Below, piece by piece: positions 1 to 64,000 of a DNA stretch of 64,000 bases. The stretch lies in the NCBI RefSeq assembly GCF_018847975.1, contig NZ_CP072597.1:2953001-3017000 (forward strand), given 5' to 3'. The notes under the pieces were generated by a model, which saw only the letters and a program-made list of their open reading frames with translations, was not told where the DNA came from and did not search any database. This stretch comes from Lysobacter sp. K5869. Lineage in GTDB: Bacteria > Pseudomonadota > Gammaproteobacteria > Xanthomonadales > Xanthomonadaceae. A program made the translations under genes and the position numbers. Each line of letters starts with the position of its first letter. The stretch's first letter is position 1.

Positions 1-251
1 ATAACGAAAGCGATGGAGCCCTGCATGGCTTTGCCCGCGCGCGCCTCGGCGATCGCGTGCAGGTCCGACAGCTTCGCCTCGGGGCCGGCCACCGGCCGCG
101 CGCGCTTGCCTGTGCGCTTCTCCGGCGCCGGCTCCAGCACGTACCAGCGGCCCGCGCCGCTGGCGTCCCAATAGATGCCCTTCGGCACCTTCAGGTGATC
201 GATGTGGCGCGGCAGGTTCGCCGCGCGCGTTCTTGGCCGTCCTCGTGGCAT
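1..251 (-). CDS. Phage integrase, N-terminal part only (runs off the window)
   Basis: The leftmost gene reads leftward off the edge, leaving about 83 residues. The start (MPRGRPRTRAANLPRHID) continues into a KGIYWDASGAGRWYVLEP segment, which resembles the N-terminal region of phage tyrosine integrases. The catalytic domain lies outside the window, so the R-H-R-Y residues cannot be checked. The ATG overlaps the stop of the upstream DUF4224 gene (TGATG), so the two are probably translationally coupled. It sits at the prophage end opposite the attachment site at 37.55 kb, as expected for an integrase next to its att site. The family call is inferred from this short stretch and the position. Confidence 0.7.
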   Translation of the reverse strand, partial: MPRGRPRTRAANLPRHIDHLKVPKGIYWDASGAGRWYVLEPAPEKRTGKRARPVAGPEAKLSDLHAIAEARAGKAMQGSIAFV

Positions 252-484
252 CAGCCCAACTCGTTCGGATCGTAGGTGTCGCGCGCCTTGTTGCCGCCGG
301 CCAGGCCGAGCGCGGCGTTCAGCGCTTCCAGGGTGGTCCAGACGCCGCCCTGGCCGTCGTAGCAGAAGGGCACACCCTGCGCGCGCAGCCAGCGCTCGAC
401 GGTGGCGAGCTTCGGCGGCGGCGCGTCGGGCTTTGGCTTGCACATGCTCTGCAGGTCCGCGAACTGGTAAACGTCGCCGATCAT
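251..484 (-). CDS. DUF4224-like small protein next to integrase
   Basis: This 77-residue protein has the DUF4224 pattern: a short helix, then WLRAQGVPFCYDGQGGVW and a terminal helix. DUF4224 proteins often sit directly upstream of phage integrases. Their role is not established, but size and location would suit an excision or directionality factor (inference). The start overlaps the methyltransferase stop (ATGA) and the stop overlaps the integrase start, making a tightly coupled distal part of the leftward operon. Confidence 0.65.
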   Translation of the reverse strand: MIGDVYQFADLQSMCKPKPDAPPPKLATVERWLRAQGVPFCYDGQGGVWTTLEALNAALGLAGGNKARDTYDPNELG

Positions 485-2145
485 CGCACCTCCAAATTTG
501 CCCTCACGATCGCGCGAAGCGGGGGCGGGCTCACGCTGTTGCCGACCATCGCGACGGACTCATGCACCTTGAGGCGCCGACCGTCCGCGGTTCGGTCGAT
601 GATGTATTCAGGCGGGAAGCCTTGCGCGGCGAACAGCTCCGGCGCATCGAGCATCCGATAGAGGATGTCGATTCGAAAGGCTCGCAGCACCGGGACCGCG
701 CAAGCGAAATCACCGCCCCTCGCGGTTGTGATCGTTCCGACGGAATCGCTGGCGAGGCGTGCGCGACCGATTCGGCTCGCGTTGCAGGTCGACACGATCA
801 CAGGTTCGGCGACGCTGAAGCGAGTCTTCGTCGTGACCGCTGGGAGCGATTCCGAGGCGGGTTTTCCCGTTCGACCGCTCCCGCTCCCGTAATAGGGCGC
901 GATGACTGGTTCGAACAGTTGGGGTCGCGCGCAGCCCGGATGCTTCGCGTTCGTAGCGCCGCCGGTGGTGATCGTCGGCATTCCATCGCTAACGGGCTTC
1001 GCGGCGCTTGTGCTCTGAGTGCCGAGCAGTACAGCCATCATCGCCGGTCGGATCAGTTGAGGCCTTGCGCCTCCCTGGCCGCCCTCGGTGATGGTGGGGA
1101 CGCCTTCGGCAACCGAACGCGGCACTCCGCCACCGCCGACAGCCATGATCAGGCTGTCCATGTGGGTGATGCCAAAAGCCTCTACCTCCTCGGGGGTCAG
1201 TAGAAGCCGCGGCTCTTGACCGTCCCGCAACGCTTCTAGCGCGTCGATGTATGGCTGCGGCCAATGACCGCGCCGCGCGCCGTCTAGGACGCGCATTATG
1301 GTGTTGCGCACTAGCGGGCGAGCCCGGTTGAAAATCGAACGGCCTTCCTTCGACCAGTCGATGCAATCCGCCGCGGTGACGAACGGCAGCGAACAGTCCG
1401 GCCCGTGCGTCGGCTCCGGCCAACGGACCGGAACGCCGTCGCTTCTACCAATGCCGAAAAGGCGCTTGCGGGTGGTGCCGGCACCCCAATGCCGCGCGAC
1501 GAGCTTTCGGTACTCGAGGGGAACGCCTTGCTTAGCCATCGCGGCGACGAACTGGCGCCAGGTGCGGCCCTCGTGCCGCTTGTCTGGGACCAGGAACTGC
1601 TCGCGTAGCGGCGTGCGCTCGCCAGGCGCGGCTATACTTCCATCGAGCTTGACGACTCGGCCGGTGGTCTTGTCGCGCTTTGCGACAAGCGGCCCCCATT
1701 TCAGCATCTGCTCGACATTCTCCAAGCTGACGATCCGCGGCGGCGCGCCGCGCTTCCTGGTCTTTCCTACCCACTTCAGGATCACCCACGCCAGCGCGCG
1801 AATTTCCCTGCTGCGCGGCTGACCTCCTTTCGCTTGGCTGAAATGCGTGCAGTCCGGCGACGCGTGCAGCCAGCCAATTCGGCGGCCGCCGGTTTCTGCG
1901 CAGGGGTCAGCCTTGAAAACGTCCTCGCACAAATGCCTCGTGAGAGGGTGGTTCGCGGCGTGCATCCCGATCGCGATTTCGTTGTGATTGATGGCGATGT
2001 CGACTGCCCGGCCCAGCTCGGCCTCAAGGGCGTAGCTGGCCCCGCCGCCGCCGGCGAACAGATCGACAACAAGTTCGCCTGCCGGCAGCTTGGGCGGCGC
2101 GCTGTGCCGCGGGAAATTGAACTCGTGCTGGGAGCCGTCAGCCAT
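481..2145 (-). CDS. Phage DNA (cytosine-5) methyltransferase
   Basis: This 554-residue protein has C5-methyltransferase motifs in order: motif I DLFAGGGGASYAL near 28-40 (AdoMet binding), motif IV ASPDCTHFS with catalytic Cys near 99, motif VI ENV near 142-144, motif VIII TTRKRLF near 224-230, and a C-terminal VGNSVSPP motif X. The usual Pro-Cys of motif IV is Asp-Cys, as in some phage enzymes. Residues about 350-495, where target recognition is expected, hold four diverged copies of a segment built on PxSDxxPTITTGG. The frame is open upstream to 2250, but the MADGSQ start at 2145 overlaps the previous stop and precedes motif I at a normal distance. No cognate restriction gene is visible, so protection of phage DNA from host restriction is the likely role (inference). 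Confidence 0.88.
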   Translation of the reverse strand: MADGSQHEFNFPRHSAPPKLPAGELVVDLFAGGGGASYALEAELGRAVDIAINHNEIAIGMHAANHPLTRHLCEDVFKADPCAETGGRRIGWLHASPDCTHFSQAKGGQPRSREIRALAWVILKWVGKTRKRGAPPRIVSLENVEQMLKWGPLVAKRDKTTGRVVKLDGSIAAPGERTPLREQFLVPDKRHEGRTWRQFVAAMAKQGVPLEYRKLVARHWGAGTTRKRLFGIGRSDGVPVRWPEPTHGPDCSLPFVTAADCIDWSKEGRSIFNRARPLVRNTIMRVLDGARRGHWPQPYIDALEALRDGQEPRLLLTPEEVEAFGITHMDSLIMAVGGGGVPRSVAEGVPTITEGGQGGARPQLIRPAMMAVLLGTQSTSAAKPVSDGMPTITTGGATNAKHPGCARPQLFEPVIAPYYGSGSGRTGKPASESLPAVTTKTRFSVAEPVIVSTCNASRIGRARLASDSVGTITTARGGDFACAVPVLRAFRIDILYRMLDAPELFAAQGFPPEYIIDRTADGRRLKVHESVAMVGNSVSPPPLRAIVRANLEVR

Positions 2146-2374
2146 TGGCGACACCCTCCCGCGCAACGTTGAGCAGGCGCTGCAGGTCATCGGCGCGGAC
2201 GCGCACGTAGACGCGGCGCGCCGGATTCGCCAGGTCGAAACCCAGCTCAAGCTCGCCGGGCACGTCGGCCTCGGCGATCAGCTCCAGCAGCGCCGTCGTG
2301 TGCGCCATCGCGTCGGAGCCGTCGCGCGCGAAGGCGTTGACGGTGACGGCGGCGAAGCGGTCCAGATCAGCCAT
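2138..2374 (-). CDS. Hypothetical phage protein (78 aa)
   Basis: This small soluble protein starts MADLDRFAAVTVNAF and contains LELIAEADVPGELELGFDL. No family was recognised. It overlaps its neighbours on both sides by a few bases, as is typical of the tightly packed leftward operon. The longer frame reaching 2563 is dominated by Arg and Ser and is not used. Confidence 0.6.
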   Translation of the reverse strand: MADLDRFAAVTVNAFARDGSDAMAHTTALLELIAEADVPGELELGFDLANPARRVYVRVRADDLQRLLNVAREGVANG

Positions 2375-2780
2375 GCTTACGGCCCTCCGCAGTGAGTCGC
2401 TCCGCGGCGATCGCTGCGCGCGCGTACTCGGCCATCTGTTCGGCGTCGAACACCGGATCGGAGCCGGTTCGCGGCATCCCGTTCCACATGCCGTGCCGCT
2501 CCAGATGGCCGAAGGGCTCCGGCAGCGGCGGAAGCGCGCCAGGCGCGGGCGGCGCAGCGCCATGAACGTCGCGTGCGTGGTCGGCCAGGCCGGCGGCCTT
2601 CACCAGCTTGCCGCAGGTCGGGCAGGGCACCTTCGCCACCTTCGGCGGCGCCGGCCGGTAGTCGTCGCGGCGGCAGTCGCGGCAGCGCCGCGGGAAGCCC
2701 CGTGCGCCACCGTCGCCCATGTAGACGCCGCAGCCTTCGCACAGCGTCCCGTCCAGCATCATGTCGGCGATATCACCCAC
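2367..2780 (-). CDS. Zinc-finger phage protein (137 aa)
   Basis: Two metal-binding clusters are visible. The N-terminal one is CEGCG with a later CRDCRRD (residues about 14-40). The second is CPTCGKLVKAAGLADHARDVH (about 53-73), a C2H2-type finger. The C-terminus is proline-rich then helical. A DNA- or RNA-binding role is possible but not shown. The start is GTG at 2780, overlapping the upstream stop by 8 nt. Confidence 0.65.
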   Translation of the reverse strand: MGDIADMMLDGTLCEGCGVYMGDGGARGFPRRCRDCRRDDYRPAPPKVAKVPCPTCGKLVKAAGLADHARDVHGAAPPAPGALPPLPEPFGHLERHGMWNGMPRTGSDPVFDAEQMAEYARAAIAAERLTAEGRKHG

Positions 2781-3348
2781 GGCCGTTGCCCTCCCCGCAG
2801 CCAGGACCGATCAGGCCCGCATCGTCCGGATCGGTGAAGTCGCGCCAATGCACCCAACCACGCTCGGGGCAATGGAAACCCCACTCGCGCACGACCGGAC
2901 CCATCAGGAACAGCGTCCAGCAAGGTGCGAGCCCGGCGGCGGCCGGCATCAGTTCCACGCGATGCGCGCGGCTCGGCAGGCTGAACTTCATGCTCGGCGC
3001 CTCGCGGTAGCGGCGGCGATGGATACCGCCGGCTGCGATGGTGTGCTCGGTGTAGCTGCCCTTAAGCAAGATCGAGCACCAAGCCCACGGGTGATCGTGC
3101 AGGGCGCGGTCGTCGTCGTTGCGCATGAAGTGGTGCAGGTATGCGTTCGGCAGGCGTCGCGCGATCCAGCGCTTGGCGCGGTTGATCCGGGTCGGGTCGC
3201 GCTCGGCGGCTTCGGACCAGCGGCGCCACGGCAGCAGCCACCAACGCCGCAAGTAGGGATCGTCGGCGCGACCGATAACGAAGTCCGGCGGCCGGCGCGT
3301 AACGTGCGCGATCAGGGTGTGCGCGAGTCGCGCGAACAGATCACGCAT
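2773..3348 (-). CDS. Cupin-like phage protein (191 aa)
   Basis: The central part carries RNDDDRALHDHPWAWCSILLKGSYTEH, which matches the metal-binding first motif of a small cupin fold (His-x-His, then an acidic or His residue). A second half has further His and a WGFHCPERGWVHW segment. Proteins of this type recur in phage early operons with unknown function. The substrate cannot be told from sequence. Confidence 0.6.
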   Translation of the reverse strand: MRDLFARLAHTLIAHVTRRPPDFVIGRADDPYLRRWWLLPWRRWSEAAERDPTRINRAKRWIARRLPNAYLHHFMRNDDDRALHDHPWAWCSILLKGSYTEHTIAAGGIHRRRYREAPSMKFSLPSRAHRVELMPAAAGLAPCWTLFLMGPVVREWGFHCPERGWVHWRDFTDPDDAGLIGPGCGEGNGRG

Positions 3349-3826
3349 GGCGGCCGTCCTGGGTCAGTTCCGGGCCGAGCGGCAAACAGCCTTCTTCCGG
3401 ATATTCGGTGATCCACGCGACATGCGAGTAACGGCGCAGCGCGCCGACGTCGTCCGGAACGCCATCGAGCGGCGCCTCGGAAATCGTGTACTCGCACTCC
3501 AGCTCTTCGTCCGGCGGCATTTTGCTGCGGTCGAAGTGCAAGCCGGTGAACTCGGCAAGCTCCAGGATTTGAGCGACAGTGAGGGTCACGCTCTGGCGCG
3601 GCGCGGGCTCCGCTGCGGCTTCCTTGTGTCGCTTCCAGTACGCCAGCGCCGACCCGGGCACGCGGTCGATGATGGCGCGGCCGTAGACGGTTTCGCCACC
3701 GGCGCCGATGGGGTCGATGCTGTTGATCGCGCAGTCCAGCGACTTGCAGCGATCGCCGATCACGAAACCGCCGCTCGGGCTGGTGTAGATGATCGCGTGC
3801 AGGGTTTCGGGCAGATTCTCGTCCAC
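3341..3826 (-). CDS. Hypothetical phage protein (161 aa)
   Basis: This acidic soluble protein starts at GTG with DENLPETLHAIIYTSPSGGFVIGDRC and includes a helix SVTLTVAQILELAEFTGLHF. No domain was recognised. It overlaps the cupin-like gene by 8 nt and lies just downstream of rdgC in the same operon. Confidence 0.6.
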   Translation of the reverse strand: MDENLPETLHAIIYTSPSGGFVIGDRCKSLDCAINSIDPIGAGGETVYGRAIIDRVPGSALAYWKRHKEAAAEPAPRQSVTLTVAQILELAEFTGLHFDRSKMPPDEELECEYTISEAPLDGVPDDVGALRRYSHVAWITEYPEEGCLPLGPELTQDGRHA

Positions 3827-3829
3827 GGC

Positions 3830-4735
3830 TCAGGCCTCCGGCGTGACGAAAGTGAAGCCGGCGTGCAGCGCTTGGAAAACACGCTTCAGTTCGGCGGAGA
3901 ACAGCGCGAACCGCGCGTCCAGCTCGGCGCGCAGGCCGTCGCTGTCGTTGTGCTCGAGCTTGTCCACCGCGCCATCGAGCAGGCGGAATTTGCGCAGGAC
4001 CAGGTCATCGCCGACGACGAACGAGGCTTGGTCGTCCAGGGTCAGCGCCAGGCGCGAAACCTGCATCCCGGTGTCCAGGTGCCGGCCGATTTCCTCGCTC
4101 TCCACCTCCTGGCGGGTGAACTTGGCCTTGGCGCGCTCGTCGGCGGAATCGGACAGTTCGCACTCGTCGCCGATCGCCAGCCCTTCGGGCAGGTCTTCGC
4201 CGGCGACCCAGCCGGTCAGGATCGAGCGCGCCGCCGATTCGGCGCTGAGCGGCAGCGCTGGAAAGCTCCCCAGCGCGCGGCGAATCTCGCTCACGACGCC
4301 CTCGGCGGCCTTGCGGCTGCTGGTGTTGACCGCGATCAGGCCCAGGTCCAAGTCGAGCACGGCGTCGATACGGCCGGGTCGCACGAACGCGCGCGGCAGC
4401 ATGTCGACGATGATTTCGTCCTTCAGGCGGCGGCGCGTGCGCGGGCCCGGAATGGCGCCTTCTTCCTTCTCGATGGCGGCCAGGCGCTTCGCCAGCGCCT
4501 CGCTCACCACCGCGCCGGGCAGCAGACGGTTCTCGCTGCCGACCGTCAGCCAGATGGCATTGCCGATGCGCTGCGACAGCGCTTCGCAGTCGCGGCCGAA
4601 CGGGGAAATGAAGCCGGCCGACGACAGCTCGAGCGGGCCGACCGGCTTCAAGACGCACTCGGCCAGGCCGGCGTCGAGCGCGGACAGGTCGAGCGACGTC
4701 GGGAAACGGAACATCGTGACGTTGCGGAAAAACAT
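3830..4735 (-). CDS. rdgC: RdgC-like recombination-associated protein
   Basis: The 301-residue product matches the usual length of RdgC (about 303) and has family segments: N-terminal MFFRNVTMFRF, CVLKPVGPLELSSAGFISPFG, and the C-terminal FVVGDDLVLRKFRLLDG. RdgC is a ring-shaped DNA-binding protein that limits RecA filament formation. Phage copies are found in recombination modules, as here with exonuclease, SSB-like and NinB-like genes upstream. The frame continues upstream to 5230 but that part overlaps another gene and is Arg/Pro-rich, so the ATG at 4735 is chosen. Confidence 0.9.
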   Translation of the reverse strand: MFFRNVTMFRFPTSLDLSALDAGLAECVLKPVGPLELSSAGFISPFGRDCEALSQRIGNAIWLTVGSENRLLPGAVVSEALAKRLAAIEKEEGAIPGPRTRRRLKDEIIVDMLPRAFVRPGRIDAVLDLDLGLIAVNTSSRKAAEGVVSEIRRALGSFPALPLSAESAARSILTGWVAGEDLPEGLAIGDECELSDSADERAKAKFTRQEVESEEIGRHLDTGMQVSRLALTLDDQASFVVGDDLVLRKFRLLDGAVDKLEHNDSDGLRAELDARFALFSAELKRVFQALHAGFTFVTPEA

Positions 4736-4824
4736 GGAGGCCTCGCGAATGAGGGCCGCGGCGGTCGGCGGCGAAGTGGGTGGCCGCTTACGGCGGCCAG
4801 TCGGTGGCGCGCGGCTGCGCCGGC

Positions 4825-5187
4825 TCAGACGGTCAGGCGATGCAGGATCGAGTTCAGGCGCGCGCGGATCGCCAACTGCAGCGACAGGCGCTGATCGATT
4901 TCGTTGCAGATCGCGGACGGCGCACCCGGCGACGCGCCGCCGCAGGCCGTCTTCTCTTCCGGTTCGGGGCTGAGGACGAAGCTCAGACGCGACTCCAGCT
5001 CGGTGACGAGGCTGAAGGTCTCGTTCTGCGATTCGCGCAACTCGCCCAGCCGCGAATCGGTCGCGGAAACGGGCCGCGGCGGCCCGAGCTGCGCGCGCTT
5101 CTGGATGGCGCCCAGGTCGCGGGGGCCGCTGACGCCGGCGACGGAAGCGGCGTAGGCCTCGGAGGCGGTGTAGTTCTGGTCGTGCAT
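4825..5187 (-). CDS. Hypothetical phage protein (120 aa)
   Basis: It starts MHDQNYTASEAYAAS and has a helical C-terminal half with SLVTELESRLSFVL and a CNEIDQRLSLQLAIRARLNSILHRL segment, probably a short coiled coil. No family was recognised. About 90 nt separate it from rdgC. Confidence 0.55.
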   Translation of the reverse strand: MHDQNYTASEAYAASVAGVSGPRDLGAIQKRAQLGPPRPVSATDSRLGELRESQNETFSLVTELESRLSFVLSPEPEEKTACGGASPGAPSAICNEIDQRLSLQLAIRARLNSILHRLTV

Positions 5188-5291
5188 GGCGTTCTCTCCT
5201 ATTGCGGTTGAAGGTGGCGGCCGCCGGCAACGCGGCGGGGGAGGCTGGGCCGCGCTGGGGAGCGCCAGCGGCCGCCGAAGAAATGGGCCGG

Positions 5292-5768
5292 CTACCTGCC
5301 GGCGGGAGGCGCGGACCAGATCACGCCGCGCTCGTTGCCGAACTCGTCGATCAGGTCCATAAGCTGGGTGAGTTGCCGCACGCTCATCTGCGACGTGCGC
5401 TCGCCGAAGGCGACGACACCGCCGTACAGGCCGGCGAAGGTGTGCGGCTGGAAAAGCGCCGCGGTGAACAAGTCCTTGAACTGCGCGGACGTCAGGCGCC
5501 GCGCGCGGGGAAACTCGGACAGCAAGACGTAGGCGCCGTCTTCGATCAGGCGATCAGCGCGCCAGCGCGCCGGCTTGTAGCCGACCTGTTCGGCCAAGTC
5601 CTGGAGAAGCACCCACATGCGAGCGTTCTGCTCGTTGGAGCGCTTCGGCTCCGCGATGGTCACGCTGCGCGCGCCCTCGCGAAGCTCGGAGCCGAGGGCG
5701 TCCAGGAAGCGGCGTTTCACCGCTTCGTACTCCGGCAGCCGCCGATCCAGGACGAAGGTCGCCATCAT
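5292..5768 (-). CDS. NinB/Orf-family recombination protein
   Basis: The 158-residue protein has the NinB hallmark SNEQNARMWVLLQDLAEQVGY near residues 45-65. A second conserved block follows, running through the FKDLFTAAL segment, and then VVAFGERTSQMSVRQLTQLMDLI. Lambda NinB (Orf) is a single-strand DNA-binding recombination mediator that replaces RecFOR functions. The start overlaps the stop of the upstream exonuclease gene (TGATG), linking it to end resection. Confidence 0.85.
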   Translation of the reverse strand: MMATFVLDRRLPEYEAVKRRFLDALGSELREGARSVTIAEPKRSNEQNARMWVLLQDLAEQVGYKPARWRADRLIEDGAYVLLSEFPRARRLTSAQFKDLFTAALFQPHTFAGLYGGVVAFGERTSQMSVRQLTQLMDLIDEFGNERGVIWSAPPAGR

Positions 5769-6448
5769 CAGAACCTCACGTCCGGATCGCTGATGTCGAA
5801 CCCTTCAGCGCGCGGCGGCTGGTACGTGTTCCGGCTGTTGCCGATGACTTCGATCCACTGCTGAACCTTCGGCTCCAGCAGCGCCACGCGCTCTTCCATC
5901 TGCTGGCGCTCGTCCTCAGTGATTTCGCAGTCGATCAGCAGGCCGCCGGCCTGCGGGTGGTAGGCGAGGAATTCCAGCCCGTCGAGCTGCCCGACCCACA
6001 TCGCCCAGCGCGTTTGCCAGCGATATTCAGCCGGAACCTTGCCCTGCTTTTTGCAGGACATCCAAGCCTTGTGCAGCGGGCACTTCGCCTCGATGGCGCG
6101 GCGCGCGTCGCCGACGTAGAGCCCGTCGGGAGACCAGCCCACGTTCGGCAGCGTAGCGTGCAGGACGAAGCCGACCTGCTCGATTTGAACGCCGCGCTCC
6201 TGGCAGAACCAGGCGCGCGCCTCGGGCTCCAGCTCGTTGCCGCGCTCCATCGCGGACGACTTGAACCCGCCGCCGGTGGGGCCGAAAACGCGCTCCCACG
6301 CGATGTCCTGGATCAGCGACGCGAGTCCGCCGGTGTCCAGGCCGCCCATGATGACGGCGGCGCTGGACGCGCTCCACTTCCCGGCTTTGATCGCGTACCA
6401 CTCCGGGCTGTGCTGCTCGATTTCGCGATGAATGAGGGGTGCGGACAT
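5768..6448 (-). CDS. YqaJ/lambda-type exonuclease
   Basis: The 226-residue protein carries PD-(D/E)xK nuclease signatures of the YqaJ/lambda Exo family: HSPEWYAIKAGKWSAS near the N-terminus, MERGNELEPEAR (about 67-78), SPDG with Asp near 108, and EAKCP with Glu 120 and Lys 122. It would resect double-strand ends to expose 3' single strands for annealing. An upstream GAGG at a normal distance supports the ATG at 6448. It sits between the SSB-like and NinB-like genes. Confidence 0.88.
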   Translation of the reverse strand: MSAPLIHREIEQHSPEWYAIKAGKWSASSAAVIMGGLDTGGLASLIQDIAWERVFGPTGGGFKSSAMERGNELEPEARAWFCQERGVQIEQVGFVLHATLPNVGWSPDGLYVGDARRAIEAKCPLHKAWMSCKKQGKVPAEYRWQTRWAMWVGQLDGLEFLAYHPQAGGLLIDCEITEDERQQMEERVALLEPKVQQWIEVIGNSRNTYQPPRAEGFDISDPDVRF

Positions 6449-6455
6449 GTCAACC

Positions 6456-7121
6456 TCAGAACGGGATGTCGTCGTCGGCGAAGTCGTCGGAGGGGGCGCG
6501 CGACGATCCGCCGCCGCGGCTGGTGCTGGAGCTGCCGCTGGACGTGCGCGGCGTGCCGCGCAGCGGCTTGATCGGGTTCTTATCCAGCCACGCCAGCAGG
6601 CGGTCCAGCGACTTCGCCTCAGAGGCCTGCGACAGGATTTCGTCGGCCATGCGACGGCTGGCCGGATCGAAGACGCCGACGACGATCATCCGCACCTTCG
6701 TTTCCCCGTTGCCGGCGATGTGCTCCTCGCCCTGCAGCACGAGACCGATGCGCGGCCCCATGAGGGCCGGATACACGTCGCGATCGCGCACGACGTCTTC
6801 GCCGGCGGTGAAGTCGTAGAGCGTGACCTTCCCGGGCTTGGTCTCGATGCGGCGCAGGCGCAGACACGCCATGATCGCGTTCAGCGTCTTGTACGACGGA
6901 AGCGCTTCGCCGTCGCCGTTGTGCGTGTAGAGCGACAGCAGGCCGGTTTCCTGCCCGTTCTCGGCGGCCAGGATCAGGTTCACCGACTCGGTGCCGCGCT
7001 CGTTCTTCTCGTAGAAGGCGGCGCGGAAGGTGCCGACGTAGGGGCCGGGCTGGGTGATGCGCTTGCCGGCATTGCTCGCCTCTTTGGCGGCGCCGGTGTC
7101 GAGTTCGAAGTTACGGGACAT
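6456..7121 (-). CDS. Phage single-strand DNA-binding-like protein
   Basis: The 221-residue product has a compact N-terminal part, then a Ser/Gly/Arg-rich linker (about 188-208), then the acidic tip DDFADDDIPF. That tail is the classic C-terminal peptide by which SSB proteins recruit partners. The N-terminal fold is not the bacterial OB consensus I can read with certainty, so the function rests on the tail and on neighbours. The genes on either side are an exonuclease and a Sak4-like ATPase, which in phages typically work with a dedicated SSB. Confidence 0.7.
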   Translation of the reverse strand: MSRNFELDTGAAKEASNAGKRITQPGPYVGTFRAAFYEKNERGTESVNLILAAENGQETGLLSLYTHNGDGEALPSYKTLNAIMACLRLRRIETKPGKVTLYDFTAGEDVVRDRDVYPALMGPRIGLVLQGEEHIAGNGETKVRMIVVGVFDPASRRMADEILSQASEAKSLDRLLAWLDKNPIKPLRGTPRTSSGSSSTSRGGGSSRAPSDDFADDDIPF

Positions 7122-7123
7122 GG

Positions 7124-7795
7124 TCAGGCGGCCTCGCGGTTGGTGCTGGCCGGCGCAATCTCGTAGAACTCGCAGATGCAGTCGTCCACCAGCTTCAGGT
7201 CGTTGGGAATGCGCTCTTCGTCGAACAGGCCCATCGGGGCCTTGACGGTGTCGGCGCCGCTGTTGCGCGTGCTGAACTCGTGCTTGCCGTCGGTGACGGT
7301 GGCGCGCAGCACGATGGAGACCAAGCCTTCCAGGACGATTTTTTCGTCCAGCATCTTGCCGATGGTCTTCAGCTTGGTCGTGCCGTTCTCGTCCTCCTGG
7401 CTGTGGCTCAGCAGGTAGACGCGGACGTCGTCGGGGAGGGTGGAAAGCACGGTGAACACCTCCCAGCCGTGCTTCGCGATGTCGGTGAACTTGTCGTAGC
7501 CGCGCTCGTCGCTGCGGCGCATCAGCTCGTTTGCGAGCATGTACTGGAAATCGTCGATGACGATGACCTTGCGGCTGGTCTTCGCCGCGATCTTCAAGAT
7601 CGTCGCCGCCTGATCGGTGGTGAAAATGTTGCCGGTCGGGCAGTTTTCCGGGTGGAAGTGCTTCCAGGCACCGGACTTGAACGGCAGCGGCTTTTTGACG
7701 ACCTGCACGAGCAGGGTTTGCGCCGGGTCCATCCCGCGCAGGCTGGCGGTCTTGCCTGCGCCGGACTTGCCGATGATGACGGTGACGGTGCTCAT
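7124..7795 (-). CDS. Sak4-like RecA-fold P-loop ATPase
   Basis: The 223-residue protein has Walker A GKSGAGKT at 9-16 and Walker B VIVIDDFQ near 77-84. Its length and single RecA-like core fit the Sak4 class of phage single-strand annealing ATPases. It lies directly upstream of the SSB-like gene. It could alternatively be a generic phage AAA ATPase, but the recombination context favours Sak4. Confidence 0.75.
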   Translation of the reverse strand: MSTVTVIIGKSGAGKTASLRGMDPAQTLLVQVVKKPLPFKSGAWKHFHPENCPTGNIFTTDQAATILKIAAKTSRKVIVIDDFQYMLANELMRRSDERGYDKFTDIAKHGWEVFTVLSTLPDDVRVYLLSHSQEDENGTTKLKTIGKMLDEKIVLEGLVSIVLRATVTDGKHEFSTRNSGADTVKAPMGLFDEERIPNDLKLVDDCICEFYEIAPASTNREAA

Positions 7796-7851
7796 TGCGT
7801 GCTCCGGTGATTGCTTCGGTTGCTTAGGTGGCTTCGATGCCTAGGGCTGGA

Positions 7852-8331
7852 TCAGTGGGCGGATTGAGCGGCCGGCACCAGCGCGGCGCGGTCGTTGGCC
7901 TGGTTCTGCGCGCGCTTGATCGCACCGGCGGGCGTTTCGGGCAGCTCGGACAGGGCGCGCACGTCGATGTCGTGGTCGTCGACCTGCACGGCGATGACGG
8001 TCGGCGAATAGGGCTCGGTGAGCCGCGCCGGCGGCTGGTTGCGCTCGAGCGGACGCTGCAAGTCGCCCTTGACGAACGCGGCCTGCACGGCGCCGACGTG
8101 ATCGGAGGCGAAGCGCAGCAGCATCGCGGCGGCCAGCGAGTCGCGGAACTGTTCGACGTCGAGCTGGCCGAGCGCCGAGAGCTGGTCGCCGCCGGCCTCC
8201 TTCGCCATGCTGTTGATGATGTCGCGCACGCCGGTCAGCGCGGCCATGCGACCTTCGGCGTTCGCCTGCATGTCGGCGAAGTGGTCATCGCCCAGCGTGG
8301 CGATCACGGTGATGCGGATGTTCTTGCTCAT
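7852..8331 (-). CDS. Hypothetical phage protein (159 aa)
   Basis: It begins MSKNIRITVIATLGDDHFADM and is mostly helical, with a later beta-rich segment PTVIAVQVDDHDIDVRAL. No family was recognised. The ATG at 8331 overlaps the upstream stop (ATGA). The frame extends to 8529 but that part overlaps the upstream membrane-protein gene. Confidence 0.55.
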   Translation of the reverse strand: MSKNIRITVIATLGDDHFADMQANAEGRMAALTGVRDIINSMAKEAGGDQLSALGQLDVEQFRDSLAAAMLLRFASDHVGAVQAAFVKGDLQRPLERNQPPARLTEPYSPTVIAVQVDDHDIDVRALSELPETPAGAIKRAQNQANDRAALVPAAQSAH

Positions 8332-8582
8332 GGTGCGGTGCTCCTCGGGGTGGTCGGTTGCGGCTTGCGCTTGCGGAGGGCGTCGAGCCCGTAGGCGACG
8401 ACGAGGATCGCGGCGGCAGCGCCGGTCAGAAGGCGGAACGAGAAGGGGTCGGGAAACCAAAGGGCGAACAGCACCAACCCCAGCAGCAGGTAAGAGGCGG
8501 ACATCGCCAGCCAGTCGCGCCAGGTCCACGGCTCTTTCAGCTCAACGCCGGAGCGAGGGTTCGGCTCGATTTGCGCCGTCAT
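8328..8582 (-). CDS. Small two-helix membrane protein (84 aa)
   Basis: Two hydrophobic segments are seen: ASYLLLGLVLFALWF (about 30-44) and LLTGAAAAILVVAYGLDAL (about 52-70). A basic C-terminal tail RKRKPQP follows. It lies in the early leftward operon, not the lysis region, so it may act on the host envelope or in exclusion (inference). Confidence 0.55.
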   Translation of the reverse strand: MTAQIEPNPRSGVELKEPWTWRDWLAMSASYLLLGLVLFALWFPDPFSFRLLTGAAAAILVVAYGLDALRKRKPQPTTPRSTAP

Positions 8583-8587
8583 GGCCG

Positions 8588-9781
8588 TCAGGCCTCCACC
8601 GGCCGGCCGTCGCGCAGCAGGTAGAACGTGTCCGCCTTGATTCCGTCGTGGCCGGCGATGCCGGCCCACACGGCGACGATCTTGTAGTCGTCATCGCGCT
8701 CGACCAGGAAGAGCGCGCAGCCATCGGCGCCGGACGCGCGACCTTCGTACCCAGAGGCCATCGCCGCGCCCTGGTAGCCCGTCGCGCTCGCCGCGCCCCG
8801 GGTGCCCGTCGCGCTCGCCGCGCCCTGGTCGCCCGTCGCGCTCGCCGCGCCCTGGGTGCCCGTCGCGCTCGCCGCGCCCCGGGTGCCCGTCGCGCTCGCC
8901 GCGCCCTGGTCGCCCGTCGCGCTCGCCGCGCCCCGGGTGCCCGTCGCGCTCGCCGCGCCCCGGGTGCCCGTCGCGCTCGCCGCGCCCTGGTAGCCCGTCG
9001 CGCTCGCCGCGCCCTGGTAGCCCGTCGCGCTCGCCGCGCCCTGGTCGCCCGTCGCGCTCGCCGCGCCCTGGGTGCCCGTCGCGCTCGCCGCGCCCCGGGT
9101 GCCCGTCGCGCTCGCCGCGCCCTGGTGCCCGTCGCGCTCGCCGCGCCCTGGTAGCCCGTCGCGCTCGCCGCGCCCTGGTAGCCCGTCGCGCTCGCCGCCG
9201 CCCTGGGTGCCCGTCGCGCTCGCCGCGCCCCGGGTGCCCGTCGCGCTCGCCGCGCCCTGGTCGCCCGTCGCGCTCGCCGCGCCCTGGTAGCCCGTCGCGC
9301 TCGCCGCGCCCTGGTAGCCCGTCGCGCTCGCCGCGCCCCGGGTGCCCGTCGCGCTCGCCGCGCCCCGGGTGCCCGTCGCGCTCGCCGGCGACGCCGGATC
9401 GATCGGCAGCGCGCGCTTGAACGTGTAGTCGATGGCGGCCTTGATAAGCCCAGGCAGACCAATCTCCAGCTTCACGCGGATCACGCCGCTGGCGATCTTG
9501 TTGGCCTCGCGGCTCAACTCGCCCGACTGTTCGACCAGCGCGAAGCGACTGCCCGCGGGCGGATAGAAGCGGAACACATCCAGCGGATACTCGCAGGCGT
9601 GGAATCCGCCTTCGCAAGCCTTCACGACGCCGCTGTGCGTGTAGGTCTTGCCGACTTCGTACTGCACGCGCTGGCCGCCGTCCGGGCTGCACGCCAGATC
9701 CTTGTCGAAGCCCTTGTAGCTCGTGACGGTCTCGGGCTTGGCGCTGCTGGCCGCTTCGGCGGCTTGGTCGTTGCTGCTCAT
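8588..9781 (-). CDS. DUF7666-like protein with 23 nonapeptide repeats
   Basis: The 397-residue protein has three parts. Residues about 1-140 hold a conserved domain with YKGFDKDLACSPDGG, YEVGKTYTHSGVVKACEGGFHACEYPL and RFALVEQSG, matching the DUF7666 family of phage proteins. Residues about 141-350 are tandem nonapeptides of consensus ASATGxxGA, where xx is TR, YQ, DQ or TQ. The C-terminus (DGCALFLVERDDDYKIVAVWAGIAGHDGIK) is conserved again. Three central repeats read GERDGxPGR because a one-base insertion and a one-base deletion shift the frame and restore it. The repeat shape suggests a beta-solenoid-like rod. The function is unknown. Confidence 0.75.
   Translation of the reverse strand: MSSNDQAAEAASSAKPETVTSYKGFDKDLACSPDGGQRVQYEVGKTYTHSGVVKACEGGFHACEYPLDVFRFYPPAGSRFALVEQSGELSREANKIASGVIRVKLEIGLPGLIKAAIDYTFKRALPIDPASPASATGTRGAASATGTRGAASATGYQGAASATGYQGAASATGDQGAASATGTRGAASATGTQGGGERDGLPGRGERDGLPGRGERDGHQGAASATGTRGAASATGTQGAASATGDQGAASATGYQGAASATGYQGAASATGTRGAASATGTRGAASATGDQGAASATGTRGAASATGTQGAASATGDQGAASATGTRGAASATGYQGAAMASGYEGRASGADGCALFLVERDDDYKIVAVWAGIAGHDGIKADTFYLLRDGRPVEA
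8769..9387. repeat. 27-bp tandem repeat array, about 23 units
   Basis: Units of 27 bp repeat head to tail inside the DUF7666-like gene. They differ mainly in the three to four bases that encode the variable dipeptide. Two units have altered length: one is short by one base near 9125 and one long by one base near 9197. These cancel, leaving the 3' end of the gene in frame. Such an array should be prone to slippage and unequal recombination. Confidence 0.9.
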
Positions 9782-10038
9782 CGTTCGGTTCCTTGCGCAG
9801 TGGAGTGGTTGGGCGCCGACGTGGCGCAGACTTCGCGGGAAAAGGCAGTAAGGACGTGGCGCGGGCGAGCGATCGCCAGGCGCTGCAGGTCGGCGCGCGC
9901 CGCCGCAGCGTCGAGACCGGAAGGCGCGCCGAGCGCGGCCATGCGGGCTTCGGGGATGGCGTCGACCACGGCGAAGGCTTCGCGGATCAGGCCGCGGCGC
10001 TGGCGCGCGCGGGATTCGTGGGAGCGGTTGCGGCTCAC
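9778..10038 (-). CDS. Hypothetical phage protein (86 aa)
   Basis: It starts at GTG 10038 (VSRNRSHESRARQRRGLIREAF), overlapping the upstream stop as GTGA. The protein is Arg-rich and helical. No family was recognised. Confidence 0.5.
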   Translation of the reverse strand: MSRNRSHESRARQRRGLIREAFAVVDAIPEARMAALGAPSGLDAAAARADLQRLAIARPRHVLTAFSREVCATSAPNHSTAQGTER

Positions 10039-10388
10039 GGCGACACCACGGCGCGCGGGCGCTGCAACATGTCGGCGAAGGCGTCGGCGGCGCGCGCGGT
10101 GCGCTCGTAGCGCTTCGCGTCGACCTGCCGTTCGGCGGTGCGGCGCAGGCGCGCGGCAACCAGCCGTTGCATCAGCGCGGTGTATTCGGTCCAGTCGCCC
10201 GAGCGGAAGGACGCGACCATCTGCGCGTCGAGCGCGTCGTAATCCTCGTTTTCCAGGCTGCCGAGCGCGCTCAGCACTTCGGCGTCGTCCTGCATCAGCT
10301 CGGTGACGCAGGCGGTCACCGCAGCGGCGCGGGCGTCGGCGGTCTCGCCGGCCCAATCGGTGGTGACGTGGAAGTCGCGGGCGCTCAC
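10035..10388 (-). CDS. Hypothetical phage protein (117 aa)
   Basis: It starts at GTG 10388 (VSARDFHVTTDWAGETADARA), again overlapping the upstream stop as GTGA. It is acidic in the middle and basic near the end, predicted all-helical. No family was recognised. Confidence 0.5.
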   Translation of the reverse strand: MSARDFHVTTDWAGETADARAAAVTACVTELMQDDAEVLSALGSLENEDYDALDAQMVASFRSGDWTEYTALMQRLVAARLRRTAERQVDAKRYERTARAADAFADMLQRPRAVVSP

Positions 10389-10597
10389 GGCGACACCGCC
10401 TCGGCCAGATCGGCGCAGCGCACGAGGCCGTTGTGCGGAACGAAGCGATAGAACCGGGTCGCGGCCTGGTTGGTCAGGGCGTAGGCGTCGGGGGCGTAGT
10501 CGCCCGGGGTCGGAACGATCGCGGCGACGACGAGGGTCAGGAACCCGACCCGGACGGTCGCGCCAACTTCCCACCGCTGATTGCTGTTCTGGATCAT
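10385..10597 (-). CDS. First gene of the leftward early operon (70 aa, hypothetical)
   Basis: The protein begins MIQNSNQRWEVGATVRVGFLTLVV and looks like a small beta-rich domain. The ATG at 10597 has a GGAG Shine-Dalgarno about 10 nt upstream, and it is the first gene after the leftward promoter-operator at 10632-10673. No family was recognised. Confidence 0.6.
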   Translation of the reverse strand: MIQNSNQRWEVGATVRVGFLTLVVAAIVPTPGDYAPDAYALTNQAATRFYRFVPHNGLVRCADLAEAVSP

Positions 10598-10631
10598 GGT
10601 TCGCTCCGGTGCCCGCTGGGCTGGTGCTGAA

Positions 10632-10673
10632 AAAGTAGCGCTGCTACTTATTCAAAGCAACAGCCAAGCTGTT
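10632..10673 (-). promoter_or_regulatory. Leftward early promoter with two operator palindromes (pL/OL-like)
   Basis: Reading leftward, a -35 TTGCTT (10660-10655) and a -10 TACTTT (10637-10632) are separated by 17 bp. The palindrome AACAGC-CAA-GCTGTT (10659-10673) abuts the -35. The palindrome AAGTAGC-GCT-GCTACTT (10633-10649) covers the -10. Centre-to-centre distance is 25 bp. The same arrangement stands between repressor and cro, so this is probably the second operator of the phage immunity system. Confidence 0.82.
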
Positions 10674-10691
10674 TTTCCCGACGAGTGGTAC

Positions 10692-10700
10692 TTATCCACA
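10692..10700 (+). promoter_or_regulatory. Perfect DnaA box
   Basis: TTATCCACA is the strong consensus DnaA-binding 9-mer. It lies between the leftward operator and the end of the 116-aa gene. In DNA this GC-rich it is unlikely by chance, but a single box proves nothing. Confidence 0.45.
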
Positions 10701-10712
10701 GGGGCAAAACAG

Positions 10713-11063
10713 CTAGGGGAGGGCGGGATGGCGCCGAATCAAGCCGGCCTCTTCAAGGCTCAGGCCGTCATCGACGCATTCGCGCGCGGTGTGCAGATCG
10801 TTGTAGAGCTGCACCAGGTCATCGTCGGAAAGGTTATTGAGTCCGGCGCGGCCGAAGGTTGCCTGGTCGACCAGGATGCGCAGGCCGTAGCGGTCGCGCA
10901 GATGCACGATCATGCGGCGATACGATTCGCGGGTGATCGGATCTAGCCGATCAGGTGCGGGTGCGGCGCGCCGCTGCGGCTCAGCCGTGGCGTCTCTGGC
11001 GCGCAGCTCCGCCGTGCGGAGTGCCAGCAGTTGCACCAGTTCCTGAAACCGACCCTTGCTCAC
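10713..11063 (-). CDS. Hypothetical phage protein downstream of repressor (116 aa)
   Basis: A strong AGGAGG at 11077-11072 stands 8 nt before GTG 11063, fixing the start inside the 3' end of the repressor gene (83-bp overlap in another frame). The C-terminal domain reads DPITRESYRRMIVHLRDRYG and then LSDDDLVQLYNDLHTARECVDDG. No family was recognised. It is presumably co-transcribed with the repressor in lysogens, so a role in lysogeny or exclusion is possible (inference). Confidence 0.6.
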   Translation of the reverse strand: MSKGRFQELVQLLALRTAELRARDATAEPQRRAAPAPDRLDPITRESYRRMIVHLRDRYGLRILVDQATFGRAGLNNLSDDDLVQLYNDLHTARECVDDGLSLEEAGLIRRHPALP

Positions 11064-11634
11064 CGCCGAAGCCTCCTGCACGAACGCGCTCACCAAACCT
11101 CTTGGTCAGGTCGATCACGTTCGCCTTGGTCACCGGGCCGCCGAATTCGGCCACGATGGTATAGGCCAATTCGATCAAAACAGGGTCGGTCACCCACTCC
11201 GGCGGGTCGCCGACGACAGCCAGATATTCATGTAGAACCGTGATCGCGTGGGCGATCTTTTGAAAGTCTGGTCGCCCAGTTTGAGACCCCAACTCTAGGA
11301 AGGCTTTAAGGCCTGGACCTAAGCCAGGACGTGAAGTCTGCTCTGGAAGGTCCGAGCGAATATCGGTTGGGTCGCAACCGAGCGCGTCAGCAAAGAACAA
11401 CAGCGCTTTGTAGTTCAGCGCGATCGCGCCGCGCATGTACTGGCTGATGAGGCTCTGGTTCGCCTCGGTGTTGCCGGTCCACATTTCGGCGAGCTTGGCC
11501 TGCGTCGGCCGGCGGTCCCGGGGTATCGCCAGCCAGATCGCCTTCAGGCGCGCGGCGGCCGCTTGGTCGGCTTCAGTGATCTTGCGGGTGCCGGCGGCCT
11601 TGGTCATGGCCGCAATGCTGGGGACGGCGCTCAT
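10981..11634 (-). CDS. Phage repressor, XRE helix-turn-helix, no peptidase domain
   Basis: The 217-residue protein has a helix-turn-helix near residues 40-85: TQAKLAEMW, NQSLISQYMRG, ALNYKALLFFADALGC. It is transcribed divergently from a Cro-like gene across two operator palindromes, the standard CI position. Unlike CI or LexA it shows no Ala-Gly cleavage site and no Ser/Lys dyad of the S24 peptidase. The C-terminal half (FLELGSQTGRPDFQKIAHAI...) is helical and unfamiliar. No Shine-Dalgarno precedes the ATG, so a leaderless lysogenic transcript is possible. An in-frame ATG at 11607 is an alternative. Confidence 0.75.
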   Translation of the reverse strand: MSAVPSIAAMTKAAGTRKITEADQAAAARLKAIWLAIPRDRRPTQAKLAEMWTGNTEANQSLISQYMRGAIALNYKALLFFADALGCDPTDIRSDLPEQTSRPGLGPGLKAFLELGSQTGRPDFQKIAHAITVLHEYLAVVGDPPEWVTDPVLIELAYTIVAEFGGPVTKANVIDLTKRFGERVRAGGFGGEQGSVSGTGATAGTPHGGAARQRRHG

Positions 11635-11642
11635 TGGGCGCA

Positions 11643-11684
11643 AACAGCCAAGCTGTTGCCTAGAAAAAGTAGCTGTGCTATTTC
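11643..11684 (+). promoter_or_regulatory. Rightward early promoter with two operator palindromes (pR/OR-like)
   Basis: A -35 TTGCCT (11656-11661) and -10 TATTTC (11679-11684) have a 17-bp spacer. Palindrome AACAGC-CAA-GCTGTT (11643-11657) touches the -35. An imperfect AGTAGC-TGT-GCTATT (11668-11682) covers the -10. The 25-bp centre spacing and the first 15-mer are identical to those of the leftward operator. The predicted transcript start falls at about 11691, the cro ATG itself. Confidence 0.85.
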
Positions 11685-11690
11685 TTTCTC

Positions 11691-11981
11691 ATGAGCGAAC
11701 CCCATCCCCTGGAAGTTGCGGTGTCCCTGATCGGCGGCCAAGCCGCAACGGGGCGCCTGCTCGATGTGAGCCAGAGCCTTGTCGCGCAATGGATCGCGCG
11801 GGTACGCGACCCGAATGGGAAGCTGGGCCGGCCTCTGCCAGAGGAGTATTGCCCCGCGCTCGAGCGCGCCAGCGGTGTGCGCTGCGAGCGGCTTCTGCCC
11901 GAGGTCGTATGGACCCGGGATACCGCCGGCGCAGTGACCGGTTACCACGTTCCCATCCCCGATTCGGGACAGGCGGCGTGA
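11691..11981 (+). CDS. Cro/YdaS-like transcriptional regulator
   Basis: The 96-residue protein follows the YdaS/Cro-like pattern: PLEVAVSLIGGQAATGRLLDVSQSLVAQW (helix-turn-helix), then LPEEYCPALERASGVRCERLLPEVVW. It is the first rightward gene, divergent from the repressor, so it is the functional Cro equivalent. No Shine-Dalgarno is seen before the ATG, and the promoter would place +1 at the ATG, so the message is probably leaderless. Confidence 0.85.
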   Translation: MSEPHPLEVAVSLIGGQAATGRLLDVSQSLVAQWIARVRDPNGKLGRPLPEEYCPALERASGVRCERLLPEVVWTRDTAGAVTGYHVPIPDSGQAA

Positions 11982-11982
11982 C

Positions 11983-12183
11983 GTGGCCGCCCGGGGGCGC
12001 GAGCAGGAGGGGCACGAAGCGTTCCGCGTGGTGAGCGCGGAACCCGGCGTGCGTTGGCTCATCACCGGCATCGCCGCAAGCGCGCGCCCGCGCCGCATCT
12101 GGATCGAATTGGAGCGCACGCCGGAGCCGGCCGAATTCGTCGCCGAGCTGTTCGCGTCGTTGGGGATTCCTCGCAGCACCTGA
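11983..12183 (+). CDS. Hypothetical phage protein (66 aa)
   Basis: It starts at GTG 11983, one base after the cro stop (VAARGREQEGHEAFRVVSAEPG). It has a small alpha/beta look with WLITGIAASARPRRIWIELE. No family was recognised. A terminator follows directly. Confidence 0.5.
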   Translation: MAARGREQEGHEAFRVVSAEPGVRWLITGIAASARPRRIWIELERTPEPAEFVAELFASLGIPRST

Positions 12184-12193
12184 GTTTCGCCTG

Positions 12194-12222
12194 GGCTCGG
12201 CCACTGGCCGGGCCTTTTATTT
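12194..12222 (+). terminator. Terminator after the cro unit (tR1-like position)
   Basis: A 9-bp stem GGCTCGGCC/GGCCGGGCC with an ACT loop and one G-T pair is followed by TTTTATTT. Its position, between cro and the CII-position gene, mirrors tR1 of lambda and implies that replication genes need read-through or their own promoter. Confidence 0.75.
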
Positions 12223-12267
12223 CGCCCTCGCACCGACCTTCCACGCTATTCCATTCGGTAGAAGCAC

Positions 12268-12669
12268 ATGGCAAACGGCCTTGATTTGCGGGTGAAACGC
12301 CCGCTCCGCGACATCCCCGAGCATGAGTGGGCGTGGTCGTCGGAAGCCGCGGCGATCGCGTCCATGATCGCGACCAGCGGCCTGCAGGAAAAAACGGTCG
12401 CCATCGAGGCGGAAATCGACGCCTCCACGCTGGCGAAGGTGAAGCAAGGCACCGCGCGGCCGTCCGAGGAAGCGCTCGGCCGGATGATGGACGCGACCGG
12501 CTCCGAAGCCTGGCTGTTCTATTGGCTGCTGCGCCGCGGCTACGACCCGCGCAGCCTGCGCCGCATCGAATCCGACGTGGAGCGCGAGAACCGCGAACTG
12601 CGCGAGCAACTGGAGCGCGAGCGCCACGAGCGCGAAATCGAGCGGCGCCTGTTCAAGGAGCTGCGGTGA
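12268..12669 (+). CDS. Helix-turn-helix phage regulator in the CII position
   Basis: The 133-residue protein contains IASMIATSGLQEKTVAIEAEIDASTLAKVKQG (about 30-60), a helix-turn-helix resembling Cro/CII-type regulators. A WLFYWLLRRGYDPRSLRR segment and a strongly charged coiled coil (about 103-133) follow. Position after cro and before replication genes suggests a CII-like activator. The coiled coil could give the oligomer such activators need. The identification is by position and fold, not by a certain family match. Confidence 0.6.
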   Translation: MANGLDLRVKRPLRDIPEHEWAWSSEAAAIASMIATSGLQEKTVAIEAEIDASTLAKVKQGTARPSEEALGRMMDATGSEAWLFYWLLRRGYDPRSLRRIESDVERENRELREQLERERHEREIERRLFKELR

Positions 12670-12911
12670 TGCGCAAGACCATCGCCGAGTTCGTCGAGCA
12701 AATCGCGGCCGCCCTGGACGCCGCCGGCAACCAGCAGGCGCCGATCAAGGTCATCGGCACTCGCGAATACCTGCGCGACAAATTTCCGCCCGCCAAGCGC
12801 GGCGGCCCGCTGCTGTGCGGCGAACACGAACTGGTCCTGGCGGGCCGCCCGGGCAAGCCGGCGGCGCTGGCGAACCTGGACCTGTTCCCCAACCAGGAAC
12901 AACCGGCATGA
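12669..12911 (+). CDS. Hypothetical phage protein (80 aa)
   Basis: It starts MRKTIAEFVEQIAAALDAAG, overlapping the upstream stop (TGATG). It continues KVIGTREYLRDKFPPAKRGGPLLCGEHELVL. No family was recognised. Confidence 0.55.
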   Translation: MRKTIAEFVEQIAAALDAAGNQQAPIKVIGTREYLRDKFPPAKRGGPLLCGEHELVLAGRPGKPAALANLDLFPNQEQPA

Positions 12912-13117
12912 GCGTTTCCCACTGCATGGGGCGCGCGCTGAAGATCGCGCGCCTGCCGGTCGGCCAATGGCCCGACGAGGTTGCCAAGTTGCCGGAGGAC
13001 TGCGCGCACGCCGATTGCAGCGCGCCGCGCTCCTGCCGCAAGCGCATCGGCGCCTATCTCGCGATCCAGCGCGGCATCCTGCGCGACCGGCCGGCGCCGG
13101 CGAGGGGGCGCCGGTGA
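12908..13117 (+). CDS. Hypothetical Cys-containing phage protein (69 aa)
   Basis: It starts MSVSHCMGRALKIARLPVGQWPDEV and has a CAHADCSAPRSC cluster that could bind a metal. It overlaps its neighbours at both ends. No family was recognised. Confidence 0.55.
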   Translation: MSVSHCMGRALKIARLPVGQWPDEVAKLPEDCAHADCSAPRSCRKRIGAYLAIQRGILRDRPAPARGRR

Positions 13118-13338
13118 TCGTTCCCCGCCCCGAAACCGCGCGCTTGCTGCGCGACGATGACCTGATCCAGCTCGAGCGCGAGCTGGCCGAGCGCATCCCG
13201 AACGAACAGCGCCTGCTCGCCGCCCTGCGGCGCGAGAAGCGCCGGCGCACCCGGTACGCCCAGCGTCACCCCATTGGAATTGCGCACGAAAACGGTGCAG
13301 TTCCGGAGGTTGCTGGGTCCGTGGCCGTGGGAGCTTGA
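13114..13338 (+). CDS. Hypothetical phage protein (74 aa)
   Basis: GTG 13114 is preceded by GAGGGGG. The protein is helical and charged (DDDLIQLERELAERIPNEQRLLAALRREKRRR). Its last 20 residues overlap the next frame and look less protein-like, so the true end is less certain than the start. Confidence 0.5.
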   Translation: MIVPRPETARLLRDDDLIQLERELAERIPNEQRLLAALRREKRRRTRYAQRHPIGIAHENGAVPEVAGSVAVGA

Positions 13339-13486
13339 CCCGATGCGACGGAAAAAGACCCTCAAGCCCGGCGAAGCCGGCAACCATGTGGCGGCGTTGC
13401 GCGCGCTGTATCGGCCCGCGCCGCAGCCGGCGCCGACACCCACGCCGGCCGAGCCCAAGCCCGTGACCAAGGAGCAGCGCGATTGA
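13274..13486 (+). CDS. Hypothetical phage protein (47-70 aa, start uncertain)
   Basis: The frame reads FRRLLGPWPWELDPMRRKKTLKPGEAGNHVAALRALYRP, then a Pro-rich tail. ATG 13343 gives 47 residues. A TTG at 13274 would include the Trp-rich segment but overlaps the previous gene by 65 bp. The tail PQPAPTPTPAEPKP is probably disordered. No family was recognised. Confidence 0.5.
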   Translation: MELRTKTVQFRRLLGPWPWELDPMRRKKTLKPGEAGNHVAALRALYRPAPQPAPTPTPAEPKPVTKEQRD

Positions 13487-13974
13487 GCGCGGATGTGCTC
13501 CTGCAACGCCTGGACAAGGTCCAGAAGTCCGGCCGCGGCTGGCGCGCGCTGTGCCCCGCGTGCGGCGGCCGCGGCCGGAAGCTGTCCATCACCGAGTCCG
13601 ACGACGGCCGCCTGCTGCTGCATTGTTTCGCGGGCTGCCCGGCCGGCGCGGTGGTGCAGGCGGTCGGCCTGACGCTGGCCGACCTGTTCCCCGAAGCGCC
13701 GGAGGACGACAAGGACAAGCCGGAAGATCGCCGCCGGCGTCGCCGCGCCGCGCGCGAGGCGCAGTGGGGCGCCGCCCTGGAAATGCTGGACTTCGAAGCG
13801 ACCATCGTTGCGATCGCCGCCGCAGACCTGGCCGCGGGCAAGGCGCTATCGGATGAAGACGCGGCGCGCCTGGCGCTGGCGCGCGAACGCATCGACGGCG
13901 CGCGCACCGTGCTGCGCGATCTGCAGCCGTGGCGACCGTCCGAGCGGTTCGTGTCCGGCGAGGCCGCCGCATGA
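13483..13974 (+). CDS. Primase-type zinc-ribbon protein
   Basis: The 163-residue product has CPACGG (Cys 24, 27) and HCFAGC (His 47, Cys 48, Cys 52), the CHC2-type zinc finger of DnaG-like primases and phage gp4-type helicase-primases. No TOPRIM domain follows, so it is a stand-alone template-recognition module or loader. It ends in ATGA overlap with the helicase gene, suggesting the two proteins act together. The start is TTG 13483, or a GTG 12 bases on. Confidence 0.7.
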   Translation: MSADVLLQRLDKVQKSGRGWRALCPACGGRGRKLSITESDDGRLLLHCFAGCPAGAVVQAVGLTLADLFPEAPEDDKDKPEDRRRRRRAAREAQWGAALEMLDFEATIVAIAAADLAAGKALSDEDAARLALARERIDGARTVLRDLQPWRPSERFVSGEAAA

Positions 13975-15200
13975 CGCCGTCGAACCTGGAATCGCGAGCG
14001 GAACGGCAGGTTTACGCCGCGGACGACCGCGACGAGGAACTGGCGAACATGTACGGCGGCGGTGAGCGTGCGCGGGCCTCGGTGGAGCACGCGAGCAAGG
14101 CCGCTGCCGCAGCGGCGTCGCCGCGCCTCGCGTTCGTGCCCATCGGCGAGTTCCTGGCGAACGTCACGGCGCCGAAGTGGCTGATTCGCGACATCGTCGA
14201 GAGCGATTCGCTGCTGATGATCTTCGGCGACCCGGAGTCGGGGAAGTCGTTCTTGGCGATGGACTGGGCCGCCAGCGTGGCGACCGGCCGCGAGTGGAAC
14301 GGGTTTCCCGTGAAACAGGGCCCGGTGCTCTACATCAACGGCGAAGGCCGCAACGGCGTCAGCCGCCGGTTCAGCGCTTGGAAAATCGCCAACGGCTGCG
14401 CGCTGGAGGCGGCGCCGCTGTTCCTGTCGACGGTGTCGACCGCGCTGACCGACGGCATGGGTCGCGCCGAGCTGGAGGCGGTGGTGGCCGAGTTCGTCGC
14501 TGCCTACGGCGCGCCCGCGCTGATCGTCATCGACACCCTGGCGCGCAACTATGGCCCCGGCGACGAGAACAGCACCCAGGACATGACCGCGGCCGTCGCG
14601 ACCTGCGACAGCCTGCGGGAAATGACGCAGGCCACGATCGCACTGGTCCACCACAGCGGCCACGGCGACAAGAACCGGGCCCGCGGCTCGATGGTGCTGC
14701 GCGGCGCGCTGGACGCCGAGTACCGCATGACCCGGACCGAGGGCGGAGACACGATGCTGGAGTCGACCAAGATGAAGGACGCCGAGCACCCGCAGCCGAT
14801 GGCGTTCAAGTTCGCCCAGGTCGAGCTAGGCCTGGTCGACGACGATGACCGCATGGTCACGTCGGCGGTGCTGCGGCGAACCGAAATGCCGCAGCCCGGA
14901 GACGAAGGCGAAGAGCGAAGCGGCGGCCGGCCGCACGGCCGAGGCCAGCCGCCGGGCCGCGGCAAGCACCAAACCCGAGCCCTGGAAATCCTGCTGCGGC
15001 TGCACGCCGAGCACGTCACCAATGTGATGCGAGCCGGACGGAACCCGTCTGAGGCGCATGTTCACATCGAGACGTGGCGCGACAACTGCATCGAGGCCGG
15101 CATACCGCGGAACCGCTTCAACGATTTGCGGCAGACCCTGGTCAACACCAGGAAGGTCCGCATTGACCTGGGGTTCGTCACCCCATTGGCGGACGCATGA
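13971..15200 (+). CDS. RepA-type replicative helicase (AAA_25)
   Basis: The 409-residue protein has Walker A GDPESGKS at 86-93 and Walker B LIVIDTLAR near 184-192. A VHHSGHG motif and an RGSMVLRGALD segment follow, as in RepA/RSF1010-type hexameric helicases. A basic Gly-rich linker (about 320-345) leads to a C-terminal winged-helix-like tail. It is expected to unwind the phage origin. The iteron-rich segment begins only 15 bp after its stop. Confidence 0.82.
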   Translation: MTPSNLESRAERQVYAADDRDEELANMYGGGERARASVEHASKAAAAAASPRLAFVPIGEFLANVTAPKWLIRDIVESDSLLMIFGDPESGKSFLAMDWAASVATGREWNGFPVKQGPVLYINGEGRNGVSRRFSAWKIANGCALEAAPLFLSTVSTALTDGMGRAELEAVVAEFVAAYGAPALIVIDTLARNYGPGDENSTQDMTAAVATCDSLREMTQATIALVHHSGHGDKNRARGSMVLRGALDAEYRMTRTEGGDTMLESTKMKDAEHPQPMAFKFAQVELGLVDDDDRMVTSAVLRRTEMPQPGDEGEERSGGRPHGRGQPPGRGKHQTRALEILLRLHAEHVTNVMRAGRNPSEAHVHIETWRDNCIEAGIPRNRFNDLRQTLVNTRKVRIDLGFVTPLADA

Positions 15201-15391
15201 GCCCCGTTCATTTCGACCGGTTTAAGACCGGTTTTCGACCGGTTTATCAGGCTCCGGGCCCCCTTGACCCCGACCGGTTTGGGCCTCGGTATAAAGAACT
15301 ACGTTCTTTATACCGGCCAAACCGGTCGGTCAGGGCAAGCGACCGGTTTGACCGGTTTGAACTTAAACCGGTCGGACGGTGGTCGCGATGA
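15197..15391 (+). CDS. Possible small ORF across the iteron region (64 aa)
   Basis: The ATG overlaps the helicase stop (ATGA), which is how genes are joined in this operon. The translation (FDRFKTGFRPV... DRFDRFELKPV) simply reflects the repeated GACCGGTTT iterons. It may be a genuine short peptide overlying an origin, or an ORF created by the repeats. I favour the second. Confidence 0.25.
   Translation: MSPVHFDRFKTGFRPVYQAPGPLDPDRFGPRYKELRSLYRPNRSVRASDRFDRFELKPVGRWSR
15215..15373. other. Candidate phage replication origin: eight iterons plus a long hairpin
   Basis: The 9-mer GACCGGTTT occurs at 15215, 15226, 15237, 15272, 15341 and 15350, and reversed at 15319 and 15365. The first three are exactly 11 bp apart, one helical turn. 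In the middle (15287-15315) is a perfect inverted repeat with 13-bp arms, the left one CGGTATAAAGAAC, around a TAC loop. It is the most AT-rich segment nearby. Iterons plus an AT-rich dyad next to a helicase gene is the classic plan of a phage or plasmid origin. No separate initiator gene was identified, so the bound protein is unknown. Confidence 0.72.
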
Positions 15392-15978
15392 ACTATCGCC
15401 TGCACCGCGTAGCCGATGCCCGCCTCGTCGGCATGACCAACGCCTATCCGCAGCCCGAGCGGTTCCCCGTCGGGCACCCCGAGCGTGAGCGCGAGCAGCA
15501 GCGGAAGAACGCCTTCGTGGCCGCCTTCGCGGCGGGGCTGCTGCCGCGCCATCCGCCGACATCGCGCGCGTGCGCGCGCAACCTCCATCAGGAGCGACCG
15601 GCCATGAGCCATTCCGAAACCCTGCAGCACATGCTCGACAACGACCTGGACCTGCGCGATTCGGAAGCGTCGGCGATCCGGTCGGCGATCTTCGTCCTGT
15701 CCCAGGCTCGCCAGCGCCGCGAGCGCATCGCCACAGCGGCGATGCAGGGGCTGCTCGCGAGCGGAGTCGTCTACGAGGAGACGGTCGCGAAAAAGGCTGT
15801 GGTGCAGGCGGATGCGCTGCTGGCCGAGCTGGAAAAGCCGCTTCGCCCGTTTGGCTGGTATCGGCCGCGCCAGGGCGAGGACGCTGATCAGGAGCCCGAA
15901 TTCCGAACCAGCCAGCCACCGCACGGCCACGGCTGGCTGCCGGTGCCGGCCGCTGCGCCGGCGGAGTGGAGCCGATGA
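15388..15978 (+). CDS. Hypothetical phage protein (196 aa)
   Basis: The N-terminal third (NYRLHRVADARLVGMTNAYPQPERF) is followed by a helical domain, SETLQHMLDNDLDLRDSEASAIRSAIFVLSQ. The end is Pro-rich. An in-frame ATG at 15604 has GGAGCG upstream and could give a shorter product. No family was recognised. Confidence 0.55.
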   Translation: MNYRLHRVADARLVGMTNAYPQPERFPVGHPEREREQQRKNAFVAAFAAGLLPRHPPTSRACARNLHQERPAMSHSETLQHMLDNDLDLRDSEASAIRSAIFVLSQARQRRERIATAAMQGLLASGVVYEETVAKKAVVQADALLAELEKPLRPFGWYRPRQGEDADQEPEFRTSQPPHGHGWLPVPAAAPAEWSR

Positions 15979-16316
15979 CGCAGACCGTCGTCACCCTGCC
16001 GCTGCGCATCGAATCGGTGCTGAACAAGCGCGAGCACTGGCGCGCCAGGCACCGCCGCGCGAAGGCCAACCGCGCCGCCGCGCGCTACATCCCGACGCCG
16101 CCGCTGCCGGTCACGGTGGTGCTGTGCCGGATCGCGCCGCGGCGCCTGGACGGCGACAACCTGCAGGCGGCGTTCAAGGCGCTGCGCGACGGCATCGCCG
16201 ACCGGTACGGCATCCCCGACAACGACCCGCGCATCCGCTGGGACTACGACCAGCAGCGCGGCAAGCCGCACGAGTACGCGGCGCGAATCACCATCACGAG
16301 GAGGGACGAAGGGTGA
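15975..16316 (+). CDS. RusA-like Holliday junction resolvase
   Basis: The 113-residue protein has the RusA pattern of acidic residues: RRLDGDNLQAAFKALRDGIADRYGIPDND gives Asp 59, 61, 72, 82 and 84. RusA cuts Holliday junctions, so it would resolve replication or recombination intermediates before packaging. The ATG overlaps the upstream stop (ATGA). Confidence 0.8.
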   Translation: MTQTVVTLPLRIESVLNKREHWRARHRRAKANRAAARYIPTPPLPVTVVLCRIAPRRLDGDNLQAAFKALRDGIADRYGIPDNDPRIRWDYDQQRGKPHEYAARITITRRDEG

Positions 16317-16801
16317 GCCCGGATCAATTGGAAATCCTGCTGCGCCTGTGGGGCGCGGCCTACGGCGAGCATCGCCCGCGCGAGTGGGACGAGCCGAGCA
16401 GCCCGGGCGGCATGAGCCCGCTTGCCCGTGCGGCCGAGTTCGCGCCAGGCCGTAAGGTGCGCCGGCTGGACGCCGCCTATCGCCGCGCGTGCCGTGCCGT
16501 CCGCGGCGGCCGGCCGGAGTGGGCCAGCGACCCGGTGCGCTTCACCGAGACCCGCGTCGCCGGCTCGCGCGCACCCACCGGTGGCGCCCGGTCGGTGCTG
16601 AACCCCGAGGCCTCGCGCGTCGAGGCGGCCGTGCTCCGCCTGCAGCGCGTCGACGACACGCTGGGGCAGATCGTCCGCGCCGAATACTGCCGACGGGGCG
16701 GGCAGGGCGACAAGGCGCGCGCGTTCGAAATGGGGCGCGGCCAGTTCCGCGAGGCGGTCGCCGAGGGCCGCGGCTGGCTGCGGCGCGAACTCGCCTCTTG
16801 A
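16313..16801 (+). CDS. Putative late antiterminator in the Q position
   Basis: The 162-residue protein starts at GTG 16313 after a good GAGGAGGG. It has a helical C-terminal region LRLQRVDDTLGQIVRAEYCRRGGQGDKARAFEMGRGQFREAV, which looks like a sigma-region-4-type DNA-binding helix pair. It is the last gene before a strong promoter and terminator that precede the lysis genes, the arrangement of lambda Q. The assignment is by position and general look. Confidence 0.5.
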   Translation: MSPDQLEILLRLWGAAYGEHRPREWDEPSSPGGMSPLARAAEFAPGRKVRRLDAAYRRACRAVRGGRPEWASDPVRFTETRVAGSRAPTGGARSVLNPEASRVEAAVLRLQRVDDTLGQIVRAEYCRRGGQGDKARAFEMGRGQFREAVAEGRGWLRRELAS

Positions 16802-16825
16802 CTGTCGGACAGCAAGGTGTAAATT
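16798..16825 (+). promoter_or_regulatory. Late promoter (pR'-like)
   Basis: TTGACT (16798-16803), a 16-bp spacer, and TAAATT (16820-16825) form one of the best sigma-70 matches in the prophage. It begins in the stop codon of the Q-position gene and points toward lysis and head genes. Confidence 0.75.
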
Positions 16826-16852
16826 CCTGCCATCGTCAAGAATTGTTCCTGC

Positions 16853-16884
16853 GGCTCGCCATCACCGGCGGGCCGCTTTCGTTT
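16853..16884 (+). terminator. Leader terminator after the late promoter (tR'-like)
   Basis: The stem GGCTCGCC/GGCGGGCC with an ATCACC loop and one T-G pair is followed by CGCTTTCGTTT. It lies about 25 bp after the predicted late transcript start, where lambda-type Q proteins act. Confidence 0.6.
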
Positions 16885-17019
16885 CCACCGATGCGGCGGC
16901 GTGGACAGACACGCACAACCCCTTAGACGGGCGGCAGACCCTGGCCGAGCCAGCCGGTGCAATCCGGCACGGGTAGCGCACTAGCCGGCAGCCAATCCGG
17001 CCCGCATCGACCCATCCCG

Positions 17020-17053
17020 AGCCCTGCGAGCGATCGCGGGGCTTTCGCGTTTC
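17020..17053 (+). terminator. Hairpin just upstream of the first late gene
   Basis: A 10-bp stem AGCCCTGCGA/TCGCGGGGCT closes on a GCGA tetraloop, followed by TTCGCGTTTCT and then the GGAG ribosome site of the gene at 17067. It may be a second leader terminator or an mRNA-stabilising hairpin. The 265-bp gap 16802-17066 holds only these signals. Confidence 0.55.
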
Positions 17054-17066
17054 TGGAGCCGTCGCC

Positions 17067-17303
17067 ATGACCGCCAAGCTGTACGCGCTGCCGCTGCCCG
17101 GCCCGCACAACGTCGCCGAGGTGCTGCGCCGCGTCGCCGACAAGATCGACGCGGGCGAGTACGGCGACGTGGGCGAAGGCGCACTGGTGCTGTACGGCAA
17201 CGGGCTGGAGGTGTTCGGCCTCGGTTCCGCCGACGGCCACGGCGCGCATTACCTGCTGTGCTGCGGCGCCCGCCGCTTGGAATCCCCCGTCGTTTCGCCC
17301 TGA
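17067..17303 (+). CDS. Hypothetical phage protein (78 aa)
   Basis: It starts MTAKLYALPLPGPHNVAEVLRRVADKIDAGEYGDVGEGALVLYGNGLEVFGLG. GGAG stands at a suitable distance. Similar small proteins are found in phage early or lysis regions, but no function is known to me. Confidence 0.6.
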   Translation: MTAKLYALPLPGPHNVAEVLRRVADKIDAGEYGDVGEGALVLYGNGLEVFGLGSADGHGAHYLLCCGARRLESPVVSP

Positions 17304-17315
17304 CCTGGAATCCCC

Positions 17316-17744
17316 ATGCGACCGATCACCGCCCTGGTTGTCCATTGCAGCGCGACGCCTGCCGGCAAGCCGTTCCGCGCGGCCGACATCGACCGTTGGC
17401 ACCGCGAGAAGGGGTGGGCCGGCATCGGCTACCACTTCGTCATCCCGCTCGACGGCAGCGTAGAGCCCGGCCGGCCGCTGGCCGAGGCCGGCGCGCACGT
17501 CGAGGGCCACAACCGCGACACCATCGGCATTTGCTTGATCGGCGGCGTCGACGCGACCGGCAAGCCGGCGGCGACGTTCAACGAGCGCCAGTACGACGCG
17601 CTGGAGCTGCAGCTTCGCGCCCTGCGCGGCCGGTTCCCGCAGGCGCACATCCTCGGACATCGCGACTTCCCCGGCGTCGTCAAGGCGTGCCCGTCGTTCG
17701 ACGTGCGCGCCTGGTGCCGCACCCGCGGCCTGGACCCGAAGTGA
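17316..17744 (+). CDS. Endolysin: T7-type N-acetylmuramoyl-L-alanine amidase
   Basis: The 142-residue protein is a minimal Amidase_2 domain. Zinc ligands His 10 (VVHCSAT), His 115 (LGHRD) and Cys 125 (KACPSFD) are present. Tyr 39 and Lys 123 match the catalytic Tyr and Lys of T7 lysozyme. It cleaves the amide bond between MurNAc and L-Ala. There is no signal peptide, so release depends on a holin. It leads the lysis cassette. Confidence 0.92.
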   Translation: MRPITALVVHCSATPAGKPFRAADIDRWHREKGWAGIGYHFVIPLDGSVEPGRPLAEAGAHVEGHNRDTIGICLIGGVDATGKPAATFNERQYDALELQLRALRGRFPQAHILGHRDFPGVVKACPSFDVRAWCRTRGLDPK

Positions 17745-18037
17745 TGGACGGCGATTCGGTGGGTTACGCGGTCGGCGCCGGCGGGTTGCTGCTGGCGCTG
17801 GGCCAGGCAGCTTGGCAGCGGTTCTTCAGCGCCGAGGGCAAGGCGAACGATGCGCTGGTGCAACAGCTCGGCGAGCGTATCGCAGCGCAAGAGCAGCGCA
17901 TGGTCGCGCTCGAGCAGGGGCTGGACCGCGAGCGCGAGCAGCGCCGCGCCGCGGAGGACAAGGTGTCCACCCTGCAGCGCACGGTCGACCGGCTCGAGTA
18001 CGAGCTGCGCCTGCACGGCATCGAGGTGCCGAAGTGA
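17744..18037 (+). CDS. Membrane-anchored coiled-coil protein, possible holin
   Basis: The 97-residue protein has one hydrophobic segment, VGYAVGAGGLLLALGQAAW (about 6-24). A long charged coiled coil follows (LVQQLGERIAAQEQRMVALEQGLDRERE). One helix plus a cytoplasmic or periplasmic coiled coil between endolysin and spanin genes fits a holin or accessory lysis protein. The ATG overlaps the endolysin stop (TGATG). Confidence 0.6.
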   Translation: MDGDSVGYAVGAGGLLLALGQAAWQRFFSAEGKANDALVQQLGERIAAQEQRMVALEQGLDREREQRRAAEDKVSTLQRTVDRLEYELRLHGIEVPK

Positions 18038-18507
18038 TCCGCGCCCTGGCCGCGCTGGCGCTGCTGCTGGCAGTCGCCTTCGGCGTCCAGACCTGGCGCG
18101 TCGGCGTCTACAAGCTGGCGTTGCAGCAGACGGCGACCGCAAAGGTCAAGGTCGAGCGAGACGCCGCGAAGGCGGCGACCGCCGCATCCGAGGCCGCCCG
18201 CAGCGCCGAGCGCGCCCAGGCCGGCCGCCTGGCCGACATCGGCCGCCAATACGAGCAGGACCGCGCCAATGCGCAAGCTGAGCACGACCGCATCGTCCGT
18301 GACCTTCGCGCTGGTGCTGTCCGCCTGCGCGCATGGTGGGACTGCCCCGCCGCCGCGGTGCCCGGAGCCGATGCCGGCGCCGTCGGCCGTGATGACGCCG
18401 CCGAACTACGGCGAGCGAGCGCGGCGCGAATTATTGGAATCGCCGACGAATGCGACGCCCACGTCCGGGCAGCGCAAGCCGTGATCCTGGACGACCGCAA
18501 GCCGTGA
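18034..18507 (+). CDS. Rz-like inner-membrane spanin
   Basis: The 157-residue protein starts at GTG 18034 with an N-terminal hydrophobic helix (IRALAALALLLAVAFGV). A long Ala/Glu/Arg coiled coil follows, the Rz layout. A lipoprotein gene is embedded in the +1 frame, which is diagnostic of Rz/Rz1 pairs. It would link to Rz1 across the periplasm and disrupt the outer membrane at lysis. Confidence 0.8.
   Translation: MIRALAALALLLAVAFGVQTWRVGVYKLALQQTATAKVKVERDAAKAATAASEAARSAERAQAGRLADIGRQYEQDRANAQAEHDRIVRDLRAGAVRLRAWWDCPAAAVPGADAGAVGRDDAAELRRASAARIIGIADECDAHVRAAQAVILDDRKP
18269..18484 (+). CDS. Rz1-like outer-membrane lipoprotein, embedded in Rz
   Basis: The 71-residue product has a short lipoprotein signal with lipobox LSAC (TFALVLSACAHGG), then a Pro-rich mature part (APPPRCPEPMPAP). 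It lies wholly inside the Rz gene in another frame. Size, lipobox and proline content fit the o-spanin. Confidence 0.8.
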   Translation: MRKLSTTASSVTFALVLSACAHGGTAPPPRCPEPMPAPSAVMTPPNYGERARRELLESPTNATPTSGQRKP

Positions 18508-18512
18508 ACGAC

Positions 18513-18971
18513 ATGTCCGCATCCACCTACACGCCCGAACTGGCCGCGCAGATCATCGAGCGGCTGAGCAAGGGCGAGCCGCTGGCCGATATTTGCCGCG
18601 ACGAGGGGATGCCGGCTGTCCGCACCGTGAGCGACTGGCGTAGCCGCTACCCCGATTTCGACGAGCAGTTCCTGGCCGCGCGCGACGACGGGTTCGATGC
18701 GATCGCGGCCGACTGCCTGCGGATCGCCGACGACGGCACGAACGACTACGTGATGACCAAGAACGGGCCGGTGTTCGACGCGGAAGCGGTCCAGCGCTCC
18801 AAGCTGCGCGTGGAAACCCGCATCAAGCTGCTGGCGAAGTGGGACCGGCGCCGCTACGGCGATCACATCACGCACGCCAACGACCCCGAGAACCCGCTCG
18901 CCGGCCTCACCGACGAACAGCTCGATGCGCGGCTCGCCGCGCTCGCTGCGCGTCAGGCGCAGGAGGCCTAA
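18513..18971 (+). CDS. Terminase small subunit
   Basis: The 152-residue protein begins SASTYTPELAAQIIERLSKGEPLADICRDEGMPAVRTVSDW. This helix-turn-helix is typical of a family of phage small terminases, with RVETRIKLLAKWDRRRYGDH and a C-terminal helix. It recognises the packaging site. The large subunit follows after two unknown genes. A GTG at 18504 overlapping the Rz stop is an alternative start. Confidence 0.82.
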   Translation: MSASTYTPELAAQIIERLSKGEPLADICRDEGMPAVRTVSDWRSRYPDFDEQFLAARDDGFDAIAADCLRIADDGTNDYVMTKNGPVFDAEAVQRSKLRVETRIKLLAKWDRRRYGDHITHANDPENPLAGLTDEQLDARLAALAARQAQEA

Positions 18972-19357
18972 TGGCCTGGCAGAACGCCTTCGCGCTCGGC
19001 GCCTGCGCGGTCGAGGTGTGGCGCAGTGGTCAGCTCATCCCTGCGGGTGAGTATGGCTCCGAGGGCATTTCGGTTCAGGTGTCGGATGCTGGTCTCGTGA
19101 CTATGTCAGCCCCTGAAATTGGCGGCTCGGGCTACAACTACGAGGTCCGCGTCGTTCCGTCGTACCCGACCAACGGGCGCGCGGTCCGCCTAGCCGTGGC
19201 GCTGACGCCGGATGAGGGCGCGCAGTACGACGAGCCGATATGGAGTGTTGGCGCCACTGGCGTCGATCCATTCGAAGGGTTCGAACGGCCTTTCGAGTAC
19301 ACGCCGAAGGGGCCTTGGACGTGGGCCGGATACCGCGCTGGCAAGCAAGGCGTCTAA
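18971..19357 (+). CDS. Hypothetical phage protein (128 aa)
   Basis: It begins MAWQNAFALGACAVEVWRSGQLIPAGEYGSEG, looks beta-rich and is placed between terminase genes. No family was recognised. Its base composition is less GC-biased than its neighbours, hinting at a later acquisition. Confidence 0.55.
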   Translation: MAWQNAFALGACAVEVWRSGQLIPAGEYGSEGISVQVSDAGLVTMSAPEIGGSGYNYEVRVVPSYPTNGRAVRLAVALTPDEGAQYDEPIWSVGATGVDPFEGFERPFEYTPKGPWTWAGYRAGKQGV

Positions 19358-19359
19358 GC

Positions 19360-20148
19360 GTGGCTAACCTGCTGGATAGTGGCGCCGACTGGACTCCGTC
19401 CGGAGTCTGGAACGACGGCCAAGGGAAGTTCGAGTTCTGGCTGCCGCCGGAAGAGCCGGTAATCACGGTCACTTACCCGGGGCCGACGCCAGTCGGCGGC
19501 ACGCTGGACCTTCGGTACGAGTGGTCGTTCGGCAGCTTTCGACCGCCGGTCGAGGTGATCGTGAATGGCGCCGTCATCCGCACGATCGATGCCGACGGCG
19601 AGTATCACCTGGACGCCTCGGACATTCCTGCGGGCTCAACGCTAGCGCTGCGCGCGACGCGGGCGGAGCCCGAAGGCGAGTTGACCGCCAATGGTTGCCG
19701 AATCTTCCGCATCGAGGCTCCTGTCATGTTCGTCATGCAAGTCGCCGTTGAAATCGAGGGCGGCTGCGAAGAGTTCGGCCGCGTTACCCGTGCGTATGTC
19801 TCGGCCTACGACCGCGCGCGCGTACATCGCTTCCGCCTGTTTCCCAACGAACGCCGCTGCCTGGTCGCGAACTTCAACGGCGCGCTGCCGAAGGGCGTTC
19901 AGATCGACAAGGCCGAGTGGCGCATGGATTGGGTGCAGTCGCTGGCGATGTCGGACGCCTCCATCGAAGGCCGCGAAGCGCGGGTGATGATCCAGGCCTG
20001 CTACGTCGGCCACGTCGCCATCCGCTGCAGCGTCACCGTGGGCGGCGAGATTTACACCCAGGTGTTCGTCGGCGAAGTGCTGGGCGGCCCGACCTTCGGC
20101 GACGCTGCGCTGGCCGCCGGCCCGGGGGTTCTGACCATCGAGGCCTGA
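19360..20148 (+). CDS. Hypothetical beta-rich phage protein (262 aa)
   Basis: It starts at GTG 19360. The N-terminal part has an Ig-like or fibronectin-like pattern (LDLRYEWSFGSFRPPVEVIVNGAVIRTIDADGEYHL). The C-terminal half, from the MFVMQVAVEIEGGCEEFG segment onward, looks like a second beta domain. It may be a virion accessory protein. No family was recognised. Confidence 0.55.
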   Translation: MANLLDSGADWTPSGVWNDGQGKFEFWLPPEEPVITVTYPGPTPVGGTLDLRYEWSFGSFRPPVEVIVNGAVIRTIDADGEYHLDASDIPAGSTLALRATRAEPEGELTANGCRIFRIEAPVMFVMQVAVEIEGGCEEFGRVTRAYVSAYDRARVHRFRLFPNERRCLVANFNGALPKGVQIDKAEWRMDWVQSLAMSDASIEGREARVMIQACYVGHVAIRCSVTVGGEIYTQVFVGEVLGGPTFGDAALAAGPGVLTIEA

Positions 20149-20152
20149 CGCC

Positions 20153-21556
20153 GTGGCGCTCACCGCGGCGGAAAAGCGCGAGCAGATCGCGCTGATAGAA
20201 GAGAGCCTTCGGCGCCGGCGCGAAAACCGGCTGGCGCTGTATCGGCCGTATGCCAAGCAGGCCGAGTTCCATGCGCTGGGCGCTGCGATCCGCGAACGGC
20301 TGCTGATGGCCGGCAACCAGTTGGGCAAGACCTGGTGCGCCGGCTTCGAATCGTCGATGCACCTGTGCGGCCGCTATCCCGATTGGTGGGAGGGCCGGAC
20401 CTGGAATCGCGGTGTCGCGGGCTGGGCGGCCGGCGTCACCACCGAAGTGACGCGCGATTCGGTTCAGCGCGTGCTGTGCGGTCGCATCAACGCGATCGGC
20501 ACCGGCGCGATCCCGAAGAACGCGATCAAGTCGTACACCAAAAAGCGCGGTGTGGCCGACGCGCTCGATACCGTCGTGGTCCTGCACGGCGGCGGCGGCG
20601 ACATCCAAGCCGACGAAAGTCTGCTGACCTTCAAGAGCTACGACCAGGGCCGCGAAAAGTTCCAGGCAGAAACCTTGGATTTCGTATGGCTCGATGAGGA
20701 GCCGGACGAAGACATTTACACCGAGGCGCTGACGCGAACGAACGCGACCGGCGGCATCAATTTCATGACGTTCACGCCCCTGAAGGGCGTGACCACCGTG
20801 GTTAAGCGCTTTCTCGTGGAGAAGGTGCCGGGTTCGCAGGTGGTCGGCATGACCATCGAGGACGCCGAGCACTACACCCCCGAGCAGCGCGCCGCGATCA
20901 TCGCCAGCTATCCGGCGCACGAGCGCGAGGCGCGAACGAAGGGCATTCCGATGCTGGGCAGTGGTCGCGTGTTCCCGATCGAGGAAGCGGCGATCACGGT
21001 TCAGCCGTTCGCGATTCCGCGCGAGTGGGTGCAGATCGGCGGCCTGGACTTCGGTTACGACCATCCGTTCGGCGCGGTCCGGCTGGCGTGGGATCGCGAC
21101 GCCGACGTGCTGTACGTCATCTCCGCGTATCGCGAGCGGCTGGCGACGCCGGTGATTCACGCCGCGGCGCTGCGCCCTTGGGGCGACTGGCTGCCGTGGG
21201 CGTGGCCGCACGACGGACTGCAGCACGACAAGGGCAGCGGCGAGGAACTGGCGAAGCAGTACCGGGACCAGAAGCTGAACATGTTGCCCGAGCGCGCGAC
21301 CTTCGAAGACGGCGGCAACGGCGTCGAGGCCGGTGTGACCGAAATGCTGGACCGGATGCAAACCGGCCGCCTCAAGGTGTTCGCGCACCTGTCCGACTGG
21401 TTCGAAGAATTCCGCCTCTACCACCGCGAAAACGGCCGGATCGTCAAATTGAACGACGACCTGCTGAGCGCGACCCGATACGCCCTGATGATGCGCCGCT
21501 TCGCTGAAACCAGCCAGGCCGCGCGCCCCCTGCAATTCCGCTCCGAGTTCGGCTGA
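20153..21556 (+). CDS. Terminase large subunit
   Basis: The 467-residue protein has the ATPase Walker A AGNQLGKT at 53-60 and Walker B DFVWLDEE near 175-182. The C-terminal nuclease domain begins LDFGYDHPFGAV with metal-binding Asp near 298. It drives DNA into the procapsid and cuts concatemers. The start is GTG 20153, 4 nt after the previous stop. Confidence 0.93.
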   Translation: MALTAAEKREQIALIEESLRRRRENRLALYRPYAKQAEFHALGAAIRERLLMAGNQLGKTWCAGFESSMHLCGRYPDWWEGRTWNRGVAGWAAGVTTEVTRDSVQRVLCGRINAIGTGAIPKNAIKSYTKKRGVADALDTVVVLHGGGGDIQADESLLTFKSYDQGREKFQAETLDFVWLDEEPDEDIYTEALTRTNATGGINFMTFTPLKGVTTVVKRFLVEKVPGSQVVGMTIEDAEHYTPEQRAAIIASYPAHEREARTKGIPMLGSGRVFPIEEAAITVQPFAIPREWVQIGGLDFGYDHPFGAVRLAWDRDADVLYVISAYRERLATPVIHAAALRPWGDWLPWAWPHDGLQHDKGSGEELAKQYRDQKLNMLPERATFEDGGNGVEAGVTEMLDRMQTGRLKVFAHLSDWFEEFRLYHRENGRIVKLNDDLLSATRYALMMRRFAETSQAARPLQFRSEFG

Positions 21557-23658
21557 TGACGACGAAGACCGACAGCACCACCGACAAGATGGCGACGATG
21601 CGCGAGCAGTATTCGCGCGCTGTCGCCTTCGATTCGACGATGCGCTCGGATGCCGCGGACGACCTGCGGTTCGGGTTCATCCCGGGCAATCAGTGGGACG
21701 CGCGGCACAAGCAGCGGCGCTTGCGCAAGAACCGGCCGTGCTACGAATTCAACAAGATTCGTCAGCACTCCAAGCAGGTCACCAACGACCTGCGCCAGAA
21801 CCGGCCGCAGATCAAGATCAAGGCGACCAAGGAAGGCACGAAGCGGGCCGGCGAAATCATGCAGGGCCTGATCCGCAACATCGAGGCGCAGAGCCACGCC
21901 GACCAGGCCTACGACACTGCGGGATGGTTTGCGACCAATGGCGGCTTTGGCGTAATCCGGCTCACGACCGAGTATTCGGACGATTCGTCGTTCGACCTGG
22001 ACATCCGCATCAAGGAGGTGCGCAACCCGCTCGGCGTGTACTTCGACCCGAGCGCGAAGGAGCAGGACAAGCGCGATGGCGGGTTCGCCTTCGTGCCCGA
22101 GCGAATTTCGCGCAAGGAATTCAAGCGTCGCTTTCCCGAGGCCGACGCGGTCGACTTCGCGCACGCCGGTCAGATCGACCAGGGCGAATGGTGGGGCGCC
22201 GATGACGTGATGATCGCGGAGTATTGGGAGCGCGATCCGGTCAAGAAAAAGATCGTCCTTCTGTCCGATGGCCGGGTGATCGACGGCGACAAGTACGAAA
22301 AGATAAAGGACGAGCTTGCGAATCCGCCACCGAAGACCCTGGCGACCGAACCGCGCGAGCCGGTCACGATGGTGCGCGAGCGCGTCGTGGACACCTGGAA
22401 GGTGCAGGTGTCGCTCGTTTCCGGCAGCGACGTGCTGGAAGGCCCGACGCCCTGGTTGGGGAAGTGGATTCCGCTGGTTCCGGTGTGGGGCGACCTGCTC
22501 AACATCGACGGCAAGGAGTTCTGGCACGGCATGATTCGCCACGCCAAGGACGCCCAGCGGCTCTACAACTACAACCGCACGACCATGACGGAAGTGGTCG
22601 CCAAGCAGCCCAAGTCGCCGTTCCTCTATACGGCCGAGCATGTGCGCGGCTACGAGGCGCAGTGGGAAAGCATCAGCGAGGGCGACGCCGAAGGGTTGCC
22701 GTACAACCCGGACCCCAAGACGCCCGGCGGCAAGCCGTCGCGGGAGCCGCCACCGGCGTTCCCGGTCGCGCTGCTGCAGCTTGCGCAGATCGACAGCGAC
22801 GACATCAAGGCCATCACCGGCCAGTACGACCCGTCGCTGGGCGCGCGCAAGGGCCAACAGAGCGGCCGCGCGATCCTGGCGCTGCAGCGTGAGGGGGATG
22901 TCGCCAACTTCGACTATTCCGACAACCTCGCGCGCGCGATCCGCTTCGTCGGCGAACTGCTCGTCGACCTGGTGCCCAAGATCATGGACACCGAGCGCAC
23001 CGAGCGCATCCTGGGGGAGGACGGCGCCGAAGAGTGGGTGACGATCAACGAACAGGTGTTCGACGACGAGACCCAGGAATGGGTCACGATCAACGACCTG
23101 TCGCTGGCTAAGTACGACGTGGTCGTGCAGGCCGGCCCGAGCTACACCACGCTGCGCCAGGAAGCGGCCGACGCGCTGATGCAGCTCGCGAACAGCGGTG
23201 GCCCGGCTGCGCTGATCGCGCTCTATGGCGCGATCAAGAACATGGACGTGCCGTACTCGGGCGAGCTGTTGGAAGCGCTGCGCCGCCTGCTGATTCAGGG
23301 CAACTTGATGAAGCCCGGCCCGGAGGACGAACCGCCGCCGGCGCCGCAGCCGAATCCGAAGGACGTTGCCGGCGCCGAAAAGGATGCCGCGCAGGCGCGC
23401 AAGGCGAATGCCGAAGCCGATCAGACGGAAATCGAAAACCGCCTGATGGCTGCCGGCATCGCCGGCGCGGCCATGCCGATGCAGTCGCCCGATCCGATGG
23501 GCGCGCCGCCCGATCCCGGCGGCGCCAACGCAATGACGATGTTCGAAGAGCCCGCGCAAGCGGGCTCTTTCGTTTCCGAACCCCCCGCCGATTGGCCGTT
23601 CGCACAAGGCGGCATGGCGGTTGACCCCTACCCGGATGCGTCCGGGCCCATCCAGTAG
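21556..23658 (+). CDS. P22-type portal protein
   Basis: The 700-residue protein matches the P22 gp1 portal family in length and segments: RRLRKNRPCYEFNKIRQHSKQV, then WFATNGGFGVIRLTTEY, IKEVRNPLGVYFDPSAKEQD and the later GARKGQQSGRAILALQREG. It forms the dodecameric ring at one capsid vertex. The ATG overlaps the terminase stop (TGATG). A strong terminator hairpin lies inside its last 40 codons, so the C-terminal 37 residues are encoded over the hairpin and downstream. Confidence 0.93.
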   Translation: MTTKTDSTTDKMATMREQYSRAVAFDSTMRSDAADDLRFGFIPGNQWDARHKQRRLRKNRPCYEFNKIRQHSKQVTNDLRQNRPQIKIKATKEGTKRAGEIMQGLIRNIEAQSHADQAYDTAGWFATNGGFGVIRLTTEYSDDSSFDLDIRIKEVRNPLGVYFDPSAKEQDKRDGGFAFVPERISRKEFKRRFPEADAVDFAHAGQIDQGEWWGADDVMIAEYWERDPVKKKIVLLSDGRVIDGDKYEKIKDELANPPPKTLATEPREPVTMVRERVVDTWKVQVSLVSGSDVLEGPTPWLGKWIPLVPVWGDLLNIDGKEFWHGMIRHAKDAQRLYNYNRTTMTEVVAKQPKSPFLYTAEHVRGYEAQWESISEGDAEGLPYNPDPKTPGGKPSREPPPAFPVALLQLAQIDSDDIKAITGQYDPSLGARKGQQSGRAILALQREGDVANFDYSDNLARAIRFVGELLVDLVPKIMDTERTERILGEDGAEEWVTINEQVFDDETQEWVTINDLSLAKYDVVVQAGPSYTTLRQEAADALMQLANSGGPAALIALYGAIKNMDVPYSGELLEALRRLLIQGNLMKPGPEDEPPPAPQPNPKDVAGAEKDAAQARKANAEADQTEIENRLMAAGIAGAAMPMQSPDPMGAPPDPGGANAMTMFEEPAQAGSFVSEPPADWPFAQGGMAVDPYPDASGPIQ
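23547..23576 (+). terminator. Terminator-like hairpin within the portal 3' end
   Basis: A perfect 9-bp stem AGAGCCCGC/GCGGGCTCT encloses a GCAA tetraloop, followed by TTCGTTT. It is inside the coding frame, about 90 bp before the stop codon. Confidence 0.6.
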
Positions 23659-23666
23659 AGGAATCC

Positions 23667-24527
23667 ATGACCACCGAGAGCGGAATCGAGGCTGTCGCCA
23701 CCCCGGCGACGGAGGCGGGCAACGCTGCGCCGGCTCCCCAGCAGACCACCGGCCAGGACGCCGGCGGCGCTGCCGCGGGCACCGAAGGCGGCCAGGCCGC
23801 GCAACCCGAGAACGACACCACCAACGACGAAGGCCAGCAGCCCGGGGCGCGCAGCGCCAAGCGCCCGCGCTGGAGCGACGTCAACGCGGCCCGCCGTGCC
23901 GCAGACCAGGCAGCGCAGGAGCGCGATTACTGGCGGCAGCAGGCTATGGGCCAGCAGCCGGCGCAGAGTCCGCCCCAGCAGCAGCCGACGACTGCCGGCC
24001 CGCGCCCGACGCGCGAACAGTTCGACTTCGACGAAGCCGCCTACGAAGACGCCGTCTACGAATGGCGGCGGACGCAGGAAGTCGCGAAGGAACAGCAAGG
24101 CAAGGCGCTGGAAACGGCGCAGCAAGTCCAGGCCCGGTTCGCGGCTGCCCAGGCGACTTTCGCCGAGGCGACGCCGGATTACGAAGACGTCGTGATGAAC
24201 CCCGACCTGCAAGTCACCCCGCAGATGGCCGGCGCGCTCGCGCAGTCGGACATCGGCCCGCAGATCGCCTACCACCTGGGCCAGAACCCGGCGGAGGCCG
24301 CGCGCATCGCCGCGCTGGCGCCTCTGCAGCAGGTGCTCGCGATCGGCCGCATCGAGGCCCAGCTCGCCGCCAAGGGCGCCGCGCCGAAGCCTCCCAAGCC
24401 CAAGCAAACCACCAGTGCGCCGCCGCCGCCGCCCTCGGCGGGCGGCTCCGCGCCGGTCAAGAAGGCGGAAGCCGACCTGACCGACGAGGAGCGCGTCGAG
24501 GCGATTCGCGCGGCCCGCTTCAAGTAA
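23667..24527 (+). CDS. Scaffolding protein
   Basis: The 286-residue protein is acidic, Gln/Ala-rich and largely helical with low-complexity ends. That is the usual look of P22-type scaffolds, and it lies directly between portal and coat genes. The C-terminal DEERVEAIRAARFK helix, basic at its end, would bind coat protein. The function is inferred from position and composition. Confidence 0.78.
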   Translation: MTTESGIEAVATPATEAGNAAPAPQQTTGQDAGGAAAGTEGGQAAQPENDTTNDEGQQPGARSAKRPRWSDVNAARRAADQAAQERDYWRQQAMGQQPAQSPPQQQPTTAGPRPTREQFDFDEAAYEDAVYEWRRTQEVAKEQQGKALETAQQVQARFAAAQATFAEATPDYEDVVMNPDLQVTPQMAGALAQSDIGPQIAYHLGQNPAEAARIAALAPLQQVLAIGRIEAQLAAKGAAPKPPKPKQTTSAPPPPPSAGGSAPVKKAEADLTDEERVEAIRAARFK

Positions 24528-24542
24528 TCGGAGAGAGCCATC

Positions 24543-25772
24543 ATGGCGAACGAATTTTCCACCCAGCAAATGTTCGCGGCCGAGGTGGCCGCGGTCCTCG
24601 AGGAGTCGTGCCCGTTCCTGATGGGCATCAACCGCTCGCGCGAGGACGAGTTTTCCAAGGCGCCGAACGGCTTCAAGGTCGGCAGCGAGGTCAGCATCAT
24701 GGTGCCGGGCGTCAGCCCGGTGTACGACGGCGTCGAACTCGCTGGCGGCGGCGCGGTCGCCGACTTCCAGGAAAAGCGCGTCACCCTGCGCATCGACAAC
24801 CAGAAGCACACGGCGGTCGACATCAGCGCGTTCGAAGCCGTGTTCAAGCTCGATGCCACCGACCCGCGCCGCAAGGACTACCGCGACCGCGTGCTCAAGC
24901 CGCAGTTGTCGAGCCTGACCGCGACCATCGAAGCCAGCCTGATCCGCGCCGCGGTTCTCGCCACGCCCAACCTGGTCGGCATCCCCGGCACCATCCCGAC
25001 CACCATGAAGACCTTCAACCAGGCTCGCGCCCTGATGCAGAAGGGCCTCGCGCCGGGGTCGCCGCGCGACACGCTGATTTCGACCGACGTCAACACCGAG
25101 CTGGTCGACTCCACCAAGATGCAGTTCAATCCGAACGACGACATCGCCAAGCAGTTCCGCGAGTCGTACATCGGCCGCGCCTGCCAGTCGAACTTCCACG
25201 AATGCGTCAACCTGCCGGCGACCACCAACGGCAACAAGGTGGCGGGCGTGACGGTCAGCGGCGCGAACCAGACCGGCAGCGCCCTGGTGATCGGCGGCCT
25301 GGCGAACGGCGACACCTTCCTCAAGGGCCAGGTGTTCACCATCGCCGGCGTGTTCCGCTCGCATCCGCTCACCGGCGACGTGTTCCCGGAGCTGCAACAG
25401 TTCGTCGTGACCGCGGACGTCACCGCCACCGCCGCGACGGCGCAACTTCCGATCTATCCGGACATCAAGGCCGCGTTCCCCAACAAGACCGTCAGCGCCT
25501 TGCCGGCGAACGGCGCGGCGCTGGCGTTCGTGGGCGATGCGGAAGAGTCGTTCATCAACAACCTGATGTACCAGCGCGACGCCTTCACCGCGGCGTTCAT
25601 GGCACCCCCGGTGGTCGCGGGTTGCGAGGGCTACCAGTTCAACGCCAAGGGCATCCGCTTCACCGTCCAGACCGGCGGCAACTTCTCCAACCTGTCGAGC
25701 GCGACCCGTATCGATGCGTGGTGGGGTTTCGCCGGCGTGCGCGGGAACCACGCTTCGCGCGTGGCGCAGTAA
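24543..25772 (+). CDS. P22-like major coat protein
   Basis: The 409-residue protein is close in length to P22 gp5 (430). It has family features: an N-terminal helix MANEFSTQQMFAAEVAAVLEES, then GFKVGSEVSIMVPG, KHTAVDISAFEA and the SRVAQ-type end. It would adopt the HK97 fold and build the head. AGAGAG precedes the start at a normal distance. A strong terminator follows. Confidence 0.9.
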   Translation: MANEFSTQQMFAAEVAAVLEESCPFLMGINRSREDEFSKAPNGFKVGSEVSIMVPGVSPVYDGVELAGGGAVADFQEKRVTLRIDNQKHTAVDISAFEAVFKLDATDPRRKDYRDRVLKPQLSSLTATIEASLIRAAVLATPNLVGIPGTIPTTMKTFNQARALMQKGLAPGSPRDTLISTDVNTELVDSTKMQFNPNDDIAKQFRESYIGRACQSNFHECVNLPATTNGNKVAGVTVSGANQTGSALVIGGLANGDTFLKGQVFTIAGVFRSHPLTGDVFPELQQFVVTADVTATAATAQLPIYPDIKAAFPNKTVSALPANGAALAFVGDAEESFINNLMYQRDAFTAAFMAPPVVAGCEGYQFNAKGIRFTVQTGGNFSNLSSATRIDAWWGFAGVRGNHASRVAQ

Positions 25773-25810
25773 TAGGGCCCGTTCACCTGATCCCCTGCCT
25801 GGGACCAACT

Positions 25811-25840
25811 CGGGGCGCCTTCGGGCGCCCCGTCTTTTTT
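25811..25840 (+). terminator. Intrinsic terminator after the coat gene
   Basis: Stem CGGGGCGCC/GGCGCCCCG closes on a TTCG tetraloop and is followed by TCTTTTTT, the best terminator in the prophage. It should let coat mRNA be made in excess over downstream genes. The next gene's GGAG begins right after the T run. Confidence 0.88.
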
Positions 25841-25850
25841 GGAGCGCGTC

Positions 25851-26228
25851 ATGCTCATCGAATACCCCAAGATGCTCTACGTCGGCGGCGATCCGGCGGC
25901 AAAGAACATCATCGTGAAGGACGAGGCGCAGGAACGCAGCGCCCGCGAGTCCGGCTATTTCAGCGCCGGCGAAGACCCCCACAAGGCCGCGCGCGAAGAG
26001 CAGGAACGCATCGAAGCCGCGCTACGCGCCGCCGAGGAAGAGCAGAAGCGCGCCGAAGCCGAAGTGGCCGCCGCTCGCGCCGAAGCCGAGCGCGCCGCCC
26101 CTGCGGGGAAGGTCGAGGCCGACCGCCCGGCCGCCGAGGAAGAGCAGAAGCGCCAGCAGGCCGAGCAGAAGGCCAAGGAAGCGCAGGAGGCCGGCAAGGG
26201 CCAGGGCAAGCAGGCGAAGGGCGCGTAA
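25851..26228 (+). CDS. Hypothetical head-region protein with charged coiled coil (125 aa)
   Basis: The first 50 residues (MLIEYPKMLYVGGDPAAKNIIVKDEAQE) are a small conserved-looking domain. The remainder is an Ala/Glu/Lys/Gln repeat likely to form a long helix. GGAGCG lies just upstream. No family was recognised. The location suits a head completion or decoration protein. Confidence 0.6.
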   Translation: MLIEYPKMLYVGGDPAAKNIIVKDEAQERSARESGYFSAGEDPHKAAREEQERIEAALRAAEEEQKRAEAEVAAARAEAERAAPAGKVEADRPAAEEEQKRQQAEQKAKEAQEAGKGQGKQAKGA

Positions 26229-26648
26229 GTGTCCAAGGTCGCCGACATCATCCGCGACGCGCTGCGGCACCTGCGCGTGCAAGACCCGCGGCAGCCCGTA
26301 ACGGCCGAGGCTGCGCGCGACGCGCTGCGTATGCTGAACCTCATGATGCGCGCCTGGGAGGGCGAGGGGTTGGCTGTCGGGTGGATCGATGTCACCGACA
26401 TCACCGAAACGCTGCCGCTGCCGCCGGAGGCCGAGCTAGGCGTCGGCTACAACCTGGCGGTGGTGTTGCGCCCTGGCTACGGCGCCGAACTCGATCCGGA
26501 CGTCAAGGAGGGCGCCGAGCACTTTTTGGAAACGTTGGCGCGCGACGTCCTGCGATTCTCTCCCATCCGTCACGGCGACGACCTGCCTACGGCTGAGGGC
26601 GACGGCGGCGCCCATTACGGCGTTCTCGGCCGGTGGCCGCGGCAATGA
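26229..26648 (+). CDS. P22 gp4-like head-closure protein
   Basis: The 139-residue protein, starting at GTG 26229, has LRMLNLMMRAWEGEGLAVGW, LPLPPEAELGVGYNLAVVLRPGYG and FLETLARDVLRF. These match the packaged-DNA stabilisation factor gp4 of P22, which binds under the portal. The next gene is gp10-like, as in P22. Confidence 0.8.
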   Translation: MSKVADIIRDALRHLRVQDPRQPVTAEAARDALRMLNLMMRAWEGEGLAVGWIDVTDITETLPLPPEAELGVGYNLAVVLRPGYGAELDPDVKEGAEHFLETLARDVLRFSPIRHGDDLPTAEGDGGAHYGVLGRWPRQ

Positions 26649-28048
26649 CCTGGCAGCCCGTCCAGATCGTCGGCGGTGCGTACCGCGACGACACGCGCCC
26701 GTTCTCCTGCCAGGACACGGTCAACCTACTGCCGCTCAAGGCCGAGCGGCCGGGCGGCAAGTCGGAGTGGATTCTGCGCAGCGCGCCGGGCTATCGCCAG
26801 TTCGTGGCGACGCAGAACCGACCCGTGCGCGGCGCGCACAACGCCGAAGGCCTGTTGTTGATGGTGGCCGGTCGCACCTTGTACCGCGTCAACACGAACA
26901 AGACGACGACCGTCCTGGGCACCATTCCCGGCGTGGGCCGCGTCGGGATGGCGCACAACCAGCTCGAGGCCGGCAACGAAATCGCGATCGTCAACGGCCA
27001 GTCCGGCTACGTCTACAACACCGCGGTGGGCGCGCTGTCGCCGATCACGTCCGCGGCGTTCCCGGGTTCCTACGTCGTCGACTACATGGACGGCTACATC
27101 ATCGGCGTCGACCCGTTCGGCCGGTTCTGGTTCATCAGCGACCTGAACCAGGCGACGAAGTACAGCACGCTGGACCGCCAGGACGCGGAGGCCCAGCCCG
27201 ACAAGGTCGTGACCGCCATCGTGTACGGCGACCTGGTGCTGGTGTTCGGCGAGCGCACTGGTGAGTTCTTCGAAAACACCGGTGCCGAAACCGGCACCTT
27301 TCAGCGCGTGCGCGGCGTGACGATGGACATCGGTTGCGCCGCGCCGCACGCCCGCGCGCGCATGGACAACTCGATTTACTGGCTGGGAAACGACGGCAAC
27401 GTGTACCGCCTGCAGGGCAATTCGCCTGTGCGAATTAGCACGTCTGCGATCGAGCAGGCCATTTCGGGCCTGAACTGGTCCAACGCTTTCGCCCAGGTGT
27501 TCGAAGACCGCGGGCACAAGGTCTTCTATCTGACCTTCCCGGACGGCCACACCTGGGGCTACGACGTGCTGTCGGGCGAATGGCATCGGATGCAGTCCTT
27601 CGGCCTCAACCGCTGGCGCCTCAACACGCTGACGTCGTGGCGCCGGAAGTGGTACGGCGGCGATTTTTCGAACGGCAAGCTCTACGAGCTGGATTGGGAC
27701 GAAATGACCGAAGACGGCGCACCGCTGGTCGCCGAGCGCGTCACCGCCGTCAGCCACGCTTACGGCAATCCGATCATCGTCGACGGCGTGCGCCTGGAAA
27801 TCGACGTGGGCCGCGCCGACGTCGGCGTGTCCGATCACTTCTGCAGCATCAGCTACAGCGACGACGGCGGCCACAACTGGAGCGATCCGGCGATGGTCTC
27901 CATCGGCCAGGCCGGCGAGTACCGCCGCACCGTTGAGCTTCGACAACTCGGCATGACCCGGGAGCGGGTATGGAAGGTCCGCATCAGCAGCCCGGCGAAG
28001 CGCGACATCATCGCCGCGGCGTGGAAGGCGAGCGGGGGCCGGTCGTGA
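26645..28048 (+). CDS. P22 gp10-like DNA-stabilisation (tail hub) protein
   Basis: The 467-residue protein starts WQPVQIVGGAYRDDTRPFSCQDTVNLLP and contains repeated blades (DGYIIGVDPFGRFWFISDLNQA, GERTGEFFENTGAE, SIYWLGNDGNVYRL). This is the beta-propeller-like pattern of P22 gp10 hub proteins. It closes the portal and carries tail parts. The ATG overlaps the gp4-like stop. Confidence 0.85.
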   Translation: MTWQPVQIVGGAYRDDTRPFSCQDTVNLLPLKAERPGGKSEWILRSAPGYRQFVATQNRPVRGAHNAEGLLLMVAGRTLYRVNTNKTTTVLGTIPGVGRVGMAHNQLEAGNEIAIVNGQSGYVYNTAVGALSPITSAAFPGSYVVDYMDGYIIGVDPFGRFWFISDLNQATKYSTLDRQDAEAQPDKVVTAIVYGDLVLVFGERTGEFFENTGAETGTFQRVRGVTMDIGCAAPHARARMDNSIYWLGNDGNVYRLQGNSPVRISTSAIEQAISGLNWSNAFAQVFEDRGHKVFYLTFPDGHTWGYDVLSGEWHRMQSFGLNRWRLNTLTSWRRKWYGGDFSNGKLYELDWDEMTEDGAPLVAERVTAVSHAYGNPIIVDGVRLEIDVGRADVGVSDHFCSISYSDDGGHNWSDPAMVSIGQAGEYRRTVELRQLGMTRERVWKVRISSPAKRDIIAAAWKASGGRS

Positions 28049-28593
28049 TCGTCGTCGACAACTTTCTGCCCGACGGCGAGGCCGTGCGCGCGCTCGCGCT
28101 GCGCTCGCCGTACACCGACGTGCAGGCGCCGGACGGTGAGACCTACCGGCGCGTCTGCATCACCGAGGTGCCTGGACTCGTGCCCGCGCTGGAAGCCGCG
28201 GTGGGCCCGGTCGAAATGCTGCTGACCGGATTCCGTCTGAACTTCGGCGGCGAGCTGCCGAACGCCGCCGTTCATAGCGACATCGGGTTCGGCACGCACG
28301 CGCTGGTGCTGTACCTGTGCGAGGGCGACGGCGGGACCGCATTCTGGCGGCACCGCGCCACCGGCGCGCATCGGCTCGATCCGGGCGACGTCGCGCTGTG
28401 GGAGCAGGTCAAGGGCGATTGGGACCGGCCCGAGGCCTGGCGCCGCATCGACTTGGCCGAGCTGCGCATGAACCGCGCCGTGATCTACGAGAGCGCGCTG
28501 TTCCACAGCCGCTTCCCCTTCGCCGCCTTCGGCGCCGGTCCCGAGGACGGTCGGTTGATCGCGGTGGCGTTCTTCAATCTGCGGGGTTCCTGA
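28045..28593 (+). CDS. Putative 2-oxoglutarate/Fe(II) oxygenase-like protein (DUF6445-like)
   Basis: The 182-residue protein starts at GTG 28045. It has AAVHSDIGFGTHALVLYL (His-x-Asp), GGTAFWRHRATG, then FHSRFPFAAFG with a distal His, and ends RLIAVAFFNLRG. The HxD...H spacing is that of a jelly-roll dioxygenase. Such proteins occur in phage structural operons. The substrate, possibly a virion protein, is unknown. It occupies the place where P22 carries its tail needle gene. Confidence 0.65.
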   Translation: MIVVDNFLPDGEAVRALALRSPYTDVQAPDGETYRRVCITEVPGLVPALEAAVGPVEMLLTGFRLNFGGELPNAAVHSDIGFGTHALVLYLCEGDGGTAFWRHRATGAHRLDPGDVALWEQVKGDWDRPEAWRRIDLAELRMNRAVIYESALFHSRFPFAAFGAGPEDGRLIAVAFFNLRGS

Positions 28594-29045
28594 TGGACAT
28601 TCGAAAGGCCGAGGCCGGCGACATCCCGGCCATCGTCGGCATGGGCGCGGACTTCTATCCCAGCACCCCTTACGCCGCGGCGGGCATCCCGTTCTGTCCC
28701 GTCACCGTTGAGGCGATCGCGCGGCTGATGCAGGAAAACGGAATTCTGCTCGTCGCCGACGATGGCCGCCGCCTGGTCGGCATGGTCGGCCTGGTGCTCG
28801 CGCCCTTCATGTTCAACGGCGCGTACAGGACGGCCCACGAGGTGATGTGGTGGTGCGATCCAGCCGCGCAGGGCGCCGGCGTCGGCAAGGCCCTGCTTGC
28901 TGCCGTGGATGCGGCCGCAAAGGCTGCGGGCGCGTTTTCGGTCCAGATGCTGCACCTGGTCAATTCCCCGCCGCAGGCGGCCGCGCTGTACGAGCGGCTG
29001 GGCTACGCGCACTCCGAAACCTGCTTTACCAAGAGGATCGACTAA
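28593..29045 (+). CDS. GNAT-family N-acetyltransferase
   Basis: The 150-residue protein has the acetyl-CoA loop AQGAGVGKALLAAV (about 91-104) and the terminal SPPQAAALYERLGYAHSETCF typical of GNAT enzymes. It starts at ATG 28593 overlapping the previous stop (TGATG), and its own stop overlaps the next gene (TAATG). That coupling ties it to virion genes. The target is unknown. Confidence 0.82.
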   Translation: MDIRKAEAGDIPAIVGMGADFYPSTPYAAAGIPFCPVTVEAIARLMQENGILLVADDGRRLVGMVGLVLAPFMFNGAYRTAHEVMWWCDPAAQGAGVGKALLAAVDAAAKAAGAFSVQMLHLVNSPPQAAALYERLGYAHSETCFTKRID

Positions 29046-29743
29046 TGGGCGTCGTAACCGCAGCCGCGATCGGCGCCGTCGGCGCCGTCGGCGGCGCCAT
29101 GATCGCGAACAAGGGGGCGAAGGACGCGGCGCGCGCAAGCGGCCGCGCCGCCGACGCCGGACTGGCCGAGCAGCGCGCCGCGCGCGAGCAGTTCCAGCAG
29201 AACATCACGCCGTATCTGAATTCGGGCAACAACGCGCTGATGCGACTGCAGGCCGTCAACGACGGCAACTACACGGACTTCTACAACGCGCCGGACTACA
29301 AGGCCGCGCAGGAGCAGGGGACGAACGCGCTGCTGCGCGCCGCCGCTGCGCGCGGCGGGCTGCGTAGCGGCGGCACCGATGCCGACCTGATGCGCTTCGG
29401 CCAGAACCTGGCGGCCGGCCAGCTCGGCAATTACCGGAACGCCCTGATGGGCCTGGCGCAGATGGGCCAGAACGCGGCCACCGGCGCGGGCGCACTCGGC
29501 CAGCAGAACGCGAACGCGATGGCCGGGCTGTACGGCGCGCAGGGTCAGGCCGGCTCGGATGCGGCGATCAACAAGGCGAACGTCATGGGAAATGCCCTGC
29601 AAGGCCTGACCGGCCTGGCCGGCCAGTACATGGCGAACCGCCAATCCGCCTACGGCAGCAACAACCAAATCGGCGCGGTGACGCGGCAGCCGATCGCGCT
29701 GCAGACGCCGCAAATCCAGATTCCCAAGTACCGCTACGGCTAA
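29045..29743 (+). CDS. Ejection protein, P22 gp7-like
   Basis: The 232-residue protein has an N-terminal hydrophobic Gly/Ala helix (TAAAIGAVGAVGGAMIA). Then comes a long Ala/Gln/Asn-rich helical region with QNITPYLNSGNNALMRLQ and GQYMANRQSAYGS. This matches phage DNA-transfer proteins that leave the head before DNA. It is the first of three such genes in the P22 order 7-20-16. Confidence 0.75.
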   Translation: MGVVTAAAIGAVGAVGGAMIANKGAKDAARASGRAADAGLAEQRAAREQFQQNITPYLNSGNNALMRLQAVNDGNYTDFYNAPDYKAAQEQGTNALLRAAAARGGLRSGGTDADLMRFGQNLAAGQLGNYRNALMGLAQMGQNAATGAGALGQQNANAMAGLYGAQGQAGSDAAINKANVMGNALQGLTGLAGQYMANRQSAYGSNNQIGAVTRQPIALQTPQIQIPKYRYG

Positions 29744-29755
29744 GGGGCCGCGAAA

Positions 29756-31402
29756 ATGGCACAACTTCTCCTGCCCGACATCCCGGGCGCCATGCAGCAG
29801 GGCTGGGAGTTCGGCACGCGCCAGCGCCTGCAGCGCGAGGGCGAGCAGCGCCAGAACCAGCTCAACGCGCTTTCGCAGCAGACCTTCCAGGCCGCGCCCG
29901 AGGCGCGCAACGCGCTGCTGGGGCAGATGGAGGCCGTCCAGGCCGGCGCCGGCGTGCAGTACGGCCAGCAGCTCGGCCAGCAGGAAGCCTTCGACGAAGA
30001 GCGCCGGAACAAGACGCTGTTCAACATGGCGCGCGTGCTGGTCAATTCTCCGCAGCAGGCGCGCGCCGGCCTCTATCAGCAGATGGTCCCGACCATGCGC
30101 CGCTTCGGCATGACCGACGCGCCGCCGGCCTACACGCCCGAAACGGCGTCGCTGATCGACCAGACCGCGCAGGCGCTGGTGCAGGCCTCGCTCGGCGCGC
30201 AGGGTACGCCCACGGGCTTCCGCGAGCTGGACATGACCGCGCGCGCTGCCGGCTATGCGCCGGGCACGGCGGAGTACCAGCAGGCCGCCCAGGTAGCGCT
30301 CGGGATGCGTGGCCGCGCCGCAACCGGCGGTTTCGGCTTCGAACTGATGAAGGGCCCCGACGGCCGCGAGCGCATGGTGCGCAAGAATCCGCGCACCGGC
30401 GCGGTCGAGGTCTACGACGAGGCGACGGGCGATTTCGCCCCGCTGGGGGCCGCTGGCGCGCTCAACCCCGGCCAGGCGCCGGCGGCCGGCGGCGCTGGCG
30501 CGGCGTCGAATCTCTCCACGCCCATCGCCATGCCGGCCGACATGGGCCAGGCCTTCGCCGCGCTGGGGAGCGCCTTCCCGGGCACGCGAATCACCAGCAC
30601 CACGCGCTCGCCGCAGCATAATCGCGAGGTCGGCGGCGTCCCGAACAGCCAACACCTGAGCGGGACCGCGGCGGACTTCGTCGTCGACGGCAGCCAGAAG
30701 GCCGCCTTCATCGCGGAAGCGCGGCGCCAGGGGTTCGAAGCGATCGACGAGGGCGACCACGTTCACCTTGAACTGCCGCCGCGGGCGGCCGCTGCGCGCG
30801 CCTCGGGCCGCCCCGAGCTGGGCGTCGGCCAGTCGCCGGCCGAACGTACCTACGCCGAGCAGGCCGGTCGCAATGCCGCCGACCTGGCGAACTACGACGC
30901 AATGACCGAGAAGGTCACCCGGCGCGAGGCGGCCACGGCAGGCGCGCAGGCGACGGCCAAGAATCAGGCCGAGCGCGCGAACGCCCAACAGGACCGCTCG
31001 GCCGCGCTCCGCATGTACGAAACGGCCGTGCAGGGCCTGCGCGAAGGCCTGTCCGGGACCGAGACCGGGCCGTTGCTTGGCCGCCTGCCCGCCGTGACGA
31101 CCGGGCAGCAGACCGCCGAGGGCGCCGTCGCCGCGATGGCGCCGATTCTCAAGCAGCTTTTCCGCAGCGCCGGCGAAGGCGCCTTCACCGACAAGGATCA
31201 GGACTTGCTGTTGAAGATGGTCCCGACTCGCACCGACACGCCGCAGGCGCGCGCGAACAAGTTGGCGAACATCGACCGCATCGTCCGCGCCAAGCTGAGC
31301 GCGGCACCCACGGCCGCCGCGGCCGCGCCGGCACGCGCCAGCGGCGGCGCCGCGGCCGGTGGCGGTGTCGATGACCTGCTGAGCAAGTACGGGGTGCGCT
31401 GA
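29756..31402 (+). CDS. Ejection protein with internal M15-type peptidase domain
   Basis: The 548-residue protein sits in the gp20 position. Flanking regions are Ala/Gln/Arg helical. Residues about 255-345 form a compact domain: TRITSTTRSPQHN, SQHLSGTAADFVV with His 300 and Asp 307, and GDHVHLEL with His 335 and His 337. These are the zinc ligands and layout of D-Ala-D-Ala peptidases of family M15. It probably opens the cell wall during DNA entry. Confidence 0.78.
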   Translation: MAQLLLPDIPGAMQQGWEFGTRQRLQREGEQRQNQLNALSQQTFQAAPEARNALLGQMEAVQAGAGVQYGQQLGQQEAFDEERRNKTLFNMARVLVNSPQQARAGLYQQMVPTMRRFGMTDAPPAYTPETASLIDQTAQALVQASLGAQGTPTGFRELDMTARAAGYAPGTAEYQQAAQVALGMRGRAATGGFGFELMKGPDGRERMVRKNPRTGAVEVYDEATGDFAPLGAAGALNPGQAPAAGGAGAASNLSTPIAMPADMGQAFAALGSAFPGTRITSTTRSPQHNREVGGVPNSQHLSGTAADFVVDGSQKAAFIAEARRQGFEAIDEGDHVHLELPPRAAAARASGRPELGVGQSPAERTYAEQAGRNAADLANYDAMTEKVTRREAATAGAQATAKNQAERANAQQDRSAALRMYETAVQGLREGLSGTETGPLLGRLPAVTTGQQTAEGAVAAMAPILKQLFRSAGEGAFTDKDQDLLLKMVPTRTDTPQARANKLANIDRIVRAKLSAAPTAAAAAPARASGGAAAGGGVDDLLSKYGVR

Positions 31403-33807
31403 TGGCGACGCTGGAGCAGATCGAAACCGCGCTGCGCGCCGCGGACGCGGCCGGAAACGTCGAGGACGCCCGCCGACTGGCGCAGGCCTACGCCACCACC
31501 CGCGATTCGCTGGCGGCGCCTGCGGGCGCCTTCGACGACGTCCGCGCGGGCGTGTCGTCCACCGATCGCACTGGCGCCGCGCCGGCGCCGAAGCAGCGGA
31601 CGGCCGGCCAGCGCTTCGTTCGCGAGGTGCTGGGGCTCGGTACTAGGAACGTGGTCGAAGGCGCTGCGGACCTGGTCGGCATCCTTTACGACCCTATCGC
31701 CGATGGCGTGAACTGGCTGGGCGAGAAGGGCCCCACGACGAACTCGCTCATCACCGGGCAGCGTGAGCGCTACTTTCCCCGCCAGGCCCGCGCCCGCGAC
31801 GTCTCCGACATGATCCTGGACGGGATCGGCGTGCCAAAGCCGGAAACGGCCGAGGAGCGCGTCGCCGGCGACGTTGGCCGGGCGCTGACCGGCCAAGCCC
31901 TGACGATGGGCGCCGGCACGCTCCTGCAGACCGCGCGCGGCGCGGGCGCGGCTGCCGCGGCGCCGACCACCGGCAACGCCCTGGCCCGCATGGGGGATTT
32001 TCTGACCGCGCAGCCGGTGCAGCAGGCCATCGCGGCCGGCGGCGGCGCGCTGGCGTCCGGCGCCGCTCGCGAGGCCGGATTCGGCCCTGGCGGGCAGGCC
32101 TTGGCCGGGCTGGCCGGGGCGCTCACCCCGGCAGGCCTGGCCGCCGCCGGCGCCGCTGGCCTACGCGGCCTGGTGCGTGGCCGCTCCGGCGCCGGAATGC
32201 AGCAGGCCATCGACGACTTCGCCGCGGTGGGCGCCACGCCCTCGGTCGGCCAGGCCTCGGGCAACGCGCTGATCCAGGGCGGCGAAAACCTGCTGTCGAA
32301 GTTCCCGACCAGCGCCGGCGTGGTCAACCGCTTCGCCGAGGGCCAAGCCGACGACATCGGCGCCGGCCTGCAGGCCGCGGCCGAACGGCTGTCGCCGCGC
32401 GCCAGCGCCGAGCGCGCCGGCCGCGCGATCGACCGCGGCATCACCGGCGAGGGCGGGTTCAAGGAACAGACCAAGGCGGTGCAGACGCGCCTGTATGACA
32501 CCCTGGACGCTCAGATCGACCCGGCCAAGCGCATCGGCATCACGAACGCCGAGCGCGCGCTGCCCGAGATCAACCCGGCCATCCCCGGCGCGCCGAACCT
32601 GTCGCCGCTGTTTCAGAACGCGCGGATTCGCAACATCGAGGGCGCGCTACAGCGCGACGCCTGGGGCGCAGAGGCGGTCGGCACCCGGCCGGGCATGCCG
32701 CAGGTGATCGACGACGCGCGCGGCACGCTGCAGGCCCAGACCGATGACATCGCGCGGATCAACACGGAAGTTGCGGCCGAGATCCAGCGCAAGAACGTGT
32801 TGCGCACCGCGTTGGGCCAGAAGCCCATCGAATTCGTGCCGTACCCGGAGATGGGAAAGCCGGAGATCGACAACGAGATTTTCGCGCTGTTGAACGGCAA
32901 GGCCGACGGGAAGTTGCCCTACGAGGCCCTGAAGAAGTTGCGCACGCTGGTGGGGCAGGAAATCGAAAACGCGGGGCTGATGTCCGACGTCCCGCGCAGC
33001 AAGTGGCGCGCGCTATATGGTGCGCTCGCGCAGGACATGCGCGTCGCCGCGGAGGAGGCCGGCCCCGAAGCCGTGCGCGCCTGGACGCGGGCCAACAACT
33101 ACACCAAGCACCTGATTAGCCGCATGGACGCGATCGTGCACGTCGTGGACAAGAACGGCGGCCCCGAGGCGGTGTTCAACGCTGCGCTGAGCGGAACGCG
33201 CGACGGCGGCACGACGTTGCGAGCAGTGATGCAGTCGCTGCCGAAAGAAGGGCAGCGCGCTGTTACCGCCTCGGTTATCAAGCGCATGGGCCTGGCCACT
33301 CCGGGCGGGCAAGATGCGGCCGGCGACGTGTTCAGCGCTGCCACGTTCATGACCAACTGGAACAGGCTCAGCAAGGAAGCCCGGGCCGCGCTTTTCGATC
33401 GCTACGGCAAGGACTTCAGCGCGAACATGGATCGCGTCGCGCGAGTCGCCAGCAACATCAAGGAAGGCGCGAGGGTCTACGCGAATCCGTCGGGAACCGC
33501 CGACAGGGCCGCAGCGTTGACCTACGGCGGCAGCCTTGTTGCTTCCATGTTCGACCCGACGCTCATTTCCACCGGCGGCGTTATCGGCGGCGGCGCCGTC
33601 GCTCGCTACTTGGGCGGAAAGCTGACCGACCCTGATTTTGTGCGTTGGCTCGCAAACACGACGGCGGTTCCTGCGGGCGCTGCGCTCGCATCGATTCAGT
33701 CTCTGCGCGCTCTTGGCCAGCGGCAAGGTGACGCGGAACTAGTCCAGGCCGCGGATCAGCTAGAAGCGCAGTACCGCGAAAGCAATGGCGCCCGCACAGG
33801 CAACTAA
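31402..33807 (+). CDS. Large ejection protein, P22 gp16 position
   Basis: The 801-residue protein is Ala/Gly-rich and mainly helical, with a hydrophobic Ala/Gly region about residues 155-260. It ends with an amphipathic LRALGQRQGDAELVQAADQLEAQYRE. Size, position and composition agree with the third ejection protein of P22-like phages. The ATG overlaps the previous stop (TGATG). A short antisense gene overlaps its last 48 bp. Confidence 0.72.
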   Translation: MATLEQIETALRAADAAGNVEDARRLAQAYATTRDSLAAPAGAFDDVRAGVSSTDRTGAAPAPKQRTAGQRFVREVLGLGTRNVVEGAADLVGILYDPIADGVNWLGEKGPTTNSLITGQRERYFPRQARARDVSDMILDGIGVPKPETAEERVAGDVGRALTGQALTMGAGTLLQTARGAGAAAAAPTTGNALARMGDFLTAQPVQQAIAAGGGALASGAAREAGFGPGGQALAGLAGALTPAGLAAAGAAGLRGLVRGRSGAGMQQAIDDFAAVGATPSVGQASGNALIQGGENLLSKFPTSAGVVNRFAEGQADDIGAGLQAAAERLSPRASAERAGRAIDRGITGEGGFKEQTKAVQTRLYDTLDAQIDPAKRIGITNAERALPEINPAIPGAPNLSPLFQNARIRNIEGALQRDAWGAEAVGTRPGMPQVIDDARGTLQAQTDDIARINTEVAAEIQRKNVLRTALGQKPIEFVPYPEMGKPEIDNEIFALLNGKADGKLPYEALKKLRTLVGQEIENAGLMSDVPRSKWRALYGALAQDMRVAAEEAGPEAVRAWTRANNYTKHLISRMDAIVHVVDKNGGPEAVFNAALSGTRDGGTTLRAVMQSLPKEGQRAVTASVIKRMGLATPGGQDAAGDVFSAATFMTNWNRLSKEARAALFDRYGKDFSANMDRVARVASNIKEGARVYANPSGTADRAAALTYGGSLVASMFDPTLISTGGVIGGGAVARYLGGKLTDPDFVRWLANTTAVPAGAALASIQSLRALGQRQGDAELVQAADQLEAQYRESNGARTGN

Positions 33808-33897
33808 CAGTAGGAGAGCGGCCACGAATCCGACCGCCTGCCACGAGCCGGTGTTCGGCTCGCGAGCCCGGTCTAGCCAGTCCTTTTTCTGATCCAT
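33760..33897 (-). CDS. Small membrane protein in the immI/sieA position (45 aa)
   Basis: The peptide reads MDQKKDWLDRAREPNTGSWQ, then one strong transmembrane helix (AVGFVAALLLLVACAGAIAFAV) and a short tail. It is the only leftward gene in the late region, lying between ejection and tail genes, exactly where P22 keeps sieA and immI. That makes superinfection exclusion or another lysogen function plausible. No clear ribosome site was seen, which lowers confidence. A longer frame to 34047 crosses a terminator and is not used. Confidence 0.5.
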   Translation of the reverse strand: MDQKKDWLDRAREPNTGSWQAVGFVAALLLLVACAGAIAFAVLRF

Positions 33898-33959
33898 GAC
33901 GCACCCGTAGCCCAGGGCGCCCCGCGGCGCCGGCGCGCCAATCCTACCGCACACCCCGC

Positions 33960-33990
33960 AAGCCCGGCCAAGCGCCGGGCTTTTCGTTTC
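33960..33990 (+). terminator. Terminator before the tail-fibre genes
   Basis: The stem AAGCCCGGC/GCCGGGCTT with a CAAGC loop is followed by TTCGTTTCT and then the GGAG of the gene at 34004. It separates the ejection genes and the leftward small ORF from the tail module. Confidence 0.7.
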
Positions 33991-34003
33991 TGGAGACCCC
34001 GAA

Positions 34004-34834
34004 ATGGCGAGCTTCCGAGTCCTGGACCCCCTCCAGACGTTCTTCAACCAGAACAGCAGCGCGCCGGCCGCGGGCGGCGAAGTCCGGTTCTACGAGGCCG
34101 GGACCAGCAATCCCAGGGCTGTCTATGAGGGCCCCGACCTGGCCGTGTCCAACGGCAGCACCATCACGCTCGACGCCGCCGGGCGGCTCGCCGTCGACTG
34201 CTGGGGCTCCGGCGCGTATCGGGTGCGCGTGCTGGACGCCAACGGCTCCCAAATCCGCGACCTGGACAACATCCAGCCGGCCGGCGGCGCTAGCCTGCAG
34301 ATTCCGACGCCGCTGGAGGCGGGCGCGGCGCTGTTCAACGATGGAGCGCTGCTCCTGTGGGACTTGATCCGCCAGTTGCCGGACATGGCCGGCCAGGGCG
34401 GCAAGGCACTCTTCACCGACGGCACGAACCCAATCTGGCAGACGCTGAACATCCCGGCCCCGCCGGCACCGGACATCGTCATCGTCGGCGACCGCGACGC
34501 CGGCAGCATTCGCGTCGGCATCGCCTCCAGCCCGACGAAGGTCATGCTGCAGTGGGGGGCGGCTTCGTCCCCGAACACCGGTCAACGCCAGTCGGCGGTC
34601 GACGTTGTCCTGCCGACGGCGTTCAACAGCTCGGCGATTTGGGCGGACGCGATCATCGAGTCCGCGGCGCTCACGTCGAATGGCCTGATCGCGGCGAAGG
34701 CAACTCCGGTGCTGGCGCCGGATCGCGTTCGGTTTCATTTCGACTCGCAGGACTTCGGCAACAACGCCTCGCGCTTCAATCAGGCGATCCCGCTGCGCTG
34801 GCTGGCACTCGGCCTGGTGACGGTGAATCCGTAA
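34004..34834 (+). CDS. Tail fibre or tailspike-related protein (276 aa)
   Basis: The N-terminal region (FRVLDPLQTFFNQNSSAPAAGGEVRFYEAGTSNPRAVYEGPDL) is a common head-binding domain of podovirus tail fibres and spikes. A beta-rich C-terminal part follows. GGAG is correctly spaced. It is probably the adaptor that attaches the following receptor-binding proteins. Confidence 0.7.
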   Translation: MASFRVLDPLQTFFNQNSSAPAAGGEVRFYEAGTSNPRAVYEGPDLAVSNGSTITLDAAGRLAVDCWGSGAYRVRVLDANGSQIRDLDNIQPAGGASLQIPTPLEAGAALFNDGALLLWDLIRQLPDMAGQGGKALFTDGTNPIWQTLNIPAPPAPDIVIVGDRDAGSIRVGIASSPTKVMLQWGAASSPNTGQRQSAVDVVLPTAFNSSAIWADAIIESAALTSNGLIAAKATPVLAPDRVRFHFDSQDFGNNASRFNQAIPLRWLALGLVTVNP

Positions 34835-35487
34835 TGGCCGGCGGATTCCCCACGTCCAGCGAGCGCCTGGTCGAAACGGACGGCCGTCCGACGTTCGCCT
34901 GGTTCCGCATCCTGTCGCGCATCGGGGACATGGTGTCGCTTGGCGACGTGAAGGCGTTTTTCCGCGCGCTGCTGGTCAAGCTCGGTTCGCCGGACGGAAC
35001 GCTGGAAAACCTGCCGCCGGTTGCGACCGGTTCGTTTCTGACGAAGGACACCCGCGTTGAGGGCGAGTTTTCGGTGGACTACTCCGGCACGCTCGAGTCC
35101 GGCCTGGTGCGCCTGTCTCTGGTCGGCGACGAGGAGGCGCCGCTGCCGACGAGCTACTACGGCACGGGCCCGATCGGCGAGAAGGGGTGGCGCACGATCG
35201 CGTCGGCGTTCCTGCCCGGCGAGGGCATCACCCTGACCGAAGCCGGCGACGGCTCAGGCGTCATCACCGTCGCCCTGGCCGAACTGGCCGACGCCGGCGG
35301 CGGCGAGCTGCGCAAGTTCGTGCGCGACGCCTACGGGCGCCTGGCCGGGACCAGCGCGGCTACGACCGACGACCTGGCCGAAGGGCTGGGCAATCTCTAC
35401 TTCACCGACGCGCGCGCGGTCGCTGCCCTGGAAACGACCGGCCCCGATTACCTGCAGTTGCTGCTCAACGAGTACAACCCGCCGTGA
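34834..35487 (+). CDS. Tail-module protein (217 aa)
   Basis: It starts MAGGFPTSSERLVETDGRPTFAWFRIL. The rest is beta-rich with a GTGPIGEKGWRTIASAF segment and LYFTDARAVAALE, the latter typical of tail-fibre repeats. It overlaps the previous stop (TAATG). It is possibly a fibre shaft or chaperone. Confidence 0.6.
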   Translation: MAGGFPTSSERLVETDGRPTFAWFRILSRIGDMVSLGDVKAFFRALLVKLGSPDGTLENLPPVATGSFLTKDTRVEGEFSVDYSGTLESGLVRLSLVGDEEAPLPTSYYGTGPIGEKGWRTIASAFLPGEGITLTEAGDGSGVITVALAELADAGGGELRKFVRDAYGRLAGTSAATTDDLAEGLGNLYFTDARAVAALETTGPDYLQLLLNEYNPP

Positions 35488-37022
35488 ATCTTTCCCTCGC
35501 GTTTACGCAGATCGGCCAATGGTTCGCCGCGCACGCGCTGCGCCTGCTGCCCGGCGGCGGCACGGCCGGCCAGGTGCTGCGCAAGGTCGACGGCGCCGAC
35601 TACAACGTCGAATGGGCGACGCCCGACGCCGGCGGCGCGCAGACGATCCAGGCGAAAGCGCTGACCAACATCCCGGCCGGCACCCTGGTGCGCCTGACCG
35701 TCGAGCTAGGCGACCCGGCGACGATCGCGCGCACGAACGCCCCCGATCCTGGCGGCCGAACCGTCGGCGTCGGCGTGCTGGCCGACGACGCCACCGCCGG
35801 TGATCCGGTGACGGTCAAGCTGGGCGTGGTCTACACCGACCCGGCCGGCGGCTTCTACGCCGGGTATCCGGTTTACATGCGCGCGGACAACACCCTGTCG
35901 ATCAGCCCCGTGGGGACCGCGCCGGGCATCGGTGTGGCGCAGACCGAGACCGACGTCCTGCTGACCAACGACGTGCAGCGCGCGGGCACCGTCGACTTCA
36001 ACGCCTACAACCCGGACGGCTCGCTGACGCCGGCGCCGGAGGCGGCGATCTACCTCAGTTACGCGGACGGCACCAACGCGCTGCGCCGCACGGGGGCGGG
36101 CACCTATCAGCTCTCGCGCGCCGCCGAGCTGGTGACAACGGCCGGCAGCAACGCCGGCGGCTACGGCGTCCCCATGTACTCGGACACTGCTGTTGTGCTG
36201 TGGGATTCGGCCGAGTCGACGGTGATCGACGCGGCGGCATTCACCGCGAACAAGCCGATCCTGTTCGTGCAGCTCGGTGTCGGCCAGGTCAAGATCGACG
36301 GCTTCAACACGAAGTGCAAGGGGCTGCCGATCACCGAAACGGCGAACGGCGCGATCACGCTGACCCCAACGCAGTACGGCGCCAACGTCGTCACCGGCGA
36401 CCTGGCCGCGGCCGACATCGGCCCCTATTACACCGGCCTGCATGAGAACGGCACTTCGTCGTTCCCGTTCTTCGGCGGCACCGTGGACAGCGGCGGCTTT
36501 CAGGTGGCGGCCGGCGGCGCGATTCTCTCCGCGCGCACACGCGACGCGATCCCGATCGTTCGGACTTACGTCGAGTTCTCGGTGCTGTTGAACGGCGGCG
36601 GCACGTTCGGATTCGCAAAGGGCTTCTACTTCGGCGGCGAGCTGGGCCTGGACGCGAACAGCATCGCGCTGCGCGTCTCCGCGGACCTCGCCGATCTGGA
36701 GCTGCGCCACAACAGCGCCGCGCTGGCGACAATCCCCGGCGCAGGCTCGCTGGCGAGCGGCGTGAGCCGCTTCGGCGTGCTGATCGACCGCGCGACCGGC
36801 GAGCTGTGGCTGCGCGCGGCGAGCGGCTGGCTCGGCCCCGATCCGGCAACCGACCCCGGCCTGCCATACTTCCCCGGCGGCGACGGCGGCACCGGCTGGT
36901 TCGCGCTGGAAGGCCGGCCCAACGGCGGCGAACAGCGGCTTTTCTTCCTGCCCTCGTCGCTGACCTGGGCGACCGAGGCCACGGCCGCCGGCGCCGTACA
37001 GCTTGGAATGCGCGCCCCCTGA
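35484..37022 (+). CDS. Tail fibre / receptor-binding protein (512 aa)
   Basis: It starts at GTG 35484. The N-terminal LPGGGTAGQVLRKVDGADYNVEWATP is a well-known phage tail-fibre motif. A capsid-decoration-like domain (ALTNIPAGTLVRL ... GDPVTVKLGVVYTDPAGG) follows. The C-terminal 300 residues are Gly-rich beta structure that probably contacts the host surface. No repeat or reverse-transcriptase-driven variation signature was found. Confidence 0.72.
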   Translation: MNLSLAFTQIGQWFAAHALRLLPGGGTAGQVLRKVDGADYNVEWATPDAGGAQTIQAKALTNIPAGTLVRLTVELGDPATIARTNAPDPGGRTVGVGVLADDATAGDPVTVKLGVVYTDPAGGFYAGYPVYMRADNTLSISPVGTAPGIGVAQTETDVLLTNDVQRAGTVDFNAYNPDGSLTPAPEAAIYLSYADGTNALRRTGAGTYQLSRAAELVTTAGSNAGGYGVPMYSDTAVVLWDSAESTVIDAAAFTANKPILFVQLGVGQVKIDGFNTKCKGLPITETANGAITLTPTQYGANVVTGDLAAADIGPYYTGLHENGTSSFPFFGGTVDSGGFQVAAGGAILSARTRDAIPIVRTYVEFSVLLNGGGTFGFAKGFYFGGELGLDANSIALRVSADLADLELRHNSAALATIPGAGSLASGVSRFGVLIDRATGELWLRAASGWLGPDPATDPGLPYFPGGDGGTGWFALEGRPNGGEQRLFFLPSSLTWATEATAAGAVQLGMRAP

Positions 37023-37067
37023 CGGTCGGTCGCAGCGCCTGAGATTGCCGGGCCTACGATGCCCGGC

Positions 37068-37418
37068 ATGGACCCGTCGTTGCGCCAACCCTACGCCTTG
37101 CCGCCCCGCTTCGAATGGGCGAACTCAGCGCACACCGATTTCCGCGACGCGCACATCATCGTCTTTGAGCGGGAGGTGTGGGTGGCGCTGACCCTGCCGC
37201 GGCAGCGGGGCAGGGGATGGGAGGCCTGCACCGGCCCCTATCGCGAGTACCTGAAGGTCAGCCGCTGGAAGGACTTGGAGACCGAGGCCGGGGCCGTCCG
37301 CTGGATTGCAACCTGGGTGAGCAAATATGCCGACCGAATCGCGGCAGAGGTGCCCAAGCGCCGGCACAGGCCGACCATGTCGCGACGGACCCGGGAACAG
37401 CTCCAGTACGGCCGATGA
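37068..37418 (+). CDS. Hypothetical phage protein at the right end (116 aa)
   Basis: It starts MDPSLRQPYALPPRFEWANSAHTDFRDAHIIVFEREVWVAL, probably a small alpha/beta domain, with a basic tail. An upstream in-frame ATG at 37059 is the alternative. It is the last gene before the attachment site. The 132 bp to 37550 hold nothing else recognisable. Confidence 0.5.
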   Translation: MDPSLRQPYALPPRFEWANSAHTDFRDAHIIVFEREVWVALTLPRQRGRGWEACTGPYREYLKVSRWKDLETEAGAVRWIATWVSKYADRIAAEVPKRRHRPTMSRRTREQLQYGR

Positions 37419-37550
37419 CGTGGGGGCTTGCATCCTGGCCCCGACTCCTGAAAAATACGCGGCTCGCGTCGCTCCGGCGCATGTTCCACGGGATGCCCTC
37501 CTGAAAAACGGAAGGCATAAGCTCTTGATAGTGCAGTACTGACTATCTGA

Positions 37551-37595
37551 CTTCTAAGCCGGTGGTTGCAGGTTCGATTCCTGCCGGGCGCGCCA
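37551..37595 (+). other. attR: 3' half of tRNA-Arg(TCT), integration at the anticodon loop
   Basis: From CTTCTAA (anticodon loop, anticodon TCT) onward the sequence is a normal tRNA 3' half: anticodon 3' stem GCCGG, variable TGGTT, T-arm GCAGG-TTCGATT-CCTGC, acceptor CGGGCGC, G and CCA. The bases before it (TCTGA) do not pair with GCCGG, and no D-arm or 5' acceptor is present, so this copy cannot fold. It marks the right junction. An intact gene should stand left of the integrase, outside the window. Confidence 0.88.
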
Positions 37596-37644
37596 AATTC
37601 GCAAGCGTCGTGCGGTACAATGCGCGGCTAGTAAGTGTTCGATG

Positions 37645-37721
37645 GTGGCTGTAGCTCAGCTGGTTAGAGTACTGGATTGTGATTCCAGATGTCGGGGGTT
37701 CGAGTCCCCTCAGCCACCCCA
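37645..37721 (+). tRNA. tRNA-His(GTG)
   Basis: It folds as a full cloverleaf with acceptor GTGGCTG/CAGCCAC, anticodon GTG and encoded CCA. The preceding G at 37644 can serve as the special G-1 that pairs with C73. It is the first intact gene of the host tRNA cluster to the right of the prophage. Confidence 0.95.
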
Positions 37722-37759
37722 TCTAAATCGTTGCGACGAAATTTGTTGTAACGAAAGTG

Positions 37760-37788
37760 TTGTGCGGAGCGGAGTTGTTGTGTAAGAT
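37760..37788 (+). promoter_or_regulatory. Promoter for tRNA-Lys
   Basis: TTGTGC, a 17-bp spacer and TAAGAT lie about 20 bp before the tRNA-Lys gene. It would keep tRNA-Lys expressed even though the prophage interrupts the cluster upstream. Confidence 0.6.
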
Positions 37789-37807
37789 TCCGCTCCTCGG
37801 TTTTACC

Positions 37808-37883
37808 GGGCCGTTAGCTCAGTTGGTAGAGCAGTTGACTCTTAATCAATAGGTCCAAGGTTCGAATCCTTGACGGCCCACCA
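37808..37883 (+). tRNA. tRNA-Lys(CTT)
   Basis: Acceptor GGGCCGT pairs with ACGGCCC, the anticodon is CTT in GACTCTTAATC, and CCA is encoded. All arms are intact. Confidence 0.95.
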
Positions 37884-37890
37884 AACAAAA

Positions 37891-37924
37891 AAGGACTCGG
37901 CGAAAGCCGGGTCCTTTTTCTTTT
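37891..37924 (+). terminator. Terminator of the tRNA cluster
   Basis: An 11-bp stem AAGGACTCGGC/GCCGGGTCCTT (one T-G pair) with a GAAA loop runs into TTTCTTTT, 7 bp after tRNA-Lys. Confidence 0.85.
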
Positions 37925-37972
37925 GCGGACGAACGTCCGCGTTCGCGCGAGTGGCGGTCAAAGGATTGCGGA

Positions 37973-38428
37973 ATGGATTCGAGCGGCATCGAGCGCGCCG
38001 GCATGGCGTGGAAGCGCATCGCCGGATATTCGCTGGCGTTGCTGATCGGCAGTTCCGCCGTGGGTTTCGCCTGCGGCTTGTTCTCCAGCGACGACACGGC
38101 CGATGCGGCGCGGATCGAAGCGATCGGGATGGCGGCGACGTTCGCGGTGTATCTGGCGGTGTTCACCCGCATGGCGGCCGGTTCGGCCGTGCGTCCCATC
38201 GCCAGTGCCGCGTGGGCTGCGTTCGTCGCGACGGCGCTGTCGTTGGTCTTGTTGTGGGCCGTGTCCGCGGCATGGCCGCGCGTGTTCTTCGCGCCCTTCG
38301 ATGCGCTCGACATCGCCGTGGACGTCGCGCTGCTGGCGCTGGCGGCGACGTTCGGCGTCGGCCTGGGCAGTTATCTGCGCGACCGTCGGCGTGCGTCGTC
38401 GACCGCTGCGTCGCGGAGCGCGCGCTGA
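37973..38428 (+). CDS. Hypothetical membrane protein (151 aa)
   Basis: About four hydrophobic helices are seen: YSLALLIGSSAVGFACGLF, GMAATFAVYLAVF, AAWAAFVATALSLVLLW and VDVALLALAATFGVGLGSYL. The C-terminus is basic. No family was recognised. The next gene starts 2 nt after its stop, so the two form a unit. Confidence 0.6.
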   Translation: MDSSGIERAGMAWKRIAGYSLALLIGSSAVGFACGLFSSDDTADAARIEAIGMAATFAVYLAVFTRMAAGSAVRPIASAAWAAFVATALSLVLLWAVSAAWPRVFFAPFDALDIAVDVALLALAATFGVGLGSYLRDRRRASSTAASRSAR

Positions 38429-38430
38429 GG

Positions 38431-38970
38431 ATGCGCGGCGAGTCGGGCATCTCCAAGCTGATCGCGACCTGCCTGCTGAGCCTCTCGGCCGGCGCCGCCA
38501 TCGTGTACGTCTGCACGACCGAGCCCGGTCCGCCGCCGCGCTCGCAGCTCGCGCGCGCGTCCGGGCGCGTGGAGTGGTTCGAGCGGAGCCGGCACGATCT
38601 CCACTTCGGTCTGAGCGGTTCGCCGCGGCGGTTCTCGTATCCCGCCTGGGGCGGCGGCTGGGACGCGGTCCACGCCGCGTTGAGCCGCGAGGGCGCGAAC
38701 GTGGAGGTGGGGTTCGATGCATCCGATTCGAGCGCGCCGCCGTGGCCTTGGCGGCACTACATCGCCGTGCGCGAGTTGTCCGCCGACGGCCGGCCGGTGC
38801 GCACGTACGAACAAATCGTGGCCGGCCGGCAGCGCGATCTGAGCGTCGGCGTTTACCTCGGCTTCGCGTTCCTGGCGGGCGGCGCGATCTGTGCCGCGCA
38901 GGCCGGGCGCCGCATCCTGCGGCGGCGCCGATACGGCGGAGGTTTGCCGCCGCCGTGGCTGCAACGCTGA
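38431..38970 (+). CDS. Hypothetical membrane protein (179 aa)
   Basis: An N-terminal helix (LIATCLLSLSAGAAIVYVC) and a C-terminal helix (VGVYLGFAFLAGGAICAA) flank a soluble domain with a GRVEWFERSRHDLHFGLSG segment. The domain looks extracytoplasmic, and the C-terminal tail is basic. No family was recognised. Confidence 0.6.
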   Translation: MRGESGISKLIATCLLSLSAGAAIVYVCTTEPGPPPRSQLARASGRVEWFERSRHDLHFGLSGSPRRFSYPAWGGGWDAVHAALSREGANVEVGFDASDSSAPPWPWRHYIAVRELSADGRPVRTYEQIVAGRQRDLSVGVYLGFAFLAGGAICAAQAGRRILRRRRYGGGLPPPWLQR

Positions 38971-39064
38971 TCCAGACGAGCGCGCGGCGAATCCTCGCTC
39001 TCGCCTTCGGCCGGCGTCTGTCCGTTCGCGCCTAAGCGCGAGCCGGCGATGTCCGATCCGCGAC

Positions 39065-39883
39065 TTACTTGCGCGCGTGTTCCGCGTCCAGCCGCGTGCG
39101 CGACTTCGCATCGCCCAGCGCCGCGCCGCGTTCGAGCAGCGCCAGCGCCGGCGCGCGCTCCCCGCGTTCCAGCCGCATCAGCGCCGCGTTGTAGGCGGCG
39201 ACCGCGCTGCCCTTGCTCGCGGCATGTTCGAGACCGGCGAGCGCTTTGTCCGGGCACAGGAAGAAGACGTCCCAGCCGGCCGCGGCGCGCATCAGCATCT
39301 CGGCGTCGTCTTCGGGAATTCGGTCCTCGACGAACGCGGGCCAGCCGGCGACGAGCGGGACGAACAACTCGTCGCCCTTGGGCAGGAAATACGAGCCGGC
39401 GCCTTCGCGCATAGTGAAGGCTTGACGCGTGGTGCGGCGGGTTCCGTCCTTCTTCATCCACAGAAAACCGTTCTCGCCCTTGACCGGGAAACCGTCGAGA
39501 GCCTTGGAGACGCGCTCGGCCAGCGACGGCGCGCCCGGCTTCGGCGATACGCCGGTCCACGAGCCGATCAGTTCGACGCGCTTGAATTTGCCGTCGAGGC
39601 GGGACTTCACGGCGGCGGCCACGTCCTCGGCGGTGAGGATGCGCATCGATCCGTCGTACATATGCCACGGGCTCGATTGCAGGCCGATGGTGAAGAGCGA
39701 ATCGTCGTCCGGCACCGCGTCCATGTACTCGGACAGCGCCCGGCTCGAGTCGACGCAGTCGGTCGAACCCTGCTTCGGCGAGCAGGTCGTCACGCTGAGC
39801 GCGCCCGACAGCGACAGGTGCGAGGTGTCGCAGGCCAGCGCGGCCGGGCTGAGCAGGCACAAAGCGAGCAGGGCGTGCTTCAT
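39065..39883 (-). CDS. Secreted hypothetical protein with Sel1-like end (272 aa)
   Basis: It has a signal peptide MKHALLALCLLSPAALA followed by Cys. The mature part includes CSPKQGSTDCVDSSRALSEYM. The last 60 residues, LAGLEHAASKGSAVAAYNAALMRLERGERAPALALLERGAALGDAKSRTRL, have the Sel1/TPR-like helical repeat pattern. The frame extends upstream to 40210 but the signal peptide fixes the start. The role is unknown. Confidence 0.65.
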   Translation of the reverse strand: MKHALLALCLLSPAALACDTSHLSLSGALSVTTCSPKQGSTDCVDSSRALSEYMDAVPDDDSLFTIGLQSSPWHMYDGSMRILTAEDVAAAVKSRLDGKFKRVELIGSWTGVSPKPGAPSLAERVSKALDGFPVKGENGFLWMKKDGTRRTTRQAFTMREGAGSYFLPKGDELFVPLVAGWPAFVEDRIPEDDAEMLMRAAAGWDVFFLCPDKALAGLEHAASKGSAVAAYNAALMRLERGERAPALALLERGAALGDAKSRTRLDAEHARK

Positions 39884-40340
39884 CGGAATACCGGAAGGGA
39901 AGATCGGAGGAAGCATAAGACCGTTCGGCGACGCCGCGATGCAGGGTGTGCGCGGGTTTCGCGGCCGTCCGTCGGAGGCGCCGGCGGACGGAGGCCGATC
40001 GGGCCGTCGTCGCGGCCGGCCTTTGCGCGGCTGCCGGCCATCGATGCGCATCGTGTCGACCGCGGCCGAAAAACTGCGCGGAACCATCACGTTTTCCATG
40101 TGATCCCCGCGCCGGGGCGTCGGACAGCGCGCGGGAAATCGGTTATCCCTGAACCTGCGAAGCCGCTGCGTTTGCCTCGGCCGGTTTCCGCTGTTGCGCC
40201 ACTCCCCCACGACGCACCGATCTCCTTGGCGCGGGCCGAATCGCTGGCGGCCCGTCGCCCGGCTCTTGCACGGCCGCTGCTTGCGTCCGCGCGGAGCGTG
40301 GGAGCGAATCCAGCGACATCATCATCAAAAGGAGAAGTAC
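39884..40340. other. 457-bp divergent intergenic region
   Basis: It separates the leftward secreted protein from the rightward small secreted protein. I see no convincing ORF, RNA or repeat. Only the AAGGAG ribosome site at its right end is clear. Confidence 0.6.
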
Positions 40341-40565
40341 ATGAAGCGGACCATGATGAAAGCGGCGACGGCGGCGGTGTTCGTGGTGGGCTTGGCGGTC
40401 GGCATCGGCGCGGCCAACGCGCAGGTCGCGGGCCAGTACTGCAGCCCCAACGGGGCCGCGACCACCATCGTGCAGAACGGGTGGCGCTACTACTACACCT
40501 GCAGCAACCACAAGTGGGTGTTCGTCAGGGCTTGCCCGGTCGGCGGCGGTCACTGCATCGAGTGA
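40341..40565 (+). CDS. Small secreted protein with four cysteines (74 aa)
   Basis: AAGGAGAAGTAC precedes the ATG. A signal peptide (MKRTMMKAATAAVFVVGLAVGIGAANA) precedes a mature 47-residue peptide with Cys in QYCSPNG, YYTCSN, RACPVG and GHCIE, plausibly two disulfides. The mature part is rich in Tyr and Trp. No family was recognised. Confidence 0.65.
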   Translation: MKRTMMKAATAAVFVVGLAVGIGAANAQVAGQYCSPNGAATTIVQNGWRYYYTCSNHKWVFVRACPVGGGHCIE

Positions 40566-40664
40566 TCGCGTTCGCGCGGTCGCGATCCGCGAGGGCGCTC
40601 GGGTTTCGGCTCGCTGAGCCGGGCGCCGAGCGCCATCGCGCTTGAAGCGCTCGCGCAAACGGCG

Positions 40665-40692
40665 GACCTGCCGGCAAGATCGCCGGCAGGTC
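40665..40692. terminator. Hairpin between convergent genes
   Basis: A perfect 11-bp inverted repeat GACCTGCCGGC/GCCGGCAGGTC around AAGATC lies between convergent genes. The following bases are only weakly T-rich, so termination efficiency is unsure. Confidence 0.5.
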
Positions 40693-40802
40693 CTGCTCTT
40701 CGTTCCAGACGGGCAGGGCGCACGCGTGAGCGCCTCGCCTCGCCGATGCCGCGGTCGTGAGCGCACCGACCGCGGCCGCGGACGGCCGCGCGAGCGAGCG
40801 CC

Positions 40803-41762
40803 TCAGCGCCCGCCGAAGCGCTCCAGCAACCCGTCCGTCGCCGTCACCAGCGCATCCACGATCGCCGGATCGGCCGCGCTGTGCCCGGCCAGCACGATGC
40901 GCAGCTGCGCTTCCGGCCACGCCGCGGCCAGATCGACCGCGTTCTTGACCGGGCAGATCATGTCGTAGCGGCCGTGCACGATGGTCGTGGGGATGTGGCG
41001 GAGGCGGCCGACGTCGCGCAGCAGTTGATCGGGTTCGAGGAACACGTCGTGGCGGAAGTAGTGCGCTTCGGCGCGCGCCACGCTGACCGCGGCGTCGCTG
41101 TCGCCGTGCACGCCGGGTTCGTACGGGTCGTGCAGCAGCGTGGTGCTGCCGCCTTCGCAGTCGCTCCAGGCCAGCGCGGCTTCGCGCCGCACCTGCGGGT
41201 CGGGGCTGTCCAGGCGCCGCCAATAGGCTTCGATCATCTGCCCGCGTTCTTCCTCGGGGATGTAGTCGAGATAGCGCTGCCAGCGTTCGGGGAAGACCCA
41301 GCGCGCGCCGCCGTCGAGTTCGTTGAACCAGCGCAGCTCCGGCGGCCGGCCGAGGAAGATGCCGCGCAGCACCAGCGCCTGCACCGGCTGCGGGTGGGTT
41401 TGCGCGTAGGCCAGGGCGAGGGTGGAGCCCCACGAGCCGCCGAACACGATCCAGCGCTCGATCCCGAGCATCGCGCGGATGCGCTCGATGTCGGCGACCA
41501 GATCCCAGGTGGTGTTGTCGCGCAACTCCGAGTGCGGCGTGGATTTGCCGGCGCCGCGCTGATCGAACAGCACGATGCGGTAGCGGCCCGGATCGAAGAA
41601 GCGGCGGTGATACGGCGACACGCCGGCGCCGGGGCCGCCGTGCAGGAACAGCACCGGCAACCCGTTGGGGTTGCCGCATTCTTCGACGTGCAGCTCGTGG
41701 ATCGCGTCCACGGCCAGGCGGTAGGTGCGGTAAGGCTCGATCTCGGGATACAGCTCGCGCAT
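40803..41762 (-). CDS. pip: Proline iminopeptidase
   Basis: The 319-residue alpha/beta hydrolase has HGGPGAG (about 41-47, oxyanion hole), VLFDQRGAGKS (about 64-74), the nucleophile elbow GGSWGS with Ser near 110, and HGRYD with a late LAGHSAADP supplying the triad His. These are the standard motifs of peptidase family S33. It releases N-terminal proline from peptides in the cytoplasm. The start MRELYPEIEPY is the family norm; upstream in-frame codons are ignored. Confidence 0.93.
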   Translation of the reverse strand: MRELYPEIEPYRTYRLAVDAIHELHVEECGNPNGLPVLFLHGGPGAGVSPYHRRFFDPGRYRIVLFDQRGAGKSTPHSELRDNTTWDLVADIERIRAMLGIERWIVFGGSWGSTLALAYAQTHPQPVQALVLRGIFLGRPPELRWFNELDGGARWVFPERWQRYLDYIPEEERGQMIEAYWRRLDSPDPQVRREAALAWSDCEGGSTTLLHDPYEPGVHGDSDAAVSVARAEAHYFRHDVFLEPDQLLRDVGRLRHIPTTIVHGRYDMICPVKNAVDLAAAWPEAQLRIVLAGHSAADPAIVDALVTATDGLLERFGGR

Positions 41763-41915
41763 GGCGGTCGCAGGCGGTGGGGAAGGGCGCAGCATAGCCG
41801 CGCGCGGCGGTCGCCGGCTTGCGCGCGTGCGGGCGCGTGAGGCGGGCGGCGCGCGGGGCTCGGCTTTGCGCCGGCGCGCCGTTAGAATGCGGGCCCGGCC
41901 TCGCGCCGGCGAATC

Positions 41916-42000
41916 GCGAAAGTGGCGGAATTGGTAGACGCACTGGATTTAGGTTCCAGCGCCGCAAGGCGTGCGGGTTCGAGTCCCGCCTTTCGCACCA
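41916..42000 (+). tRNA. tRNA-Leu(TAG)
   Basis: This is an 85-nt class II tRNA: acceptor GCGAAAG/CTTTCGC, anticodon TAG in GATTTAGGTTC, a long variable arm (CGCCGCAAGGCGT) and encoded CCA. It stands alone upstream of tig. A TAGAAT at 41883 may be its -10. Confidence 0.95.
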
Positions 42001-42532
42001 CGGCGTCCGGCAGAGAACACAGCCGCTACGCTGAGCTTCGATGGCCGGCCGCTCCAGCCGGCGCGGTTCTCTGCGGCATCGGTTGGATACTCGGCTGCCG
42101 CGACGGCCCGGCGTGCTCGCGGCAAAGCCCTCGCTCGAATCGGTCGCCGTGGCCGGGCAGGGTTCTTCGCAGCGACGTTCCGCTGCGTTCGGCCCGAGTC
42201 CAGAGCCGTCTAATCCCGGAGCGGCGCGTCCTGACGCAGGTCGGCGTCCTCCATCCGGCTAAATGATCCCCGTCGTCGTGCCCTTCGCCGACCGCGCGCC
42301 CCTTCGCCGCCGGCCTCAATCCCACCGCAGCCTGCGACACGCCCCGCAAAACCCGCCAGCGACCCCAAAACCCGCGACCCACGGCCCGCCGGGCCTTCAC
42401 GGTGCTGGCAGCCCAGCGCGTAATCGGCCAAACTAGCAAGTTCCGCTGGCCGGCGAGCTTTCGTCCCGCCGGCGGCCGGACCGGATCAACAACATCGTCG
42501 CCGCGGCGGGTGCCGCGGTCGCAGGAGTGGAT
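42001..42532. other. 532-bp intergenic region before tig
   Basis: No gene, RNA or repeat that I can support lies between tRNA-Leu and tig. It must hold the tig promoter, but no clear match was found. AGGAG at 42523-42527 is the tig ribosome site. Confidence 0.55.
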
Positions 42533-43834
42533 ATGCAAGTTTCGCTCGAATCGCTGGGCTCGCTGGAGCGCCGACTGACCTTCAGCCTCCCGGCCGAAAA
42601 CCTGGAAACCCAGGTCGGCGGCCGCCTGCGCGAGATCGCGCGCGGCGCCAACATCAAGGGCTTCCGCCCGGGCAAGGTGCCGGCCAAGATCATCGAGCAG
42701 CGCTTCGGCGCCCAGGTCCGCGCCGAAATCCTCGACGGCATGCTGCGCGAGAGCTTCGGCGACGCGATCCGCAAGGAGCAGCTGCAGATCGCCGGCAACC
42801 CGAACATCGAGCCGGCCGGCGAGACCGACGGCACGCTGTCCTACGTCGCCACCTTCGAAGTGGTGCCGGACTTCGGCGACATCGACGTCAGCAAGCTGGA
42901 GATCGTGCGCCACACCGCCGAGGTCTCCGACGCCGACATCGACGCGATGATCGAGAACCTGCGCCTGCAGCGCCGCACCCTGAAGTCGGTCGAGCGCGGC
43001 GCCCAGGAAGGCGACGTGGTCGAAGTCGAGACCTTCACCGAAATCGACGGCATCCGCCTGCCGGCCGAGGGCGCCGAGTACGGCAGCACCCAGATCGGCT
43101 CCGGCGCGATGTTCAAGCCGCTGGAAGACGCCATGGTCGGCGTCAAGGCCGGCGAGGAGAAGGTCGCCCAGGTCGAATTCCCGGCCGATTGGCGCGCCGC
43201 CGAGGTCGCCGGCAAGACCGCCAACGTCCACCTCAAGCTCAACCACGTCTCCGAGCCGGTGATGCCGGAGGTCGACGCCGAGTTCATCAAGAGCTTCGGC
43301 GTGCGCAGCGGCGACGCCGAGCAGTTCCGCGCCGACATCCGCACCAACCTGGAGCGCGAGCTCAAGGGTTCGCTGATGAACCGCCTGCGCCAGGAAGTCG
43401 GCGAGCAGCTGGTCAAGGCCTACGAGTCGGTGGAAATGCCGCCGAAGCTGGTCGAGCAGGAAGCCCGCAACATGGTCTGGCAGACCGTCGAGCAGGCCCG
43501 CCGCCAGGGCCGCCAGATCTCCGCGCCGGACGACGCCCACCTGAACTACCTGGATTCGGCGCGCAAGCGCGTCCTGGTCGGCCTGCTGGTCGGCGAAATC
43601 GCCCGCCGCAACGATCTGCGCCTGGAAGCCAAGCGCGTCAACGAGACCCTGCGCCTGATCGCCTCGACCTACGAGGAGCCGCAGCAGGTGATCGACCTGT
43701 ACCGCAACGACCAGCAGCTGATGGCCGGCCTGCAGAACCGGGTGATGGAAGAGCAGGTGATCGATTGGATCGCCGAGCGCGCCCAGCACACCGAGCAGGC
43801 GCTGGCGTTCAGCGACGCGATCCGGCCGAACTGA
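42533..43834 (+). CDS. tig: Trigger factor
   Basis: The 433-residue product has the ribosome-binding signature [11 protein letters not shown] (about residues 43-53). The central FKBP-type PPIase domain lies about 150-240 (with GDVVEVE, EIDG and IGSGAM). A helical C-terminal chaperone domain follows. Trigger factor meets nascent chains at the ribosome exit. The ATG has AGGAG 5 nt upstream, so an in-frame GTG two codons earlier is not used. The gene order tig-clpP-clpX-lon is conserved in proteobacteria. Confidence 0.96.
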
Positions 43835-43845
43835 CCGATCGCCCC

Positions 43846-43880
43846 GGCCCGCGGCCTCGCCGCGGGCCGTTTGGTTTTGA
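43846..43880 (+). terminator. Terminator after tig
   Basis: The stem GGCCCGCGGC/GCCGCGGGCC with a CTC loop is followed by GTTTGGTTTTG. A second GC-rich hairpin starts at once after it. Confidence 0.75.
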
Positions 43881-43999
43881 AGGCCCGCGCCCGCCGCGCG
43901 GGCCTTCGCCGCGATGGCCGGGCCGTGGCCGGATCGCGCTTCGGGCGGGCCGGATCGCGCTCAGGCCCGCCGCCCCGCGCGTTTTTGGCAATCGCGCCT

Positions 44000-44028
44000 C
44001 TTGCGCTGCGACGCGGCCGGCCCCAAGT
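44000..44028 (+). promoter_or_regulatory. Heat-shock-type (sigma-32) promoter of clpP
   Basis: CTTGCG (44000-44005), a 15-bp spacer and CCCCAAGT (44021-44028) match the sigma-32 pattern CTTGAA/CCCCATNT in key bases. The same -35 hexamer and spacer length occur before lon. Confidence 0.6.
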
Positions 44029-44092
44029 TGGGCTCAACCGCGCAAGCAACCCCTGCGCCCCCCCCTATGTCAGCCACAGGTGCCGTTTACGC

Positions 44093-44719
44093 ATGGACAA
44101 CCTAACCAAAGCCCTGAATCTGGTGCCGATGGTGGTCGAACAGACCAGCCGCGGCGAGCGCGCCTACGACATCTATTCGCGCCTGCTCAAAGAGCGCGTG
44201 ATCTTCCTGGTCGGCGGCGTCGACGACCACGTCGCCAACGTGATCGTGGCCCAGATGCTGTTCCTCGAGGCCGAAAACCCCGAGAAGGACATCAACTTCT
44301 ACATCAACTCCCCGGGCGGCGTGGTCACCGCCGGCATGGCGATCTACGACACCATGCAGTACATCAAGCCGGACGTGAGCACGATCTGCATCGGCCAGGC
44401 CGCCAGCATGGGCGCGCTGCTGCTCGCCTCCGGCGCCAAGGGCAAGCGCCTGGCGCTGCCGAATTCGCGGGTGATGATCCACCAGCCGCTGGGCGGCTTC
44501 CAGGGTCAGGCCACCGACATCGACATCCACGCGCGCGAGATCCTGACCCTGCGTCAGCGCCTTAACGAAATCCTGTCGAAGCACACCGGCCAGTCGCTGG
44601 AGACCATCGCCCGCGACACCGAGCGCGACAACTTCAAGAGCGCCGAGGCCGCGCGCGATTACGGCTTGGTCGATCAGGTGCTCGAGCGCCGTCCGGACGA
44701 GACCATCCAGGCCTCGTAA
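44093..44719 (+). CDS. clpP: ATP-dependent Clp protease proteolytic subunit
   Basis: The 208-residue protein has the catalytic triad Ser 105 (GQAASMGA), His 130 (MIHQPLGG) and Asp 179 (RDTERDNF). [23 protein letters not shown] also matches the ClpP family. It forms the double-ring chamber fed by ClpX, whose gene follows. The N-terminus [17 protein letters not shown] includes the usual propeptide. The frame is open further upstream but the ATG at 44093 is where family similarity starts. Confidence 0.97.
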
Positions 44720-44845
44720 GCACGCCGCCGGGCGGGCCGACACAGCGCGCAAACCCTTGATCGCATTACGATATACGGCGAAAGAGGCGGCCCGGGACGC
44801 TGTGCTATTCTCGGGCCGAGCCGCCTGAACCCGCCTCGGCGGCGC

Positions 44846-44874
44846 TTGCCGCCCAGGCGTTTTGGGCATATTAA
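44846..44874 (+). promoter_or_regulatory. Promoter of clpX
   Basis: TTGCCG, a 17-bp spacer and TATTAA lie 48 bp before the clpX ATG. This gives clpX its own sigma-70 start besides any read-through from clpP. Confidence 0.55.
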
Positions 44875-44922
44875 GAAGCCAACGCGCACCACAAGACTGA
44901 GCACCAACGGGCCAAATCAAGC

Positions 44923-46218
44923 ATGACCGACGAACGACAAGGACGCAGCACGGGCGACAGCAACAAGATCCTGTATTGCTCGTTCTGCGGTAAAAGCCAG
45001 CACGAAGTCCGCAAGCTGATCGCGGGCCCGAGCGTGTTCATCTGCGATGAGTGCGTGGAGCTGTGCAACGACATCATCCGCGAGGAACTCGAGGAGAAGG
45101 CGCAGTCGGCGCGCAGCCACCTGCCCAAGCCGCGCGAGATCCTCGAGGTGCTCGATCAGTACGTGATCGGCCAGCAGCGCGCCAAGCGCACGCTCGCGGT
45201 CGCCGTGTACAACCACTACAAGCGCATCGAGAGCCGGCAGAAGAACGACGACGTCGAATTGTCGAAGTCGAACATCCTGCTGGTCGGCCCGACCGGTTCG
45301 GGCAAGACCCTGCTGGCCGAAACGCTGGCGCGGCTGCTCAACGTGCCGTTCACCATCGCCGACGCCACCACGCTGACCGAAGCCGGTTACGTGGGCGAGG
45401 ACGTGGAGAACATCATCCAGAAGCTGCTGCAGAAGTGCGACTACGACGTCGAGAAGGCGCAGCAGGGCATCGTCTACATCGACGAAATCGACAAGATCTC
45501 GCGCAAGAGCGACAACCCGTCGATCACCCGCGACGTCTCCGGCGAAGGCGTGCAGCAGGCGCTGCTGAAGCTGATCGAAGGCACCATCGCCAGCGTGCCG
45601 CCGCAGGGCGGGCGCAAGCATCCGCAGCAGGAATTCCTGCAGGTCGACACGCGCAACATCCTGTTCGTGGTCGGCGGCGCGTTCGCCGGTCTGGACAAGA
45701 TCATCCAGCAGCGCAGCACCGAGGCCGGCGGCATCGGCTTCGGCGCCAAGGTCAAGAGCGCCGAGCGCAAGATCGACATCGGCAAGATCCTCGCCGACGT
45801 CGAGCCGGAAGATCTGATCAAGTTCGGCCTGATCCCCGAGTTCGTCGGCCGCCTGCCGGTGGTCGCCACGCTCGAGGAGCTCGACGAGCCGGCGCTGATC
45901 TCGATCCTGACCGAGCCGAAGAACGCGATCACCAAGCAGTTCCGCAAGCTGTTCGAGATGGAGAACGTCGAGCTGGAATTCCGTCCCGACGCGCTCTCGG
46001 CCATCGCCAAGAAGGCGCTCAAGCGCAAGACCGGCGCGCGCGGCCTGCGCACCATCGTCGAGTCCGTGCTGCTGGACACGATGTACGAACTGCCGTCGCT
46101 GGAGAACGTCAGCAAGGTGGTGGTGGACGAGTCGGTGATCGAGCACAAGTCCGAGCCGTACCTGATCTACCAGACGCCGCCGGCGCAGCCTCAGCCCAAA
46201 GTGGCTTCGGCCGAGTAA
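44923..46218 (+). CDS. clpX: ATP-dependent Clp protease ATP-binding subunit
   Basis: The 431-residue protein has the N-terminal zinc finger (Cys 19, 22, 41, 44: YCSFCGK and ICDECVELC). Walker A GPTGSGKT is at 122-129, Walker [10 protein letters not shown] follows, and [11 protein letters not shown] and EFVGRLPVV are present. It unfolds tagged proteins and threads them into ClpP. Confidence 0.97.
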
Positions 46219-46224
46219 GACCTT

Positions 46225-46256
46225 CGCCCCCGCCCAGTGCGGGGGCGATCGTTTTT
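46225..46256 (+). terminator. Terminator after clpX
   Basis: The stem CGCCCCCGC/GCGGGGGCG with a CCAGT loop is followed by ATCGTTTTT, 7 bp after the clpX stop. Confidence 0.85.
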
Positions 46257-46425
46257 GGGGCCGCGGATTTCGCGCGCTCGCGATTGCGGCGCGGCGCCTT
46301 GGGGTCGCGCGCGTCCGCGCGGGCGCGCATGTACGAGCGTTACCCGCGCGCTGCGCGAGGCGCATCCTGGCGCCGCGGTTCCGGCTGAGCCTCGAGGTTC
46401 GTCGAAGGCCGCGCCGCGGCTTCGC

Positions 46426-47079
46426 TCAAGCCGAGTCTGCGTCCTCGCTCCCGTCCCCGTGCCACTCGATCATCGCCTGCCGCGCGCGCTCGACGCCCTC
46501 GCACAACACCTCCTCCAGCGACTGCCGCGCCGGACTCGCCGCCAGCATCGCCCGCAGCGAACGCTCGACGTGGCCGAAACCGTCCTGGTCGTAATACAGC
46601 GCGCCGAAGCGTTCTTGCGCATCTGCGTACACGTACCACGCGCTCTCCGACACCGTATCGGTGCGGTACCAGCCGAAACAGCGGTAGCCGGCGTTGAGCG
46701 CGTCCAGCTCGGCCTGCGCGAAGGCCTCGCCGGGCTCGAATTCGTAGCGGTCGTTGCCCCAGCTGTGGACGATCACATCGACCAAACCCAGCGAGCGGAT
46801 ACGCTGCCATTCGTCGGCCCGCTCCAGCCCTTCGGCCAGGGCGGCGGGGGCGGGCAGTTCCAGGCAGTGCGATTCGGTGTTGTGGTGGTTGTGCAGGCCG
46901 CCGAAGCGCCGGTAGAAGGCCTCCAGCTCCGCCGGCAGCGGCCGCGGCTCGCGCTCGCGCAGGCGGGCGAGATCGGCCTCGGCGGCCGGGCCGGGGGCGA
47001 GCAGGGTGGTGTAGTCGTGGTCCCAGCAGCGGGTCCGGCTTGCGTTGTACTGATCGATAGCGTCCTGCAGTCGTTGCAT
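46426..47079 (-). CDS. SMI1/KNR4 (SUKH)-like protein
   Basis: The 217-residue protein has the SUKH pattern: an N-terminal helix, LPAELEAFYRRFGGLHNHHN, then a strand-rich part with VDVIVHSWGNDRYEFEPGEA and YYDQDGFGHVERSL. SUKH proteins often act as immunity proteins to toxins, but single housekeeping copies also exist. No toxin gene is adjacent. It interrupts the usual clpX-lon adjacency on the opposite strand. Confidence 0.65.
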   Translation of the reverse strand: MQRLQDAIDQYNASRTRCWDHDYTTLLAPGPAAEADLARLREREPRPLPAELEAFYRRFGGLHNHHNTESHCLELPAPAALAEGLERADEWQRIRSLGLVDVIVHSWGNDRYEFEPGEAFAQAELDALNAGYRCFGWYRTDTVSESAWYVYADAQERFGALYYDQDGFGHVERSLRAMLAASPARQSLEEVLCEGVERARQAMIEWHGDGSEDADSA

Positions 47080-47197
47080 CGGCGGCGTCCGGGCGGGCGG
47101 ATGGGCGGAATACTCCATCCCGAACCCCGCTTTGTATCACAAGCTTATGATTCAAAAGCGGTTTTTATCGATTCTGCGGGTCGCCCGGCGGGCTTTG

Positions 47198-47226
47198 CTT
47201 GCGCTCCCGGGCGGCCACCCCCATAA
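47198..47226 (+). promoter_or_regulatory. Heat-shock-type (sigma-32) promoter of lon
   Basis: CTTGCG (47198-47203), a 15-bp spacer and CCCCATAA (47219-47226) are a good sigma-32 match, 50 bp before the lon ATG. lon is a known sigma-32 target in enterobacteria. Confidence 0.65.
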
Positions 47227-47276
47227 CGGGAGCCTGGATGCCCCGGCATCCTCACCCCACGCAGTCGAGAGCCCCG

Positions 47277-49721
<2,445 letters not shown>

Positions 49722-49797
49722 CTTCCGCCGCCGGTCGGAGGCCGCCGAACGGGGGCGCGAAAAACGCTGAAAGCCGCGCCGCTGTTGGCTTTCGCGC

Positions 49798-49826
49798 TTG
49801 CGCCCCCTATAGGCCGCTGGTATAAC
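49798..49826 (+). promoter_or_regulatory. Promoter of hupB
   Basis: TTGCGC, a 17-bp spacer and TATAAC lie 133 bp before hupB. The long leader to the GGGAG ribosome site shows no obvious structure. Confidence 0.6.
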
Positions 49827-49959
49827 GACCGCAACCGCGCAGCCCCAATCCACAAGCACAACTTCTGCGCGGCACGCTTGATCGGACGCACGCCTCCTGC
49901 GGCGATGCTCCGATTCTCAGAACATCGCGGTCGCAACCGCACAGGGAGTCAAAAAAATA

Positions 49960-50232
49960 ATGAACAAGGCCGAACTCGTAAGCGCCGTCGCCGAAACCGC
50001 CGAGCTGTCGAAGACCGACGCTACCGCCGCCGTCGATGCGCTGATCGACGTCGTCACCAAGGCGCTGAAGAAGGGCGACACTGTTACGCTCGTAGGCTTC
50101 GGCACCTTCCAGGTGCGCAAGCGCGCCGCTCGCCAGGGCCGCAACCCCAAGACCGGCGAGACCATCAAGATCCCGGCGTCGAAGAATCCCTCCTTCAAGG
50201 CTGGCAAAGCGCTGAAGGATGCCGTAAACTAA
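49960..50232 (+). CDS. hupB: DNA-binding protein HU-beta
   Basis: The 90-residue protein is a typical [34 protein letters not shown], then [30 protein letters not shown] with the DNA-intercalating Pro in RNP. It compacts and bends DNA. It follows lon as in many proteobacteria. Confidence 0.97.
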
Positions 50233-50292
50233 CCAACTCGGCGGCGATGCAGTCATCGCCATCGGAACCCAAGCAGTTAGCCCAAGTCATTC

Positions 50293-50367
50293 GGGTGCTT
50301 AGCTCAGCGGTAGAGCGTCTCCCTTACAAGGAGAGGGTCGGGGGTTCGAAACCCTCAGCACCCACCA
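50293..50367 (+). tRNA. tRNA-Val(TAC)
   Basis: Acceptor GGGTGCT/AGCACCC, anticodon TAC in CCTTACAAGG, T-arm GGGGG-TTCGAAA and encoded CCA. It lies 60 bp after hupB. A weak hairpin CCGCTT/AAGCGG follows near 50398. Confidence 0.95.
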
Positions 50368-50471
50368 GAGTCGCTGGTCTGTCTGCCGTTGCTTTTTCCG
50401 CTTAAAAAAGCGGGTTTAGCGAGAAACGGGTTTCCGAAAACGGGTTTTGGTAGTAAAGTTTCAAAATACGC

Positions 50472-50548
50472 GGAGTGGTAGTTCAGTCGGTTAGAATGCT
50501 GGCCTGTCACGCCGGAGGTCGCGGGTTCGAGTCCCGTCCACTCCGCCA
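50472..50548 (+). tRNA. tRNA-Asp(GTC), copy 1
   Basis: A 77-nt cloverleaf with acceptor GGAGTGG/CCACTCC, anticodon GTC in CCTGTCACG and encoded CCA. It is identical in sequence to copy 2. Confidence 0.95.
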
Positions 50549-50556
50549 GTTTTGCC

Positions 50557-50586
50557 GAAGGCGCCGGAAACGGCGCCTTCGTTTTT
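50557..50586 (+). terminator. Terminator after tRNA-Asp copy 1
   Basis: The stem GAAGGCGCCG/CGGCGCCTTC with a GAAA loop is followed by GTTTTT. Confidence 0.88.
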
Positions 50587-50652
50587 ATATAAGTGAGGGC
50601 TCTCGATTTTGTCGCGATGCGGTACGGATCGAAGGCCGGAGTTTCAAAGCGC

Positions 50653-50729
50653 GGAGTGGTAGTTCAGTCGGTTAGAATGCTGGCCTGTCACGCCGGAGGT
50701 CGCGGGTTCGAGTCCCGTCCACTCCGCCA
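50653..50729 (+). tRNA. tRNA-Asp(GTC), copy 2
   Basis: It is identical to copy 1 over 77 nt and preceded by a related GTTTCAAA(G/A)-CGC stretch, so the duplication unit included some upstream sequence. Confidence 0.95.
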
Positions 50730-50738
50730 GTTGCACCG

Positions 50739-50771
50739 AAAAGGCACCGGAAACGGTGCCTTTTCTTTTTT
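50739..50771 (+). terminator. Terminator after tRNA-Asp copy 2
   Basis: The stem AAAAGGCACCG/CGGTGCCTTTT with a GAAA loop is followed by CTTTTTT. It is a diverged copy of the first terminator with paired changes that keep the stem. Confidence 0.9.
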
Positions 50772-50990
50772 CCGCATTTTGATTTCGCCGCGCCGATCGG
50801 CGACCGGATAATCCGCGCGAACGTTCGCGCGACCTCGGCGGGGCCGTCCGCCGTCGGGGCCGCCCCGCCGCTGCGCCCAGGCCGCGCCCCGGCCCCGGCC
50901 CGCGCCCGAATGCGACATCCGTCGTCCCGCGCCGCCCAGGCCGCGGAACCGCGCTAAACTGTCCGGCTTACGACTTAACCCGACCCGGAC

Positions 50991-52985
50991 ATGCTGCAGA
51001 CACTCCGCGACAAGACCTCGGGCTGGATCGCCACCGTGATCCTAGGCCTGCTGATCGTTCCCTTCGCCTTCGTCGGCATCGAGCAGTACATGGTGCAGCG
51101 TACCGACAACGCGGTCGCGCGCATCGAGATCGCGCCGTCGTGGTGGCGTTCGGCGCCGTCGTGGTGGCCGGCGTCGATGCTGTGGAAGAAGGAAGCGATC
51201 GAACGCGGCGAATTCGACGAGCGCTTCAACCGCGCCCGCGATCAGGCCCGCGCCCAGCAAGGCCCGAACTTCGACGCGCGCGAATTCGAGAAGCCCGAGA
51301 GCAAGCGCAAGGTGCTCGACGCGCTGATCGACGAACGCATCCGCAAGGTCGCCGCCGAAGTCGACGGCGTGACCGTCAGCGACGCGCTGGTGATCAAGAC
51401 CATCCAGTCGGTGCCGGACTTCCAGGACGGCAGCGGCAAGTTCAGCCAGGAGCGCTACATCCTCGGCTTGCAGATGCGCAATCCGCCGCAGACGCCGACC
51501 CAGTTCCAACAGTTCGTGCGCGACCGCCTGCAGGAAACCCTGTTGCCGTCGAGCCTGGCCGACAGCAGCTTCGTCACCTCCGGCGAAACCGATCGCCTGA
51601 TCAAGCTGCTGGGCGAGAAGCGCGACATCAGCCTGGTCGAGCTGCCGGCGCCGGCCGCCGACACCGCCGAGGTGAGCGCGGCCGACATTCAGAAGTGGTA
51701 CGACGGCCACGGCAAGGACTTCCGTTCGCCCGAGAGCGTGGGCATCGAGTACGTCGAGCTCAACGGCGCGACCCTGCCGCCGCCGGCGCCGCCGACCGAG
51801 CAGGCGCTGCGCGATCGCTACGAAAAAGAACAGAAGAAGTTCCTGGCCGCCGAGCAGCGTCTGATCTCGCACATTCAGATCAACGTGGCCGCCAACGCCG
51901 ACGCCGCCGCGCAGAAGGCGGCCGAGGACAAGGCCAAGCAGATCGCCGCGCAGGCCAAGGCGCCGGGCGCCGACTTCGCCGCGCTGGCGCGCGCCAACAG
52001 CGACGACCTGGGCTCCAAGGCCGCCGGCGGCGACCTGGGCTGGATGAACAAGGGCGACATTCCGGGCGCGTTCGACGAGACCGCGTTCGGCAAGCTGCAG
52101 GTCGGCCAGATCAGCGATCCGGTCAAGGCCGACGGCGGCTGGCACATCATCCAGGTGCGCGAACTCAAGAGCGGCTCGCAGCAGCCGTTCGAGGCGGTGC
52201 GCGAGATCCTCGCGCGCGAGGAGAGCGAAGGCGCCCGCGAGCGCGCGTTCAACGAGTTCTCGGCCAAGCTGGTCGATCTGGTCTACAAGAACCCGACCAC
52301 GCTGGAAGCTCCGGCCAAGGCGGTCGGTGTGCCGCTGCAGAAGATGGCCGTGGTGACCCGCGACGCCGCCGCCAACACCGGCATCGCGCAGAATCCGGCG
52401 GTGGTGCGCGCGGCGTTCACCGATGCGCGCATCCAGGACAACACCGTCAGCGATCCGATCGACATCGGTCAGGACCACAGCGTGCTGATCCGCGTGGTTT
52501 CGCACACGCCCGAACGCGCGCAGCCGCTGGCGCAGGTGCGCGAGAAGGTGATCGCCGCGATCCGCGCCGACCGCGTGTCCAAGGCCGCGCAGAAGGACGC
52601 CGACGCGCTGATCGCGCGCATCGACGGCGGCGAAACGCTGACCGCGGTGGCCGCGTCCAAGCAGCTGCCCGCGCCGCAGGATCTGCCGGGCGTCGCCCGC
52701 GGCATGCCGATGCTGCCGCCGGACGTGACCGAAGCGATCTTCGCGGTGCGCGCGCCGGCGCAGGGCAAGAGCGCCGGCGGCAAGGCCAAGTTGCCCGACG
52801 GCCGCTACGTGCTGTTCGCGGTGACCAAGGTCGCGCCGGGCGACAAGTCGGTGCTGAAGCCGTCGGAACTGGACATGCTGCGCACGCAGTCGGGCCAGGC
52901 GACCGCGGTGGACGAGGTGACCGAACTGACCTCGGCGCTGCGCAAGCGCATGGTGATCAAGGTGATGGAGGAGAACCTGCGCTGA
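50991..52985 (+). CDS. ppiD: Peptidyl-prolyl isomerase PpiD, membrane-anchored periplasmic chaperone
   Basis: The 664-residue protein has an N-terminal transmembrane helix (GWIATVILGLLIVPFAFVGI, about 11-30). A SurA-N-like helical region follows, including KVLDALIDERIRKVAAE. A parvulin domain lies about 285-390 with RLISHIQI, SDDLGSKAAGGDLGWMNKGD and GGWHIIQV. A large helical C-terminal region ends the protein. It assists folding of exported proteins at the inner membrane. An unusual WWRSAPSWW stretch lies near residues 51-59. Confidence 0.93.
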   Translation: MLQTLRDKTSGWIATVILGLLIVPFAFVGIEQYMVQRTDNAVARIEIAPSWWRSAPSWWPASMLWKKEAIERGEFDERFNRARDQARAQQGPNFDAREFEKPESKRKVLDALIDERIRKVAAEVDGVTVSDALVIKTIQSVPDFQDGSGKFSQERYILGLQMRNPPQTPTQFQQFVRDRLQETLLPSSLADSSFVTSGETDRLIKLLGEKRDISLVELPAPAADTAEVSAADIQKWYDGHGKDFRSPESVGIEYVELNGATLPPPAPPTEQALRDRYEKEQKKFLAAEQRLISHIQINVAANADAAAQKAAEDKAKQIAAQAKAPGADFAALARANSDDLGSKAAGGDLGWMNKGDIPGAFDETAFGKLQVGQISDPVKADGGWHIIQVRELKSGSQQPFEAVREILAREESEGARERAFNEFSAKLVDLVYKNPTTLEAPAKAVGVPLQKMAVVTRDAAANTGIAQNPAVVRAAFTDARIQDNTVSDPIDIGQDHSVLIRVVSHTPERAQPLAQVREKVIAAIRADRVSKAAQKDADALIARIDGGETLTAVAASKQLPAPQDLPGVARGMPMLPPDVTEAIFAVRAPAQGKSAGGKAKLPDGRYVLFAVTKVAPGDKSVLKPSELDMLRTQSGQATAVDEVTELTSALRKRMVIKVMEENLR

Positions 52986-53016
52986 GGCGCGGTTCGTTCG
53001 ACATCGTCGTTCGACG

Positions 53017-53047
53017 AAGGCCCGGCGAATGCCGGGCCTTTGTTTTT
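53017..53047 (+). terminator. Terminator after ppiD
   Basis: The stem AAGGCCCGGC/GCCGGGCCTT with a GAAT loop is followed by TGTTTTT. Confidence 0.85.
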
Positions 53048-53116
53048 GCGGCGATTCTTTGTCGCGGTCATCGCGTTTTTGGTGCGCGCCGCTAGCGGCG
53101 TCGTAGCTTCGTTTGC

Positions 53117-53314
53117 GCGGTCGCGGCTCGCGCCGCTCCTACAGTCGATTCGACGTGGTTGCGTTCCTCCCTGTAGGAGCGGCGCGAGCCGCGACCGCGA
53201 CAATTCGACGACGACGAACCTTCGTCGCAGGCCCATTCGCGGTCGCGGCTTACGCCGCTCCTACATGAAGCCAGGCCGTCGCGAAGCGGCGGTAGGAGCG
53301 GCGTAAGCCGCGAT
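53117..53314. repeat. Cluster of four REP elements (two inverted pairs)
   Basis: Elements lie at 53117-53144 (-), 53171-53198 (+), 53239-53264 (-) and 53292-53314 (+). Each begins GTAGGAGCGGC and ends GCCGCGA. The core is GCGGC-loop-GCCGC, with loop GCGA in the first pair and GTAA in the second. They match the GTAG-headed REP class described in Stenotrophomonas and relatives. They lie between ppiD and rlmH. Confidence 0.88.
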
Positions 53315-53453
53315 CAACCGAAGCGACGCCATACCACGCACCGCCCCGAAGCCGCTCATCCCCACGCGTAACCACCCACCGCCGCGATTCCGATCACCGG
53401 CCCCAACGCGCCGCCGAACGCCGCCCCCACCACCCCCGAGCTACCATGCCCGC

Positions 53454-53924
53454 ATGAAAAGCAAACTGATCGCCGTCGGCGAACGCGCGCCGCGCTGGGT
53501 CGCGGAAGGCTTCGGCGAGTACCAAAAGCGCCTATCGCACTGGTTGCCGCTGGAACTGGTGGAGATCGAACCCGGCCTGCGCGGCAAGGGCCGCGACGCG
53601 GTGCGCGCGACCGCGGACGAGGGCGCGCGCGTGCTCGCGGCGCTGCCGAAGAACGCCTGCGTGGTGGTGTTGGAGGGGCGCGGGCGCTTGTGGACCTCGG
53701 AGCAGTTGGCGCAGCGGCTGGAGCATTGGCGCGGGCAGGGGCGCGATCTGGCGTTCTTGATCGGCGGGCCGGAAGGGCATGCGCCGGAGGTGTTGGCGCG
53801 CGCGGACGAGCAGTGGTCGCTGGGGCCGTTGACGCTGCCGCATATGTTGGTGCGGTTGGTGGCGGCGGAGCAGTTGTATCGGGCGGCCGCGTTGTTGGCG
53901 AATCATCCGTATCACCGCGCGTGA
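53454..53924 (+). CDS. rlmH: 23S rRNA pseudouridine-1915 N3-methyltransferase
   Basis: The 156-residue protein has the SPOUT signature of RlmH: VVLEGRGRLWTSEQLAQRL, FLIGGPEGHAPEVLARAD and the C-terminal knot LPHMLVRLVAAEQLYRAAALLANHPYHRA. It modifies helix 69 of 23S rRNA. It starts MKSKLIAVGERAPRWV, the family norm. Confidence 0.95.
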   Translation: MKSKLIAVGERAPRWVAEGFGEYQKRLSHWLPLELVEIEPGLRGKGRDAVRATADEGARVLAALPKNACVVVLEGRGRLWTSEQLAQRLEHWRGQGRDLAFLIGGPEGHAPEVLARADEQWSLGPLTLPHMLVRLVAAEQLYRAAALLANHPYHRA

Positions 53925-54010
53925 GGCGTTCGGTCGGCGGGATTGGATGGTGGAGCGTGCGGTTTGCGAGAGGCGGGGCGTTGCCGGCGGGTCGTCGTAG
54001 GTGAGGATTC

Positions 54011-54038
54011 GCGGTCGCGGCTCGCGCCGCTCCTACAG
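54011..54038 (-). repeat. Single REP element
   Basis: It is the same 28-bp element as those at 53117 and 53171 (GCGA loop), alone in the rlmH to tonB gap. No other feature was seen in 53925-54122. Confidence 0.85.
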
Positions 54039-54122
54039 GGGGAAACGGGACGGCGCGTAGCGAGTGCGGGAGCGATCTGTCGCTGGGATTGTTTCGCTCG
54101 ATGCGGGGTTAATCGCGAAAAG

Positions 54123-54148
54123 AAGACCCTCGCCGAAGCGAGGGTCTT
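54123..54148. terminator. Hairpin between convergent rlmH and TonB-like genes
   Basis: A perfect 11-bp stem AAGACCCTCGC/GCGAGGGTCTT with a CGAA loop. In the leftward direction the hairpin runs into TTTTCGCG, so it probably serves the TonB-like gene. Confidence 0.75.
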
Positions 54149-54197
54149 GTCGGTGGTGCCGGCGTCGTCGCGCGCCGCTCGCGCAGCGCGAGACGGC

Positions 54198-54884
54198 TTA
54201 TTGCCTGTCCAGCTTGAACTCGATCGGCACGCGGCCGCGCGCCTGCACGGGTTGGCCGTTTTCCATCGCGGGCTGGAACGCCCAGCGCTGCAGCACGACC
54301 TTGCGCGCGGCTTGGTCGAGCGCGCGGTTGCCGCTGCTGCGCACGATCAGCACGTCGACCGGCTTGCCGTCGAGGCCGACCAGGATTTCCAGTTCGACCG
54401 TGCCGGTGATGCCGGCGCGCACCGCTTCGATGGGGTAGTTCGGCGGCGGGTTGCGCAGCACTTGCAGCGTCGCGCCTTCGAGGGTGCGGCCGACGTTGCT
54501 GACCGGCGGCGGGGTCGCGATGGCGACTTGTTCGACGCCCTGGAAATCCATCGGCATCGCCGGCTGATCGACGACGACTTCCGGCGGCGGCGCCACGTTC
54601 TGCTGCACGACCGGCTGCACCCGCGGCGGCGGGTCCTTGACCACTTGCCGCAGCGGCTTGTCCTTCGGCGGCGGCGGGGGCGGGTCGATCGGCTTGGGCC
54701 GGGACAGGATTTCGATGGTCGGCAACTGCTCGAGCTGCTGGGTGACCAACTGCGGAGCGCTCAGCGGCGCCAGCATCAACATCAGCATGGCCGCGTTGAA
54801 GGCGATGGCGCCGGCGTTGGCGGCGATGCGGGTGCCGTCCAGGGGCTGGCGGGCGGGGTGGTGGGATGGGAGCGTGCGAACCAT
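54198..54884 (-). CDS. TonB-family energy transducer protein
   Basis: The 228-residue protein has an N-terminal hydrophobic helix (about 22-45, IAFNAAMLMLMLAPLSAP). A Pro-rich spacer (about 62-105, RPKPIDPPPPPPKDKP) follows. The C-terminal TonB fold contains YPIEAVRAGITGTVELEILVGLDGKPVDVLIVRSSG and LQRWAFQPAMENGQPV. AAGGAGG lies 6 nt before the second of two ATGs, so 54884 is chosen over 54890. No exbBD genes are adjacent. Confidence 0.85.
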   Translation of the reverse strand: MVRTLPSHHPARQPLDGTRIAANAGAIAFNAAMLMLMLAPLSAPQLVTQQLEQLPTIEILSRPKPIDPPPPPPKDKPLRQVVKDPPPRVQPVVQQNVAPPPEVVVDQPAMPMDFQGVEQVAIATPPPVSNVGRTLEGATLQVLRNPPPNYPIEAVRAGITGTVELEILVGLDGKPVDVLIVRSSGNRALDQAARKVVLQRWAFQPAMENGQPVQARGRVPIEFKLDRQ

Positions 54885-55265
54885 GGGCATCCTCCTTGAG
54901 TGTGTCGTACAGCTCTGACAACGGCCCGGAACCGCCAGCGGGGTTACTGCTGAAAACGGTGCCGCGTCTCAAAAATGCGCCGCCGGCCGGCGGGGATGCA
55001 AGCGGTTCTCGTTTGCGACTTTGGTGGGAAGAGGCTGCGCGCGGCGCGTTCGGTCGCCGATGAGGGCGGTTCTCATCGTCGGACTTCGTGCTCGCATTTC
55101 CGTCGATTCGGCGGCATCCGTGCTTGTTCCGACGCGACGGCCCGACGCTCTTTTTCGCTGAATGAACGGCAACGTACCACCGCGATTCGTGCGCTTGGCC
55201 ACTTGCCCGAGCGCCGGACATCTGTCTCGCACGCATATGCGAACGCCGCCCGTCCGCACCGCCTA

Positions 55266-55300
55266 TAAAAACGACGAGGCCCGCTCGCGCGGGCCTCGTC
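55266..55300 (-). terminator. Leftward terminator of the SIMPL operon
   Basis: A perfect 12-bp stem GACGAGGCCCGC/GCGGGCCTCGTC with a 4-base loop is followed leftward by GTTTTTATAGG. The rest of the 54885-55324 gap (440 bp) shows no gene that I can support; it must hold the promoter of the TonB-like gene. Confidence 0.85.
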
Positions 55301-55324
55301 TTTCTGCTCGAACCGGATCGAAGC

Positions 55325-55498
55325 TCACTGGCCGTCGCCGTCCTCCGGCGCCCGCTCCAGCCCGCCCTCATCGGGATCGGGCTCGCGCCGCTTCGGCCGC
55401 TTGGCGTCCTCGCGGTCCTGCGGCTGCGGCTCGGGATACCCCGGCGCGCGGCCCGGACGCGGGTCGGCGGTGCCCGGCGTGCGCTTCTCCCGGCTCAT
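55325..55498 (-). CDS. Small charged, probably disordered protein (57 aa)
   Basis: The ATG stands one base after the stop of the SIMPL gene and the ORF ends 25 bp before a strong terminator. It therefore fills the rest of that transcript. The product begins MSREKRTPGTADPRPGRAPG and is rich in Pro, Arg, Asp and Glu with no hydrophobic core. A coupled start and tight packing argue that it is translated. The function is unknown. Confidence 0.6.
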   Translation of the reverse strand: MSREKRTPGTADPRPGRAPGYPEPQPQDREDAKRPKRREPDPDEGGLERAPEDGDGQ

Positions 55499-55499
55499 C

Positions 55500-56288
55500 T
55501 CACTTGCCCAGCTCGAACACGACGTCGAGGTTCATCGACAGGCTGTTCTCGCCCGGCGACACCGAGGTGTCGGCGGCGGCGCCGGCCTTTTCCATGCGCA
55601 TGGCCATCATCGGCATCGGCATCGGCGGGGCGAAGCGGCCGCCCTCGCTGACGCTGACGATGCGGCGCACCTTCATGCCCAGGGTCTTGGCGTACATCTC
55701 GGCGCGCGACTGGGCCTTCTCGATGGCGCCGCGGCGGGCTTCGTCGAAGGCGGCGTCCTTGTCCTTGTCGTCGAGGTCGAAGGTCGGGCCGTTGATCTGG
55801 TTGGCGCCGGTGGCGACCAGCGAATCGAGGATCTTGCCGACCTTGGAAATGTCGCGGATCACGATGTTGACGTTGTTGCTGGCCTGGTAGCCGGTGATCT
55901 GCGGCGGCTGGTTTTCCTGGTAGCGGTACTGCGGGTTGAGGTTGATGCCGCTGGTCTGGATGTCGCGCTCGGCGATGCCGGCGGCCTTGATCGCGGCGAC
56001 CACCTTGGCCATCTGCTCGGCGTTGGCGCGCATCGCGGCGTTGGCGTCGGCGGCCTGGGTGACCACGCCGGTGGAGACGGTGGCGATGTTCGGCGTGCGC
56101 TTGGCGACGGATTCGGCCGAGACCGAGAGCAGGGTGCCGTCGGTGGCGACGTAAGGGGCGGTTTGCGCGGACGCGGTCATGGCGGTTGCGGCTCCGAAGG
56201 CGAGAACGGCGGCGAGCGCCAGCGGGCGCAACGACAGGCGGGACAGGGACGGCAGGCGGACGAGCGACGAGGACGACGACCGGGTCAT
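55500..56288 (-). CDS. SIMPL (DUF541) domain periplasmic protein
   Basis: The 262-residue protein has a signal peptide ending ATAMTASAQ. The SIMPL domain follows: [53 protein letters not shown] and [27 protein letters not shown]. These correspond to the E. coli YggE type. AAGGAG is 6 nt before ATG 56288. The role is unclear; YggE is linked to oxidative stress. Confidence 0.88.
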
Positions 56289-56412
56289 GTGCAACTCCTT
56301 GAGGGACGAGGTAAGGGTCTTGCTGAATCGGTTAACGAACCGTGATTCGTTACGGGGTTTGCCGGGTTCGGCGTGGGCTGGCGCTCAGTCAGCGCGGGTT
56401 ATGCTTTCGCGC

Positions 56413-56982
56413 ATGCTCTATCTAGCCTCCCAGTCGCCGCGGCGACGCGAATTGCTCGGCCGCCTCGGCCTGGAATACGGCCTTATCGATCTGGATGTGC
56501 CCGAACAGCGCCAGCCCGGCGAACCGGCGGCCGAGTACGTGCGCCGGGTGGCGCGCGAAAAGGCCGGCGCGGGCTTGCTCAAGGTGGTCGCCAACCCCTC
56601 CGCGGTGGTGCTCGGCGCCGACACCGAGGTGGTGCTCGACGACGAGGTCTTCGGCAAGCCGCGCGACGCCGAGGATGCCCGCGCCATGTTGCGGCGGCTG
56701 TCCGGCCGCACCCATCAGGTGATCAGCGCGGTGTCGCTGGTCTCGCCGGCGCGCGAGGCGCAGGCGGTGTCGGTGTCGGAGGTCAGCTTCGCCGCGCTCG
56801 ACGCGGGCGAGATCGAACGCTACGTCGCCACCGGCGAGCCGATGGGCAAGGCCGGCGCCTACGCCATCCAGGGCGGCGCCGAAGTATTCGTGACCCGGCT
56901 GGCGGGCAGCTACTCTGGGGTGATGGGGCTGCCGCTGCACGAAACCGCGCGGCTGCTGCGCGAGTTCGGCCTGAGCGCCTGA
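56413..56982 (+). CDS. maf: Maf-family nucleotide pyrophosphatase
   Basis: The 189-residue protein has [12 protein letters not shown] (about 4-15), the catalytic Asp in LGADTEV (Asp 70), [23 protein letters not shown] and the C-terminal [14 protein letters not shown]. It is close to the YhdE type that hydrolyses dTTP and UTP. It is followed by rng as in many proteobacteria. An ATG four codons earlier (56401) is possible. Confidence 0.93.
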
Positions 56983-57132
56983 ACCGCGCCGAACGCCGTC
57001 GCGCGCGCGGCCGAACTCGGCCGGCCGCGCGCGTTCCATAGCAACCCCATCGCCGTACCCGCCCGCACGCCTTTAGCCCCGCCGTTCCCCTCATTCCCCG
57101 CCTACGCAGCGCCAACGGACCCGCGCCCCCTC

Positions 57133-58620
57133 ATGACTGAAGAGATCCTGGTCAACGTCACCCCGCGCGAAACCCGCGTCGCCGTGGTCGAAAACGGCAT
57201 GCTGCAGGAGCTGCACATCGAGCGCGGCTGGCGCCGCGGCGTGGTCGGCAACATCTACAAGGGCAAGGTGCAGCGGGTGATGCCGGGGATGCAGGCGGCG
57301 TTCGTCGAGATCGGCCTGGAGCGCGCGGCGTTCCTGCACGCGGCCGACATCGTCCGCCCCAATCAGAGCAACGAAGGCGAGGGCGAGGAAGCGCCGCTGC
57401 CGCCGGCGCCGACCCGGCCGATCGCCGAATTGCTGCGCGAGGGCCAGGAAATCGTGGTCCAGGTGGTCAAGGACCCGATCGGCAGCAAGGGCGCGCGCCT
57501 GACCACGCAGCTGTCGATCCCCTCGCGCTATCTGGTGCTGCTGCCGCGCACCCGCGTGGTCGGGGTGTCGGCGCGGATCGAGGACGAGGGCGAGCGCGCC
57601 CGGTTGAAGGCGCTGGTGACCGCGCAGGCGCCGGCCGGCGAGCAGCACGGCTACATCGTGCGCACCAACGCCGAGGGCCAGCCGGAGGAAGCGCTGGCCG
57701 AGGACATCGCTTACCTGAGCCGGGCCTGGGCGCTGATCGCGGAGAAATCGCGCAGCAGCAAGGTCGGCGAGCGCGTCTACGAAGACCTGAGCCTGCCGCT
57801 GCGCGCGGTGCGCGACCTGATCCGGCGCGACGTGGAGAAGGTCAAGGTCGACTCGCGCGAGACCAGCGAGCGCCTGCGCAGCTTCGCCGCCCAGTACATG
57901 CCGGGGCTGGCGGAAAAGATCGAGCACTACACCGGCGCGCGGCCGATCTTCGACCTGTACGGGGTCGAGGACGAGATCCAGCGCGCGCTGGACAAGGAGG
58001 TGCCGCTGAAGTCCGGCGGCTACCTCGTCATCGACCAGACCGAGGCGATGACGACCATCGACGTGAACACCGGTTCCTTCCTCGGTCAACGCAACCTCGA
58101 GGAAACCGTTTACCGCACCAACCTGGAGGCGGCGCAGTCGGTCGCCCGGCAATTGCGGCTGCGCAACCTGGGCGGGATCATCATCATCGACTTCATCGAC
58201 ATGACCGACCAGGAGCACAAGCGCCAGGTGCTGCGGCAGTTGGAGAAGTCGCTGACCCGCGACCACGCCAAGACCACGGTGTACGACTTCTCGCCGCTGG
58301 GGCTGGTGGAGATGACCCGCAAGCGCACCACCGAGAGCCTGGAGCGCCAGCTCAGCGAGGCCTGCCACGAGTGCGGCGGGCGCGGCACGCTGAAGACGCC
58401 GGAGACGGTGACTTACGAAATTTTCCGCGACATCGTCCGTCAGGTGCGCCAGTTCGACGCGGCGCGGCTGCTGGTGATCGCCTCGCCCAAGGTGGTGGCG
58501 CGGATCACCGACGAGGAGTCGGCGGCGGTGGCGGAACTGGAAGAGTTTTTGAGCAAGTCGATCCGGTTCCAGGCCGACGACCAGTATGCGCAGGAGCAGT
58601 TCGATGTGGTTTTGCTTTAA
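57133..58620 (+). CDS. rng: Ribonuclease G
   Basis: The 495-residue protein begins MTEEILVNVTPRETRVAVVENG. The S1-like region is NIYKGKVQRVMPGMQAAFVEIG, the DNase-I-like site is TIDVNTGSF and IIIIDFIDM, and the zinc-link CHECGGRGT has Cys near 411 and 414. It lacks the long C-terminal scaffold of RNase E. It matures 16S rRNA 5' ends and degrades mRNA. The maf-rng order is conserved. Confidence 0.95.
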   Translation: MTEEILVNVTPRETRVAVVENGMLQELHIERGWRRGVVGNIYKGKVQRVMPGMQAAFVEIGLERAAFLHAADIVRPNQSNEGEGEEAPLPPAPTRPIAELLREGQEIVVQVVKDPIGSKGARLTTQLSIPSRYLVLLPRTRVVGVSARIEDEGERARLKALVTAQAPAGEQHGYIVRTNAEGQPEEALAEDIAYLSRAWALIAEKSRSSKVGERVYEDLSLPLRAVRDLIRRDVEKVKVDSRETSERLRSFAAQYMPGLAEKIEHYTGARPIFDLYGVEDEIQRALDKEVPLKSGGYLVIDQTEAMTTIDVNTGSFLGQRNLEETVYRTNLEAAQSVARQLRLRNLGGIIIIDFIDMTDQEHKRQVLRQLEKSLTRDHAKTTVYDFSPLGLVEMTRKRTTESLERQLSEACHECGGRGTLKTPETVTYEIFRDIVRQVRQFDAARLLVIASPKVVARITDEESAAVAELEEFLSKSIRFQADDQYAQEQFDVVLL

Positions 58621-58624
58621 GGCA

Positions 58625-58727
58625 GGGAACAGGGAACGGGGAACGGGGAATGGCGGGCGCCGTTCCGCGTTGCCGCGTTCGCAGGACGCGCGCGCGTCCT
58701 CTCCATTCCCCGTTGTTCCCTGTTCCC
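58625..58727. repeat. Imperfect inverted repeat of GGGAAC-type tracts
   Basis: The left arm is repeated GGGAAC(A/G)/GGGGAA tracts and the right arm is their complement (CCATTCCCC...TTCCC), about 25 bp each, around a 50-bp GC-rich loop. It fills the rng-yhdP gap. Similar tracts occur in intergenic DNA of Xanthomonadaceae. A small hairpin CTCCGCG/CGCGGAG (58741-58757) then covers the GGAG ribosome site of yhdP. Confidence 0.7.
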
Positions 58728-58767
58728 CTGATTCCCTGCGCTCCGCGGCACGCGGAGCGGGCCGCTG

Positions 58768-61700
58768 ATGCCTACCCCCCTGCGCCGCCGCCTGCGCCTC
58801 GCGCGCCGTGCCGTGTTCTACGGCGCGGCGGTCGTGCTGGTGCTGGTGGCGTCGTTGCTGGCGGTGGCGAGCCAGTTGCTGCCGCTGGCCGAGCGGCATC
58901 CGGACAAGGTCGCGGCGTGGCTGAGCCAGCGCGCCGGGCGGCCGGTCGCGTTCGACCGGGTGGAGACCCAATGGACCCGGCGCGGGCCGCTGCTGCGCCT
59001 GGACGGGCTGCGCATCGGCGAGGGCGCGCAGGCGTTCAACATCGGCGACGCCGAGATGCTGGTGTCGCTGTATGCCGGCGTGTTGCCGGGGCAGGCGTTC
59101 TCCGAACTGCGCCTGCGCGGCCTGGATTTGACCTTGGAGCGCGCCGACGACGGCCGCTGGAAGGTGCGCGGCTTGCCGGGGCAGGAACAGACCGAGCAGG
59201 GCGATCCGCTGTCGGCGCTGGAAGGCCTGGGCGAGCTGCAGGTCATCGACGGCAAGCTGGCGGTGATCGCGCCGAGCCTGGGCGTGGATGCGCGCGTGCC
59301 GAAGATCGACCTGCGCCTGCGCGTCGACGGCGACCGCGTGCGCGCCGGCGCGCGCGCGTGGCCGAGCGTGGGCGTGGCCGGTTCGCCGTCGACGCCGCTG
59401 GACGTGGTGGCGGATTTCGACCGCAAGCGCGGCGACGGCCGCGCCTATGCCGGCGCCACCCGCGCCGACTTGTCGGGCTGGTCGCCGTTGCTGAAAGTCG
59501 CCGGCATCCGGGTCGAGTCGGGGCAGGGCCGGGCGGAAGCCTGGGCCGACCTGCGCGGGCATCGGATCGCGGGCGTGATGGTGTCGGCCGCGCTGGACCG
59601 GGTCGGCTTGCGCGCCGAGCGCAGCGCGGCGTCGGCTTCGGTGCCGGCCGCGCTCGCCGCCGCGGCCGCGCCGGTGGCGGCGGTGGCCAACAGCATGCCG
59701 GGGGCGGCGGGCGCCACGTCGGCGGGTGCGAATCAAACCGGCGCGAGTCAGGCCGGTGCGAATCAGGCCGGTCCGAATCAAACCGGTTCGAATCAGGCCG
59801 GTCCGAATCAGGCCGGCGCGAACGGGGTGATCGCGAACCGGAGCAGCACGAATCGGATCGTCGCCAATCCGGCCGACGCCGCTCAGAACGCCGCGAACCA
59901 GAACAGCGCGAGTCGGAGCAATACGACTCAGGCCGCCAGCGCCGCGCCGCCAAGCGCGCCCGCGAACGCCGCCGCGAGCCAATCCGCGCCGCCGGCGCGC
60001 ATCGAATTCGAACACGTCGAAACGCTCGCCCATTACCGCCTCACCGACACCGGTTGGCGCCTGGACGCGTCCAAGCTGCGCATCGGCAGCGGCCAGAACG
60101 TGCAGAGCCTCGACGGCCTCGCCGTGGCCGGCGGCGAACGTTACGCGCTGCGCGCCGACCGCATCGACGCCGGCCCGCTGATCGCGGTGGCCGCGCTCAG
60201 CGACGCGCTGCCCGAGCGTCTGCGCCATTGGTTCGAAACCGCCAAGCCGCGGGCGTCGCTGAGCGCGATCGCGGTCAACGGCCATCGCGGCGGGCCGATG
60301 TTCGCCAGCGCCCGCGTCGACGCGCTGGGCTTCGATCCGGTCGGCCATTCGCCCGGCCTGCAAGGCTTGGCCGGCAGCTTCCAGGCCGATGCCGACGGTT
60401 TCGCCTTCGATCTCGACGAAAACGCGCCGATGCGCTTCGACTGGCCGTCGGGCTTCGGCGTGGTGCACACGTTTAAGCTGAGCGGCAGCGTCGGCGGTTG
60501 GCGCGAAGGCGGCGGCTGGCGCGTCGGCACCACCGCGCTGCGCATCGACGGCGACGTCGGCGTGCGCGCGCGCGGCGGCATGTGGTGGCAGGGCGACGGT
60601 TCGCGGCCGTGGATCGACATCGCCGCCGATCTGGATCCGATCAAGCTGCCGACCGCCAAGGGGTTCTGGATCCGCAGCCAGATGTCGCAGCGTCTGTTGA
60701 ACTGGCTCGACACCGCGCTGGTCGCCGGCACCTTGGTCGACGCGCACGCGGTGGTGTCGGGCGATCTCGACGACTGGCCGTTCAACCACAACAACGGCCT
60801 GTTCCACGCCGGCGGCAAGCTGCGCGGCGCCACCGTCAAGTTCCAGCCCGATTGGCCGGCGGTGGAAGGGCTCGACGCCGACATCGCCTTCGTCGGCGAC
60901 GGCTTCAGCGTCGACGGCAGCGGCAAGATCGCCGGCGTCGGCGTGCGCAAGGTGCAGGCCGGGATCGAGAGCTATCACGACGGCGTGCTGTACGTGAAAG
61001 CCGATACCGCGTCGGAAGCCTCGCAATTGCTAACGCTGCTGCGGCAGAGCCCGCTGCACAAGGAACACGCCGACACCCTCGACAACCTGCGCGCCAGCGG
61101 ACCGGCCTCGGTCGCGTTCGACATGCAGTTGGCGCTGCGCGAGGGCGGGCGCACCACGCTCAACGGCGGGGTCGAGCTGAGCGAGGCCAAGCTCGCCGAT
61201 CCGCGCTGGAAGGTCGCGTTCGAGCAAGTGCGCGGCCATGCCGACTTCAGCCGCGGCGGGTTCCGCGCCGAGGATCTGGACGTGGTCCACGAGGGCGCGC
61301 CGGGCAAGCTGTCGCTGCGCGCCGGCGAGGAGTTCGTGCGCGACAAGAGCAACGCGTTCGAGGCCGGGCTGGATGCGATGTCCGGCGCCGACGATTTGAT
61401 TTCGCGCGGCCCCGACAGCCTGGCGTGGTTGAAGAATTATCTGGACGGGCGCTCGCTGTGGACGGTGGGCATCTCGATTCCGCGGAGTGCGCCGGCCGTC
61501 GCGGGCAAGCCCGCCGTGGCTGCGCCGACGATGCTGCGCCTGCAATCGAACTTGATCGGCACCGCGCTGACCCTGCCGCCGCCGTTGAACAAGGCCGCGG
61601 GCGCGGCGCTGGCGACCAGCGTCGAAACCCCGTTGCCGCTGGGCAGCGGCGACGTGCGCGTGGCGCTGGGCAACACCTTGGCGCTGCGCGCGCGCAACAC

Positions 61701-63027
61701 CAACAACAAGACCGGCGTGCGCGTGGTGCTCGGCGCCAATCGCGTCGACGATCTGCCGCCGGCCAACGGCTTGGCGGTGAGCGGACGCACCGACACGCTG
61801 GAAGCGATCGACTGGATCGCGCTCGCGCACGGCGACGGGTCCGACGACAGCTTGCCGCTGCAGCGCATCGACGTCACCGCGCAACGCCTGCAATTGCTCG
61901 GCGGCGTGTTCCCCAACACCCGTCTGGTGGTGGTGCCGGCGGCGCGCGGCGCGACCGCGGTGCGCGCCGAGGGCGCGGCGCTGGAAGGCGCGGTGATGAT
62001 TCCGGCCAACGAGACCGGCACCATCGCCGGCAAGTTCGCGCGCGTGCACTGGGGTTCGCAAGACGCGGGCAACGCCGGCGCGAGCGCGGCGGCGAACGGC
62101 AACGCCCACGCCGCGGCGGCGAATGCGGCGCCCGTCGCGCAGGCCGCGGCCAAGCCGGCGGACGCGTCGATGGACCCGGCCAAGATTCCCGCGCTCAACA
62201 TCGACATCGCCGAACTGCGCTTCGGCAGCGCCGCGCTCGGCAGCGCCAGCGTGCGCACCCGGCCGACTCCGGCGGGCATGCGCATCGATCAGATCAGCAC
62301 GCGCGGCAACAAGCAGTCGATCGACCTCAGCGGCGATTGGACCGGCCGCGGCGCCAACGCGCGCACCCATCTGAGCGCGACCGTGGACAGCGGCGACGTC
62401 GGCGCGTTGATGAGCGGTTTCGGTTTCGGCGGCCAGATCGGCGGCGGCCGCGGCAAGGCGCGGCTCGACGCGGGCTGGCCGGGCACGCCGGCGGGCATCG
62501 CGCTGGGCTCGCTGGAAGGCACGCTCAACTTGGACATGCGCGACGGCCGCCTGATCGAGATCGAACCCGGCGCCGGACGCATGCTCGGCCTGCTCAGCGT
62601 GGCGCAGTTGCCGCGCCGCCTGACCCTGGACTTCCGCGACCTGTTCGCCAAGGGCTTCGCCTTCGACCGCGTCGGCGGCACGGTGCGCTTCGGCAACGGC
62701 AGCGCGCGCAGCGACGACCTGAGCATCGACGGCCCGGCCGCGAGCATCGCCATCCGCGGCGCCGCCGACCTGCGCGCGCAGAGCTACGACCAAACCATCG
62801 AAGTGCGGCCCAAGGCGGCCAACGTGCTGACCGCGGTCGGCGCGCTCGCCGCCGGCCCGGTCGGCGCGGCGATCGGCGCGGCGGCCAACGCGGTGCTGCA
62901 AAAGCCGCTCGGCAGCCTGACTTCGCGCACCTACCGGGTGACCGGGCCGTGGAAGGAGCCGAAGGTCGAGGTGGTGACGCGCGAGCAGACCCGGGCCGAG
63001 GCCAGGCCGGCGCCGCCGGCGGGCTAG
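58768..63027 (+). CDS. yhdP: YhdP-family AsmA-like envelope protein (1419 aa)
   Basis: The product has an N-terminal transmembrane helix (AVFYGAAVVLVLVASLLAVASQLL, about 17-40). A very long periplasmic beta-rich region follows (LLRLDGLRIGEG, FSELRLRGLDLTLERADDGRWKVRG). The end has the AsmA/YhdP C-terminal features, with RLIEIEPGAGRMLGLLSVAQLPRRLTLDFRDLF and IRGAADLRAQSYDQTIEVRP. YhdP-type proteins bridge the membranes and take part in phospholipid transport to the outer membrane. Residues about 300-410 are an unusual low-complexity insertion of pentapeptides and Ala/Asn/Ser. The gene lies after rng and before tldD, the usual place. Confidence 0.92.
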   Translation: MPTPLRRRLRLARRAVFYGAAVVLVLVASLLAVASQLLPLAERHPDKVAAWLSQRAGRPVAFDRVETQWTRRGPLLRLDGLRIGEGAQAFNIGDAEMLVSLYAGVLPGQAFSELRLRGLDLTLERADDGRWKVRGLPGQEQTEQGDPLSALEGLGELQVIDGKLAVIAPSLGVDARVPKIDLRLRVDGDRVRAGARAWPSVGVAGSPSTPLDVVADFDRKRGDGRAYAGATRADLSGWSPLLKVAGIRVESGQGRAEAWADLRGHRIAGVMVSAALDRVGLRAERSAASASVPAALAAAAAPVAAVANSMPGAAGATSAGANQTGASQAGANQAGPNQTGSNQAGPNQAGANGVIANRSSTNRIVANPADAAQNAANQNSASRSNTTQAASAAPPSAPANAAASQSAPPARIEFEHVETLAHYRLTDTGWRLDASKLRIGSGQNVQSLDGLAVAGGERYALRADRIDAGPLIAVAALSDALPERLRHWFETAKPRASLSAIAVNGHRGGPMFASARVDALGFDPVGHSPGLQGLAGSFQADADGFAFDLDENAPMRFDWPSGFGVVHTFKLSGSVGGWREGGGWRVGTTALRIDGDVGVRARGGMWWQGDGSRPWIDIAADLDPIKLPTAKGFWIRSQMSQRLLNWLDTALVAGTLVDAHAVVSGDLDDWPFNHNNGLFHAGGKLRGATVKFQPDWPAVEGLDADIAFVGDGFSVDGSGKIAGVGVRKVQAGIESYHDGVLYVKADTASEASQLLTLLRQSPLHKEHADTLDNLRASGPASVAFDMQLALREGGRTTLNGGVELSEAKLADPRWKVAFEQVRGHADFSRGGFRAEDLDVVHEGAPGKLSLRAGEEFVRDKSNAFEAGLDAMSGADDLISRGPDSLAWLKNYLDGRSLWTVGISIPRSAPAVAGKPAVAAPTMLRLQSNLIGTALTLPPPLNKAAGAALATSVETPLPLGSGDVRVALGNTLALRARNTNNKTGVRVVLGANRVDDLPPANGLAVSGRTDTLEAIDWIALAHGDGSDDSLPLQRIDVTAQRLQLLGGVFPNTRLVVVPAARGATAVRAEGAALEGAVMIPANETGTIAGKFARVHWGSQDAGNAGASAAANGNAHAAAANAAPVAQAAAKPADASMDPAKIPALNIDIAELRFGSAALGSASVRTRPTPAGMRIDQISTRGNKQSIDLSGDWTGRGANARTHLSATVDSGDVGALMSGFGFGGQIGGGRGKARLDAGWPGTPAGIALGSLEGTLNLDMRDGRLIEIEPGAGRMLGLLSVAQLPRRLTLDFRDLFAKGFAFDRVGGTVRFGNGSARSDDLSIDGPAASIAIRGAADLRAQSYDQTIEVRPKAANVLTAVGALAAGPVGAAIGAAANAVLQKPLGSLTSRTYRVTGPWKEPKVEVVTREQTRAEARPAPPAG
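59728..59817. repeat. 15-bp minisatellite within yhdP
   Basis: Six 15-bp units encode ANQTG, ASQAG, ANQAG, PNQTG, SNQAG and PNQAG, followed by degenerate Ala/Asn/Ser codons. Units differ at few positions, mostly the first codon. Confidence 0.85.
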
Positions 63028-63465
63028 GGCGGGGTTCCGCCTTCGTTTCGGATCGGCGCGATCCGATGACGCGAAGGTCTTGGGTTGGACGCTCCTCCCG
63101 CGCGCGCCGCGCGCCGAGCCCGCGCAAGCCGGTTTGGGCTGCGGCCGGAGCCGCGCGTGCGGGCAGGGCGATTAAGCGAGCCTCCAGGCTCCGTGGTTCG
63201 CCGCGGGTTCTGGTGGGCATCCGGCTTCCAGCCCTCCACGAGCGCACCGCGGCTTTGACGGCTGCCATGGGTGCGCCGTCCGGCCCGCTGCTTCGCGGCG
63301 GCCCCGCCCCCCTGGAGCCGCGCCCACCGCGCACCGCCCGATCCGGCCTATTGATCCGCGCGCCCATCGCCACTATCTCGTTATTCGTCCCAATCCCGCG
63401 CCCGCGCCGCCACAGCCGCGCCGCGGCCGCCTAAGATGCCCTTTCCCCGCCTACACGGTTCGCCC
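63028..63465. other. 438-bp intergenic region before tldD
   Basis: No ORF with coding character, RNA or clear repeat was found between yhdP and tldD. A TAAGAT at 63432 could be a -10 for tldD, but no matching -35 is evident. Confidence 0.5.
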
Positions 63466-64000
63466 ATGACCCTGCCGATCCAGATCGCCGAATCCCGCCT
63501 CCTCCTGCCCGCCGGGCTCGACGCCAGCGGCCTGGAGCGCAGCTTCGGCGCCTTGCTCGGCCCGGGCATCGATTTCGGCGACCTCTACTTCCAGCATTCG
63601 CGCCGCGAGAGCTGGTCGGTCGAGGACGGCATCGTCAAGGACGGCGCGCATTCGATCGAACAAGGCGTCGGCGTGCGCGCGATCAGCGGCGAGAAGACCG
63701 GCTTCGCTTACTCCGACGAAATCAACAGCGAGGCGCTGCTCGGCGCGGCCAAGTCGGCGCGCGCGATCGCCCGCGACGGCGGCGCGCAGACGCCGCGCGC
63801 GCTGGTGCGCGGCGGCGGCCGCTCGCTGTACCGCAGCGACGATCCGATCGATTCGCTGTCCAACGAAGCCAAGGTCGACGCGCTGCGCAAGCTCGATCAA
63901 CTGCTGCGCGCCGCCGATCCGCGCGTGCGCCAGGTGATGGTCAGCCTCAACGGCGTGCTCGACACCGTGCTGGTGGCGCGCAGCGACGGCGTGCTCGCCG
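63466..64000 (+). CDS. tldD: Metalloprotease TldD, N-terminal part (runs off the window)
   Basis: The 178 visible residues start MTLPIQIAESRLLLPAGLDASGLE. They contain GIDFGDLYFQHSRRESWSVEDGIVKDGAHSIEQGVGVRAISGEKTGFAYSDEI, the conserved TldD N-terminal region. The HExxxH metal site lies beyond the edge. With PmbA/TldE it degrades unfolded peptides and matures microcins. It follows yhdP, as in other proteobacteria. Confidence 0.93.
   Translation, partial: MTLPIQIAESRLLLPAGLDASGLERSFGALLGPGIDFGDLYFQHSRRESWSVEDGIVKDGAHSIEQGVGVRAISGEKTGFAYSDEINSEALLGAAKSARAIARDGGAQTPRALVRGGGRSLYRSDDPIDSLSNEAKVDALRKLDQLLRAADPRVRQVMVSLNGVLDTVLVARSDGVLA

Follow-up and report, generated by a model that had tools for sequence, protein, structure and literature searches.

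An array of short repeats lying directly behind a helicase gene in a prophage of Lysobacter sp. K5869 is likely to be the replication origin of that prophage, with the helicase encoded just upstream as its initiator, a reading drawn from sequence comparison. The array lies in a 64,000-nucleotide stretch of chromosome (the whole DNA analysed, hereafter the window), where an earlier note had proposed a candidate phage replication origin. Comparison with relatives, in which a repeat array and a hairpin recur and the repeats covary with the helicase, supports this proposal. The same note saw no recognised initiator, a view that has to be revised: a winged helix is predicted at the C-terminus of the helicase, and its recognition helix covaries with the repeats.

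The array, the dyad and the helicase gene

Eight exact copies of the iteron GACCGGTTT are packed within 159 bp, six of them direct (15215, 15226, 15237, 15272, 15341 and 15350, + strand) and two inverted (15319 and 15365, − strand); the first three direct copies (15215..15245, +) are spaced 11 bp apart. This confirms the arrangement first described. These eight are the only exact copies in the window (mean 0.37, maximum 2 in 100 dinucleotide shuffles), and 50 of the 58 copies in the 5.97-Mb genome lie outside the array. At its centre is a perfect AT-rich dyad (15287..15315), the proposed site of opening or loading, whose 13-bp arms flank a 3-nt TAC loop, exactly as previously reported, and are the longest among the window's perfect hairpins (loop up to 8). 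The dyad has a GC content of 37.9%, vs. 68.7% for the window, and the lowest-GC 29-mers within 13.7–16.9 kb (34.5%) start at 15284–15286, in agreement with its description as the AT-richest spot nearby. It is enclosed by a larger, slightly asymmetric palindrome that the earlier note does not mention (15270..15329; arms 15270–15282 and 15317–15329) and that carries one iteron per arm, direct in the left (15272..15280, +) and inverted in the right (15319..15327, −), followed by two direct iterons arranged head to tail (15341..15358, +) and a further inverted one (15365..15373, −). Four copies therefore lie on either side of the dyad, with no clean mirror symmetry, as the right side mixes two direct and two inverted copies. 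The helicase stop codon ends at 15200, and the first iteron begins 15 bp past the gene end, directly behind the helicase gene as the earlier note had it. Two features of PICI/SaPI origins are thus found in the window, namely a position immediately 3′ of the initiator gene and two iteron sets around an AT-rich stretch.

The helicase gene (13929..15200, +) encodes a RecA-fold motor of the AAA_25 family and a C-terminal winged helix. Read from the GTG at 13929 the protein has 423 amino acids; because the database entry for the same protein has 409, the start may instead be the ATG at 13971. AAA_25 (1.4e-41) is the only Pfam domain found at E 0.001, the Pfam scan of the 423-amino acid protein giving no match to an SF3 helicase, a Toprim primase or an archaeo-eukaryotic primase. 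RSF1010 RepA is the only PDB sequence match at E 0.01, and fold comparison assigns the protein to the RSF1010 RepA/RadA/DnaB class, with RSF1010 RepA at the top of the list, tied with RadA within 1 Z. By sequence and predicted fold it is therefore RSF1010-RepA-like, the type of helicase found in the RSF1010 (IncQ) replicon, and not a Rep helicase of the DUF927 or D5_N/Primase_Cterm kind (SaPIbov1, SaPI5). The best named homologue among the 120 matches listed, of 2480 homologues scored, is from Lysobacter enzymogenes (92% identity). RepB_primase domains (PF16793) are fused to some homologues, and none was matched in the ten window proteins scanned. Structure prediction places the winged-helix domain, the proposed iteron reader, at residues 346–419 (14964..15185, +), and its recognition helix, a helix in the model that also contains the covarying columns described below, at residues 394–406 (15108..15146, +).

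Upstream lies a gene for a 163-amino acid zinc-finger primase-like protein (13483..13974, +), a possible priming partner, in which the zinc motif was recognized by eye; it has no Pfam match, and residues 6–81 match the DNA primase family phrog_6088 (8e-11). Other neighbours are phage genes, encoding a YdaS-type regulator, a protein weakly matching a repressor, a RusA-like resolvase and the large terminase (20153–21556), the last of which sets the element apart from PICI/SaPI satellites. A downstream reading frame starts where the array ends or close to that point. The opposite strand harbors a recombination module with a RecE-like exonuclease (5768–6448, −) and a Sak4-like single-strand annealing protein (7124–7795, −), as well as an ORF (8588–10159, −) in which GxxGAASATG-type peptide units are repeated in tandem over a long tract and which contains the window's strongest repeat clusters.

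Arrays and hairpins behind related helicases

Relatives were drawn from genome collections, GTDB contigs, IMG/VR (best 80 per scan), named phages and plasmids, giving 284 loci, many of them near-identical or duplicate, which were reduced to 52 (including the window's own) at 70% identity over the last 340 residues. An array was called where the repeated-7-mer count in the 260 bp at the helicase 3′ end reached a p of at most 0.01 against 200 dinucleotide shuffles. A significant 3′ array was found in 39 of the 52 non-redundant loci, and the same count was reached in 15 of 3158 control windows of these 39, windows that overlap (65-bp steps) and that, like the motif detection, are crude. Loci with the window's winged-helix type have an array in 25 of 29 cases, and those with other C-termini in 14 of 23. 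The repeat sequence differs by lineage, and a central palindrome is frequent behind the helicase stop.

The array test failed in 13 of the 52 loci (L018, L021, L046, L048, L050, L051, L141, L144, L146, L148, L152, L156 and L157), two of which, L046 and L048, have gene-end repeats visible by eye. Arrays of other repeats stand 3′ of helicases with a different C-terminus at L015, L016, L017, L019, L028, L117, L139, L142, L143, L147, L149, L151, L153 and L225. Ten named records were examined out of the 580 phage and 18 plasmid records matched by tblastn. The array is clear in six of them (Roseobacter CRP-406, Alteromonas PB15, Idiomarinaceae 1N2-2, Rhizobium 16-3, Salicola CGphi29 and the Caenibius plasmid p1), weak in two (BcepGomr, phi674) and absent behind the helicase in two (Vibrio 1.210.O, Caulobacter RW). 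The earlier note had advised a search of related phages for conserved iteron spacing. The paired iteron GWCCGGTTT-NN-GWCCGGTTT has six matches among 398 genomes of the order, in 3 of them, and by coordinates each match falls no more than 120 bp behind a helicase of the window's family. The helicase-linked array outranks every other repeat cluster of the molecule in two phage-like plasmids, both circular, Caenibius p1 (12 copies) and Methylobacterium currus unnamed4 (8 copies), the runner-up having 4 in each, and no other replication initiator is named in their gene tables, which are incomplete and rich in hypothetical proteins.

Hairpins recur in the same place. A strong hairpin (best score 9 or more) is present in 34 of the 52 3′ regions vs. 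78 of 1745 control windows, a comparison that constitutes the actual test because the hairpins were chosen by pairing. The 3′-region hairpin is strictly the best of the whole locus in 27 of 52 cases (expected at most 2.0). Hairpin arm sequences vary between lineages. A C-TWWA-G-like centre occurs in 21 of the 34 3′-region hairpins and in none of the 78 control hairpins, and CCTWWAGG, present in 18 of the 52 3′ regions, has a density there (18 in 16,640 bp) ∼55 times that in the rest of the loci (6 in 307,952 bp). The window dyad lacks this centre, common as it is in relatives, which, like the loci that fail the array test and the mixed iteron orientation to the right of the dyad, counts against the origin reading; its ACTACGT centre is shared by L028.

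Several loci depart from, or add to, this simple layout. The span 15197–15391, which contains the window array, is exactly that of a 64-amino acid open frame that starts inside the helicase stop codon and ends exactly where a further ATG follows. Small frames that hold the array, start in the helicase stop (ATGA/GTGA) and end in ATGA are found in the window, L010, L054, L138 and L149. A coupled start occurs in 20 of the 39 array loci. The frame extends across the array in 13 of these, where shuffles predict 6.6, and in five of the 13 it ends in ATGA; such a frame could perhaps serve as a bridge that keeps ribosomes running across the origin. In the lake-type phages L072, L082, L103 and L105 one or more extra ORFs (187–290 amino acids), the first starting at the helicase stop, separate the helicase from an array about 0.7–1.4 kb downstream, and an array at about 0.9 kb is also present in L061, L081, L089 and L112. 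L012 combines the helicase-array module and a tmRNA gene in one 4-kb stretch, the array being followed by a HEPN-family gene in convergent orientation, and is possibly a satellite or integrated element near its attachment site. Rhizobium phage 16-3 (L306) has eleven copies of CGTGACA in 260 bp of an unannotated gap (3467–3823) behind p101, a Prim-Pol/AAA_25 protein, and this array is a candidate origin for a named temperate phage.

Covariation with the recognition helix and rival explanations

In partial Mantel tests iteron sequence goes with the recognition helix (r 0.59, p 0.0005), not with the ATPase domain, for which r is about 0. Iteron distance likewise correlates with winged-helix distance when ATPase distance is controlled (r 0.575, p 0.0005), the reverse comparison, ATPase distance with the winged helix controlled, giving r −0.13 (p 0.99), in Mantel permutations that correct only partly for phylogeny. 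The correlation persists when only the 23 loci serving as 70% representatives are used (r 0.45, p 0.0005), and columns 396, 394 and 393 show the highest covariation with iteron sequence out of 286. Some relatives have near-identical motors with different DNA readers. Mean iteron similarity is 0.84 for pairs in which ATPase and recognition helix are both similar (34 pairs), 0.43 for those with a similar ATPase and a different recognition helix (62 pairs), and 0.38 for those in which both differ (262 pairs); the converse combination, a different ATPase with a similar recognition helix, is hardly covered, with only 2 pairs (50%/60% cuts; similarity 0.52).

These results bear on which protein reads the iterons, for which the earlier note had named the small zinc-finger protein, an unknown gene or the helicase itself; the comparison points to the helicase. 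Alternatively, the array could be an origin whose iterons are bound by a different protein, be it the zinc-finger primase-like one, a regulator or some unknown gene product, which would then recruit the helicase. This has a precedent in RSF1010, where iteron binding and helicase activity reside in separate proteins (PMC4234260), and several small genes up- and downstream have no assigned function. We nevertheless consider it unlikely, given that the iterons track the recognition helix of the helicase rather than its motor domain; a neighbour gene that merely co-travels would not be expected to single out recognition-helix columns, in a comparison of helicase columns alone. The same covariation weighs against an operator at which a transcription factor controls the downstream genes. 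Operators can take the form of short repeated sites beside genes, and the downstream frame does start at or near the array end; however, a scan of 14900–15900 for sigma-70-type promoters found none, and in one case, L012, the array sits between convergent genes, the other being of the HEPN family. The transcription-factor site that the earlier note held out as an alternative thus finds little support and is very improbable.

Two further functions seem more remote still. The strong hairpin behind an operon gene, together with sub-threshold matches of the hairpin to miRNA families, could suggest a transcription terminator or structured RNA to which the repeats are secondary, but we give this hardly any credence: 14900–15900 contains no terminator-like site, a T-rich tail on either side accompanies just 3 of 42 family hairpins (11 named records added), and across 19 loci no Rfam family reaches the gathering threshold for this element. 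Iteron arrays have also been proposed as centromere-like sites, as in phage B83 (PMC6669507), and one of the two phage-like plasmids encodes a ParA, though about 11 kb from the array. We scarcely expect the array to serve in partition or stability rather than as an origin, since the covarying DNA reader is a replicative helicase and the window element is an integrated prophage.

Proposed mechanism and comparison with known systems

If the array is an origin read by the helicase, the C-terminal winged helix would bind the GACCGGTTT iterons flanking the dyad, and the bound copies would place their RecA-fold motors at the AT-rich palindrome, which would open as a bubble or cruciform. Hexamers could then load at the palindrome and forks exit, probably in both directions, with priming by the host primase, perhaps together with the upstream zinc-finger protein; in some relatives priming may come from the fused primase domains. 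It seems to us an evenly balanced question whether this extends to a large group of phages and phage-like plasmids, in which a RecA-fold helicase of the RepA/DnaB class would be its own origin-recognition protein and its own loader: the C-terminal domain would read the 3′ iteron array, rings would assemble at the central hairpin, and specificity would shift by swapping the C-terminal domain along with the adjacent array, with no need for a separate initiator or loader. Such a rule predicts an origin just behind the helicase gene in phages such as Rhizobium 16-3, Alteromonas PB15 and Idiomarinaceae 1N2-2, and pairs of proteins with alike motors and different readers make the recognition code directly testable.

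DnaB needs other proteins to find its origin, and most known cases of a helicase recognising its own origin belong to the SF3 class. SV40 and E1 provide SF3-class examples (PMC3401641), and RSF1010 RepA depends on RepC for finding its origin (PMC4234260). The origin plan seen in the window was stated in 2018 to be common to no replicon except the PICIs (PMC6092414), a statement that would be contradicted if the arrays are origins. Among the top-ranked matches in titles and abstract openings of openly licensed PMC articles, a scope that does not include subscription literature, no description of this arrangement for AAA_25/RepA-like phage helicases was found.

The window resembles several known systems in part. 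Lambda O/ori-lambda is likewise a phage origin with iterons at replication genes, but O is not a helicase, and lambda P loads host DnaB; unlike in the window, the lambda iterons lie inside the replication gene. The P4 alpha helicase is of the SF3 class, and the P4 layout comprises ori plus crr. Alpha shares with the window helicase a C-terminal winged-helix origin-binding domain (PMC4234260), but joins helicase and Toprim primase in one chain. RSF1010 oriV has the closest motor (RepA) along with iterons and hairpins, but its iterons are bound by the separate RepC, and RepB′ primes at ssiA/ssiB (PMC4234260); in the window the proposed reader domain appears fused to the helicase. TWINKLE and T7 gp4 are, like the proposed window helicase, RecA-fold rings that load without specialised loaders, with no iteron-binding domain mentioned in the passages on them (PMC3401641); as loader-free RecA-fold rings are already known, the new element would be built-in origin recognition.

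The closest parallels in layout are pRN1-type and SaPI/PICI origins. In pRN1 (ORF904) the origin lies directly downstream of the replication protein gene, the protein has a C-terminal winged helix, and a stem-loop is conserved as a structure and not as a sequence (PMC4234260), although pRN1 combines an SF3 helicase with an archaeo-eukaryotic primase and is without iterons. In SaPI/PICI rep-ori the origin lies immediately 3′ of the initiator-helicase gene and is recognised by the C-terminal domain of the helicase (PMC7581432, PMC6092414), as proposed for the window; SaPI Rep helicases, however, are of the DUF927 or D5_N/Primase_Cterm kinds (PMC7581432) rather than AAA_25/RecA-fold, and SaPIs are satellites, whereas the window element, judged by its large terminase gene, is a phage. 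The best reading of these sequence likenesses is that the window origin would work in the manner of SaPI/PICI rep-ori and pRN1, differing in its RecA-fold motor and in belonging to phages that carry structural genes.
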